Below are positions 1 to 37,190 of a stretch of DNA of 37,190 bases, one piece after another. Location: IMG/VR virus record IMGVR_UViG_3300045922_001069, positions 1 to 37,190 of that record. One strand, 5' to 3'. Position 1 is the first letter of the stretch; every line of letters starts with the position of its first letter. The position numbers and the translations under genes are program-made. This stretch comes from a virus. The notes beneath the pieces were generated by a model, which searched no databases, was not told the DNA's origin, and saw nothing but the letters and a program-made list of their open reading frames with translations.

Positions 1-127
1 AGGAAACCCATGTCCCGGACGAAACGCCACCCGCTCACCGGCGAGGTGGAGCACCAGGAGGATCCATACGGCGGCGCCTCGCTGAACGGCGCCCAGGCGC
101 CGGAGGGGAGCGCGGAGCGCGTGAGGG
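1..127. repeat. Terminal 127-bp overlap (left copy)
   Basis: Bases 1-127 are identical to 37064-37190 and also to 35279-35405. The first identity closes the contig into a 37,063-bp circle. The length equals a common assembler k-mer size, so it is most simply a circular-assembly overlap and not a biological terminal repeat. The contig begins and ends where the two copies of the longer 213-bp repeat diverge, which is where an assembly graph would fork. Confidence 0.9.
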
Positions 128-852
128 AGAGCACGGCCGCCGCTGAGGACGAGGCGGGGCCGATCATGGTGAACACCTACGATGCCGAGGGCGAGGCGAT
201 CGCGGTGCCGGCCACGGTGGCCGCCACCGCGCCTGAGCTGCCGGGATTCGACGCGCCAGCCCTGGAGCAATGGCCGCGGTTCGAGGGGCGCCGCGTGGGC
301 GAGGTGGTGTTGGCGTTCGCCGGCCAGTGCGATCTCCCGTCCGGGATCGTCTACGCGCTAGGGAAACGGATCGGCCTCTCCGTCGGTGGCGTCATCACGT
401 CGATCAAGCACGCCTCGAAGGACGCGTTTGGGCCGGTGCGGGCCGTCGTGGCGGTCTCGGTGGACAGCTGCGAGCAGGAGGAGGCGGGGGACAACGCGGA
501 GTACCTCGATCGGCTGCAGGCCGTCCTCACGGTGCTCGATGAGTTCCGCGAGGCGATCGGAGACTCGGCGACCGTGGCAGTGCTCGGGGTGACGGGCCTC
601 ACGGCGCTGGCGACGAGCTACATCGAGCAGCTCGTGCAGCTGGCGAATGGCGGCCGCGAGGAGGACTCGGTGGAGCCAGCGCCGCCGATGGCGGAGAGGA
701 TACATCTGTCGCGGGAGGACCGGCGCCAGGACGAGGAGCGGTTGGAACACGCGGCGCGCATGGCGGGTATGGGCGACGGACCGGACGCAGGCGACACTCC
801 CGTGGGGGGAATGCGCGCAGAGGCCCTCCAGTCGGCGGAGTTGGAACGATGA
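10..852 (+). CDS. Hypothetical protein with duplicated N-terminus
   Basis: The product is 280 residues and I do not recognise its family. Residues 1-39 are identical to the start of the protein at 35288-35533, after which the two diverge completely. A hydrophilic low-complexity linker (about 40-75) leads to a globular part (about 88-165) with mixed hydrophobic segments, then a short Ala/Val-rich stretch (about 185-205) and a charged tail. On the circular genome the start is preceded by a strong GGAGGAGGA ribosome-binding site at 37057-37067. The stop overlaps the next start by 4 bases, so it begins a co-transcribed run with the genes after it. It follows the early-gene cluster across the contig junction. 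Confidence 0.8.
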   Translation: MSRTKRHPLTGEVEHQEDPYGGASLNGAQAPEGSAERVRESTAAAEDEAGPIMVNTYDAEGEAIAVPATVAATAPELPGFDAPALEQWPRFEGRRVGEVVLAFAGQCDLPSGIVYALGKRIGLSVGGVITSIKHASKDAFGPVRAVVAVSVDSCEQEEAGDNAEYLDRLQAVLTVLDEFREAIGDSATVAVLGVTGLTALATSYIEQLVQLANGGREEDSVEPAPPMAERIHLSREDRRQDEERLEHAARMAGMGDGPDAGDTPVGGMRAEALQSAELER

Positions 853-1043
853 GCTACAACCCCAACCCGCAGGATCAGGGCTGGGTGACGTGCCGAGAGC
901 GCCTCCTGGAAACCATCGCCAAGTGGCAAGGGCGACGCCGACCGCTCGGCGTCGTAATCGATTGCCCGGCTGATTCTGGCGGTTCCTCGGATCTCATGGC
1001 CGAGATCAACGCCGCATACGAGGCGGTGCGCCATGGGCGCTGA
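849..1043 (+). CDS. Small hypothetical protein
   Basis: A 64-residue protein whose ATG overlaps the upstream stop (ATGA), which points to translational coupling. It has two cysteines and a basic middle, with no motif I can assign. Its 3' end overlaps the start of the RuvC-like gene by 11 bases. The tight packing is the main support that it is real. Confidence 0.6.
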   Translation: MSYNPNPQDQGWVTCRERLLETIAKWQGRRRPLGVVIDCPADSGGSSDLMAEINAAYEAVRHGR

Positions 1044-1665
1044 TCTCACCACCGATGTGTTTGACTCCACTGGCAAACCCGCCCCGAAATATGCCAGTGC
1101 TATGCATCGGGGGCGCCGCGCTTCGCGGCACCAGGAGGCCGCGGCCACACCGCGGATGCCGCTCGTCGCGGTCGTGGCTCCGGTGGGGACAGTCTACCTC
1201 GGCGTCGACCTGGGCCTGCGCCTCGGCTGGGCGCTCCTCGATCACCGCGGACGCCGGATGGACTCCGGAGTCCTCCGGCTCGATCGCTATCCCACGGCCG
1301 CGCTGCGGGCGAAACAGGCGCGGGAGCGTATCGCAGGACTGCTCGCGCTTCCGCGGAACGGCCACACGAGCACGGTCGCCTACGAACTCGTGCGCAGGCA
1401 CGAGGGTGTCGAGGCCGCGCACGTCTACGGCGGCCTCCAGTGGATGTTGTTGGCCGCTCTCGCCGGTGAGCGCCTGGTGCCGATTGAGGTGGCCGAGGTG
1501 AAACGGACCGCGACCGGGCGCGGGAACGCGGCGAAATCCGAGATGTTAGCCGCGGCCGGGATCCGTTGGGGTTGCGATGCCGCGCGAGACGACAACGAGG
1601 CCGACGCGCTCTGGATCGCCGAGGCAGCACGCATCCGGGTGGCATCACGGAGGGAGGGCCGGTGA
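1033..1665 (+). CDS. RuvC-like Holliday junction resolvase
   Basis: The 210-residue product carries the RuvC-fold acidic set: D59 in YLGVDLG on the first strand, E118 in VAYELV, and D187/D191 in DDNEADAL near the C-terminus, plus a GRGNAAKSE segment like the Lys-containing loop of RuvC-type nucleases. Such enzymes cleave Holliday junctions and resolve branched DNA before packaging. The first 50 residues are not part of the fold, so the true start could be further downstream, although ATG 1033 keeps the overlap with the previous gene. The next gene starts at the overlapping GTGA at 1662. The family call is firm; the exact substrate is inferred. Confidence 0.82.
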   Translation: MGADLTTDVFDSTGKPAPKYASAMHRGRRASRHQEAAATPRMPLVAVVAPVGTVYLGVDLGLRLGWALLDHRGRRMDSGVLRLDRYPTAALRAKQARERIAGLLALPRNGHTSTVAYELVRRHEGVEAAHVYGGLQWMLLAALAGERLVPIEVAEVKRTATGRGNAAKSEMLAAAGIRWGCDAARDDNEADALWIAEAARIRVASRREGR

Positions 1666-2039
1666 GCGCGACGTTGGTTGCGGAACCCCTGCGGCCGGCG
1701 CCGGGATCGCCGATGGCGGCGTGGGTGGATTGGGCGGTGTGGCACTCCTGCCACACCGCCCAGGGCGCCGAGGAACGCTGGGCAGAGCGTCGCGCCCGGG
1801 GCCTGACGGACGAGGAGTTGACGGCGGAGATTGGCGAGGAGTTCGGGAGCGCAGGTGGGTTTGGGCTCGGCCAGGGCACCCCGTGGGGCTGGCACTATGG
1901 CGGGCTGCATCCGCGGGTGGTGGTCGACAACCGGGTCGACCGTGACGCCATGGTCGTGGATGGACGCCGACTGGTCAATGTGGTCCGGCGGCTGTTCGCG
2001 ATCCCGATGGGCGTTGGTGGGCAGGGGGTGCTGCTGTGA
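1662..2039 (+). CDS. Hypothetical protein
   Basis: Reading from the GTG that overlaps the RuvC stop (GTGA, 1662-1665), this gives 125 residues. It contains a WHSCH motif, a charged helix with a RRARGLTDEELTAEIGEEF pattern that could be helix-turn-helix-like, and a Gly/Trp-rich middle. I do not recognise the family. The reading frame stays open upstream, but the GTGA coupling and lack of protein-like sequence before it favour 1662. It overlaps the TnpB-like gene by GTGA as well. Confidence 0.65.
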   Translation: MSATLVAEPLRPAPGSPMAAWVDWAVWHSCHTAQGAEERWAERRARGLTDEELTAEIGEEFGSAGGFGLGQGTPWGWHYGGLHPRVVVDNRVDRDAMVVDGRRLVNVVRRLFAIPMGVGGQGVLL

Positions 2040-3268
2040 CCGTGCTCCAGGCCTATCGGTTCGCGATCCGGCCGAACCCCGAGCAGGAGCGGGTGCTCGT
2101 GCAGCACGCGCGCGCCGTGCGGTTCTGCTACAACGAGCTGCTCCGCGAGGTGCGGCACAACCTCGACCTCATCCGCTGGGAGGAGCGGGTCCTCGGCCAG
2201 CGCATCAGCGAGTATCTCTCCTGGTCATCGATCGCGCTCCAGAACCTCTGGAACCAGGATGTGCGGCTGCGCCGCTGCCCCTGGTATGCGGAAAATCCCG
2301 ACGACGCCTACCGCACGGCGTTCTACGACATCCTGCCCAACGCGCTCAGGGCCTGGCGGGAGCGGCGCCACCAGGGATTCGGGTTTCCGCGGCCGCGGGG
2401 ACGGCGGGCATTGCCGACGGTGAGCTACTACTGCCGCGCTGTCGCCGGGAAGCCGCGGCTGGCGGGGCACAACCACGAACATATCGAGCTGCCCCGTGTG
2501 CCAGGGCTGATCCGCCTGGACGAGCACCCGCGAGTGCTGGTGGAGGAGTTGGCCGCTGGTGGCCGCGTCAAGCGCGCGACCGTGACGCAGGAACGCTCTG
2601 GGCGCTGGTACTGTTCGTTCCTGGTGGAGCGTGCGACGCCGAAGCGCCGCTCCGGACATGCGCCGCGAATTGATCGCATCGTGGGGGTCGCGCCGGGGAC
2701 GTCGGACCTCATCGTGCTGGCGCGCCCGGATGGGTCGGAGATTCCCCCACCGGTCCCGGCGCCGCGGCCCTACGAAGCCGCGCTCGGGCGTCTGGCACGG
2801 CGCCAGCGAGAGATGTCGCGGCAGCGGCGTGGCTCAGGGCGCTATCGCGATACGGCGGACCGGTTGGCCGTGCTCCATGCCCGGGTGGCGAACCTGCGGC
2901 GAGACTACATCCACAAAACCACGCAGCGGCTGGCGCACGGTTGCGATGTCATCGCCCTGCCGGAGATGAGCATCACGGCGCGGGCGCGCTGGCAGCGGGA
3001 ACGGGGCTGGCACGGGGCGAACCGGGCGCTCTATGACGCCGCGATCGGCGAGCTGATGCGTGAGCTGAGCTACAAGGGCGGCTGGGCGGGCTGCCAGGTG
3101 GTGATGGTCCCGCGGGAACGGTGGTCCGAGGGGATCGGGACACTATCCGGGCACGAGCGGCAGTTGAGGATTGCCATCAACCTCGCCCGTGTGGCGAGTG
3201 AGGTGGTCGCGGCGAGTGGCGCCGTGACTGCGCGTGGAGGCCAGCGTGAGACCGAGGTGCTCGTATGA
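2036..3268 (+). CDS. Nuclease-dead TnpB-like protein (TldR-like)
   Basis: A 410-residue homologue of IS200/IS605-IS607 TnpB. The family N-terminus is visible (NPEQERVLVQHARAVRFCYNELL), as are the FPRPRGRR and SGRWYCSFLVE segments and the RuvC core. The catalytic positions are altered: the VGIDLG strand reads VGVAPG (A219 for Asp), the second-strand Glu position reads P309 in DVIALPEM (a Glu follows one residue later), and the DRDxNAA motif reads ERQLRIA (Q376 for Asp). The usual CxxC...CxxC zinc finger is missing between about residues 358 and 368. Fold kept and nuclease lost matches exapted TnpB-like RNA-guided repressors (TldR), so RNA-guided DNA binding is my inference. The GTG start overlaps the upstream stop. 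No second transposase or transposon ends are seen. Confidence 0.85.
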   Translation: MTVLQAYRFAIRPNPEQERVLVQHARAVRFCYNELLREVRHNLDLIRWEERVLGQRISEYLSWSSIALQNLWNQDVRLRRCPWYAENPDDAYRTAFYDILPNALRAWRERRHQGFGFPRPRGRRALPTVSYYCRAVAGKPRLAGHNHEHIELPRVPGLIRLDEHPRVLVEELAAGGRVKRATVTQERSGRWYCSFLVERATPKRRSGHAPRIDRIVGVAPGTSDLIVLARPDGSEIPPPVPAPRPYEAALGRLARRQREMSRQRRGSGRYRDTADRLAVLHARVANLRRDYIHKTTQRLAHGCDVIALPEMSITARARWQRERGWHGANRALYDAAIGELMRELSYKGGWAGCQVVMVPRERWSEGIGTLSGHERQLRIAINLARVASEVVAASGAVTARGGQRETEVLV

Positions 3269-3325
3269 GCGCCGACGCGGCAGGCCGGCGAAGCGCGAAG
3301 GAGTTTGCCATGATCCCGCGTGCGT

Positions 3326-3413
3326 GCGGGGGAGCGAACCCACCTGGCGGCCGCGAGGCCGCCACCCCCGCGGAAACCCGTGGGCCGGGGTTGGTCGATA
3401 CCCGTGATGACGG
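3326..3413 (+). ncRNA. Candidate structured RNA after TnpB-like gene
   Basis: A perfect 8-bp stem (3345-3352 with 3357-3364) is closed by a GCGA loop, which is a GNRA tetraloop. It is enclosed by a 7-bp stem, GCGGGGG (3326-3332) with CCCCCGC (3365-3371). A further small hairpin, CCGT-gatg-ACGG, lies just before 3413. TnpB guide RNAs are made from the 3' end of tnpB and the sequence after it, so this is the right place for a guide RNA scaffold. Expression and guide function are inference; high GC makes stems more likely by chance. Confidence 0.4.
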
Positions 3414-3420
3414 TTTCAGT

Positions 3421-3509
3421 ATGTGCCCCACGGGCGCACGGGGGACGGTCTACGTGTCAACTGGGATGGCTTACATGTCACATGTGCCCCACGGGCGCAC
3501 GGGGGACGG
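3421..3509 (+). repeat. Two 28-nt repeats, 33-nt spacer (CRISPR-like)
   Basis: A 28-base unit at 3421-3448 recurs exactly at 3482-3509, separated by 33 unrelated bases. The unit contains a short inverted repeat (GTGC...GCAC) and CCCC/GGGG tracts. The 61-base period equals that of type I-E CRISPR arrays, but there are only two full units and no cas genes. A degenerate 18-base piece at 3541-3558 is out of phase. The period is not a multiple of three, so the repeat is not a coding repeat. Confidence 0.6.
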
Positions 3510-3818
3510 GTCAGGAACAGGGGGCCAAATGGGCACGCGGGGGCGGCGCGGGGGACGGCGCCCGACAGCACGGCGCGGATCTGGAGGTACTGGAGATGGA
3601 GGTGGGCTGTGCGTGAGGAAGCGCGTGCGGGGGCGCCCGGATTGGCGGGATCGCGCGGCCGACGCGGGACGCGTGTGGTGGCCGTAGAATCGCGGCGCCC
3701 GGAGCAGCAGTGGCCGCCGCACCTGGCGAGGCTGGCGGCGGTGGTGGTGGCGGGGCTGCGTCGCCACTATGAGCGGGAGGCGGTGCGCCTGGAGCGAGAA
3801 CGGGAGGAGCAACCCGGG

Positions 3819-4244
3819 ATGATGAACGAGGCACCACGAGGCCCGGGTGCGATGCGCGCTGCGATCCTGGCGCGGGTATCGGATGAGCGGCAGGTGGGCG
3901 AGGGGCAGATGTCGCTGGCGAATCAGCTGGCGGCGCTGCAGGGGTTCGTGGCGTCGCGCGGGTGGCTGGTGGTGCGGGTGTTCGAGCTGCCCGGGGAATC
4001 GGCCTACGTCGATGACCTGCGGCTGCGGCCGTTGTTCGCGGGGGTTGTTGAGGCGGCGGAGCGGCGGGAGTTCGACGTCCTGGTGGTGCGGGATTTCACG
4101 CGGTTCGCGCGCTCGCTGCGGGTGGGGTTCGATGTGCTGTGGCGGTTCCAGCGGGCGGGCGTGCGGCTGCTGGATCTGACGGGCACGGACTATACGGAGG
4201 ATGAGGACCGGGCGGTGCCACGATCTGTCGCCGAAACCCCTTGA
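3819..4244 (+). pseudogene. Truncated serine recombinase (catalytic domain only)
   Basis: The frame encodes the N-terminal resolvase domain: LARVSDERQ with the catalytic Ser, a SLANQLAAL helix, DDLRLRPLFAGVVEAA, then FDVLVVRDFTRFARS and LLDLTGTDYTEDEDRA. It stops about 141 residues in, where the long E-helix and the C-terminal DNA-binding part of the family should follow. ATG 3819 has a good GGGAGGAG site 9 bases upstream; the same frame could begin at GTG 3609. The stop runs into the TTGACA box of the next promoter. It is probably a remnant of an older integrase or resolvase and cannot bind DNA specifically by itself. Confidence 0.75.
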
Positions 4245-4270
4245 CAACTACGCCGCGCGCGGCGTATTCT
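4241..4270 (+). promoter_or_regulatory. Sigma70-type promoter with 18-bp palindromic operator
   Basis: TTGACA (4241-4246) and TATTCT (4265-4270) are 18 bases apart. The spacer contains a perfect 18-bp palindrome, TACGCCGCGCGCGGCGTA (4249-4266), which touches the -10 box. A dimeric repressor bound there would block polymerase. The promoter faces the gene run beginning at 4328. The TATTCT box is shared with the Cro-like promoter at 30333-30361. Confidence 0.75.
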
Positions 4271-4327
4271 ACAGGTGCGGGGTGGGATGAGACCCCACCC
4301 CGACACACCACAGGAGAGACCCCTCCC

Positions 4328-4708
4328 ATGGCCACCACGAACGATACCTGCGCCCACACGATCGTTGCCAGCGGCGCCCAGGTCCCGCCGTTCAGCAAAT
4401 CGATCAGCTGCACGGAATGCCGCCGCCCGATCTATACGCGATCCGAGATGCTCGGGGGTGGCAGCTGGATCCTCGCCGCTATCGAGGCCAACTGGTCGCC
4501 CGCTCCTGCCGCGGATTCTCCGGCGAATACCTCCTCCTCGGCTGAGCGGCGGGCAGCCACCGCCGCTCGCGAATGCCGCTGCACCTGCGATGGCTGGTGC
4601 GAGCAGTGTGAGAGTCAGCCCTGCGCGGGGCAGCCGCACCGCCGCCCGTTCGCCTCGCCCCGGCGGACGAGTAAGCTCGATCGCGCCATTTCGGCGCTCT
4701 ACCGCTGA
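4328..4708 (+). CDS. Cys-rich hypothetical protein
   Basis: The 126-residue product has six to eight cysteines: an early CTECRRPIY pair and a later cluster, CRCTCDGWCEQCESQPC, suggesting one or two metal-binding knuckles. Between them lies a Ser/Ala/Pro-rich linker. ATG 4328 follows a GGAGAG site and a leader of about 50 bases from the upstream promoter, and is preferred over an in-frame TTG that lies inside the -35 box. It is the first gene after the operator-controlled promoter. No family recognised. Confidence 0.7.
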   Translation: MATTNDTCAHTIVASGAQVPPFSKSISCTECRRPIYTRSEMLGGGSWILAAIEANWSPAPAADSPANTSSSAERRAATAARECRCTCDGWCEQCESQPCAGQPHRRPFASPRRTSKLDRAISALYR

Positions 4709-4722
4709 TATCGAGGCTCACC

Positions 4723-5073
4723 ATGGATATCAAGCTCTCCGCCTACCCCCGCGACTCCGATGAACTCTCCCCGGAGCCCATCCCCGCCTATCTCGATGCC
4801 AGCACCGGCCTCCCCTCCCCGGCCTACATCGAGGAGACTCATGATCTCTACCTCGATGACTCCGAGCGCACCATGCATCATACGGTTCTGCGGTTTGGCC
4901 GCCGCCTCACCGCCGAGGAGATCACCATCGCCGACGAAGCCCTTCGGCAGGCCGGCTTCCAGTATCTCCTCTGGGATCTCGCGCTCGCGCCGCAGGTCCA
5001 GCGCGCCGTGAACCAGGCAGCCAGGGCGCGCATCATCATCCGCGACCCGCTGGCCGATCTTGGGGGCGAGTGA
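4723..5073 (+). CDS. Hypothetical protein
   Basis: A 116-residue acidic protein with no motif I can name. It looks globular, with a likely helical second half (about 64-105). It lies 14 bases after the Cys-rich gene, and its stop overlaps the next start (TGATG), which places it in the same transcript as the PP-loop protein. A role linked to that enzyme is possible but unsupported. Confidence 0.65.
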   Translation: MDIKLSAYPRDSDELSPEPIPAYLDASTGLPSPAYIEETHDLYLDDSERTMHHTVLRFGRRLTAEEITIADEALRQAGFQYLLWDLALAPQVQRAVNQAARARIIIRDPLADLGGE

Positions 5074-6233
5074 TGCACTTCTACTACCACATCCGCCGGC
5101 CCGCCGACGGCGCACTGCGCTTCGGCGGCCTCGGCGCCACCCGCGAACGCACTCTCGAACGCCTGGACCAGGTCGCGGCGCGCGAACCAGACCTCACAGT
5201 AGGCCTCCTGGTCGTGGGCGCGCCCGCCGCCTGGCCCGATCTCGAACAGCGCGGCTATCTCTACCTGCAGCCATGGCTCAGCGGGAAGGTCGAACGCCTC
5301 CCCGGCTGGGAATATGATGCGCGCGAGGTCCACGCCCACGCCTTCTGGGGCACCAACTTTGATGTAGACAGCAATCCAGATGCCGCGCGCCCGGGCTGGT
5401 TCCGCTCCTTCCCAATCGGCGAGGCGGCCGCCGAGATCCACTACCTGCTCGCGCTCGGTTGCGATCATCCGGGATGGCTCCCGCCACCGCCCGCGCTCCC
5501 CGATGCGCTCGATGCCGTAGTCGCCTACGAGGCCGAGCACCAGATCTCCGGCCTGGTCGGCCACGTAGCACGCGCGGCGTGGCGTATCGAGGAGGCTCTC
5601 GCCGGCGCATCGCGCCCCTACATCGCATTCTCTGGCGGCAAGGATTCCACCGCCGTCCTCGCCCTCACCCACGCCATCGACCCGGCCATCCCGTTCATCT
5701 GGAGCGACGACGAGCTCGAGTATCCGGAAACCCTCGACCTCATGGATGCGATGCTGCGCCGCTACGGTCCCCAGTTCCGCATCACGCTCGGCTGGGCCGA
5801 GCACGCTGGCTGGTTCCGGCCGTGGCGCGATGAACCATACTGGCGCGAACCGTTCCCCGGGGCCCTCCGCATCGACCAGCCCGTGGAGCGCTGGGCCCAG
5901 GCCGAGGGCTACGACCTCACCCTCCTCGGCCTCCGCGCCGATGAAAGCCGTGCCCGCGCCGACCACCTCGCCGCCCAGGGCCACACGTATTGGCGCGCCA
6001 CCGGGCGCGTCTGCTGCCCGATTTTCGACTGGCCAACCGAAACCGTACTCCACTTCATCGCGGCCGTCGGCGCGCCGCTCAATGGAGTCTATGCAAGACT
6101 GGAAGCACTCGGTGTGGAGCCCGAGTTCCAGCGCGTCGGTCCGCTCCCACTCGTCCCCCGCCGGTTCCTGGCCGAGGGCTGGCCCAATCTCCTGGCTCGG
6201 CTCGATACTCGCTACCCGGGGCGCTGGCGATGA
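5073..6233 (+). CDS. PP-loop ATPase, PAPS-reductase-like (long form)
   Basis: The PP-loop SGGKDS is at residues 187-192, followed by FIWSDDELEYPE where PAPS reductases have their DTG...FPET segment, then GWFRPWRDEPYWR, LLGLRADESRAR and a CCPIFDW motif. The family activates substrates by adenylation or transfers sulfur from PAPS; DndC of DNA phosphorothioation also belongs here. The first 185 residues are an extra domain I do not recognise, absent from the paralogue at 6851-7573. ATG 5073 overlaps the previous stop; a GTG three bases earlier is possible. No DndB/D/E or Fe-S partner is nearby, so the substrate is unknown. Confidence 0.8.
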   Translation: MHFYYHIRRPADGALRFGGLGATRERTLERLDQVAAREPDLTVGLLVVGAPAAWPDLEQRGYLYLQPWLSGKVERLPGWEYDAREVHAHAFWGTNFDVDSNPDAARPGWFRSFPIGEAAAEIHYLLALGCDHPGWLPPPPALPDALDAVVAYEAEHQISGLVGHVARAAWRIEEALAGASRPYIAFSGGKDSTAVLALTHAIDPAIPFIWSDDELEYPETLDLMDAMLRRYGPQFRITLGWAEHAGWFRPWRDEPYWREPFPGALRIDQPVERWAQAEGYDLTLLGLRADESRARADHLAAQGHTYWRATGRVCCPIFDWPTETVLHFIAAVGAPLNGVYARLEALGVEPEFQRVGPLPLVPRRFLAEGWPNLLARLDTRYPGRWR

Positions 6234-6553
6234 TCACCCTCACCTGTGCCAGCGGCCACACGATCCGCCTCTACACGATCGCCGAGGCAGCCGCCATGCT
6301 CGGCCGGGCGGAACGCACGGTCCGCCAGAACGCCGAGCGCAACGGCCTCGGCCACGTCGTCCACCGCGAGCGGCTCCTCACCGACGCCGACGTCGAGTTC
6401 ATGCGCAACCGCGCCTGGGGGCGGGATCGGCGCTCTACCCGCGTTTCGCCCAGCTATAGCCCCCCAGAGCCGCCGCAACCATGGGGCCAATCACCCCCAT
6501 CACCTGCAGCACGCTCTCGAACTCGATCAGCCCCGCCGTCTCCAGCGCGCTGA
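6230..6553 (+). CDS. Small helix-turn-helix protein
   Basis: Starting at the ATG that overlaps the PP-loop gene's stop (ATGA), residues 13-55 form a MerR/excisionase-like HTH: YTIAEAAAMLGRAERTVRQNAERNG. The last third is Pro/Ser/Arg-rich and lies opposite an antisense gene (6435-6659), so it is probably a run-on tail and not a domain. A regulator or excisionase-type role fits the domain, but it sits far from the integrase. Confidence 0.65.
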   Translation: MITLTCASGHTIRLYTIAEAAAMLGRAERTVRQNAERNGLGHVVHRERLLTDADVEFMRNRAWGRDRRSTRVSPSYSPPEPPQPWGQSPPSPAARSRTRSAPPSPAR

Positions 6554-6659
6554 TCCCCACTGCCCCCGCGATCGTCAGCACCACACCCCCGAGCGCCAGC
6601 AGCTGCCCGCTCGCTCCACGCGCCTCCAGCACCTCGCCGCCGATTTCCGGTTCGTTCAT
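6435..6659 (-). CDS. Small two-TM membrane protein (holin-like)
   Basis: A 74-residue minus-strand protein with two hydrophobic segments (about 20-40 and 49-68) separated by a short loop, and a SWAKRG basic end. Size and topology fit class II holins. An AAGGTGAT site precedes the ATG. Its start overlaps the stop of the minus-strand gene 6656-6871 by 4 bases. That gene's tail resembles the amidase tail at 25990-26133, which is likewise followed by a TM protein. It overlaps the 3' end of the plus-strand HTH gene by 119 bases. Confidence 0.5.
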   Translation of the reverse strand: MNEPEIGGEVLEARGASGQLLALGGVVLTIAGAVGISALETAGLIEFESVLQVMGVIGPMVAAALGGYSWAKRG

Positions 6660-6871
6660 CGGATCACCTTCCCTGGCTCGTGCCCGTGTTCCGGGATCGT
6701 GTTATTAGTGGCAGCCCTGGCGGCGAGCTCGCGCACGCTCGGGGCGCGTCCGGCCGCCGCCTCGAGGCGCAGGCCGGCGTCGAGCGTCATCCCCGCCTGC
6801 TGTCGCGTCCACTCGCCATAGCCACCGGGCCCCGACCCCGGGATAACCGTGTGGACCCCGAGCGCCCGCAT
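6656..6871 (-). CDS. Short protein with amidase-type C-terminal tail
   Basis: The 71-residue product ends in EAAAGRAPSVRELAARAAT...PEHGHE, which closely matches the C-terminal tail of the amidase at 25372-26133 (EAAAGRAPSVRELALRAAQ...PDHVHD). No catalytic domain is present. It is followed on the same strand, with an ATGA overlap, by a two-TM protein, as in the main lysis cassette. It may be a remnant or a stand-alone targeting tail. Its first 20 bases may overlap the divergent PP-loop gene. Confidence 0.5.
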   Translation of the reverse strand: MRALGVHTVIPGSGPGGYGEWTRQQAGMTLDAGLRLEAAAGRAPSVRELAARAATNNTIPEHGHEPGKVIR

Positions 6872-7573
6872 TTGCGCTGGCGATTGCCGAGTTTCCAGCG
6901 CAAGGTCGACCGGGCTCGCGCACTGATAGCAGCATGCTGCGAGCTCTGCGAGCCCTACGTCGCGTTCAGCGGCGGGAAGGACTCGCTCGTGGCCCTGGCG
7001 TTAGCCGCGCAGGTACAGCCGGGGATCGTTGCCATCTGGGTTGACGACGAACTGGAGTACCCGGAGCAAACCTGCTACATCCCCGCCGTCTGCGACGCGC
7101 TGGGGGTCCCGCTACTCGTGAAAACGGGCACGCAGCTACACGGCGGGTGGTTCCGGTCGTGGTCGATGGAACGCCCATGGAGGGACCCGCTACCTGGCAC
7201 GCTCATCACGCACGAGAGCGTCCGCCGGCTGGCGCCAGCGCTGGGGTTCGGCGGCACGATTCGCGGCCTGCGTCAGGACGAGAGCACCGTGAGGCGGGTG
7301 GTGCTGCGTACGCGCGGGGGGCTGACCCGGATGGTATGGGGATGGTGGACCTGCGACCCGCTCTCGGGCTGGAGCGTTGACGAGGTGTGGGCCGCAATTG
7401 CTGGCCTGGACCTGCCCTATAACCCGGTATACGACCGACTCTCGGAGATAGGGGTGCCTCGCGCGCGGCAGCGAGTCGGGCCCCTGCCATTGACGGACGG
7501 CTGGACATTGCGGGTCGGCTGGCCGCTGATGTACCGGAAGCTCGTCGAGCGATACGGGCAACGCTGGGAGTAA
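6851..7573 (+). CDS. PP-loop ATPase, PAPS-reductase-like (short form)
   Basis: This paralogue of the protein at 5073-6233 carries SGGKDS at residues 40-45, AIWVDDELEYPE, GWFRSWSMERPWRDP, IRGLRQDES and RQRVGPLPL in the same order. It lacks the long N-terminal domain and the CCP motif of its neighbour (it has TCDPLSGW instead). GTG 6851 is the most plausible start because the sequence becomes protein-like there; the frame is open from 6680, but that part is opposite the antisense gene. No clear ribosome-binding site is seen. Function is an inferred nucleotide-dependent modification or sulfur transfer. Confidence 0.72.
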   Translation: MDPERPHLRWRLPSFQRKVDRARALIAACCELCEPYVAFSGGKDSLVALALAAQVQPGIVAIWVDDELEYPEQTCYIPAVCDALGVPLLVKTGTQLHGGWFRSWSMERPWRDPLPGTLITHESVRRLAPALGFGGTIRGLRQDESTVRRVVLRTRGGLTRMVWGWWTCDPLSGWSVDEVWAAIAGLDLPYNPVYDRLSEIGVPRARQRVGPLPLTDGWTLRVGWPLMYRKLVERYGQRWE

Positions 7574-7890
7574 TCGGGCCGAACTTGAGGAGCCCTGGCC
7601 AGGGCCCTTACCTCGCGTGCGAGGGCCTGATGCAGCCGGGGGTGGCGCACCACGTGGACGGGAGCGGTTGGCCGGGGTAGGTGTCGGCCCATGCGTCATG
7701 GCGGGCGGCGGCGACGCCGTGCGGGTCTGGCAAGATCCAGGAAAATTTCTTTTGGTTTGGGGTGGGGGCAGGAAAAAAGGGGGCGGTATGTTTTCGGGGC
7801 GGGTGGTTAACCCCGGGCCTCTCTCCGTCGCGCGGACCACGTCGCGCGTTGTGGAGATGCGTTGCGTCGAGGTGCGACAATGTCCGTGCG
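7574..7890. other. Intergenic region before HNH gene
   Basis: About 317 bases without a convincing gene. It holds a 14-bp palindrome, GCCCTGGCCAGGGC (7592-7605), just after the PP-loop stop, and a locally A/T- and G-run-rich patch (about 7735-7805) that stands out from the surrounding composition. I see no clean -35/-10 pair. In-frame sequence upstream of the HNH start is open but not protein-like. Confidence 0.5.
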
Positions 7891-8262
7891 ATGCGATCGC
7901 GCTGCACGGATCCCAGTTGCCCGCGGCTGTCGCCGTGCCCGATTCACGGGTTGCGTTCGTGGTCGCGGGGGGGTACGCGGTCGTGGCGGCGTCTCAGGGA
8001 TCTCGTCCTCGCGCGCGATGGGTATCGTTGCACGGCCTGCGGGCGTGAGCGCGCCGGCGTCCCCCTGGAGGTGGACCACATCGTTCCGCGCTCGGTGGGT
8101 GGCGGCGATGAGCTCGACAATCTGCGCACGCTATGCGTCGTATGCCACCGAGGCAGGGGAGGGGGGTCGAAATCTCTACAGGTTCGCGACTCACGGACAG
8201 GCGGCCGCTCGTCTCGGATCGCGTACGGAACTGGGGTTTGGGGCGACCATGTTGGGAGGTGA
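7891..8262 (+). CDS. HNH endonuclease
   Basis: The product has a short Cys/Pro N-terminus (CTDPSCPRLSPCPIHG), then a canonical HNH core: YRCTACGRERAGVPLEVDHIVPRSVGGGDELDNLRTLCVVCH, with paired CxxC zinc ligands and the DH metal-binding pair. HNH proteins encoded directly before the terminase genes of HK97-type phages assist terminase cleavage and packaging; the position here is the same. ATG 7891 is chosen because homologous sequence begins about there, although GTG codons upstream are open. The last 35 residues are outside the domain. Confidence 0.85.
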   Translation: MRSRCTDPSCPRLSPCPIHGLRSWSRGGTRSWRRLRDLVLARDGYRCTACGRERAGVPLEVDHIVPRSVGGGDELDNLRTLCVVCHRGRGGGSKSLQVRDSRTGGRSSRIAYGTGVWGDHVGR

Positions 8263-8267
8263 TTGCG

Positions 8268-8678
8268 ATGCCGCCCATGCCGAAGCGGATTGAGGAGCGG
8301 CGGCGGCGCAACGTCGTGCCGGGGGAGACGGTGGTGCGGCGGGACGAGCCGGTGGTGGTGCCGGAGCTGCCGCGGCGGCCGCGCCCACACCCGGTGGCGG
8401 TGGCCTGGTACGAGGCGCTGAGGGAGAGCGGCCAGAGCGAGTACTACGAGCCGAGCGACTGGGCGGCGGCGGTGTACGTGGTGCAGGTGATCACGCGGTC
8501 GCTGCGGCCGGGGGCTACGGCGGCCATGATGTCGGCGGCGTGGGAGATGATGGAGGCGCTGCTGACGACGGAGGCGAGCCGTCGGCGCGCCCGGATCCAG
8601 GTGCAGCGGGCGATCGACGCGCTGGAGGGGCCGCAGCCGACGGCGCTGGAGGAATATCGGGCGAGGCTGGGGTCGTGA
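8268..8678 (+). CDS. Terminase small subunit
   Basis: ATG 8268 has GGGAGGTG at a good distance. The 136-residue product opens with PMPKRIEERRRRN, the basic start typical of P27-type small terminase subunits, and continues into a helical region with SDWAAAVYVVQVITRSL. Small terminases recognise the packaging site and recruit the large subunit encoded 55 bases downstream. The cos or pac site was not identified. Confidence 0.75.
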   Translation: MPPMPKRIEERRRRNVVPGETVVRRDEPVVVPELPRRPRPHPVAVAWYEALRESGQSEYYEPSDWAAAVYVVQVITRSLRPGATAAMMSAAWEMMEALLTTEASRRRARIQVQRAIDALEGPQPTALEEYRARLGS

Positions 8679-8733
8679 GGGCGAGCGCCATCCGCGGGCT
8701 GCGGGGACAGGACGCGCTGGACGCGGGGGGAGG

Positions 8734-10335
8734 ATGACGGGGATCCATCGCGGGCCGGAGGGGTTACCGGCGCGGACACTGGGCTGGGATGTGCTGGCCT
8801 GGACGGCGGAGTACCTGTCGCAGCCGGACGGGCCGGGCGCGGGCGAGCCGTGGCGATTCACAACGGAGCAGGCGCGCATCGTGTTGTGGTGGTATGCGCT
8901 CGACGAGCGGGGACGGTTCCTGTATCGCCGGGGAATGGTGCGCCGGATGAAGGGCTGGGGGAAGGACCCGTTCGCGGCGGCGCTCGCGTGCGCGGAGTTC
9001 GTGGGGCCGTGCCGGTTCGGGGGCTGGCGGGCGGACGGAGGGCCGATCGCGGTGGACAACCCGGCGGCGTGGGTGCAGGTGGCTGCGGTGTCGCGTGATC
9101 AGACGCGGAACACGATGACCCTGTTCCCGGGGATGATGTCCCGGCGGCTGCTGGACGAGTACGGCGTGGACATGGGCAAGGAGGTAATCTACGCGCAGGG
9201 AGGGCGGCGCCGAATCGAGGCGGTGACGAGCTCGCCGCGGACGCTGGAGGGAAGCCGGGCGACGTTCGTCATCAAGAACGAGACCCACCACTGGATCGCC
9301 TCTAACGACGGCCTGGCGATGGGGGACGTGATCGATCGGAACGCGGCGAAGATCCGAGATGGGGCGAGCCGCGTGCTGGCGATATCGAACGCGCACGCGC
9401 CGGGGGAGGGGAGCGACGCGGAGCGCGACTGGGAGGCGTGGAACGTCGACCCGACGGGGATGCTGTACGACAGCCGGGAGGCGGCGGAGGACGTGGACCT
9501 GCGGGACGAAGCCGCGCTGCGGGCGGCGCTGGAGTGGTGCCGGGGCGATTCGACATGGCTGGACATCGACCGGCTGATGGCGGAGGTGCGGGATCCGCGG
9601 ACGGAGGAGACGATGGCGCGGCGGTTCTACCTGAACCAGCTGGCGGCGTCGTCGGACCGGGCGTTCGACTGGGAGCGGTTCGCGACGCTGACGCGGCCGG
9701 GTTACCAGGTGGAGCGGGGCGCGCTGATCACCCTCGGGTTTGACGGGGCGCAACGGAGCGACCACACGGTGCTGATCGGGACGGAGGTGGCGACGGGGTA
9801 CCAGTGGGTGGTGGGGTACTGGGAGCCGCGCCAGACGGGCCCGGAGACGTGGGAGGTCGACGTCGCGAGCGTGGATGCGACGGTGGAGGCGGCGTTTGAG
9901 CGGTGGGAGGTGTGGAGGATGTATGCGGACCCGTATTACTGGCGGGCGGAGCTGGCGGTGTGGGCGGGGCGGTTCGACCGGCCCGGCTCGCCGCGGGTGG
10001 TGGAGTTCAACACGACCCTGCACCGGCGGATGGCGTTCGCGCTGCTGGACTATCGGCAGGCCATCGATGCGGGTGACGTGACGCACGACGGGGACGAGCG
10101 GTTCATCGCGGCCATCCGAAACGCCTACCGGCGGGAGCAGATGTTCACGGACGACAACGGCGCGCGGATGTGGACGATCGAGAAGCATCGGCGGGAGTCG
10201 CCGCTGAAGATCGATGCGGCGGTGGCCGCAGTGTTGTCGTGGCGGGCGCGGCTGGACGCGATCGCGAGCGGGGCGCTCGATCGGCGGGGCGGGATCGTGG
10301 CGTATATCCCGGCACCCGCCGGGGCGGCGCCATGA
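8734..10335 (+). CDS. Terminase large subunit
   Basis: A 533-residue packaging motor. The ATPase has a deviant Walker A, RRMKGWGKDP (about residues 70-79), and a Walker B-like FVIKNETHHW (178-187) with the catalytic Glu. The C-terminal RNase H-like nuclease begins around LITLGFDGAQRSDH, with D337 and D343 as likely metal ligands, and the length is normal for HK97-type TerL. AGG precedes ATG 8734 directly. Its stop overlaps the next start (ATGA). Confidence 0.9.
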   Translation: MTGIHRGPEGLPARTLGWDVLAWTAEYLSQPDGPGAGEPWRFTTEQARIVLWWYALDERGRFLYRRGMVRRMKGWGKDPFAAALACAEFVGPCRFGGWRADGGPIAVDNPAAWVQVAAVSRDQTRNTMTLFPGMMSRRLLDEYGVDMGKEVIYAQGGRRRIEAVTSSPRTLEGSRATFVIKNETHHWIASNDGLAMGDVIDRNAAKIRDGASRVLAISNAHAPGEGSDAERDWEAWNVDPTGMLYDSREAAEDVDLRDEAALRAALEWCRGDSTWLDIDRLMAEVRDPRTEETMARRFYLNQLAASSDRAFDWERFATLTRPGYQVERGALITLGFDGAQRSDHTVLIGTEVATGYQWVVGYWEPRQTGPETWEVDVASVDATVEAAFERWEVWRMYADPYYWRAELAVWAGRFDRPGSPRVVEFNTTLHRRMAFALLDYRQAIDAGDVTHDGDERFIAAIRNAYRREQMFTDDNGARMWTIEKHRRESPLKIDAAVAAVLSWRARLDAIASGALDRRGGIVAYIPAPAGAAP

Positions 10336-10514
10336 GGCGGGTGTGGCGACGGCTGGGTCGCGTGCTGGGTGTTATGATCAGCCGCGAGGCGGTTGAGGTG
10401 CTGGGGTTTGCGGCGGTGGTAGCCGGGTTTTACGAGGCGCTCGGGCTGGCGGCGGCGCTGTTTGCGGCCGGGCTGAGCGCGATCTTTCTGGCCTCGTTTG
10501 GGGGGCGACGATGA
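10332..10514 (+). CDS. Small membrane protein
   Basis: Sixty residues: a basic N-terminus, then a long hydrophobic region (about 24-55) able to form one or two transmembrane helices, ending FGGRR. It overlaps TerL and portal by ATGA at both ends, so it is certainly within the packaging operon. Small membrane proteins of unknown role are often found between TerL and portal in such phages. Confidence 0.65.
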   Translation: MRRVWRRLGRVLGVMISREAVEVLGFAAVVAGFYEALGLAAALFAAGLSAIFLASFGGRR

Positions 10515-11770
10515 CGGCCGTGTGGGGGGCGTTGCGGACGCTCGGGCCAGGTCGGCAGCGGGCGGCGCCGCCGGAGATCGCGACGCCGCGGCTGAATCTG
10601 CTGGACATGATCGGGCAGCTGAGGGTCGGGGAGAGGGCGAACTCGGGTGCGTGGGTGACCGAGCAGGCGGCGCTGCGCATTTCGACCGTGTACCGGTGCA
10701 TCATGCTGAACGCGACGGTGCGGGCGATGCTGCCCGGACACGTGATCCGCGACACGGGCGGTGACCGCCAGCGCATCCGACCGCCTGCGGCGCGGGTGCT
10801 GTGGGGGCGACCGAATCCCGAGGTCTCGGCGTCCGTGTTCTGGACGACGGTGTTCATCCACGAGGAGAGCTACGGCGAGGCGTTCGTCTACGTCGAGCGG
10901 AACGACGGGGGCGGGGTGGCGGCGCTGTGGCCGATCGAGCCCGCGCGCGTGCGGGTGGGTCGCGACCCGCGGACGCGCGAAAAGATCTACGAGATCGACG
11001 GGTCGCTGCCGCAGCGCGATTTGTCCGCGGGCGGAAACATCCTGCACCTGATGGGGCCGTCGTCGAACGGGCTGAGGGGGGTGTCCCCGCTGCGGGCGGC
11101 GATCAACAGCATGGGATTGGCGATGAGCCAGGAGGAGTACGCGGCGCGGATGTTTCGTCAGGGTACGGCGGTGGACGGGTATTTGAGCACCGACCAGGAC
11201 CTGACGCAGGAGCAGGCGGAGGCGCTGAGCTACGCCTGGGAGACGCATCACGCCGGGGTGGCGAACGCTCACCGCCCGGCGGTGCTGGGCCGGGGGACGC
11301 GCTGGAACACCGTGGCGCTGAACGCCGAGGATTCGCAGCTGCTGCTGGGGCGCCAGTTCCAGGTGGCGGACCTGGCGCGGTTCTGGGGTGTCCCCGAACA
11401 CCTCGTGGGGGCGCACGACAAACAGTCGAGCTGGGGGAGTGGGCTGGAGGAGACGACGCGCGGGTACCTCACGTTTACGCTGCAGCCCCGGATCACGATG
11501 GACGAACAGACGATCTCGGACGCGTTGCTGCCGCGCGGGCAGGTGTTCAAGTGGGAGGTCGCCGGGCTGCTCCGGGCGAACCTTTTGCAGCAGGCGCAAC
11601 GGCTGGCGATCGAGCGCCAGAACGGGATCCGGACGGCGAACGAATGGAGGCAGCTGCTGGACCTGCCGCGGCGGGAGGATCCGGGTGGGGACGCGTTTTA
11701 CGACCCGCTCAACATGGCGTCGAGCGGGGAGGGCGGCGGTGCGGTGCCAGCCGGAACCGGCGAGGACTGA
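10511..11770 (+). CDS. Portal protein (HK97 family)
   Basis: The 419-residue size, the position after TerL and internal motifs fit HK97-type portals: STVYRCIMLNATVRAMLPGHV near residues 55-80, a LHLMGPSSNGLRGVSPLRAA segment, then RQGTAVDGYLST and the FQVADLARFWGVPEHLVG region. It forms the dodecameric channel at the capsid vertex through which DNA is packaged and to which the head-tail connector binds. The C-terminal 25 residues are Gly/Ser-rich. Confidence 0.9.
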   Translation: MTAVWGALRTLGPGRQRAAPPEIATPRLNLLDMIGQLRVGERANSGAWVTEQAALRISTVYRCIMLNATVRAMLPGHVIRDTGGDRQRIRPPAARVLWGRPNPEVSASVFWTTVFIHEESYGEAFVYVERNDGGGVAALWPIEPARVRVGRDPRTREKIYEIDGSLPQRDLSAGGNILHLMGPSSNGLRGVSPLRAAINSMGLAMSQEEYAARMFRQGTAVDGYLSTDQDLTQEQAEALSYAWETHHAGVANAHRPAVLGRGTRWNTVALNAEDSQLLLGRQFQVADLARFWGVPEHLVGAHDKQSSWGSGLEETTRGYLTFTLQPRITMDEQTISDALLPRGQVFKWEVAGLLRANLLQQAQRLAIERQNGIRTANEWRQLLDLPRREDPGGDAFYDPLNMASSGEGGGAVPAGTGED

Positions 11771-11774
11771 GCCG

Positions 11775-11885
11775 GTGCGCGAGGTGCGATGCGCATGCGG
11801 CCGCAAGGTCGCCGAGGTGGTCGAGCCCGGCGGGCGGATCTACGTGGTGTGCAAACGCTGTGGGCGGCGGGTGCAGGTGTCCTAG
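11775..11885 (+). CDS. Com-like zinc ribbon protein
   Basis: A 36-residue protein from GTG 11775. It has CxC near the start (RCACGRKVAEV) and CxxC near the end (VVCKRCGRRVQV), the layout of small Com/zinc-ribbon proteins encoded beside head genes in many siphoviruses. It lies immediately after portal. It is short, so the call rests on the four cysteines and the position. Confidence 0.6.
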   Translation: MREVRCACGRKVAEVVEPGGRIYVVCKRCGRRVQVS

Positions 11886-11916
11886 TTGACAGGCTGCCCG
11901 GCGCCGGGCGGATAAT
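11886..11916 (+). promoter_or_regulatory. Candidate promoter for capsid genes
   Basis: TTGACA (11886-11891) is followed after 19 bases by GATAAT (11911-11916). The spacer contains the palindrome GCCCGGCGCCGGGC (11896-11909), the same layout as the promoter at 4241 with a different operator sequence. The spacing is long for sigma70. It lies 70-100 bases before the protease gene, in one of the few gaps of the structural operon. A 12-codon open frame (11921-11959) in the leader is unassigned. Confidence 0.5.
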
Positions 11917-11983
11917 CAGCATGGATCCTGTGGCCCTGGTTGCGCACGTGGCCCCCTGAAGCGCGCAGGTTTCGGGGCCGGGC

Positions 11984-12580
11984 ATGGATCGCCTCCAGAT
12001 ATTCGGACGAGTCAGAGAGATCGACGCAGACGGGCGCCGTGTGCGCGTGGTCGCTGCGACCGGGGATGTTGCCCGGGACGGGGCGGTCATCCACATGGAC
12101 GGCTGGGTGCTGTCGAACTACGACCGGAACCCGGTGGTGCTGTGGGGCCACGATGACGCGCAGCCGCCCATCGCGCGCGCCGTGCCGGGCGCGCGGATTA
12201 TCACCGAGAACGAGCTGATCGAAACGCATGAGTTCGACGACGACGGACGGTCGGATGCGATCTGGCGCAAGGTCGTCCGGGGGTTCGTGCACGCGGTCTC
12301 GGTGCGGTGGCTGCCGATCGAGTGGGAGTGGCGGCGCGAACCGGGGAGGGATCAGGCCGTCCTGCACTTCCTCCGGCAGGAGCTGCTGGAGGTGAGCTAC
12401 GTGAGCGTCCCGGCGGATCCGGGGGCGCTGATCCTGCGGGCGGACGGCGGAGTGCTCGACCTGGCGGCGTTCGAGGATCGACCGGCGGCGAGCGAGACGA
12501 GCCCGGAACCTGCACCGGACGTGCGGCTGATCAGGGCGGCCGCCATCCGGGACATCGCACGAGAACTGAGGAACAGGTGA
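11984..12580 (+). CDS. HK97-type prohead protease
   Basis: The 198-residue product matches the U35/HK97 prohead protease: FGRVREIDADGRRV near the start, WVLSNYDRNPVVLWGHDD with His56, AVSVRWLP with Ser106, then LLEVSYVSVPADPGAL. His and Ser are the catalytic pair that cleaves the capsid delta domain during maturation. It sits directly before the capsid gene, as expected. The last 35 residues are a variable tail. Confidence 0.9.
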   Translation: MDRLQIFGRVREIDADGRRVRVVAATGDVARDGAVIHMDGWVLSNYDRNPVVLWGHDDAQPPIARAVPGARIITENELIETHEFDDDGRSDAIWRKVVRGFVHAVSVRWLPIEWEWRREPGRDQAVLHFLRQELLEVSYVSVPADPGALILRADGGVLDLAAFEDRPAASETSPEPAPDVRLIRAAAIRDIARELRNR

Positions 12581-12586
12581 GGAGTC

Positions 12587-14086
12587 ATGGCTGAGACGGG
12601 AGTGATGGAGCCGCAGGCCGACCCGGTGGCGGAGGCGCTGCGGGAGCTCGTGACGGCACAGCGCGAGTACAACCAGGCGGTGCTGGAGGAGATCCGGCAG
12701 CTGCGGCCGGCGCCAACGGAGGAGTCGGAGAAAACGCCGGCGGAGGAGGCGCGGGAGGCAGTGATGGGCACTGTCGGGCCGCGTGCGCCGCTGGCGGGAG
12801 CGCTGGACCGGGTGCGTGATGAGTACGACCAGCGCTGGTGGGACCCGCGACAGTCGCGGGAGGCGAACGAGCGCAACATCCGGGCGAATTTCGAGCTGAT
12901 CGGGATGCTGTTCGCGGGCGCCCGGCAGCTGCGGGAGCGGCCGGTGGACCTGCGGATGAGCGAGCGGCTGGAACGCGCGTGGCGGGCGAACCTGTTCGAG
13001 CGCGGGCCGCGGCTGCAGGTGGTCTCGGAGACGGTGTCGGACGGCATGGACCGTCCACCGCGGATGCGCGCGATGGACACGCAGGAGTCCGGGTTCGGCG
13101 CGGAGCTGGTGGGCGCCCAGTACGCCGACACGCTCTGGGAGGCGGCGCGGAACCTGGACGGGGTGGTGGACGCCATCCCGACGATCACGATGGAGGCGCC
13201 GACGGCCTACGTGCCCATCGACGGAGCGCTGCCGGAGATGTTGCTCGTGAGCGAGTCGACGGAGCCGAACGCGACGCCATATACGACGTCGAAAACGGCG
13301 TCGAACCGGCGGACGCTCACGGCGAAAAAGTTCACCATCCAGCAGATCTGGAGCGCTGAGCTGAACGAAGACTCGATCGTGAACTTCGTGCAGCTGCTGC
13401 GGGACAAGCTGGCGATGTCGGCGGCGTTGCACCTGGGCAGCGCCATGTACAACGGCGACACGACGAACGCGGGGACGGGGAACATCAACAGCGACGACGC
13501 GGACCCGGCGGACACGCGGCATTACCTCGCGTTTGACGGGATCCGGCACTACTGGCTGGTGGACGACACCGGAAACGAGGTAAACGGTGCGGGCGGCGCG
13601 ATCACGACGGCGATGATCAACCAGGCGCGCTCGAAGCTGTTCGGGGCGAACAACAGCGTGAACACGCTGGACAACATCAACTGGGGGCAGGACCCGCGGA
13701 ACCTGCGGCTCGTCATCAACGCGGGTTTGTACACGAAACTGCTCGAACTGGACGAGGTGAAAACGCTCGATAAATACGGTGGTCAGGCGACCATCGTGAC
13801 GGGCGAACTGGCGCGGCTGGACGGGATCCCGATCCTGGTGCCGGCCTACGCGGCGAAAACCGAGGCGGACGGAAAACTGTCGGCGACGGCGGGGAACAAC
13901 ACGCTCGGACAGGCGAGCATTTTCAACACGCGCGGGTGGCTGCGCGGGATCTACCGGCCAATCCAGCTGTTTTTCGACCGGATCCAGCGCACGGACCAGT
14001 TCCTCGTGGAGCTGTACACGCGGCAGGCGTTCAACCGCTGGGGCGCGGACGTTGCGGCGGGAGTACGCAACGTGACGAGCGACTAG
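12587..14086 (+). CDS. Major capsid protein (HK97 fold)
   Basis: A 499-residue protein with AGGAG before the ATG. Residues 1-120 are helical and charged like a scaffolding delta domain. The coat domain then shows the P-domain and E-loop pattern (APTAYVPIDG, then KKFTIQQIWSAELNEDSIVNFVQLLRDKLAMSAAL) and ends with the usual TDQFLVELYTRQAFNRWGADV. The protease gene upstream supports removal of the N-terminal part. The many acidic and amide residues make it compositionally distinct from the early genes. Confidence 0.92.
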   Translation: MAETGVMEPQADPVAEALRELVTAQREYNQAVLEEIRQLRPAPTEESEKTPAEEAREAVMGTVGPRAPLAGALDRVRDEYDQRWWDPRQSREANERNIRANFELIGMLFAGARQLRERPVDLRMSERLERAWRANLFERGPRLQVVSETVSDGMDRPPRMRAMDTQESGFGAELVGAQYADTLWEAARNLDGVVDAIPTITMEAPTAYVPIDGALPEMLLVSESTEPNATPYTTSKTASNRRTLTAKKFTIQQIWSAELNEDSIVNFVQLLRDKLAMSAALHLGSAMYNGDTTNAGTGNINSDDADPADTRHYLAFDGIRHYWLVDDTGNEVNGAGGAITTAMINQARSKLFGANNSVNTLDNINWGQDPRNLRLVINAGLYTKLLELDEVKTLDKYGGQATIVTGELARLDGIPILVPAYAAKTEADGKLSATAGNNTLGQASIFNTRGWLRGIYRPIQLFFDRIQRTDQFLVELYTRQAFNRWGADVAAGVRNVTSD

Positions 14087-14095
14087 GAGGCGGCG

Positions 14096-14416
14096 ATGGC
14101 TGCAGGGGATGTGACGATTCACCGGGTGCTCGGCCGTGGGGACATGGCCGGGCACCGCGTGGTGTACGGCCAGGTGCAACTGGACGGGAGCAACCCGACG
14201 CCGGTGGTGCTGGCGTCGTACATGGCGCGGATCGACGGGGCGATCGCGACCCTGATGACGGGGGCGATCCCGGAGGATGGGCTGATGGGTGTGACGGTCG
14301 GAGTGAGCGGGACGACGCTCAACATCTACGCGTGGGGGACCAACGGGACGGACCCGACGCCGACTGGGTCGACCGACAACACGGGGATCGTGTCGTTCGT
14401 CGCCTGGGGGAGGTGA
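14096..14416 (+). CDS. Possible capsid decoration protein
   Basis: 106 residues, beta-rich with Gly/Thr turns and a C-terminal NIYAWGTNGTDPTPTG stretch. It lies 10 bases after the capsid gene with GGAGGCGGCG before ATG. Proteins of this size and position are often decoration or head-associated proteins. No family motif is recognised, so the role is from position. Confidence 0.55.
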   Translation: MAAGDVTIHRVLGRGDMAGHRVVYGQVQLDGSNPTPVVLASYMARIDGAIATLMTGAIPEDGLMGVTVGVSGTTLNIYAWGTNGTDPTPTGSTDNTGIVSFVAWGR

Positions 14417-14422
14417 GGTGCC

Positions 14423-14644
14423 GTGGAGCTCAGGGTGAGGTCTCGTTATCGGAGCGGGGAGGTGGAGTATGCGGAGGGGACCGTGATCCACGTCTCCGAG
14501 GAGATGGGCGCGTTTCTGTTGCGGGATTCGCCGGGGTCGTTCGAGGAGGTGCGGGCCGCGGATGAGCCGGGAGTGGAGACGGCGGAGACGGCGACGGGGA
14601 TGGACGTCCCTGATCGGCGGGCGCGAGGCGGCCTGCGACGATGA
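14423..14644 (+). CDS. Small hypothetical head-region protein
   Basis: From GTG 14423 (GGGAGGTGAGG upstream) it encodes 73 residues. The first 50 have a beta pattern (LRVRSRYRSGEVEYAEGTVIHVSEEMGAFLL) seen in small proteins between capsid and connector genes. The tail is Glu/Arg-rich. It overlaps the next start by 4 bases. Confidence 0.6.
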   Translation: MELRVRSRYRSGEVEYAEGTVIHVSEEMGAFLLRDSPGSFEEVRAADEPGVETAETATGMDVPDRRARGGLRR

Positions 14645-15483
14645 ACATCTACGGGCGGGTATCGGTGCTGATGGCGAGGTTCGCGGGGCTGAGCTATGCC
14701 CCGACGGCGGCGCCTGTGCCTCGATATTTGCGCGAGCTGGAGCGGGTGAGCAGGGAGTTCGACGCGGAGACCGGGCGGCAGTTCTACGGCCGGGTGGCCA
14801 CGCAGTATCACGCGTGGACCGGGAACGCGGCCGTCCACGACCGGCGGTGGCTGGTGTTGTACCAGGACCTGGCCGCGGTGTCGGCGGTGGACGTGGATGA
14901 CGACGGCGATGGCGTCTATGAGCTATCGCTGGTGGAGGGGACGGACTACATCGCGGGGCCGGAGAACCGGCTGCCTGATCGTCCCATCTCGGCGCTGTAC
15001 CTGTTGCCGACGGGGACGCAACTGACGTGGTGGCCAACGGCGCGCCGTTCGGTGCGGATCACGGGGACGTGGGGATACAGCGCGGAGACGGAGGCGACGG
15101 GCACGCTGCTGAACGGGGCGATCAACAGCAGCCAGACGTCGATCACGGTGGACGACGGGTCGGCGGTGGACGTGGGCGAGACGATCGTCATCGATGCCGA
15201 GCAGTGCGCGGTGGAGGACATCGCGACCAACACGCTCGTGGTGGTGCGCGGGATCAACGGGACGACGGCGGCGTCCCATGCGGACAACGCGGTGGTCTCA
15301 CGGAGGCGGTATCCGCGGGACATCGAGGAGGCGGTGGTGGATCGCGCCGCGGCGCTGATCTGGCGGGCGCAGGACGTGATCGAGGGCCCGGCGGAGCCCC
15401 ACCTGAGCATGCGGCCGGGTTATGCAGCCTGGCGGCGAACGGTGGAGCGGTACCGGGTGCTGCCTGTGGCGGGGGTGGCGTGA
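14641..15483 (+). CDS. Head-tail connector (adaptor) protein
   Basis: A 280-residue adaptor-like protein. Helical parts at both ends (LRELERVSREFDAETGRQFY; DIEEAVVDRAAALIWRAQD) bracket a beta insertion at about 155-222 with the common ITVDDGSAVDVGETIVID...VVRGINGTTAASH pattern found inserted in phage connectors. The position directly downstream of capsid genes supports the gp6-type connector role joining portal to tail. Confidence 0.72.
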   Translation: MNIYGRVSVLMARFAGLSYAPTAAPVPRYLRELERVSREFDAETGRQFYGRVATQYHAWTGNAAVHDRRWLVLYQDLAAVSAVDVDDDGDGVYELSLVEGTDYIAGPENRLPDRPISALYLLPTGTQLTWWPTARRSVRITGTWGYSAETEATGTLLNGAINSSQTSITVDDGSAVDVGETIVIDAEQCAVEDIATNTLVVVRGINGTTAASHADNAVVSRRRYPRDIEEAVVDRAAALIWRAQDVIEGPAEPHLSMRPGYAAWRRTVERYRVLPVAGVA

Positions 15484-15896
15484 TGCCACCGCGGCGTGTG
15501 CGCGAGGTTATCGAGCTCTCGGGGCCGCTGTTCGACCCGCAGGCGGTGCGGCGGTTCGAGGACGCGGTGGCGGCGGGGATCGAGGAGATGGCCCAGCTGG
15601 GGGAGGAGATCCTCGTCGGGTATATCGCGCAGGCCGGGTTTATCGATACCGGCGCGTTCGTGTCGAGCGTGGGCTACGAGATGCATCGCGAGCGCGGCGT
15701 GGGCTATGCGGTTGTGCGGCCGACGGCGGTGTGGCCGGAGCCGGGACGGCCGACCCGGACGTGGCTGGAGCGCGGGACGCGGCGTGGCGTGCGGCTGCGG
15801 CGAGGCCGCCGGGTGTTCCAGAGCACGAAGACGCGGCTGCGGCAGGTGTCGCTGGCACGCGTGTTCGAGGACCGGATCACGAGGGCGTTGAACTGA
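15483..15896 (+). CDS. Head-tail joining / gp10-like protein
   Basis: 137 residues starting at the TGATG overlap. The pattern (helix, then GFIDTGAFVSSVGYEMH, VGYAVVRPTAVW, WLERGTRR, then helix) matches HK97 gp10-like minor proteins, which close the head or terminate the tail. The adjacent gene order (connector, gp10-like, tail terminator, tube) is standard. Confidence 0.7.
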   Translation: MPPRRVREVIELSGPLFDPQAVRRFEDAVAAGIEEMAQLGEEILVGYIAQAGFIDTGAFVSSVGYEMHRERGVGYAVVRPTAVWPEPGRPTRTWLERGTRRGVRLRRGRRVFQSTKTRLRQVSLARVFEDRITRALN

Positions 15897-16366
15897 TGGC
15901 GATGGACATGCACGCCGCGATCGACCGGATCCAGGCGATCCTGGAGGCGAACACGACGCCTTCGTTTAACGCCGTCTACCCCATGGAGCCGATGGGGCTG
16001 CCGATCGACCCGCCGGTAGCGGCGTTCTGGTACATCGGGGACGGCGACCCGCCGGAGGGGTACCGCACGCTCGGCAACCGGATGCGGGAGGAGCGATTCC
16101 GGGTCCAGGTGTACTGGCCGGTGCGGGTGGAGCGGACCTCGTTTACGGCGTTCGCGTACGAGATCGCCGACTGCAAACAGGCGCTGTGCGCGGCGTTCGC
16201 GGGGGACGCGTTCCTCGATGGCGGCGGGGCCACGCGGATCGTGGACGCGGTGGAGATCGGGCCGGTTGAGGTCGGCTACAGCACGGAGCAGGGCGAGATC
16301 CGGTATCGGGTGATGCGGTTCGACCTGGCGTTGCGCGACCTGAACGCGGAGGAGGAGACGGGATGA
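15896..16366 (+). CDS. Tail terminator-like protein
   Basis: 156 residues at a TGATG overlap. MHAAIDRIQAILEAN, then a beta-rich body with ERFRVQVYWPVRVERTSFTAFAYEIAD and a late VMRFDLALRDL. Size, fold pattern and position before the tube gene fit tail terminators that cap the tail tube. No single diagnostic motif is visible. Confidence 0.6.
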   Translation: MAMDMHAAIDRIQAILEANTTPSFNAVYPMEPMGLPIDPPVAAFWYIGDGDPPEGYRTLGNRMREERFRVQVYWPVRVERTSFTAFAYEIADCKQALCAAFAGDAFLDGGGATRIVDAVEIGPVEVGYSTEQGEIRYRVMRFDLALRDLNAEEETG

Positions 16367-16378
16367 TGGGGGTGGGTG

Positions 16379-17122
16379 ATGGCCAAAACTAGTGGGCTGC
16401 TGAGCCTCCTGTTCGTGGACGGATACGACATCTCGGGGGACGTGAGCGCGCTGACGCGCATCGGTGCATCGTCGGCGTTGCTGGACGTGACGGCGATCAA
16501 CCGGGCGGCGCACGAGCGGATCTACGGGCGGCACGATGGGGAGATCGCGGCGACCGTGTGGTTCGACGACGCGAGTGCCGCGGTGCACGAGGTGCTACGA
16601 GCCAAAGGCGCCGGCGGGAGCCGGGTCGTGACCTACTGCATGGGGTCGGCCATCGGCGCGGCGGCGGCGGCGCTGGTCGGGAAACAGATCACGTACGACT
16701 GGACGCTCGGGGCGGATGGGTCGCTGGCGGGGGCGGTGCAGTTTCAGAGCGCCGAGGGGTACGGGCTGGAGTACTGCGAGCAGCTGACGGCGGGGAAACG
16801 CACGGACGCCAGCGCGACGAATGGCGCGAGCCTGGACGGCGGGGCCGCCACATCTCGCGGGCTGGCGGCGTATCTGCAGGTGTTCTCGCTGGGGTCCGGG
16901 TCGCCAACCGTCAAGCTGCAGGAGTCGAGCGATAACGGGTCGTCTGACCCGTGGGCGGACGTGACGGGCGGGTCGTTCGGCGTGGTGAGCGCGCCATCGG
17001 CGGCGCGCATCGTGACGAGCCTGTCGCAGACGGTGGAGCGGTACCTGCGGGTGGTGACGACGGGGACGTTTTCGAACCTGGTGTTCGCGGTCTGCGTGAC
17101 GCGGGAACCGGTGGGGGCGTGA
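16379..17122 (+). CDS. Major tail tube protein, long form
   Basis: The 247-residue product starts with VDGYDISGDVSALTRIGASSALLDVTAINRAAHERIYGRHDGEIAATVWFDD, the usual tube-protein opening, and has a second half (about 135-245) rich in Ser/Gly that looks like an added beta domain (LAAYLQVFSLGSGSPTVKLQESSDNG). ATG 16379 is chosen over a GTG three bases earlier. It polymerises around the tape measure. A second, shorter tube-like gene lies at 17550. Confidence 0.75.
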   Translation: MAKTSGLLSLLFVDGYDISGDVSALTRIGASSALLDVTAINRAAHERIYGRHDGEIAATVWFDDASAAVHEVLRAKGAGGSRVVTYCMGSAIGAAAAALVGKQITYDWTLGADGSLAGAVQFQSAEGYGLEYCEQLTAGKRTDASATNGASLDGGAATSRGLAAYLQVFSLGSGSPTVKLQESSDNGSSDPWADVTGGSFGVVSAPSAARIVTSLSQTVERYLRVVTTGTFSNLVFAVCVTREPVGA

Positions 17123-17125
17123 GAG

Positions 17126-17533
17126 GTGCCGCAGACGTTCTCGATCGAGCAGCCCCTGGAGAGCCATTTTCGGGCGGCGACGTGCGAGGAGGTGGACTGC
17201 CCGCACTATCTGATGGGCTGGGTGACGGTGCTGGACCCGGGCGACCCGTCGCACTGGCCGCTCATCCGGGCGGCGCGGGAGAGCGGGAGGAGGTATGAGG
17301 AGATGAGATCGGAGGAGGCTGGCGAACGGACGGGACGCGATCTCGCGGCGGGAATGCTGGCGTTTGTGTTCCCGGCGGGCCAGCGGTGTTTTCGGCCTCA
17401 CTACCTGCCGATAGGTCGCGAGCCGCTGTATGTCCACACGCGCGGCGATCGGCGGAGGGTGCATTACCGGGGGGAGCACTTCAACGAGGATTTCAACGAG
17501 GAGGCGTACCGCATCGGGCGGTTGCTGAGGTGA
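17126..17533 (+). CDS. Hypothetical tail-region protein
   Basis: 135 residues from GTG 17126. It has a CEEVDCPHYLMGW motif, then a VFPAGQRCFRPHYLPIGREPLYV segment and an RRVHYRGEHFNEDFNEEAYRI end. I have seen similar small proteins next to tail tube genes but cannot assign a function. It separates the two tube-like genes. Confidence 0.6.
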   Translation: MPQTFSIEQPLESHFRAATCEEVDCPHYLMGWVTVLDPGDPSHWPLIRAARESGRRYEEMRSEEAGERTGRDLAAGMLAFVFPAGQRCFRPHYLPIGREPLYVHTRGDRRRVHYRGEHFNEDFNEEAYRIGRLLR

Positions 17534-17549
17534 GAAGGGAGGTCTAGAG

Positions 17550-17963
17550 ATGGCCAAGGAATCCGGAATCGGGCTGACGGTGACGGTGGACGACTCGGGG
17601 GGGACGGGCCAGGCGATCACGAACGACATTACCAACGTCTCGTGGCAGATGCCGAGCGCGGTGCAGGATGTGACGGGCCTGGACAAGGCCGGGCATGAGC
17701 GGTTGCTGTTGCTGGCGGATTTCAGCATCACGATGAACGGGGTGTTCAACGACGCGGCGAACAAATCCCACGCGGTGCTGAAAAACTACAGGACGCTGGC
17801 CGCGAACCAGGTGGGGCGGACGGTGGCGATCGCACACAGCGGCCAGTCCCTCTCGGTCGAGGTGCTGATCGCGAACTACGACTGGAATCGCGGCGCGGAC
17901 GGTTCGGCGGTGTGGCAGAGCGGGGGGTCTCTCGCGGACGGGAATGTGCCGCTGTGGTCGTAG
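17550..17963 (+). CDS. Tail tube-like protein, short form
   Basis: The 137-residue protein has the tube pattern (SGIGLTVTVDDSGGTGQAITNDITNVSW, VTGLDKAGHERLLLLADFSITMNGVFND) and a C-terminal NYDWNRGADGSAVWQSGGSLADG that parallels TYDWTLGADGSLAGAVQFQSAEG in the longer tube protein. GGGAGG precedes ATG 17550. Either could be the main tube subunit. Confidence 0.7.
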   Translation: MAKESGIGLTVTVDDSGGTGQAITNDITNVSWQMPSAVQDVTGLDKAGHERLLLLADFSITMNGVFNDAANKSHAVLKNYRTLAANQVGRTVAIAHSGQSLSVEVLIANYDWNRGADGSAVWQSGGSLADGNVPLWS

Positions 17964-17992
17964 GCCGCGGGGCCTGGTAACGGGGAGGGGGC

Positions 17993-18367
17993 ATGATGGC
18001 GAAGGCCAGGGCTGGCGGTTTCAGGTTTGCGGAGCGCGGGACGATGGACCTGCGCTGGGATGAGCCGGGGCACCGGCTGCACGGGCTGGTGCTCACGGTC
18101 CGGCGTCGGGTGCCGGTCGGGTTGATACTGGCGTTTGCGCACGCGGACGTGGCGGAGATGACGCGCATGTTCGTGGCGCAGCTGGTGGCCTGGAACGTGG
18201 TGGATGAGCGCGGCGAGCCGGTGCCGCCGACGCTGGAGGCGTTCGCGAGCCAGGTGGACGTGGAGGACCTGCGCGCGATCGTGATGCAGTGGCAGGAGGC
18301 GCTGACCGAGCCCGGGGCCCCTTTCGGCGAGCCCTCGCGCGCTGGCGGGCAGTCGGCGGCGGGGTAG
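17993..18367 (+). CDS. Tail assembly chaperone, short form (G)
   Basis: 124 residues; ATG 17993, with ATG 17996 as alternative, after GGGAGGGGG. The position between tube and tape measure, and the overlap with a second open frame in the -1 phase, define the G part of a G/GT chaperone pair that keeps the tape measure soluble during tail assembly. The stop is at 18365-18367, 42 bases past the slippery site. Confidence 0.82.
   Translation: MMAKARAGGFRFAERGTMDLRWDEPGHRLHGLVLTVRRRVPVGLILAFAHADVAEMTRMFVAQLVAWNVVDERGEPVPPTLEAFASQVDVEDLRAIVMQWQEALTEPGAPFGEPSRAGGQSAAG
18319..18325 (+). promoter_or_regulatory. -1 ribosomal frameshift site CCCTTTC
   Basis: In the chaperone frame the codons read GCC CCT TTC, so the heptamer C_CCT_TTC follows the X_XXY_YYZ rule. 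Slipping back one base re-pairs both tRNAs (CCC and TTT) and continues in the frame that runs to 18624. The shift phase is the one used by most siphovirus tail chaperones. Confidence 0.75.
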
Positions 18368-18624
18368 ACCGGCAGGGTCGGGTGGTGGAGAAGCCGCCGG
18401 AACTGGTGGAGGCGGAGGTGGTGGAGATGCTGTGTCAGCGGTACCACATAACGCCAGACCGGGCCCGGCGGCTGGACGCGTCGGTGTTACGGCACGTGGC
18501 GATCCTGGAGCTCGCGCGCAGCGAGGCGCCGCCGCTGGAGCGGCGGCCGCTGGAACAGGAGGGGGTGCACGCCGGGCTGGCGGCGCTCTCGATGGCGCTG
18601 GGGGTGGGTGGCGATGGCGTCTGA
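18325..18624 (+). CDS. Tail assembly chaperone, frameshift extension (T)
   Basis: This -1 frame has no good start of its own and is read as the C-terminal 99 residues of a 210-residue GT fusion starting at 17993. It contains RYHITPDRARRLDASVLRHVAILELARSE, a helical part typical of T domains. The stop at 18622-18624 overlaps the start of the tape measure. The low-level fusion binds the tape measure while the short form coats it. Confidence 0.8.
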   Translation, partial: RRALARWRAVGGGVDRQGRVVEKPPELVEAEVVEMLCQRYHITPDRARRLDASVLRHVAILELARSEAPPLERRPLEQEGVHAGLAALSMALGVGGDGV

Positions 18625-21010
18625 TGTTGTCGTCCTCATCAAGTCCCAGGGGGCGGACAAGGTCGGCCAGGACATTCGCCACATCGGGGACACGGCGGAG
18701 CGGTCCTCGGGGCCGATCGGGAGGCTGGCCGGTGCGCTCGGGGATGTGGCGAAGATCGCTGCGGGGTTCGTCATCGGCCAGGGATTGATGCAGCTACCGG
18801 GGCTTGTCGGAGGGATGATCGGGAGCGCCAGCGACCTGGAGGAGTCTCTCTCCAAAGTCGGCGTGGTGTTCGGCGAGAACGCGGGCGCGATCGACGAGTG
18901 GGCACGGCGGGCGGCGCAGAACATGGGCATCAGCCGCGGGGAGGCGCTGGCGGCGGCCGGGGCGTTCGGGAACCTGTTCACGACGCTGGGCCTCGGCGCC
19001 GAGGACACGAAGACGATGTCGATGGACATCGTGCAACTGGCGGCGGACCTGGCCAGTTTCAACAACATCGCCGGCTCGGACGCGCTGGAGAAACTCCGGG
19101 CCGGACTCGTGGGGGAGGCGGAGCCGCTGCGGGCGCTGGGCGTGAACATCAACGCGGCGGCGGTCGAGGCGAAGGCGCTGGAGATGGGGCTGGTCGACGC
19201 GAACGGCGAGGTGAGCGAGGCGGCGAAGGTCCAGGCGCGCTACGCGTTGATCCTGGAGCAGACGACAACCGCGCAGGGCGATTTCGCGCGGACCAGCGAT
19301 GGGCACGCAAACCAGATGCGGATCCTGAAGGCCAGGTTCGCGGACATGCGGGCGGAGATTGGCGAAAGGCTGCTGCCGGGGATCGTGGCGATCGGGGGAG
19401 CGTTCCTGGACGTGCTGCCGTCGGTTGAGCGGTTTGTGCGGGACGGGCTGGAGCGGATCGAGCCGGCGGTTCGGGCGGGGCTGCAGTGGCTGCAGGAGAC
19501 GGGCGTGCCGTGGTTCCGCGACGAGGCGGTTCCGGCGATCGAGGGGTTTGCCGACGCCGTCGCGCCGGTCTTCGAGGAGATCGGGCGGATCGTCCAGGAG
19601 GAGGTAATGCCAGCGCTGGAGGGCATCGCCGGGGCGATTCGTGACAACTGGCCGCAGATCCGGAGCACGGTGGAATCGGCGGTGGAGGCGATCGGCGAGC
19701 AGCTGCGCAAATTCGGCTCGTGGTACGAGAGCGACCTGAAACCGGCGTTTGAGAACATTAAAACCGGCGTGACAGAGGTCGTCGGATTTTTCCGCGACCA
19801 CTGGTCCCAGATCGAGCCGATCGTGCGACCGGTGATCGACCAGGTGGTGCTGATCATCCAGACGGTGGCGACGACCGTACGGGACGTGATCGGGCTGGTG
19901 GTGGACCTCATCCAGGGCGACTGGAGCGGAGCGTGGGAGAACGCGAAGCAGATCGTCGAGACGGCGAAGAACTTTTTCACCGGGACGCTGGATAACTTCA
20001 TCTCGCATTTGCAGGGGCTGGGGTCGCTGATCTGGGATGCTGCTAAAGCGCTGGGCGAGAAGGTGCTGGGGGGGTTGCAGGCCGGGATCGAGGCGCTCCT
20101 CGGGACGGTAAAGGAGTTCGCGAAACAGAAAGCTCTGGAGATCGGGGACGGTTTCGCGGGGCTGATCGGCCGACTGACGGATATCGGGAAACGGCTGATG
20201 GAGGGACTCATCAGCGGGATCGAGTCGATGGTGCAGTGGGTGAAGGACAAGATCGCGGGAATCGCCTCGGGGATCGTGGACGGGTTTAAGAGTGCGTTCG
20301 GGATCGGTTCGCCGTCGCGGCGGATGGCGGAGGAGGTCGGGGAGCCGATCGCGGAGGGGATCATCGCGGGTATCGAGAGCCGGGCCCAGGACATCGCGGA
20401 GACGGCGCGCCAGGTGGTTCAGGACATTTTCGGGGCGACGCAGGAGGAGATCGACGAGTGGGTGCGGCGGGCGAACGCGAGCGTCGGGCTGGTGACGACG
20501 CCGGGCGGACTGCCGACGAGCCAGGGGAGGGAGGGGTTCGGCGGCGTGGTCATCAACGGCCAGGCGGCGCAGGGGCGCTACTGGGTGGGGCCAAACGGTG
20601 TCGTGGAGGAGGTGCCGGAGGGGACGTATGACCCGCAGGGCGCTGGCGGGCGCGGGATGTGGTACTGGGGCGGGGCGTGGCGGATGGAGCGCCCGCCGAC
20701 GGCGCCAGGGGCGGATGGGGCGGTGATCGATCGCGGGGGCGTGGATCGTGTGCTGGAGCTGGAGGAGTGGCGGCGGCGGAACCCGGGGATGAGCGACGAG
20801 GCGTACTGGGCGATGCAGGGCGTGCCGGGGCTGGCCAGGGGGACACGGTATGTGCCGCGGGATGGGCTGGCGTACCTCCACCGGGGGGAGGCGGTCGTCC
20901 CGGCGACCGCGAACAACGGGGGGGAGGCCGTGCCCATCATCGTCAACATCGACGGCCAGCGGCTGTTTGAGATCCTGCTGAGCCGTGCTGGACGGCGGCT
21001 GCTGGTATGA
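18614..21010 (+). CDS. Tape measure protein
   Basis: 798 residues from ATG 18614. Features: an N-terminal TMP core (about 55-260) with IGSASDLEESLSKVGVVFGE and LQLAADLASF-like repeats, a long amphipathic helical middle with FRDHWSQIEPIVRPVIDQV-type helices, and the GLAYLHRGEAVVPA motif near the end typical of tape measures. At the usual 0.15 nm per residue this predicts a tail of about 120 nm. No lysozyme or peptidase motif is obvious in it. Confidence 0.9.
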   Translation: MASDVVVLIKSQGADKVGQDIRHIGDTAERSSGPIGRLAGALGDVAKIAAGFVIGQGLMQLPGLVGGMIGSASDLEESLSKVGVVFGENAGAIDEWARRAAQNMGISRGEALAAAGAFGNLFTTLGLGAEDTKTMSMDIVQLAADLASFNNIAGSDALEKLRAGLVGEAEPLRALGVNINAAAVEAKALEMGLVDANGEVSEAAKVQARYALILEQTTTAQGDFARTSDGHANQMRILKARFADMRAEIGERLLPGIVAIGGAFLDVLPSVERFVRDGLERIEPAVRAGLQWLQETGVPWFRDEAVPAIEGFADAVAPVFEEIGRIVQEEVMPALEGIAGAIRDNWPQIRSTVESAVEAIGEQLRKFGSWYESDLKPAFENIKTGVTEVVGFFRDHWSQIEPIVRPVIDQVVLIIQTVATTVRDVIGLVVDLIQGDWSGAWENAKQIVETAKNFFTGTLDNFISHLQGLGSLIWDAAKALGEKVLGGLQAGIEALLGTVKEFAKQKALEIGDGFAGLIGRLTDIGKRLMEGLISGIESMVQWVKDKIAGIASGIVDGFKSAFGIGSPSRRMAEEVGEPIAEGIIAGIESRAQDIAETARQVVQDIFGATQEEIDEWVRRANASVGLVTTPGGLPTSQGREGFGGVVINGQAAQGRYWVGPNGVVEEVPEGTYDPQGAGGRGMWYWGGAWRMERPPTAPGADGAVIDRGGVDRVLELEEWRRRNPGMSDEAYWAMQGVPGLARGTRYVPRDGLAYLHRGEAVVPATANNGGEAVPIIVNIDGQRLFEILLSRAGRRLLV

Positions 21011-23691
21011 GCAACGTCAGCTGGGCGATCGAGGCCGACCTGGACCGGGATGGGACGTTCGAGACGTCGCTGACGACGTACGTGGAGGCGCCCGGGAGCG
21101 GGATCGCCATCGAGCGGGGGGCTGACCGCAACGGCGAGCCGATGGCCTCGACGATGCGCGTGCACCTGGCGAACCGGGGCGGAGAGTTTAACGCGCGGAA
21201 CCTGTCGAGTCCGTTTAGCGGGAAGCTCCTGCCGGGATTTCCCGTCCGGGTGACGGCGACGCATGCCGGGGTGAGCTACACCGTGTGGACGGGGTATGCG
21301 CGACGGCTCCGGGTCGCAGGGGCCGGGACGGGCGAGGCCAGCATGGCGGAGCTGGAGGCGGAGAGCCTGTTCGCGTTTATGCGCGGGGACACGGAGGCGA
21401 TGGGGGCGCCGCCGGCGGCGCCGATCTACGTGTCGGCGCAGGAGGGGCGGACGGTACGCGCGGCGATGGAGGCGATCGCGACGGCCGCCGGGCTGACGGC
21501 AGCGGAGGTTCTCGACCTCTGGCCATCGGGCCAGTACGAGACGTTGGAGTGGCACTTCGTCAGCGGCCAGAACCCGTTCCAGGCGTGGGTGGAGGCGGCG
21601 GCGAGCGAGATGGGCGGTGCGTTCTACGAGCTCGCGGACGCGCGCGTGAGACTGGAGCCACGCGACGCGCGCGTTGGCAGGAGCCACTATCACCGGCTCG
21701 GGCGGCGCTTCGGGGCCGTGCTGGACCTGCGATTCGAGGAGCGGGGCGGGACGACCGCGTACGACTACAGCGGCGCTGCCCACCACGGGACGTACGTGGG
21801 CAGCCCGACGCTCGGGGCCGCGGATCTCATCCCCGGCGCGGGAGGCTCCAGCGCGGATTTCGAGGCGGACTCGTCGCAGTATGTGACGGTTCCGGATCAC
21901 GCGGATCTCGACGTTGGCGACACGTTCACGGCCGAGTTTCTGTTCCGGCCGGAGTCGTTCAGCGCGGCTCAGTGCCTGGCGGCGAAGGGCAACAACTCGT
22001 TCATCATCCTGATCGATACGGCGGGGAAGATCGTGCTGGCCCAGGAGGGCGTCGGGAACATCGTCGAATCGACGGCGTCGCTGCAGGCGGGGCAAACCCA
22101 CCACGTCGTGGTGACCAAAGCGGGTTCGACGGTGCACCTGTACCTCGACGGCGTGGACGTCACGGGAACGGTGACGAACAGGACGCTGACCGATACGGCG
22201 GTTGCGCTGCACGTGGGGCGGGCGGCCAGTTCGGCGACCTCCTACCTGGACGGTGTCCTGCGTTCGGCGCGGATTTACCGGACTGCGCTGACGGCGGCGC
22301 AGGTCGCGGAGCTGGCAGCCGCGCTGGAAGGGATGACGTGGGGACCGGGGACCTCGATCGTGCCCGTGCGCTGGGAGTGGCTGCAGGACGAGGCGGACGT
22401 GGCGACGCGGATGGAGGTGCGCGCGAACGATTTCCTCGAGGGCCAGGCGACCATCCCGCTGCTGGAGTTCAGCCGCAACATGTTCACGCGGCCGACGGCG
22501 ACGTCGATGGCGCTGGCCGCCGGCGAGGTGTGGGAGCGTGACTTCGATATCGCCGTGGCCTACACATCGCTGGCGACGCCGGTGGCCCACCTGGACTACG
22601 AGGCGAACACGGCCATCGATGGGAGCGGTACGGACAAGACGGCCAGCCTGAACGTGACGGCGACGGAGGTCGGGCCGGGTCGGTTCCGGCTGCGGCTCGT
22701 CAACACGGACGCCGGGACGATCTATGTGACGTTCTTCAAGGTCCGCGGCGTACCGCTCGACCTGTTCGCGGATCGCGCGATCGCGGTGGTGGAAAAGGGT
22801 TTGTCCGGCCATCCGACGGGGCGGGGCGTGGCGTTCGATGTGCCGTTCTGGAACGGCTCGAACCTGGACGTGCTCCGCTACGCGCATTCGGAGCTGCGGG
22901 TCGCCCGCTATCCAGCGGAGCGGATGCGTCTCACGTTCTGGCCGGCGAACGACACGGCCCGGGCGGCTCTGCTCGGGCTGGAGCTCGGCGACCTGGTGTA
23001 CTACGACGACCGGGCGGTGGGGGCCGGCCGCGGCGCATACGTGGCGGACTGGTATTACGTCGAGGGGATCTCGCACTCGATACCGCCAGACCTGGCCGGT
23101 GCGACGTGGCAGTGCGACGTGCGGCTCGTGCCGGTGCACAACTGGCGCGACTGGGGGAGGAGCGCGTTTGACACGTTCGGGCGGGCCGACGCGACGGGGG
23201 ACCTCGGGACGGCGGAGAGTGGCCAGGCGTGGGCGAACGACGGGAACATGGACATCGTCTCGGGGGCGGCCCGGGCGAACAGCGACACGCTCCAGATGCC
23301 CAACGTGGACCTGGGGGCGCTGGCGTATGACCAGGTGGTCGAGGTGAGCCTGTCGGCGATCGGGACCGGGGATGAGGTCGGGGTGGTGTTGCGGTATGTG
23401 GACGCCAACAACCAGTACCGGTGCTACCTGGACAGGGGCTCGAATGAGGTGATCCTGGAGAAAAACGTCTCCGGTGCGGTGACCGAGATCACGAGCCCGG
23501 CCTATACGGTGGGGAGCGCGCACGAGCTCAGGGTGGTGGTCCAGGGGGAGCGGTTTCGGTGCTGGGTGGACCAGGCGCTGCAATTCGACGTGGAGGACAC
23601 GGCGCTGAACACGGGCACGCGCGTCGGACTGTTCGCGCGGAACGCGAGCGGGACGGCGCAGTTCGACGATTTCTACGCGGCGGCGGTGTGA
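21007..23691 (+). CDS. Tail tip protein with LamG-like domains
   Basis: 894 residues directly after the tape measure (ATGA overlap). The first ~230 residues resemble distal-tail/hub beta domains (MRVHLANRGGEFNARNLSSPFSGKLLPG). About 238-445 is a concanavalin/LamG-like jelly roll (FEERGGTTAYDYSGAAHHG, SQYVTVPDHADLDVGDTFTAEFLF, LYLDGVDVTGTV, DGVLRSARIYRTAL). A second related domain lies near the C-terminus (about 720-890; VGVVLRYVDANNQYRCYLDR). These folds bind sugars, so a receptor-binding role at the tail tip is likely. Confidence 0.82.
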   Translation: MSNVSWAIEADLDRDGTFETSLTTYVEAPGSGIAIERGADRNGEPMASTMRVHLANRGGEFNARNLSSPFSGKLLPGFPVRVTATHAGVSYTVWTGYARRLRVAGAGTGEASMAELEAESLFAFMRGDTEAMGAPPAAPIYVSAQEGRTVRAAMEAIATAAGLTAAEVLDLWPSGQYETLEWHFVSGQNPFQAWVEAAASEMGGAFYELADARVRLEPRDARVGRSHYHRLGRRFGAVLDLRFEERGGTTAYDYSGAAHHGTYVGSPTLGAADLIPGAGGSSADFEADSSQYVTVPDHADLDVGDTFTAEFLFRPESFSAAQCLAAKGNNSFIILIDTAGKIVLAQEGVGNIVESTASLQAGQTHHVVVTKAGSTVHLYLDGVDVTGTVTNRTLTDTAVALHVGRAASSATSYLDGVLRSARIYRTALTAAQVAELAAALEGMTWGPGTSIVPVRWEWLQDEADVATRMEVRANDFLEGQATIPLLEFSRNMFTRPTATSMALAAGEVWERDFDIAVAYTSLATPVAHLDYEANTAIDGSGTDKTASLNVTATEVGPGRFRLRLVNTDAGTIYVTFFKVRGVPLDLFADRAIAVVEKGLSGHPTGRGVAFDVPFWNGSNLDVLRYAHSELRVARYPAERMRLTFWPANDTARAALLGLELGDLVYYDDRAVGAGRGAYVADWYYVEGISHSIPPDLAGATWQCDVRLVPVHNWRDWGRSAFDTFGRADATGDLGTAESGQAWANDGNMDIVSGAARANSDTLQMPNVDLGALAYDQVVEVSLSAIGTGDEVGVVLRYVDANNQYRCYLDRGSNEVILEKNVSGAVTEITSPAYTVGSAHELRVVVQGERFRCWVDQALQFDVEDTALNTGTRVGLFARNASGTAQFDDFYAAAV

Positions 23692-23692
23692 G

Positions 23693-24661
23693 ATGAGGGG
23701 GATTACGCGGCAGGTGGCGATCGTGCCGGGGCGGGCGGCGACGCTGGCGAGCATCGTGCAGTTCGACCCGACCAGCAACCGATCGATCCAGCGCATCTAC
23801 GAGGTGAGCGGGCTGAGCGAGCTGGGGCTGCGGTTCCCGTATCACCGGGACGCGACGGCGGTGACGGTGGTGTCGTCGAACACGACGCTGAACTCGTTTC
23901 GCAACGAGTACGACACGCTGGACATCCGTGGCGCGACGCTGACGTGTGGTGTATCGCCGATCTGGATCGCCTGCCGACGGCTGGTGATGGATGCGACGGC
24001 GATCATCAACGCCGACGGGCTGGGCGGCGCGGGCGGTGCGGGCGGCGCCGTTGGCGTCAACGGGTCAGCCGGACAGGCGGCCGACCTGTCGGTCGGCTCG
24101 GCGACGCTCTTCCGGTCTCTGGGCGGGGGCGGGGGCGGGGGGGGTGGCCAGGGTGTCGGTGGTAGACAGGGCGGCGACGGCGGGCGCGGCGGTCCGAACA
24201 ATGCCGGGGGTCTCAGGGGCGCCGGCAATTCAGGCGCCGGTCAGCAGGGGTCTGCCGCGACGGTGCGGGCGCTGTTATTTGACCTCCTGCCGCTGCTGAA
24301 CTTTACACGCGGGGGGGCGGGCGGTGGTGGTGGCGGCGGCGGAGACAGCGGCGGCAGCGCTGGCGGTAACGGAGGTCCCGGCGGCGGCGGTATCCTGATC
24401 ACGTGCGAGGAATTGGCCTGCGATCCCGCGGCTATTATCCGGGCGAGAGGGCTGCAGGGGGCCCCTGGCGGCACAACGAGCTTTGACGGCGGGAACGGCG
24501 GCGGCGGCGCTGGAGGCTGGATCGTCATCCTCACGGTGCGGGCGCTCTCGACGCCGACGCTGCAGGTGACCGGCGGCGCTGCCCAGACGGCCGGGCTGGG
24601 CGGCACGGGGGCCGCGGGGCGGGACGGGATCGCGCATATCGAGCTGGTGAACGCCTCATGA
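23693..24661 (+). CDS. Glycine-rich tail tip / adhesin protein
   Basis: 322 residues. About 105-205 and 210-290 are dominated by GGxGG runs separated by short hydrophobic patches, reminiscent of polyglycine type II sandwiches in adhesins such as phage S16 gp38. The first 100 residues are an ordinary attachment domain. The position after the tail tip gene supports a receptor-binding role. The GC-rich repeats could also hide assembly errors. Confidence 0.7.
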   Translation: MRGITRQVAIVPGRAATLASIVQFDPTSNRSIQRIYEVSGLSELGLRFPYHRDATAVTVVSSNTTLNSFRNEYDTLDIRGATLTCGVSPIWIACRRLVMDATAIINADGLGGAGGAGGAVGVNGSAGQAADLSVGSATLFRSLGGGGGGGGGQGVGGRQGGDGGRGGPNNAGGLRGAGNSGAGQQGSAATVRALLFDLLPLLNFTRGGAGGGGGGGGDSGGSAGGNGGPGGGGILITCEELACDPAAIIRARGLQGAPGGTTSFDGGNGGGGAGGWIVILTVRALSTPTLQVTGGAAQTAGLGGTGAAGRDGIAHIELVNAS

Positions 24662-24692
24662 CCCGAGGTTGGCTATCATGTGAGGTGGGGGG

Positions 24693-25019
24693 GTGCAGGT
24701 GGACGCGGGCGCGGGCGATGGCAGGTTGATCCTGGAGGAGCTCCACACCATCAGGAGCAAGGTCCAGGCGATCGAGTACAACGTGCGGGAACTGACCACG
24801 GCTATCCGCCAGCAGAACGGACGGGTGCAGAAGCTGGAGGATCGGGAATATGCCCGCGCCATCCGCGAGGCGACGGAGGCGGGACGGGATGCGGCGAACG
24901 CGGAGACGGTGGTCTCGCGTCGGCAGCTGGCGGTGATTGTCGCGGTGGCGTCGGCCATCCCGGCGATCGTCTCGGCGGTGATCACGGTGGGCATGGCCAT
25001 GCGGGACCTGGGGGGCTGA
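24693..25019 (+). CDS. XhlA-like coiled-coil membrane protein
   Basis: 108 residues from GTG 24693: an amphipathic coiled coil (LEELHTIRSKVQAIEYNVRELTTAIRQQNGRVQKLED, residues 15-50) and one C-terminal transmembrane helix (LAVIVAVASAIPAIVSAVITVGMAM). This is the plan of haemolysin XhlA family proteins, which associate with holins in the membrane. It opens the lysis module. Confidence 0.7.
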   Translation: MQVDAGAGDGRLILEELHTIRSKVQAIEYNVRELTTAIRQQNGRVQKLEDREYARAIREATEAGRDAANAETVVSRRQLAVIVAVASAIPAIVSAVITVGMAMRDLGG

Positions 25020-25046
25020 GGAAGGGAAAACAGACGGGAGGAAGAG

Positions 25047-25244
25047 GTGGCGGCGGAGGACCGGGGATGTTGGCGACACGGGTGGCTGACGGCGGGAATT
25101 GGGAGCGGCGGCGGTGTTCGGGGCGATGTTTGCGCTGGCGGTGGCGAGCGCGGGGGAGTGGCGACGGTGGTGACGGTCTGCGCTGGCCCGGCGCGGTGGA
25201 TGTGCACGATCGGGGCCGGCCATCTCTGCGGGGGTGGATCGTGA
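25047..25244 (+). CDS. Small hypothetical protein
   Basis: 65 residues from GTG 25047 with GGGAGGAAGAG upstream. The translation is Gly/Cys-rich with no recognised motif. Support comes from the ribosome-binding site and from the stop overlapping the next GTG start (GTGA at 25241). Frame choice here is uncertain because a second frame is also open. Confidence 0.45.
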   Translation: MAAEDRGCWRHGWLTAGIGSGGGVRGDVCAGGGERGGVATVVTVCAGPARWMCTIGAGHLCGGGS

Positions 25245-25375
25245 GCCCGCCGATGGCCGAGCCGTGTGCGCACGCGGCCCATCGGCCCGCGGACTGGGTG
25301 CGGACGCTGTCGGACGGGACGCGCCAGGTGGTGTGCGGGATCTGCCATCCGCGGCCTCCGGGGGTGGCGCGATGA
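25241..25375 (+). CDS. Small Cys/His protein
   Basis: 44 residues (or 40 from ATG 25253). CAHAAHRPADWVRTLSDGTRQVVCGICHP has a C...H...CxxCH pattern likely to bind zinc. It is coupled to both neighbours by overlapping start/stop codons. Similar tiny proteins occur in lysis regions of other phages, but no function is known to me. Confidence 0.55.
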   Translation: MSPPMAEPCAHAAHRPADWVRTLSDGTRQVVCGICHPRPPGVAR

Positions 25376-26133
25376 TCGACGCGGGAGGCTGGTTCGACTG
25401 GGCGCTTCGCGATCCGGGACCGGCAGACCGGGCGACGTACATGGGCGGGGCGCCGACGGCGATGACGGCCATCATCCATCACTCGATGGAGGGGCTGTTT
25501 TCGCCGGTCAACGGCGGCGATGGATACAACGTGATGCGCGACCGGGCGCGGTTCCCGACGGCCTGGCATGGGACGGTGACGCGCGCGGGAGTCCTCTGGC
25601 AGCACTACCCGGTGACGGCGCGGCTGGTGCACGCGCACGCTGGCAATGTCCGTGGGCCGGGGTTCGAGAGCGAGGGGTTCGCGCCGGAGCCGCTGACGGC
25701 GGCCCAGGTGCGGACGTGGCGGCGGATCCATGCAGACATCGCCGCGTTCGTGGGGCGACCGTTCACCCGCGTGCCAGGTTCGGGTGTCGGGCTGGTGGAA
25801 CATCGCGAGGTGGGGCCAACGGCCTGCCCGAGCGAGCGGTATGCGCCGCTGTGGGCGGCGATTGCAGGGGACGATGAGGAGGAGGAGGCGATGTCGGATG
25901 ACGATCTGCTGGCGCTGTTCGCGGGCAGCGAGGAGACGGACGAGTCCGGGGCCCTGTTGTCGCGCGAGGAGCGGCTGAAGCGGGCGAGGTTCCGGCGCGA
26001 CGAGGCGGCGGCCGGGCGGGCGCCGAGCGTGCGAGAGCTGGCATTGCGGGCGGCGCAGGCGAACACGTGGACGGTACCTGACCACGTGCACGACCTGCTC
26101 CCCTTCCGGACGGGGAGGGTGGTGACGCTGTGA
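25372..26133 (+). CDS. N-acetylmuramoyl-L-alanine amidase (endolysin)
   Basis: 253 residues starting at the ATGA overlap. The Amidase_2/PGRP pattern is present: TAIIHHSMEG with zinc ligands H36/H37, LVHAHAGN, and EHREVGPTACPSERY near residue 145. A linker and a 40-residue tail (EAAAGRAPSVRELALRAAQ) follow; the tail recurs in the minus-strand protein at 6656-6871 and may target the enzyme. It would cut the amide bond between muramic acid and the stem peptide at lysis. Confidence 0.82.
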   Translation: MIDAGGWFDWALRDPGPADRATYMGGAPTAMTAIIHHSMEGLFSPVNGGDGYNVMRDRARFPTAWHGTVTRAGVLWQHYPVTARLVHAHAGNVRGPGFESEGFAPEPLTAAQVRTWRRIHADIAAFVGRPFTRVPGSGVGLVEHREVGPTACPSERYAPLWAAIAGDDEEEEAMSDDDLLALFAGSEETDESGALLSREERLKRARFRRDEAAAGRAPSVRELALRAAQANTWTVPDHVHDLLPFRTGRVVTL

Positions 26134-26513
26134 GCGCGATCGAGCGATACATCCCGCCCGCGGCCGTGGCGGGGTTCGTGCGAGGGCTGTGGGGGGCGTT
26201 TTTGGCCGGGGGGATGATGTACCTGACGGCGGCGCTGGAGACGGGCGACACGACGCAGGCGTGGATCTATGCGGGGATCGCGTTTTTCACGTCGCTGGCG
26301 GCGCGGACTGGGGAGGGGGTGTACGACGCCCGGACCGGGGAGCGATTCGAACCGACGGCGGACGAGATCGAGGCGGCCAGGCTGCGCATCGGGGCACGCC
26401 TGGGCATCGAGCCGTTGATGCGGCTGACCGAGGAGGAGGCAGAGGTGGTGAGGAAACTGCGATCCGGAGAGCTGACGTATGACCCGGACGCGCGCGCCGG
26501 GGGTGAGGCCTGA
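26130..26513 (+). CDS. Holin-like membrane protein
   Basis: 127 residues from GTG 26130 (GTGA overlap with the amidase stop). Two hydrophobic segments at about 14-37 and 45-60, then a long charged cytoplasmic tail (DARTGERFEPTADEIEAARLRIG). It follows the endolysin immediately, which is the usual place for a holin or accessory. The tail is longer than in minimal holins. Confidence 0.65.
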   Translation: MSAIERYIPPAAVAGFVRGLWGAFLAGGMMYLTAALETGDTTQAWIYAGIAFFTSLAARTGEGVYDARTGERFEPTADEIEAARLRIGARLGIEPLMRLTEEEAEVVRKLRSGELTYDPDARAGGEA

Positions 26514-26524
26514 GGTGGCCGGGG

Positions 26525-27121
26525 TTGGCGTTGCTCTACCTGGGGGTGGTGGGCCCGGCGCTGGCGGCGCTGACCTGGAACGCGATCACGATGGATGGTG
26601 GCGAGGTGGTGGTGGTGGAGACCGCGACCTGGCCTGACGGAGACGCCCCGCTGCTGCCGAGTGCGCCGGGGCTGGAGGGGCGCGCTCCCCGTCCTCCCGC
26701 GCCCCTCGCAACGATGACGGCTGTGGCGGAGAGTGCGACAGCCGTGGCGACCGCCGGGCAGCCCATCGCTCCGGGATACCGGGCTTCTCCCTCCCCGCCA
26801 GGTTGCCCGGCGGTCATCCATGAGGTGTTCGGCGCGGCGGCGCCGGAGGCCTGTGCCATCGCCTACTGCGAGACGGGCGGGACCTATGACCCGGCGATCC
26901 GGGGCGACGCGGGCGCCAGCTGGGGGCTGTTCCAGATCAACACCGGCTGGCATGGGCCACGCGGGCCGCATGGCTGGGCGAGCTGGTATGGCGTGGCGCC
27001 GGAGGACCTGCTCGACCCGCTCACCAACACGCTCGTGGCACGGGCGATCTACGACTACCTGGGCGGGCGCTTCGGCGGCCCGGGAGGATGGACATGCGCC
27101 GCGATCATCGGCGTGAACTGA
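26525..27121 (+). CDS. Secreted lysozyme/transglycosylase-like protein
   Basis: 198 residues. TTG 26525 has GAGGTGG upstream. A hydrophobic N-terminus (LALLYLGVVGPALAALTW) acts as signal peptide or anchor, a Pro/Ala-rich linker follows (about 45-95), then a lysozyme-like domain: ACAIAYCETGGTYDPAIRGDAGASWGLFQINTGWHG, where the Glu in CETGG is the likely catalytic acid. The phage thus encodes both an amidase and a glycan-cleaving enzyme. Confidence 0.72.
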   Translation: MALLYLGVVGPALAALTWNAITMDGGEVVVVETATWPDGDAPLLPSAPGLEGRAPRPPAPLATMTAVAESATAVATAGQPIAPGYRASPSPPGCPAVIHEVFGAAAPEACAIAYCETGGTYDPAIRGDAGASWGLFQINTGWHGPRGPHGWASWYGVAPEDLLDPLTNTLVARAIYDYLGGRFGGPGGWTCAAIIGVN

Positions 27122-27168
27122 GGTTCCCCGCAGGGACAGGAGCCCTGGGAACATGGAGGAGTCCGGAC

Positions 27169-27468
27169 ATGATGCGTCGTACGTTCTGGGCGCTCGCCAT
27201 CGCGGTGACGCTCGCCATCGGGTCCGTCGGCTGGGGTGCGTCCCCGGCTCATGCGGACGGAGTGAACAACCGGGATTCGAACATCCGGGTCTGCATGGCC
27301 GGGTTCGGGTTCTACTCGCTGACCAGCTTCGGGCTGGCGTGCGCCCACGTTAACGATGTGACGCACCAGTTCGGGACGCCGATCACCGGCGGCGTCAACT
27401 ACAGCGCCTACAACTCCCACCAGATGTGGCTCAACACGCTCTGGAACATGGGGCTGCAGGCCTGGTAG
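27169..27468 (+). CDS. Small secreted protein
   Basis: 99 residues with a textbook Sec signal peptide: MMRRT, a hydrophobic core, and a likely AHA cleavage site after residue 29. The mature part has about 70 residues with a VCMAGFGFYSLTSFGLACAH cysteine pair and aromatic residues. GGAGGA precedes ATG 27169. I do not recognise it. It could be a lysis accessory or a lysogeny-expressed exported factor. Confidence 0.65.
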   Translation: MMRRTFWALAIAVTLAIGSVGWGASPAHADGVNNRDSNIRVCMAGFGFYSLTSFGLACAHVNDVTHQFGTPITGGVNYSAYNSHQMWLNTLWNMGLQAW

Positions 27469-27497
27469 GCGGGGCAGCAAGCAGTATTTTGGCCCGT

Positions 27498-27533
27498 GTC
27501 TCGTTCCCCCGGCTCAAGGGCGGGGGACGGGAC
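27498..27533 (+). other. Strong hairpin before tail-fibre genes
   Basis: GTCTCGTTCCCC pairs with GGGGACGGGAC (about 12 bp with G-U pairs) around an 11-base loop. It lies between the secreted protein and the gene at 27557. No U-tract follows, so it may be a processing or attenuation structure and not a classic terminator. Confidence 0.45.
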
Positions 27534-27556
27534 ACCCCGGCGGGAGGTAGGGAACG

Positions 27557-27904
27557 ATGGCCGTAGTCGCATACGCGAGTGGCACGCAAACGGCCAGCGT
27601 CGGAACGGAACATTTTCTGTCATCGCCGAACGAGGCGGGGACGTACACGCTACATGTTGACACGGTCAACATGGCCAACGGGGACGTGCTGGAGCTGAGG
27701 ATCTATCAGATGATCCTGTCTGGGGGGGTTGCACGGGTCGCCTACTATGGCCGGTTCGAGGGCGCCCAGCCGACGGATGACCTGATTAAGATATCTGTCC
27801 CGATATCCAACGATCTGGCCGAGACAAACGCGCTGCGGTTCAGCCTCCGCCAGCCGTCCGGTACGGGCCGGAATTACCCGTGGAAAGTGCTGCGGTACAC
27901 ATGA
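27557..27904 (+). CDS. Small structural protein
   Basis: 115 residues, beta-rich (TASVGTEHFLSSPNEAGTYTLHVDTVNMANGDVLELRIYQ), preceded by GGGAGGTAGGGAACG. Similar small proteins are encoded near fibre genes of phages of high-GC hosts. A role as fibre component or assembly factor is inferred from position and fold pattern. Confidence 0.6.
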   Translation: MAVVAYASGTQTASVGTEHFLSSPNEAGTYTLHVDTVNMANGDVLELRIYQMILSGGVARVAYYGRFEGAQPTDDLIKISVPISNDLAETNALRFSLRQPSGTGRNYPWKVLRYT

Positions 27905-28440
27905 GCGATTGGCCGCGAGGAACAGAGCGCTGGGGTCTCGGAGTGTGGAGCATTAGCCCGGCGCATGAGCTCAGCATCGGACCCGCCCTGCGCGCCGCCG
28001 GAGTCACTGTTCTCTGGAGCTCGCGGGCGTGGCCGGCGGCGAACCGGGCGCTGTTTGTGCCGTTTCGCATTCCACGGCCGTGCACGGCGTACAAGATGGC
28101 GATCGGGTGTGCGAGCCCCGTATCGGGGAACGTAGACCTGGGGATCTACGACGCGGGCGGAGAGCGGCTGGTATCGTCTGGATCTGTTCCGATGAGCGCC
28201 AGCGCTGCGGTTATTGTGGACATCGCCGACACCAAGCTGGGTCGCGGCAGGTACTTTATCGCTGTAGCTATAAGCAACACGAGCAACGTTATCGGGAACA
28301 CCGGGTCAACAGATGTTCATGCGCGTCTGTTGGGAATGCGACAGATGGACAGCGCGTTTCCGCTGCCCGCGACCGCGACGTTTTCGAGCGTGAGCCAGGC
28401 GGTTGTGCCAGCTGTGAGCGTATATTTGAGGGCGGCGTGA
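27901..28440 (+). CDS. Putative fibre/receptor-binding protein, paralogue 1
   Basis: 179 residues from the ATGA overlap. The core VSGNVDLGIYDAGGERLVSSGSVPMS...DIADTKLGRGRYFIAVAIS...FPLPAT is shared with the next protein, giving a tandem pair. The pattern is a beta-sandwich like those in adhesins. Residues 1-60 differ from the paralogue. Confidence 0.65.
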   Translation: MSDWPRGTERWGLGVWSISPAHELSIGPALRAAGVTVLWSSRAWPAANRALFVPFRIPRPCTAYKMAIGCASPVSGNVDLGIYDAGGERLVSSGSVPMSASAAVIVDIADTKLGRGRYFIAVAISNTSNVIGNTGSTDVHARLLGMRQMDSAFPLPATATFSSVSQAVVPAVSVYLRAA

Positions 28441-28441
28441 G

Positions 28442-28984
28442 ATGGACTGGCCAAACCCGTTGCTGGAGCCGTTGATCTGCATCACTCCCTGGCACTCCGA
28501 GAGCTATGGGTACAACCTGACGGCGTTGAGCACGGGTTCGCCGTCGTCAGGGAACGTCACCGCGAACCAGGCGTACTGTTACCCGTTTCATCTGGACGTC
28601 GGGAGCGTGGCGAAAAAGATCGCCATCATGAACGGGAGCGGCACGATAACGGGGGACATAGACGTCGGGATATATGACGCCGAGTTTAACCTGCTGGTGT
28701 CGAGCGGCAGCACCCCTCATTCGGGAGCGCTCCAGATCCAGGAGTTCGACATCGCGGACACGGCGCTCCCGCCGGGAGATTACTGGATGGCGGTGGCGTG
28801 CAGCAGCTCGACCACGACCGTGTACCGGTTAAGTACATCCCGGAATACCGCACTGGGTAACGCTGCGTTCTACGTGCAGCAAACAGGCGCGTTTCCGTTG
28901 CCGGCTACGCTGACGCCGCAGCTTGATACGAGCGCTACGCTCTATGTCGTGGCGATGGGGGTCTGGTTCGACCCGCTGGTCTAG
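28442..28984 (+). CDS. Putative fibre/receptor-binding protein, paralogue 2
   Basis: 180 residues, beginning 2 bases after its paralogue stops. Conserved steps: ITGDIDVGIYDAEFNLLVSSGSTPHS, FDIADTALPPGDYWMAVA, GAFPLPATLT. It is the last plus-strand gene before the convergent integrase. Base composition is slightly less GC-rich than in head genes, as is common for host-range genes. Confidence 0.65.
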   Translation: MDWPNPLLEPLICITPWHSESYGYNLTALSTGSPSSGNVTANQAYCYPFHLDVGSVAKKIAIMNGSGTITGDIDVGIYDAEFNLLVSSGSTPHSGALQIQEFDIADTALPPGDYWMAVACSSSTTTVYRLSTSRNTALGNAAFYVQQTGAFPLPATLTPQLDTSATLYVVAMGVWFDPLV

Positions 28985-29013
28985 GGGTAGGGCCGGTTGC
29001 GCGGTCCGCGTGA

Positions 29014-29964
29014 TCAACCTGCGCGGCCACGGCGCGCTGAGAGCTGGGCCATGGGGCTGGCGCGGCGGTGCTCGGCGAGGGCGGCTTCGACACGGCCCTG
29101 TTCGGTGTAGCGACGAACCATGGCGCTGGAGCGCCAGCCCATCGTGGCCATCAGGCCGGACTCGCTGACCTGCCCGCTCAGCACCTGGTGGGTGGCGGAG
29201 GTGTGGCGGAGGTCGTGGGGGCCGATGCCCTCGACACCGATGGCGCGAAACGAGGTGGTAACGACGTGCCAGATCCCCTCGCGGGTGAGGGGGCCGCGTT
29301 GTCCGTTGACGAGATAGCGCGGGTCGGGCCGGGGCTGGCGCCAGTAGCGGTCGATATAGCGGATGGTCTCGGGCGCGATGCCGACGAGGCGCGGGCGGCG
29401 GCCCTTCGTCGTCTCCAGGAGAATGGTCCCCGCCTCCAGGTCTACGTTTTCGCTCAGCGCGCCGGCGAGCTCCGAGGCTCGCATGCCCGTGTCGTAGAGC
29501 ACCGCGATCACCACAGCGTCGCGCCAGCGTTTGTGGCGGTCGAGGAGGCGGAAGAGCCGCGCGATGGCCTCGACGTCTACCACGTCCTGCGCCGTCTCGG
29601 GGAGCTCCGGCGGGCGGATGCGGCGGGCGCCCGGCGGACCGAACGGCGACGCCTCGATCTCACCCTCGTCGAGGAGCCAATCGTAAAACGCGCGGAGGCC
29701 GAGGTAGCGATACCGGACGGTGGCCGGGCGCTGCCGCTCATGCAGCTCCACGAGCCAGGACTCGACGTCAGCGCGCGTGGCCGCCATGAGGTCCCGCTCC
29801 CCGAGCCATGCCTCGAATCGCTCCGCCGAACCGGTGTACTGGAGGCGGGTGGAGGGGCTGAGATTCTCGGCCCGGAGGTGGCGCTCGAAGCTCCGAATCA
29901 TGTGGCCAAACCGCGACGTGCTGGCCGGTGAGGGGGCTGCCGGGCGCTGCGGATGAGGTTTCAT
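29014..29964 (-). CDS. int: Tyrosine integrase
   Basis: 316 residues. An N-terminal SAM-like core-binding domain (about 22-105; SFERHLRAENLSPSTRLQYTGSAERF) precedes the catalytic domain with R162 (RASEL), K187 (TTKGRR), H250-x-x-R253 (HDLRHT), W277 in the second His position and nucleophile Y286 (VRRYT). It catalyses integration at the adjacent attP. Neither ATG 29964 nor ATG 29901 has a clear ribosome-binding site; both lie in a repeated TTTGGCCACATGA element. The first ~197 bases overlap, in another frame, the end of the repressor. Confidence 0.9.
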   Translation of the reverse strand: MKPHPQRPAAPSPASTSRFGHMIRSFERHLRAENLSPSTRLQYTGSAERFEAWLGERDLMAATRADVESWLVELHERQRPATVRYRYLGLRAFYDWLLDEGEIEASPFGPPGARRIRPPELPETAQDVVDVEAIARLFRLLDRHKRWRDAVVIAVLYDTGMRASELAGALSENVDLEAGTILLETTKGRRPRLVGIAPETIRYIDRYWRQPRPDPRYLVNGQRGPLTREGIWHVVTTSFRAIGVEGIGPHDLRHTSATHQVLSGQVSESGLMATMGWRSSAMVRRYTEQGRVEAALAEHRRASPMAQLSARRGRAG

Positions 29965-30292
29965 GTGGCCAAATCAGACTCGCGACTGGTTCCCTGGTAG
30001 CAGGGGGGAGACTTGAACTCCCGACCTCACGAATCTCAGGGATGATGGGATCGACCTCGGTCGCGGCTCCCGTCGGATCGCGACCGGCCAACTCTCGGAG
30101 AAACGCCTCCGGTACCCCCGTGGCGCGGGCGATCTTGGCTAGCGTCTCCACCCGCGGGGGAACGCCTCCTAGGTAGTTCGAGACCATCGAGTTCGAAATG
30201 TGGGCCTTGCGAGCGAGATCGGCCGATGACCAACCGTTCTTCGCCATCGTCTCGCGCAGCCAGTCCGCGAATCTCATCGTAGGCACGAGCAT
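29768..30292 (-). CDS. CI-like repressor, attP inside reading frame
   Basis: 174 residues from ATG 30292 (or ATG 30277). Residues 6-70 are a Cro/CI HTH: MRFADWLRETMAKNGWSSADLARKAHISNSMVSNYLGG. The frame then reads straight through the tRNA-like attP core (as EIREVGSSSLPPATR, near residue 99) and ends inside int. Integration would therefore replace everything after about residue 99 with host-encoded sequence. In mycobacteriophages BPs, Brujita and Charlie the same layout makes the repressor active only after integration. The phage-form tail (about 75 residues) is Pro/His/Ser-rich and does not end in an ssrA-like tag. Confidence 0.78.
   Translation of the reverse strand: MLVPTMRFADWLRETMAKNGWSSADLARKAHISNSMVSNYLGGVPPRVETLAKIARATGVPEAFLRELAGRDPTGAATEVDPIIPEIREVGSSSLPPATREPVASLIWPHETSSAAPGSPLTGQHVAVWPHDSELRAPPPGRESQPLHPPPVHRFGGAIRGMARGAGPHGGHAR
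29898..29973 (-). repeat. Two 13-nt direct repeats, integrase arm-site candidates
   Basis: TCATGTGGCCAAA occurs at 29898-29910 and 29961-29973, 63 bases apart, each followed on the plus strand within a few bases by CGCGAC. They lie 20-100 bases from the attP core, the usual distance for arm-type sites of tyrosine integrases. Each also contains a possible int start codon. Confidence 0.5.
29995..30040 (-). other. attP core: tRNA 3'-half sequence
   Basis: Read on the minus strand, these 46 bases end in CCA and contain a T-arm, GGGAG-TTCAAGT-CTCCC, a 5-base variable region, and acceptor 3' strand CCCTGCT plus A. No D-arm or 5' acceptor strand lies upstream, so it is not a whole tRNA. Tyrosine integrases often recombine into the 3' end of host tRNA genes, which the phage copy then restores. 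It lies 31 bases from int. The identity of the tRNA is uncertain; the anticodon-position bases read GAG but may be outside the shared core. Confidence 0.82.
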
Positions 30293-30332
30293 CACCTGAG
30301 CACAGTACACAACATTTGCAGCCACTGGGGTA

Positions 30333-30363
30333 TTGCATTGCCGCTGCCGAAGAAGTATTCTTC
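30333..30363 (+). promoter_or_regulatory. Promoter and operator of Cro-like gene
   Basis: TTGCAT (30333-30338), 17 bases, TATTCT (30356-30361). The perfect inverted repeat GAAGAA-gta-TTCTTC (30349-30363) covers the -10 box and is a good operator candidate. The ATG at 30368 is only 6 bases after the -10, so the transcript should be leaderless. Confidence 0.65.
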
Positions 30364-30367
30364 CCGC

Positions 30368-30583
30368 ATGACGACTGAGACGCTTCCGAAGACGAAGCTG
30401 CGGACGTTCCTGGACGAGCGAGGGCTGCGCTACATCTGGGTCGCCGAGCGACTCGGGATCTCGAAGAGCCACCTCGGCCACATCATGGATGGCCGTCGAC
30501 CGCTCAACCCAACGCTGGCCGAGCGTATCGGAGAGCTGTTCGACGTCGATCCCCAGATGTTCGAGGAGTACGCCCATGCCTGA
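30368..30583 (+). CDS. Cro-like HTH regulator
   Basis: 71 residues: an HTH of the Cro/CI family, KLRTFLDERGLRYIWVAERLGISKSHLGHIMDGRRPLNPTLAERIGELFDV. It is transcribed divergently from the repressor, as cro is. ATG 30368 is preferred to an in-frame TTG at 30338, which lies in the promoter. No ribosome-binding site is seen, consistent with a leaderless message. It would favour lytic growth by repressing the repressor promoter. Confidence 0.82.
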   Translation: MTTETLPKTKLRTFLDERGLRYIWVAERLGISKSHLGHIMDGRRPLNPTLAERIGELFDVDPQMFEEYAHA

Positions 30584-30764
30584 GCGGGGTCGCAAACCCA
30601 CCCTCGCGGCCATCGCCGAGGAGCTCGCCCTCGAATGCCAGGCCAGCGCCCGCGAAAACGCCGCACTGGCCCTCGAGCTCAACCGCCTCGCCAACCGCTT
30701 CCTCGACCTCTCCCGTGCCTATGCCGGCACCGGAAACCATGCGCCCGAGAGGCTGGCATCATGA
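30576..30764 (+). CDS. Small hypothetical early protein
   Basis: 62 residues; starts 8 bases before the Cro-like stop and overlaps the next start by ATGA. MPERGRKPTLAAIAEELALECQAS looks like a short helical, possibly HTH-like segment followed by a coiled-coil-like helix. Function unknown. Confidence 0.6.
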   Translation: MPERGRKPTLAAIAEELALECQASARENAALALELNRLANRFLDLSRAYAGTGNHAPERLAS

Positions 30765-30973
30765 GCCGCAAACCTCTCCCGCGTCACCACATCGCCTCGC
30801 TCGGTGGCTATGCCCGCGCCCGCAAGCTCGGCCCGGAGGGCCTCAGCGCCTCTGCCGAGCGCAACGCCCAGAAATTCCGCGAGCGGATCGGCGAGGCAGC
30901 CTACCGCGAGCACATGAAGCGCCTCTCGCTGCGCCGCCAGGGCTACAACGTGGACCTGCGAGGAGGGACGTAG
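30761..30973 (+). CDS. Small hypothetical early protein
   Basis: 70 residues from the ATGA overlap; basic and helical (ALGGYARARKLGPEGLSAS-like, KFRERIGEAAYREHMKRLSLRR). Overall charge suggests nucleic-acid contact. It ends with TAG directly before the next ATG. No family recognised. Confidence 0.6.
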   Translation: MSRKPLPRHHIASLGGYARARKLGPEGLSASAERNAQKFRERIGEAAYREHMKRLSLRRQGYNVDLRGGT

Positions 30974-31195
30974 ATGGTCCGCCCGGAGCTCCCCTGCACG
31001 GAATGCGGCCGATGGATGCCACTGGCCGGCATCCACCTCCATGCCGCGGTCAGCGTCGCGAGGCCGGCTGAGCACGTGTGGGCTGCACCTGCCCCTGGGG
31101 GCGCTCACGCCGGCCTCGCGATCCTGACTGAGGGTCGCTCTCCCGCGGGGATCCGGTGGTTCCGCTCCCGGATCCCCGCATTGGCGGTGGCATGA
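30974..31195 (+). CDS. Small hypothetical protein with CxxC
   Basis: 73 residues; CTECGRWMPLAGIHLH near the start gives a CxxC...H...H pattern that could bind zinc. The second half is not distinctive. It starts at the base after the previous stop and overlaps the next start. Confidence 0.55.
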   Translation: MVRPELPCTECGRWMPLAGIHLHAAVSVARPAEHVWAAPAPGGAHAGLAILTEGRSPAGIRWFRSRIPALAVA

Positions 31196-31431
31196 TGAGA
31201 CGCGCTGACGAGTCCGTGCGGTTCATCCGGAGCGATAAACCCGGTGTCGTCCTCGTCGAGAGCCGCTCCCAGCCAGGGACGTACTACGCGCTCTCCGGGT
31301 TCGGCACGCCGTTCCCCGTTTGCAGCTGCCCCGGGGCGCGCTGGGGCAATGGCGAATGCCGCCACACCAGGGCCGCGCGCGCGGCCGCCGTGTCCGATGG
31401 CGAGGCTCTGCCGGTGGGGGCGGGGTCGTGA
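31192..31431 (+). CDS. SWIM-type zinc finger protein
   Basis: 79 residues from ATG 31192 (or 31195). YYALSGFGTPFPVCSCPGARWGNGECRH matches the SWIM zinc finger, CxC...CxH. The domain mediates DNA or protein binding. The gene is coupled to both neighbours by overlapping start/stop codons. A stand-alone SWIM finger this small is uncommon. Confidence 0.68.
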   Translation: MMRRADESVRFIRSDKPGVVLVESRSQPGTYYALSGFGTPFPVCSCPGARWGNGECRHTRAARAAAVSDGEALPVGAGS

Positions 31432-31652
31432 ACGCCCGCCGCCTCGCTGTGCCCAACATGACTGAGGAGGAGGTGGCCGCGTGGGTGCACCATGCGATGC
31501 GCGGGACGCTCGTCGATTACCTGGCCCGCCAGCCCGTCCCGGAGCCCCCCCACCACGGCGCCGGCGGCTACGCCCTCGGCTGTCGCTGCGAGACCTGCCG
31601 CGCTGCTAACCGCTCGTACGTTCGGCGCTGGAGGGCTCTCCACCATGGCTGA
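31428..31652 (+). CDS. Small CxCxxC protein
   Basis: 74 residues from the GTGA overlap. HHGAGGYALGCRCETCRAANRSYVRRWR matches the HG...Y..GCRC..CR motif common in small phage proteins of actinobacterial and similar hosts; the three cysteines and histidine probably hold a metal. Function unknown. Confidence 0.65.
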   Translation: MNARRLAVPNMTEEEVAAWVHHAMRGTLVDYLARQPVPEPPHHGAGGYALGCRCETCRAANRSYVRRWRALHHG

Positions 31653-31839
31653 GCGCGCGGCCGACCTCGTCACCGGCCTCAGCGGCGGCGCCTACGTCGC
31701 CGGCTATCCCCCCGTCTGGCGCCACACCGTCGCGGTGGTGCGTTGTCCGCACAATGCCCAGCTCGTGACCGTCCTCCCGTCCGGGATCGTCCACCACTGC
31801 CGGTGTTTCACCGTTCCGCCCTGGGAGAGATGTCGATGA
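31645..31839 (+). CDS. Small hypothetical protein
   Basis: 64 residues from ATG 31645, overlapping the previous gene by 8 bases. A VRCPHN...HHCRCF pattern in the second half may coordinate metal. Its end overlaps the next start by 10 bases. Confidence 0.5.
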   Translation: MAERAADLVTGLSGGAYVAGYPPVWRHTVAVVRCPHNAQLVTVLPSGIVHHCRCFTVPPWERCR

Positions 31840-32045
31840 CACTGCCATGCCTGTACTGCGACGAGGGTGTCCGGTTTGTGCCCGGTTCCGGCTGGGTGCA
31901 CCCGAACGGCGACGCCTATGCGGGGACATGCAACTGCAACCTCCCGGTGCCTCATAGGCGGCTGAAGGACGGCTGCCCTACCTGGCGCGACCACCATGTC
32001 GCGACGCCGGATCGCGAGGGTGACACCGCGGGAGCAGCACGATGA
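31830..32045 (+). CDS. Small zinc-ribbon-like protein
   Basis: 71 residues. GGGAGAG precedes ATG 31830. LPCLYCDEGVRFVPGSGWVH then GTCNCNLPVPH give two Cys pairs and several His, a probable zinc ribbon. It overlaps the following gene by ATGA. Confidence 0.58.
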   Translation: MSMTLPCLYCDEGVRFVPGSGWVHPNGDAYAGTCNCNLPVPHRRLKDGCPTWRDHHVATPDREGDTAGAAR

Positions 32046-32167
32046 CGAACCTGGTTCCGACCCTGCTGTTCGATGCGTTCGTCGTGGGCGCTTCGCTCGC
32101 GCTCCTCGGCTACGCGATCTGGGAGGCGCGCCGCGAGGGCGCCTGGAGGCGACGAGACGATGGATAG
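32042..32167 (+). CDS. 41-residue single-TM protein
   Basis: The ATG overlaps the previous stop (ATGA). A short polar start is followed by a hydrophobic helix (LLFDAFVVGASLALLGYAIW) and a basic end (EARREGAWRRRDD), so N-out, C-in topology is likely. The stop overlaps the next gene by 8 bases. Small membrane proteins in early operons can act in superinfection exclusion; that is only a possibility. Confidence 0.55.
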   Translation: MTNLVPTLLFDAFVVGASLALLGYAIWEARREGAWRRRDDG

Positions 32168-32636
32168 CGAGGCGGCGGCCACACCGATCCGCTGGGAGCG
32201 CGCCCGCGCGAAACCGCCCGTCACGGGCTGCACCCATCCCCGCGCCCACGATCACCGCTGCGCGGGGTGTGGGCGCCTCCTCTACGTTTATCTGTTCATG
32301 TCGCCCGGGCGCCGCGCCGAACGCCATGTCGCTGCCTGCGAGGACCACCCCGACGCGGACGCCGTCTGCTGGCAGCTCCGCGTCCAGGCGGCGGCGATCG
32401 CTGTCTGTCAGGCGGCGGCCCTGCTGGCGCTCCGCCGCCGCGAGGAGCCCACGTTCGCGCACCTGGAGGAGGCCATCGAGCGGTTCACGGATGAGATCGC
32501 CGACCTCGATGCGCCCACGCGCCGCGGCACTGCGCTCCTGAGCATCCGCCAGCTGTTGCGCGACTGGCACGGGCTCCCGCCCGGGCGCGTGTTTCCCGAG
32601 CAACCCGCGACGGTCCAGCGGCCGTCGCTCTACTGA
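32160..32636 (+). CDS. Hypothetical protein with zinc-knuckle start
   Basis: 158 residues. CTHPRAHDHRCAGCG near residues 24-38 is a Cys/His cluster; later residues (about 65-140) are helical. It lies 11 bases before the RecT-like gene, so it may belong to the recombination module. No family recognised. Confidence 0.6.
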   Translation: MDSEAAATPIRWERARAKPPVTGCTHPRAHDHRCAGCGRLLYVYLFMSPGRRAERHVAACEDHPDADAVCWQLRVQAAAIAVCQAAALLALRRREEPTFAHLEEAIERFTDEIADLDAPTRRGTALLSIRQLLRDWHGLPPGRVFPEQPATVQRPSLY

Positions 32637-32647
32637 GGAGTAACCCC

Positions 32648-33628
32648 ATGACGTCCACACCAGCGACCACCGCCCTGCGGCCCGCCCAGAACGTCGTCTC
32701 GCCTGGCGTACACGCCATGCGCCAGCCGGGCCAGTGGAGCGTGCGTGAAGCGCAGCTCATCGGGAGCATCATCGCGCCCGGCCTCGACCCCGACGACCTG
32801 CGCGTGTTTGCGGCCGTTTGCCGGCACACCGGGCTCGACCCGTTTCGCCGCCAGATCTATGCCTGGAAGGACAAAGGACGCCTGGTCATCCACATCGCGA
32901 TCAACGGCTTGCGGGCGCAGGCGGCGCGATCGGGCCTCTACGAGGGCCAGGTCGGCCCGGAATGGTGCGGCCCCGAGGGCGGCTGGCGGGACGTGTGGCT
33001 CTCCGAAAACCCACCGGCTGCATGCCGCGTCGGGATCCTCCGTCGGGGATTCGCCAGCCCGATCTGGTCGACGGTGACGTGGCGTGAGTTTAACCGCTCC
33101 CAGGCGCGCACCAACGCCCGCGGGCCGTCCATCTGGGACGAGAAACCCGCCCATATGCTCGCGATCCGGGCCGAGGGCCATGGCCTGCAACGAGCATTCC
33201 CGGAGCTGTTCGATCGGGTATTCGAGGAGGCCTCCGCCGTGGGCGCCACGATCATGGCCGCCGACGAGGAGGAGATGCCTCAGCTGCCGCAGAACGTCGA
33301 CGTGGAGACGGGAGAGATCCTCGACGAGGTGCATCCATTGCCAGCCGACGCCGGGGAGGGACCGGCTGAGATCCCATCAGGAGGTGCCAACCCTGCCGAA
33401 TCACCATCTGAATCGTCCCCACCTGCCTCCCCGGCGACCCCTGACCACGAGGCGTTCTACTCCATGCTCATCGAGCTGGCCGAGCGCATGGGTGTCCGCC
33501 CCATGGATATCCCGGGCTACCTGGACTGCGCCAACACGCCAGAGGAAATTCACGCCGCGATGTCCGAGCGCGGGCTCACGGCGGAGAAACTCCTCGGCGC
33601 CATCAGGCGCGCCAATGGAGGCCGATAA
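32648..33628 (+). CDS. RecT/Bet-like single-strand annealing protein
   Basis: 326 residues with AGGAG upstream. The Bet/RecT pattern is clear: VFAAVCRHTGLDPFRRQIYAWKDKGRLVIHIAINGLRAQAARSGLYEGQVGPEWCG, then ACRVGILRRGF and a KPAHMLAIRAEGHGLQRAFPELF helix. The C-terminal 130 residues form a linker and an extra helical domain. It anneals complementary strands in phage recombination and replication. No partner exonuclease is evident next to it. Confidence 0.85.
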   Translation: MTSTPATTALRPAQNVVSPGVHAMRQPGQWSVREAQLIGSIIAPGLDPDDLRVFAAVCRHTGLDPFRRQIYAWKDKGRLVIHIAINGLRAQAARSGLYEGQVGPEWCGPEGGWRDVWLSENPPAACRVGILRRGFASPIWSTVTWREFNRSQARTNARGPSIWDEKPAHMLAIRAEGHGLQRAFPELFDRVFEEASAVGATIMAADEEEMPQLPQNVDVETGEILDEVHPLPADAGEGPAEIPSGGANPAESPSESSPPASPATPDHEAFYSMLIELAERMGVRPMDIPGYLDCANTPEEIHAAMSERGLTAEKLLGAIRRANGGR

Positions 33629-33629
33629 C

Positions 33630-34493
33630 ATGCCCTGGGCGCGCCTGGACGACCGGTTCTCTGAGCACCCGAAAATTGTCGGCCTCACGGACCGCGCGTT
33701 TCGGCTGCACGTCAGCGCGATCGTCTACGCGGCCCGCAACCGCACGGACGGCCGTATCGCAGCCTCCCTACCGCGCGCCTGGGGGTTCATGCCGCGGCAT
33801 GTGCAGGAGCTCGTCAGCTCGCATCTCTGGGACCCGATAGACGGCGGCTGGGCGATCCACGACTACCTCGACTACAACCCCAGCCGCGCCGAGGCCGAGG
33901 AGCGCGAGCAACGGCTCAGTGGCGCCCGCCGCCAGGCCGGCCGCCGAGGCGCCGAGGCGCGATGGCAAACCGATGGCAAACGCGATGGCAACGCGATGGC
34001 AAATGCCATGGCAACGCGATGGCAAAACGATGGCAAACGCGATGGCAAACCGATGGCAAACGCCATGGCAACGCGATGGCAAAACGATGGCAAACGCGAT
34101 GGCAAACCGATGGCAAACGCCATGGCAACGCGATGGCAAAACGATGGCCCCGATCCCCTAGAGGAGGAGGATATATCTAGATCCAGATCTGGATCCTCCT
34201 CCTCCGGGGATCGGGATCGGGGGCATCGTTTTGCCATGCCGTTTGCCATTTTGCCATGGGCCGAACGCGCCGCTGAAATTCTCGGCCGTGCCGGCCGCTG
34301 GAAACCGGCCGAGGCGAATCTGTTGGAGGCTCTCAGCGCCGACTACAGCGAGGAGCAGATCGAGTCTGCGCTGGAACGTGTGGAGGCACGGGCGCAGCTA
34401 CCGTTCGCCCAGAACCTGCGGCGGGAGCTCGTCGCCGAATTCGGCGAGCCGGACTGGGTCCGTGCTCGCCGTGGGCCCGCGAGGTACGGCTGA
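33630..34493 (+). CDS. DnaD-like replication initiation protein
   Basis: 287 residues. ATG 33630 has GGAGG 8 bases upstream and gives MPWARLDDRFSEHPKIVGL, the typical start of this phage replication family; ATG 33615 is an alternative. About 1-100 is a winged-helix-like domain, 110-172 is low-complexity sequence from internal DNA repeats, and about 205-285 is a helical DnaD-like end (ILGRAGRWKPAEANLLEALSADYSEEQIESALERVEAR). It probably binds the repeats in its own gene and recruits host helicase, as lambda O does. Confidence 0.72.
   Translation: MPWARLDDRFSEHPKIVGLTDRAFRLHVSAIVYAARNRTDGRIAASLPRAWGFMPRHVQELVSSHLWDPIDGGWAIHDYLDYNPSRAEAEEREQRLSGARRQAGRRGAEARWQTDGKRDGNAMANAMATRWQNDGKRDGKPMANAMATRWQNDGKRDGKPMANAMATRWQNDGPDPLEEEDISRSRSGSSSSGDRDRGHRFAMPFAILPWAERAAEILGRAGRWKPAEANLLEALSADYSEEQIESALERVEARAQLPFAQNLRRELVAEFGEPDWVRARRGPARYG
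33962..34138 (+). repeat. Iteron-like array of 16 ATGGCA boxes
   Basis: ATGGCA starts at 33962, 33973, 33985, 33996, 34008, 34019, 34030, 34042, 34053, 34065, 34076, 34087, 34099, 34110, 34122 and 34133. Intervals are 11 or 12 bases, mean 11.4, so all boxes face nearly the same side of the helix. Five boxes make a 57-bp unit repeated three times; the second and third units are identical and the first is diverged. The array is inside the replication gene, the position of the lambda origin. Confidence 0.8.
34151..34257. other. 63-bp imperfect palindrome plus inverted boxes
   Basis: CGATCCCC (34151-34158) pairs with GGGGATCG (34206-34213), and GAGGAGGAGGAT (34161-34172) with ATCCTCCTCCTC (34193-34204). 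At the centre, GATCCAGATCTGGATC (34180-34195) is itself a perfect palindrome. Beyond it, TTTTGCCAT (34229-34237), TTTGCCAT (34242-34249) and TTTTGCCAT (34249-34257) are inverted copies of the ATGGCAAA boxes on the left. The whole forms a symmetric origin-like region with local A/T at 34171-34178. Confidence 0.7.
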
Positions 34494-34774
34494 TGAGCGC
34501 CCGCGAGTTCATGACTGCCGCCCAGGTCCAGCGTCGGCGAGCGCTGCGCCGGGTTGCCTCGACGGCCCTCCAGCGCGACTGGGAGTGGGCGCCGAACCAT
34601 GACGGTTGGTGGCGCCCGGACGGCGTGCTCGTGACCCTGGACTCGCTGTTCGCATCGACCCACCCGTTGGATTTCCTGATCGAGGGCGAGGCCGTCGTCC
34701 TCGAAGGCGTCGCCGGCGAGGCCTCCATCGACGCGGATTTTCGGCCGTTGTTGCCGGAGGGCGCGTCAACATGA
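34493..34774 (+). CDS. Hypothetical protein
   Basis: 93 residues at a TGATG overlap with the replication gene. A helical start (AQVQRRRALRRVASTALQRDW) and a short beta part follow. No motif recognised. It may be a replication accessory by position. Confidence 0.55.
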   Translation: MSAREFMTAAQVQRRRALRRVASTALQRDWEWAPNHDGWWRPDGVLVTLDSLFASTHPLDFLIEGEAVVLEGVAGEASIDADFRPLLPEGAST

Positions 34775-34989
34775 ACCGCGATCGTAGCCTCCCAACCATC
34801 GAGGAAATGCGCGCCGTGGGGCTCGGCCGCGACGAGGATGTGCGAGAAATGACTCGCAGTCGGCGACGCGAACGGAGGGAGATCGCGCGCGCACTTCGAG
34901 CGTCTGGCGTGCGCGTCGTGGAGATCGCCAGGATGTTCGGCTGTGCGCGTCAGACGGTGTACCGGCTCATGCAGGAGCGGCGGCCATGA
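34771..34989 (+). CDS. Stand-alone resolvase-type HTH protein
   Basis: 72 residues; ATGA overlap at both ends. IARALRASGVRVVEIARMFGCARQTVYRLMQ is very like the C-terminal HTH of serine resolvases/invertases (Hin type), but there is no catalytic domain. It is probably a small DNA-binding regulator. The truncated serine recombinase at 3819-4244 lacks exactly this kind of domain. Confidence 0.68.
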   Translation: MNRDRSLPTIEEMRAVGLGRDEDVREMTRSRRRERREIARALRASGVRVVEIARMFGCARQTVYRLMQERRP

Positions 34990-35273
34990 GGAGCCGTCCG
35001 CGCGTCGACGCCCTGCCCGAGAACATCAACTATCGGGACACCGGATGCGACGTATCGCCGTCGTGCCTGCGCTGTCCTCTGCCGCGCTGCAAGTTCGATT
35101 CGGCGTGGGAGCAATGGCGGGAACGCATAGATGCCCGCAACGCCACCCTCGCGGAGCTGTACGCCCGTGGCCTTTCCGTGGCCGAGATCGCCGAGCGGAG
35201 CGGCCTCTCCGTGCGCTCTGTCTACCGAGCGGTAGGGCCGCACCTGTCCCGGCGCAGCCGCGCAACCACCTGA
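34986..35273 (+). CDS. Cys4 / helix-turn-helix protein
   Basis: 95 residues. YRDTGCDVSPSCLRCPLPRC puts cysteines at 21, 27, 30 and 35, a probable metal site; residues 54-80 (LAELYARGLSVAEIAERSGLSVRSVYRAV) are an HTH. The final 27 codons lie in the 213-bp duplicated segment. A regulator of late genes is a reasonable guess for its place at the end of the early region. Confidence 0.72.
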   Translation: MRSRPRVDALPENINYRDTGCDVSPSCLRCPLPRCKFDSAWEQWRERIDARNATLAELYARGLSVAEIAERSGLSVRSVYRAVGPHLSRRSRATT

Positions 35274-35405
35274 GGAGGAGGAAACCCATGTCCCGGACGA
35301 AACGCCACCCGCTCACCGGCGAGGTGGAGCACCAGGAGGATCCATACGGCGGCGCCTCGCTGAACGGCGCCCAGGCGCCGGAGGGGAGCGCGGAGCGCGT
35401 GAGGG
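35193..35405 (+). repeat. 213-bp direct repeat, internal copy
   Basis: Identical to 36978-37190 (offset 1,785). It contains the last 27 codons of the Cys4/HTH gene, the intergenic GGAGGAGGA site and the first 39 codons of the following gene. After 35405 the sequence differs from that following the other copy (base 128). Confidence 0.95.
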
Positions 35406-35533
35406 CGCACGTGCACAACATCCGGCGGACGCTCGGACGCGGAGCGGTCCGGACGGTTGGGCGGGGGTATGTGGTCGGAGCAGGGGCCCGGGAGCAGGGC
35501 GCAGGGGCGGAGACGTGGGAGGCGGCGGGATGA
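35288..35533 (+). CDS. Chimeric protein, shared N-terminus plus wHTH-like end
   Basis: 81 residues. The first 39 are identical to the protein at 10-852. The remainder begins AHVHNIRRTLGRGAVRTVGRGYVV, which resembles the last helix and wing of OmpR/PhoB-type winged helices. So the gene looks like a fusion of a duplicated 5' end to the 3' end of another gene. The strong GGAGGAGGA site is retained. It overlaps the next gene by 4 bases. Function, if any, is unknown. Confidence 0.6.
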   Translation: MSRTKRHPLTGEVEHQEDPYGGASLNGAQAPEGSAERVRAHVHNIRRTLGRGAVRTVGRGYVVGAGAREQGAGAETWEAAG

Positions 35534-36543
35534 GCGGGACCGCGATCCAGTGGACCGACGCGACCTGGAACCCGGTGACGGGGTGCTCGAAGGTCTCGGC
35601 GGGCTGCGACAACTGCTACGCGCAGCAGCTGCACAACCGGCGCTATCGCGCGACGGTGTCCGCGGCCCTCGAGCGCGTAGAGCGTCACCACGGGGAGACA
35701 GTGGCGCAACTGATCGCGAGGGCCCGCGGCCAGGAACGGGCGGAGGGAGACAGCATCCTGCCGTTCCGCTCCCGCACGTACGACGAGCCGTTCGCGGTGG
35801 TGCGATGCCATCCGGAGCGAGTGGTGGCCATGCTGGGGTCGCGGCGGTGGGCGGGCAGGCGGGTGTTCGTGAACAGCATGAGCGACCTGTTCCACGAGCG
35901 CGTCCCCGACGAGTTCCTGCGGCTCGTGTTCTGGGCGATGGCCGGGAGGCCGGAGATCACGTTCCAGGTGCTGACGAAACGGCCGCGGCGGATGGCGGAG
36001 TTCGTCACGGGGTTCCTGGATCGCGACTGGCCCATGGGGCCGCTCCCGAACGTGTGGCTGGGGACGAGCGTGGAGGACCAGCAGTCGGCGGATGAGCGGA
36101 TGGGAGCGCTGGTGGACGTGCCGGCGGTTGTCCGGTTCCTGAGCATCGAGCCGCTGCTGGAGGAGGTGGAGCTGATGCCGCTGTTCGTGAGCTATGACCG
36201 GGCGACGCGCGGGTGGGAGGGGACGGACGCGGTGCACTGGGTGATCGTGGGCGGGGAGAGCGGGCCGAAGGCACGGCCGTGTGATCCCGGCTGGATTCGC
36301 CTGGTCCGTGACCAGTGCCGTGCTGCCGGGGTGGCGGTGTTCGTGAAACAGCTCGGTCGGCGGCCCTGCATCGGGCAGGTGGAGAGCGCGGCGGGAAGCG
36401 GGGTGTTTGAACCGGACCTGGTGAAGCTCCGCCATCCGCAGGGCGGCAACCCGGCGGAGTGGCCGGAGGACCTGCGGGTGCGGGAGTTTCCGGTGGTGCG
36501 GAGTTCGAGCGAGCTGCTGCGGGCATGGGAGGCTGGGCGATGA
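35530..36543 (+). CDS. Phage Gp37/Gp68 family (DUF5131) protein
   Basis: 337 residues. IQWTDATWNPVTGCSKVSAGCDNCYAQ is the hallmark start of the family; its three cysteines (C-x7-C-x2-C) recall an iron-sulfur or radical-SAM-like site. Further family motifs are VFVNSMSDLFHERVP, FQVLTKRPRRM, NVWLGTSVEDQ, RFLSIEPLLE and WVIVGGESG. The biochemical role is not established to my knowledge. ATG 35530 overlaps the previous stop. It is the main cargo of the cassette between the 213-bp repeats. Confidence 0.88.
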   Translation: MSGTAIQWTDATWNPVTGCSKVSAGCDNCYAQQLHNRRYRATVSAALERVERHHGETVAQLIARARGQERAEGDSILPFRSRTYDEPFAVVRCHPERVVAMLGSRRWAGRRVFVNSMSDLFHERVPDEFLRLVFWAMAGRPEITFQVLTKRPRRMAEFVTGFLDRDWPMGPLPNVWLGTSVEDQQSADERMGALVDVPAVVRFLSIEPLLEEVELMPLFVSYDRATRGWEGTDAVHWVIVGGESGPKARPCDPGWIRLVRDQCRAAGVAVFVKQLGRRPCIGQVESAAGSGVFEPDLVKLRHPQGGNPAEWPEDLRVREFPVVRSSSELLRAWEAGR

Positions 36544-36656
36544 CGACGGTGACGTCGATACGTGTTCTGGAAACGGGACCTGCAGTCGGCGGCGCGGGCG
36601 TTCCAGGCGGCGCTGCCGGGGATGGAGGGGGGCCATGCCTGATCGCGAGCCGGTGA
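36540..36656 (+). CDS. Possible tiny protein
   Basis: 38 residues from the ATGA overlap with the DUF5131 gene. The translation is low-complexity after residue 12. A second frame (GTG 36562 to 36642) reads VFWKRDLQSAARAFQAALPGM and looks more protein-like, though it is only 26 residues. One of the two may be real; I cannot decide. Confidence 0.3.
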   Translation: MTTVTSIRVLETGPAVGGAGVPGGAAGDGGGPCLIASR

Positions 36657-36979
36657 CGGAGCTGGGGCAGGCGCTGGCGGCAGTGCGGCCGTCGGGCTCG
36701 CTCGTCGGGCAATACCTGGCGGGCTGGACCGCGGACGAGCTGGATGTGCTCGGGTTCGTGGCGGACCGGCTGCGGCTGGGCCGGGGGCGCTATGGGCCGC
36801 TGGACATTGGGACGGACGGGCGGGACTGGCGGCGGGAGCGTCTGGAGGAGGCGGCGGACGGGCTGATCTACAGCGCGATCGAGGTATTGAAGGCCGAGCT
36901 GCTGCGGTCCCGGGAGCCCGGCCGCGAGAGGCCGGCGCTGCGGCACGCTACAGCGTCCGAGAGCGAGGCCGAGGCATGA
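36635..36979 (+). CDS. Hypothetical protein
   Basis: 114 residues. GGAGGGG precedes ATG 36635. FVADRLRLGRGRYGPLDIGTDGRDWRRERLEEAADGLIYSAIEVL is a conserved-looking block known to me from uncharacterised phage proteins; the RDW...E..EEAAD pattern is weakly like all-alpha NTP pyrophosphohydrolases, but the motif is incomplete. The stop codon lies at the boundary of the 213-bp repeat. Confidence 0.6.
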   Translation: MPDREPVTELGQALAAVRPSGSLVGQYLAGWTADELDVLGFVADRLRLGRGRYGPLDIGTDGRDWRRERLEEAADGLIYSAIEVLKAELLRSREPGRERPALRHATASESEAEA

Positions 36980-37190
36980 GCGGAGCGGCCTCTCCGTGCG
37001 CTCTGTCTACCGAGCGGTAGGGCCGCACCTGTCCCGGCGCAGCCGCGCAACCACCTGAGGAGGAGGAAACCCATGTCCCGGACGAAACGCCACCCGCTCA
37101 CCGGCGAGGTGGAGCACCAGGAGGATCCATACGGCGGCGCCTCGCTGAACGGCGCCCAGGCGCCGGAGGGGAGCGCGGAGCGCGTGAGGG
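36978..37190 (+). repeat. 213-bp direct repeat, terminal copy
   Basis: Second copy of the segment at 35193-35405. It contains a headless piece of the Cys4/HTH gene (36978-37058), which is not expressed as a full protein. The last 127 bases are also the left end of the contig, so on the circular genome this copy continues into base 128. Confidence 0.95.
37073..37190 (+). CDS. Start of the gene at 10-852 (contig overlap)
   Basis: These bases repeat codons 1-39 of the 280-residue protein at 10-852. They are the same gene on the circular genome, cut by the contig end, and should not be counted twice. Confidence 0.9.
   Translation, partial: MSRTKRHPLTGEVEHQEDPYGGASLNGAQAPEGSAERVR

Follow-up and report, generated by a model that had tools for sequence, protein, structure and literature searches.

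Does this phage settle the choice between lysis and lysogeny through integration itself? The question arises from a single IMG/VR virus entry of 37,190 bases (the window, by which we mean the record at its whole length) in which a repressor gene and a tyrosine integrase gene (int) lie adjacent on the same strand, and the repressor reading frame crosses a tRNA 3' half that lies just before int. A decision switch is possible, but the evidence leans toward an incidental overlap, which we give about an even chance, over a tagless, mirror-image version of integration-dependent immunity, which we regard as distinctly less probable.

Bases 1-127 are identical to the last 127, and the simplest reading of these end repeats suggests a circular assembly of about 37,063 bases; the attachment site is therefore probably in its free-phage form rather than at a prophage junction. 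The genes include those for terminase, portal, tape measure and RecT, the virus is probably one of Chloroflexota bacteria, and no tRNA gene is detected in the window by ARAGORN. A second exact direct repeat, of 213 bases (35193-35405 and 36978-37190), lies on either side of 1.8 kb of DNA that includes a DUF5131 gene (35530-36543; Pfam E=7e-75), a segment that is possibly mobile or duplicated. Elsewhere, an imperfect tandem array of GATGGCAAACGC-like units (33935-34171) falls within a gene that at its start is similar to phage replication initiation proteins, and is possibly an origin or iteron-like array. As judged by eye, the translations of 5070-6233 (+) and 6680-7573 (+) contain an SGGKDS motif as in PAPS-reductase/ATP-pyrophosphatase proteins, and that of 2036-3268 (+) has a TnpB/transposase-type look.

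Features of the repressor-attP-integrase region (positions in the window)
Feature	Position	Strand	Remarks
Tyrosine integrase without arm-binding domain	29014-29901	-	Favoured ATG 29901, alternative ATG 29964; PF00589 and PF02899
Phage-form repressor tail, 75 codons plus stop, which would be swapped on integration	29768-29994	-	Open frame; negative codon score; low-confidence and unstructured in model
Putative attP core: tRNA-Met(CAT) 3' half, T-arm to CCA, sense to repressor and int	29995-30032	-	Matches to host tRNAs; T-arm on minus strand
Remainder of the 46-base half originally predicted; departs from hosts in the anticodon loop	30033-30040	-	Compared with 18 host loci
Repressor, pre-core part (HTH domain and short C-terminal stretch)	30041-30292	-	ATG 30292 or 30277; Pfam HTH_3 E=6e-10; codon score +9.5 over 79 codons
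Divergent Cro-like HTH gene	30368-30583	+	HTH_31 E=1e-9, HTH_3 E=7e-6

The reading of the locus in the original prediction is partly borne out. A CI-like repressor frame was said to run through the tRNA half and to end inside int, and from either candidate start no stop is encountered before 29768; its product also matches the HTH_31 and HTH_26 families. The tRNA half is crossed at about residues 82-95 (from ATG 30277) or 87-100 (from ATG 30292). The Cro-like gene is divergent, as described, and the repressor tail is indeed not ssrA-like, ending GGHAR. A single-sequence AlphaFold2 model of the repressor contains five confident helices between residues 8 and 70 and nothing confident beyond, although a model built without an alignment is weak evidence on the tail. 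No PDB relatives were found, and pattern searches found no sigma-70 promoters or terminators.

A 46-base tRNA 3' half had been proposed at 29995-30040. It is a tRNA half, but with flanks aligned the exact identity to host tRNA-Met(CAT) covers only 38 nt (TCGTGAGGTCGGGAGTTCAAGTCTCCCCCCTGCTACCA). The search for a host tRNA gene identified tRNA-Met(CAT) of Dehalococcoidia: 34 nt of the core are matched exactly at 18 loci, nearly all in MAGs of Dehalococcoidia or other Chloroflexota, 15 of them intact tRNA-Met(CAT) genes and three half copies, of the kind that integrated elements leave. An exact 34-nt match to Dehalococcoidia tRNA-Met, beside int and with the tRNA 3' end toward int, is beyond chance. 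Because the tRNA half sits just before int (likely start 29901), it is very probably attP, and on this sequence evidence the likeliest integration target is tRNA-Met in a Dehalococcoidia-like (Chloroflexota) host. In the anticodon loop the phage has CTGAGAT where the candidate hosts have CTCATAA, with three of the seven bases differing in every candidate, so that crossover is likelier in the T arm than in the anticodon loop.

Two other loci are informative about the site. In MAG G003, an int gene starts ∼140 bases past tRNA-Met and is followed, another 8.7 kb along, by a half copy, an arrangement suggesting that tRNA-Met serves as attB. The 8.7-kb stretch itself (G003:C38:79000-92000, L077; tRNA-Met end 80989, int 81130, half copy ending 89736) has an excisionase-like ORF, recognized by eye, upstream of the half copy and is possibly a small integrative element or satellite. 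Virus contig IMGVR_UViG_3300033067_001690 (L074) resembles the window in that the same tRNA-Met core, oriented the same way, immediately precedes a tyrosine integrase. It differs in that its core match spans 49 nt, anticodon loop included, compared to 38 nt in the window, and its HTH repressor lies 1.4 kb upstream, ending well before attP.

The long form of int (29014-29964) matches Phage_integrase with E=2e-22 and has 316 aa; the shorter form has 295 aa. The core-binding SAM domain (PF02899) begins at residue 23 of the long form, which is residue 2 of the favoured form, int homologues align from about the same residue 23, and the codon score is positive for int only past 29901. Codon usage and the domain start thus favour the start at 29901 over that at 29964. 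A 13-nt exact direct repeat, TTTGGCCACATGA, is present on the minus strand at 29898-29910 and 29961-29973, 63 bases apart and with one candidate int ATG in each copy; no further copy with fewer than three mismatches occurs in the window, and the repeats could be sites for the integrase or for a regulator. None of the small genes that were tested belongs to an excisionase family, and several match no family. The int product ends GRAG, which is not ssrA-like.

The original prediction was also that integration would replace the last ∼75 residues of the repressor with host-encoded sequence, and the geometry agrees. With the tRNA half sense to the repressor, integration would put int directly behind the restored tRNA-Met, and the HTH part would become joined to host DNA downstream of the tRNA. 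If the core is attP, as we infer, integration there must split the repressor frame and swap its last 75 codons. The sense orientation also means that variable host DNA would supply the end of the prophage form. Read at 14 unoccupied tRNA-Met loci, which are candidate attB sites and may differ from that of the actual host, the frame continues after the core for 7, 13, 14, 20, 20, 23, 28, 53, 63, 86, 103, 129, 261 and 284 codons; nine of the 14 tails are shorter than the 75 codons of the phage form, and they have no common end.

How much should be made of the open frame? At 69% GC, open runs that begin at random positions in any frame have a median length of 59 codons, and a fraction of 0.43 reach at least 75 codons; the two shifted frames within int are open for at least 75 codons at frequencies of 0.23 and 0.59. 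Two of the three frames through the core are open, and the frame used here is open past the same core in all four of the other copies (L003, L011, L017 and L074), for 58 to 342 codons. Such runs are therefore ordinary in this genome and at this core, and an open frame through the core is not meaningful by itself. No repressor reads into the tRNA-Met core at the half copies L003, L011 and L017, or at L074; the one notable point left is that it is an HTH gene whose frame crosses attP.

With a codon score trained on the window's own genes, the repressor frame is supported only before the core; it is weak already at residues 75-90 and negative onward, at -12.4 over 29902-29994 and -21.2 over 29768-29901, where the int frame scores +7.6. 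In the repressor frame the codons of the tail are thus used as in non-coding DNA, and the tail overlaps int in a different frame. When Brujita and Charlie are put through the same test, their repressor ends are mildly positive or near zero, except for the last three codons of Charlie.

The nearest repressor relatives with repressor-int order are in Arthrobacter phages Andrew and TaylorSipht (L050 and L182; tblastn E 0.007-0.008), which also share a divergent HTH gene and a nearby RecT gene with the window. In contrast to the window, their repressors stop at the int start with a C-terminal helix of their own and contain no tRNA half, and their 397-aa integrases have an N-terminal part before the core-binding domain (∼75 residues in Andrew), whereas the window's integrase is armless. 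Similarity to the ends of these repressors is detectable from residue 67 through the core (shuffle p 0.017 and 0.008), and appears to reach about as far as the core, not clearly beyond it. Homology of the post-core tail to the Arthrobacter ends was considered and rejected: it was not significant for residues 95-125 (shuffle p 0.64 and 0.68), and the values for the whole tail were 0.38 and 0.02. No close relatives were recovered from IMG/VR with repressor, int or portal peptides. An int profile found 80 IMG/VR loci, of which 53 had upstream sequence that was scanned; none of the 53 has a same-strand HTH gene abutting int, and where HTH genes were found near these integrases they are mostly antisense and ∼0.4-1 kb off. 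One MAG contig with phage-like genes (G007:C39, L076) encodes the C-terminal part of an integrase, 53% identical to that of the window, along with an amidase-like ORF and a divergent HTH ORF, but has neither the int N-terminus nor a repressor; it is a decayed relative or an assembly join and does not decide the matter.

We consider it most likely, with roughly even chances of being correct, that a complete HTH domain is kept in both forms of the repressor and that the swap of tails is incidental. On this view a temperate phage carries repressor, attP and integrase as one compact module, and, with no repressor stop before attP, the frame continues across the tRNA-derived core and enters the beginning of int in a different frame. 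In both states the working repressor would be the complete DNA-binding domain that precedes the core, and the tail swap would be mostly a by-product of having attP at the 3' end of the repressor gene. Both Pfam and the AlphaFold2 model place the whole HTH domain before the core, and the tail's non-coding codon usage, unlike that of Brujita and Charlie, and the ordinariness of open frames of this length point the same way. Host tails ranging from 7 to 284 codons with no common end suit a repressor that tolerates any tail, and neither protein has an ssrA-like end even though the candidate-host tmRNA tags (five read by ARAGORN) end LALAA. Andrew and TaylorSipht, moreover, share this gene order, and in them the repressor just ends where int begins. 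Nonetheless, a conventional repressor would be expected to keep its own stop before attP, and there is none here; the similarity to the Andrew-type repressor end ceases at about the start of the core, an armless integrase and this gene order are those of integration-dependent systems, and a 75-residue tail, predicted to be disordered, may well destabilise the phage form.

That last possibility leads to the explanation closest to the original prediction, namely a new form of integration-dependent immunity in which the disordered tail makes the phage repressor inactive or short-lived, and integration removes it to leave an active protein with a host-encoded end, so that integration itself would set the decision. 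We view this as possible but doubtful. The components in place are a putative attP core within the repressor frame, a likely tRNA attB, an integrase that lacks the arm-binding domain, a Cro-like gene in divergent orientation, and a lysis - int - rep - cro - RecT order as in Charlie; these, together with the forced tail swap, agree with the prediction. Most of the candidate host sites would, in addition, give a shorter protein. What is not supported is that the swap exerts control: the ends of both proteins are not ssrA-like, the tail has no coding signature and overlaps int, the 13-nt repeat could be an arm-type site, and the arrangement is absent from the relatives found. The tRNA half is also inverted relative to Brujita and Charlie, so the new end would be host-specific and sometimes longer, and the prophage form is not reliably shorter. 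A more particular version, somewhat more tentative still, is a mirror-image switch in a Chloroflexota phage, with attP sense to the repressor, silencing of the phage-form protein not by an ssrA tag but by a long disordered tail that is read from int in the wrong frame, and host DNA past tRNA-Met writing the active end; if so, the host strain would influence lysogeny.

It is unlikely that an error in assembly or sequence, or a frameshifted allele, accounts for the missing stop and that the true repressor extends no further than the core. Shifting the frame by a single base immediately ahead of the core would bring it straight onto TGA (neighbour frame C TGA, 30040-30037), and the repressor-frame codon score fades just there, but no frame change is seen within the HTH part, and the pre-core stretch of this single record aligns in frame with Andrew-type repressors. 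Least probable of all is that the tRNA half is a relic and the phage integrates elsewhere with its repressor never split, since although the anticodon loop, a usual place of crossover, departs from all candidate hosts and is retained in L074, the 38 exact nt contain T-arm and CCA directly before int in the orientation of L074 and the G003:C38 element, a T-loop crossover would fit, and the window has no tRNA gene of its own.

The distinction matters beyond this phage. If integration controls the repressor, the simplest known lysogeny switch would extend past the actinobacterial phages for which the literature examined describes it, and would work without the ssrA tags thought to drive it, which would bear on the proposal that the integration-dependent switch is ancestral (PMC4557955). 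If the tail swap is incidental, a repressor-attP-int operon easily mimics such a switch in GC-rich DNA, and the sequence tests that distinguish the two are the orientation of the tRNA half, the codon usage of the tail, and the presence of a tag. We found no report of integration-dependent immunity together with Chloroflexi in the literature examined.

In the established systems, attP lies in the repressor gene, rep and int are co-transcribed, both products carry ssrA-like tags, attB is a tRNA gene, arm sites are absent, and a directionality factor is not evident (PMC9262239, PMC4557955, PMC9635641); in BPs, the base adjoining the core creates a stop (PMC9262239). Integration-dependent immunity has also been inferred for two Bifidobacterium prophages, Bb423phi2 and 689b-1, which are integrated at tRNA-Met, as is likely for the phage of the window, and have int by attL and the repressor by attR; their reconstructed phage-form repressors have 18 extra residues and an ssrA-like tag (PMC6109161), compared to 75 residues and no tag here. 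With BPs, Brujita and Charlie the window shares side-by-side repressor and int genes on one strand, a divergent Cro-like gene, a core formed by a tRNA 3' half within the repressor frame, and a probable tRNA attB, and its integrase is of similar size and armless (316 or 295 aa, versus 318 in Brujita and 323 in Charlie); the gene order is that of Charlie. There are also differences. The tRNA half is sense to the repressor in the window and antisense in Brujita and Charlie, as judged from the T-arm strand (L174 and L175), so that in those phages the new repressor end would lie antisense in a conserved tRNA gene. The tails of Brujita and Charlie are ∼20-33 codons, end before int and do not show non-coding usage, whereas that of the window overlaps int and has no coding signature; their repressors end HAA and SAA and their integrases LSAA and LSAVS. 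Beyond the HTH fold there is no homology between the repressors, and the integrases are 26-27% identical. The window thus has the putative attP in frame, the likely tRNA attB and the armless integrase of the BPs type, and lacks its ssrA-like tags and the tRNA-half orientation seen in Brujita and Charlie; we would not class it with that group, although it may still work like a member.
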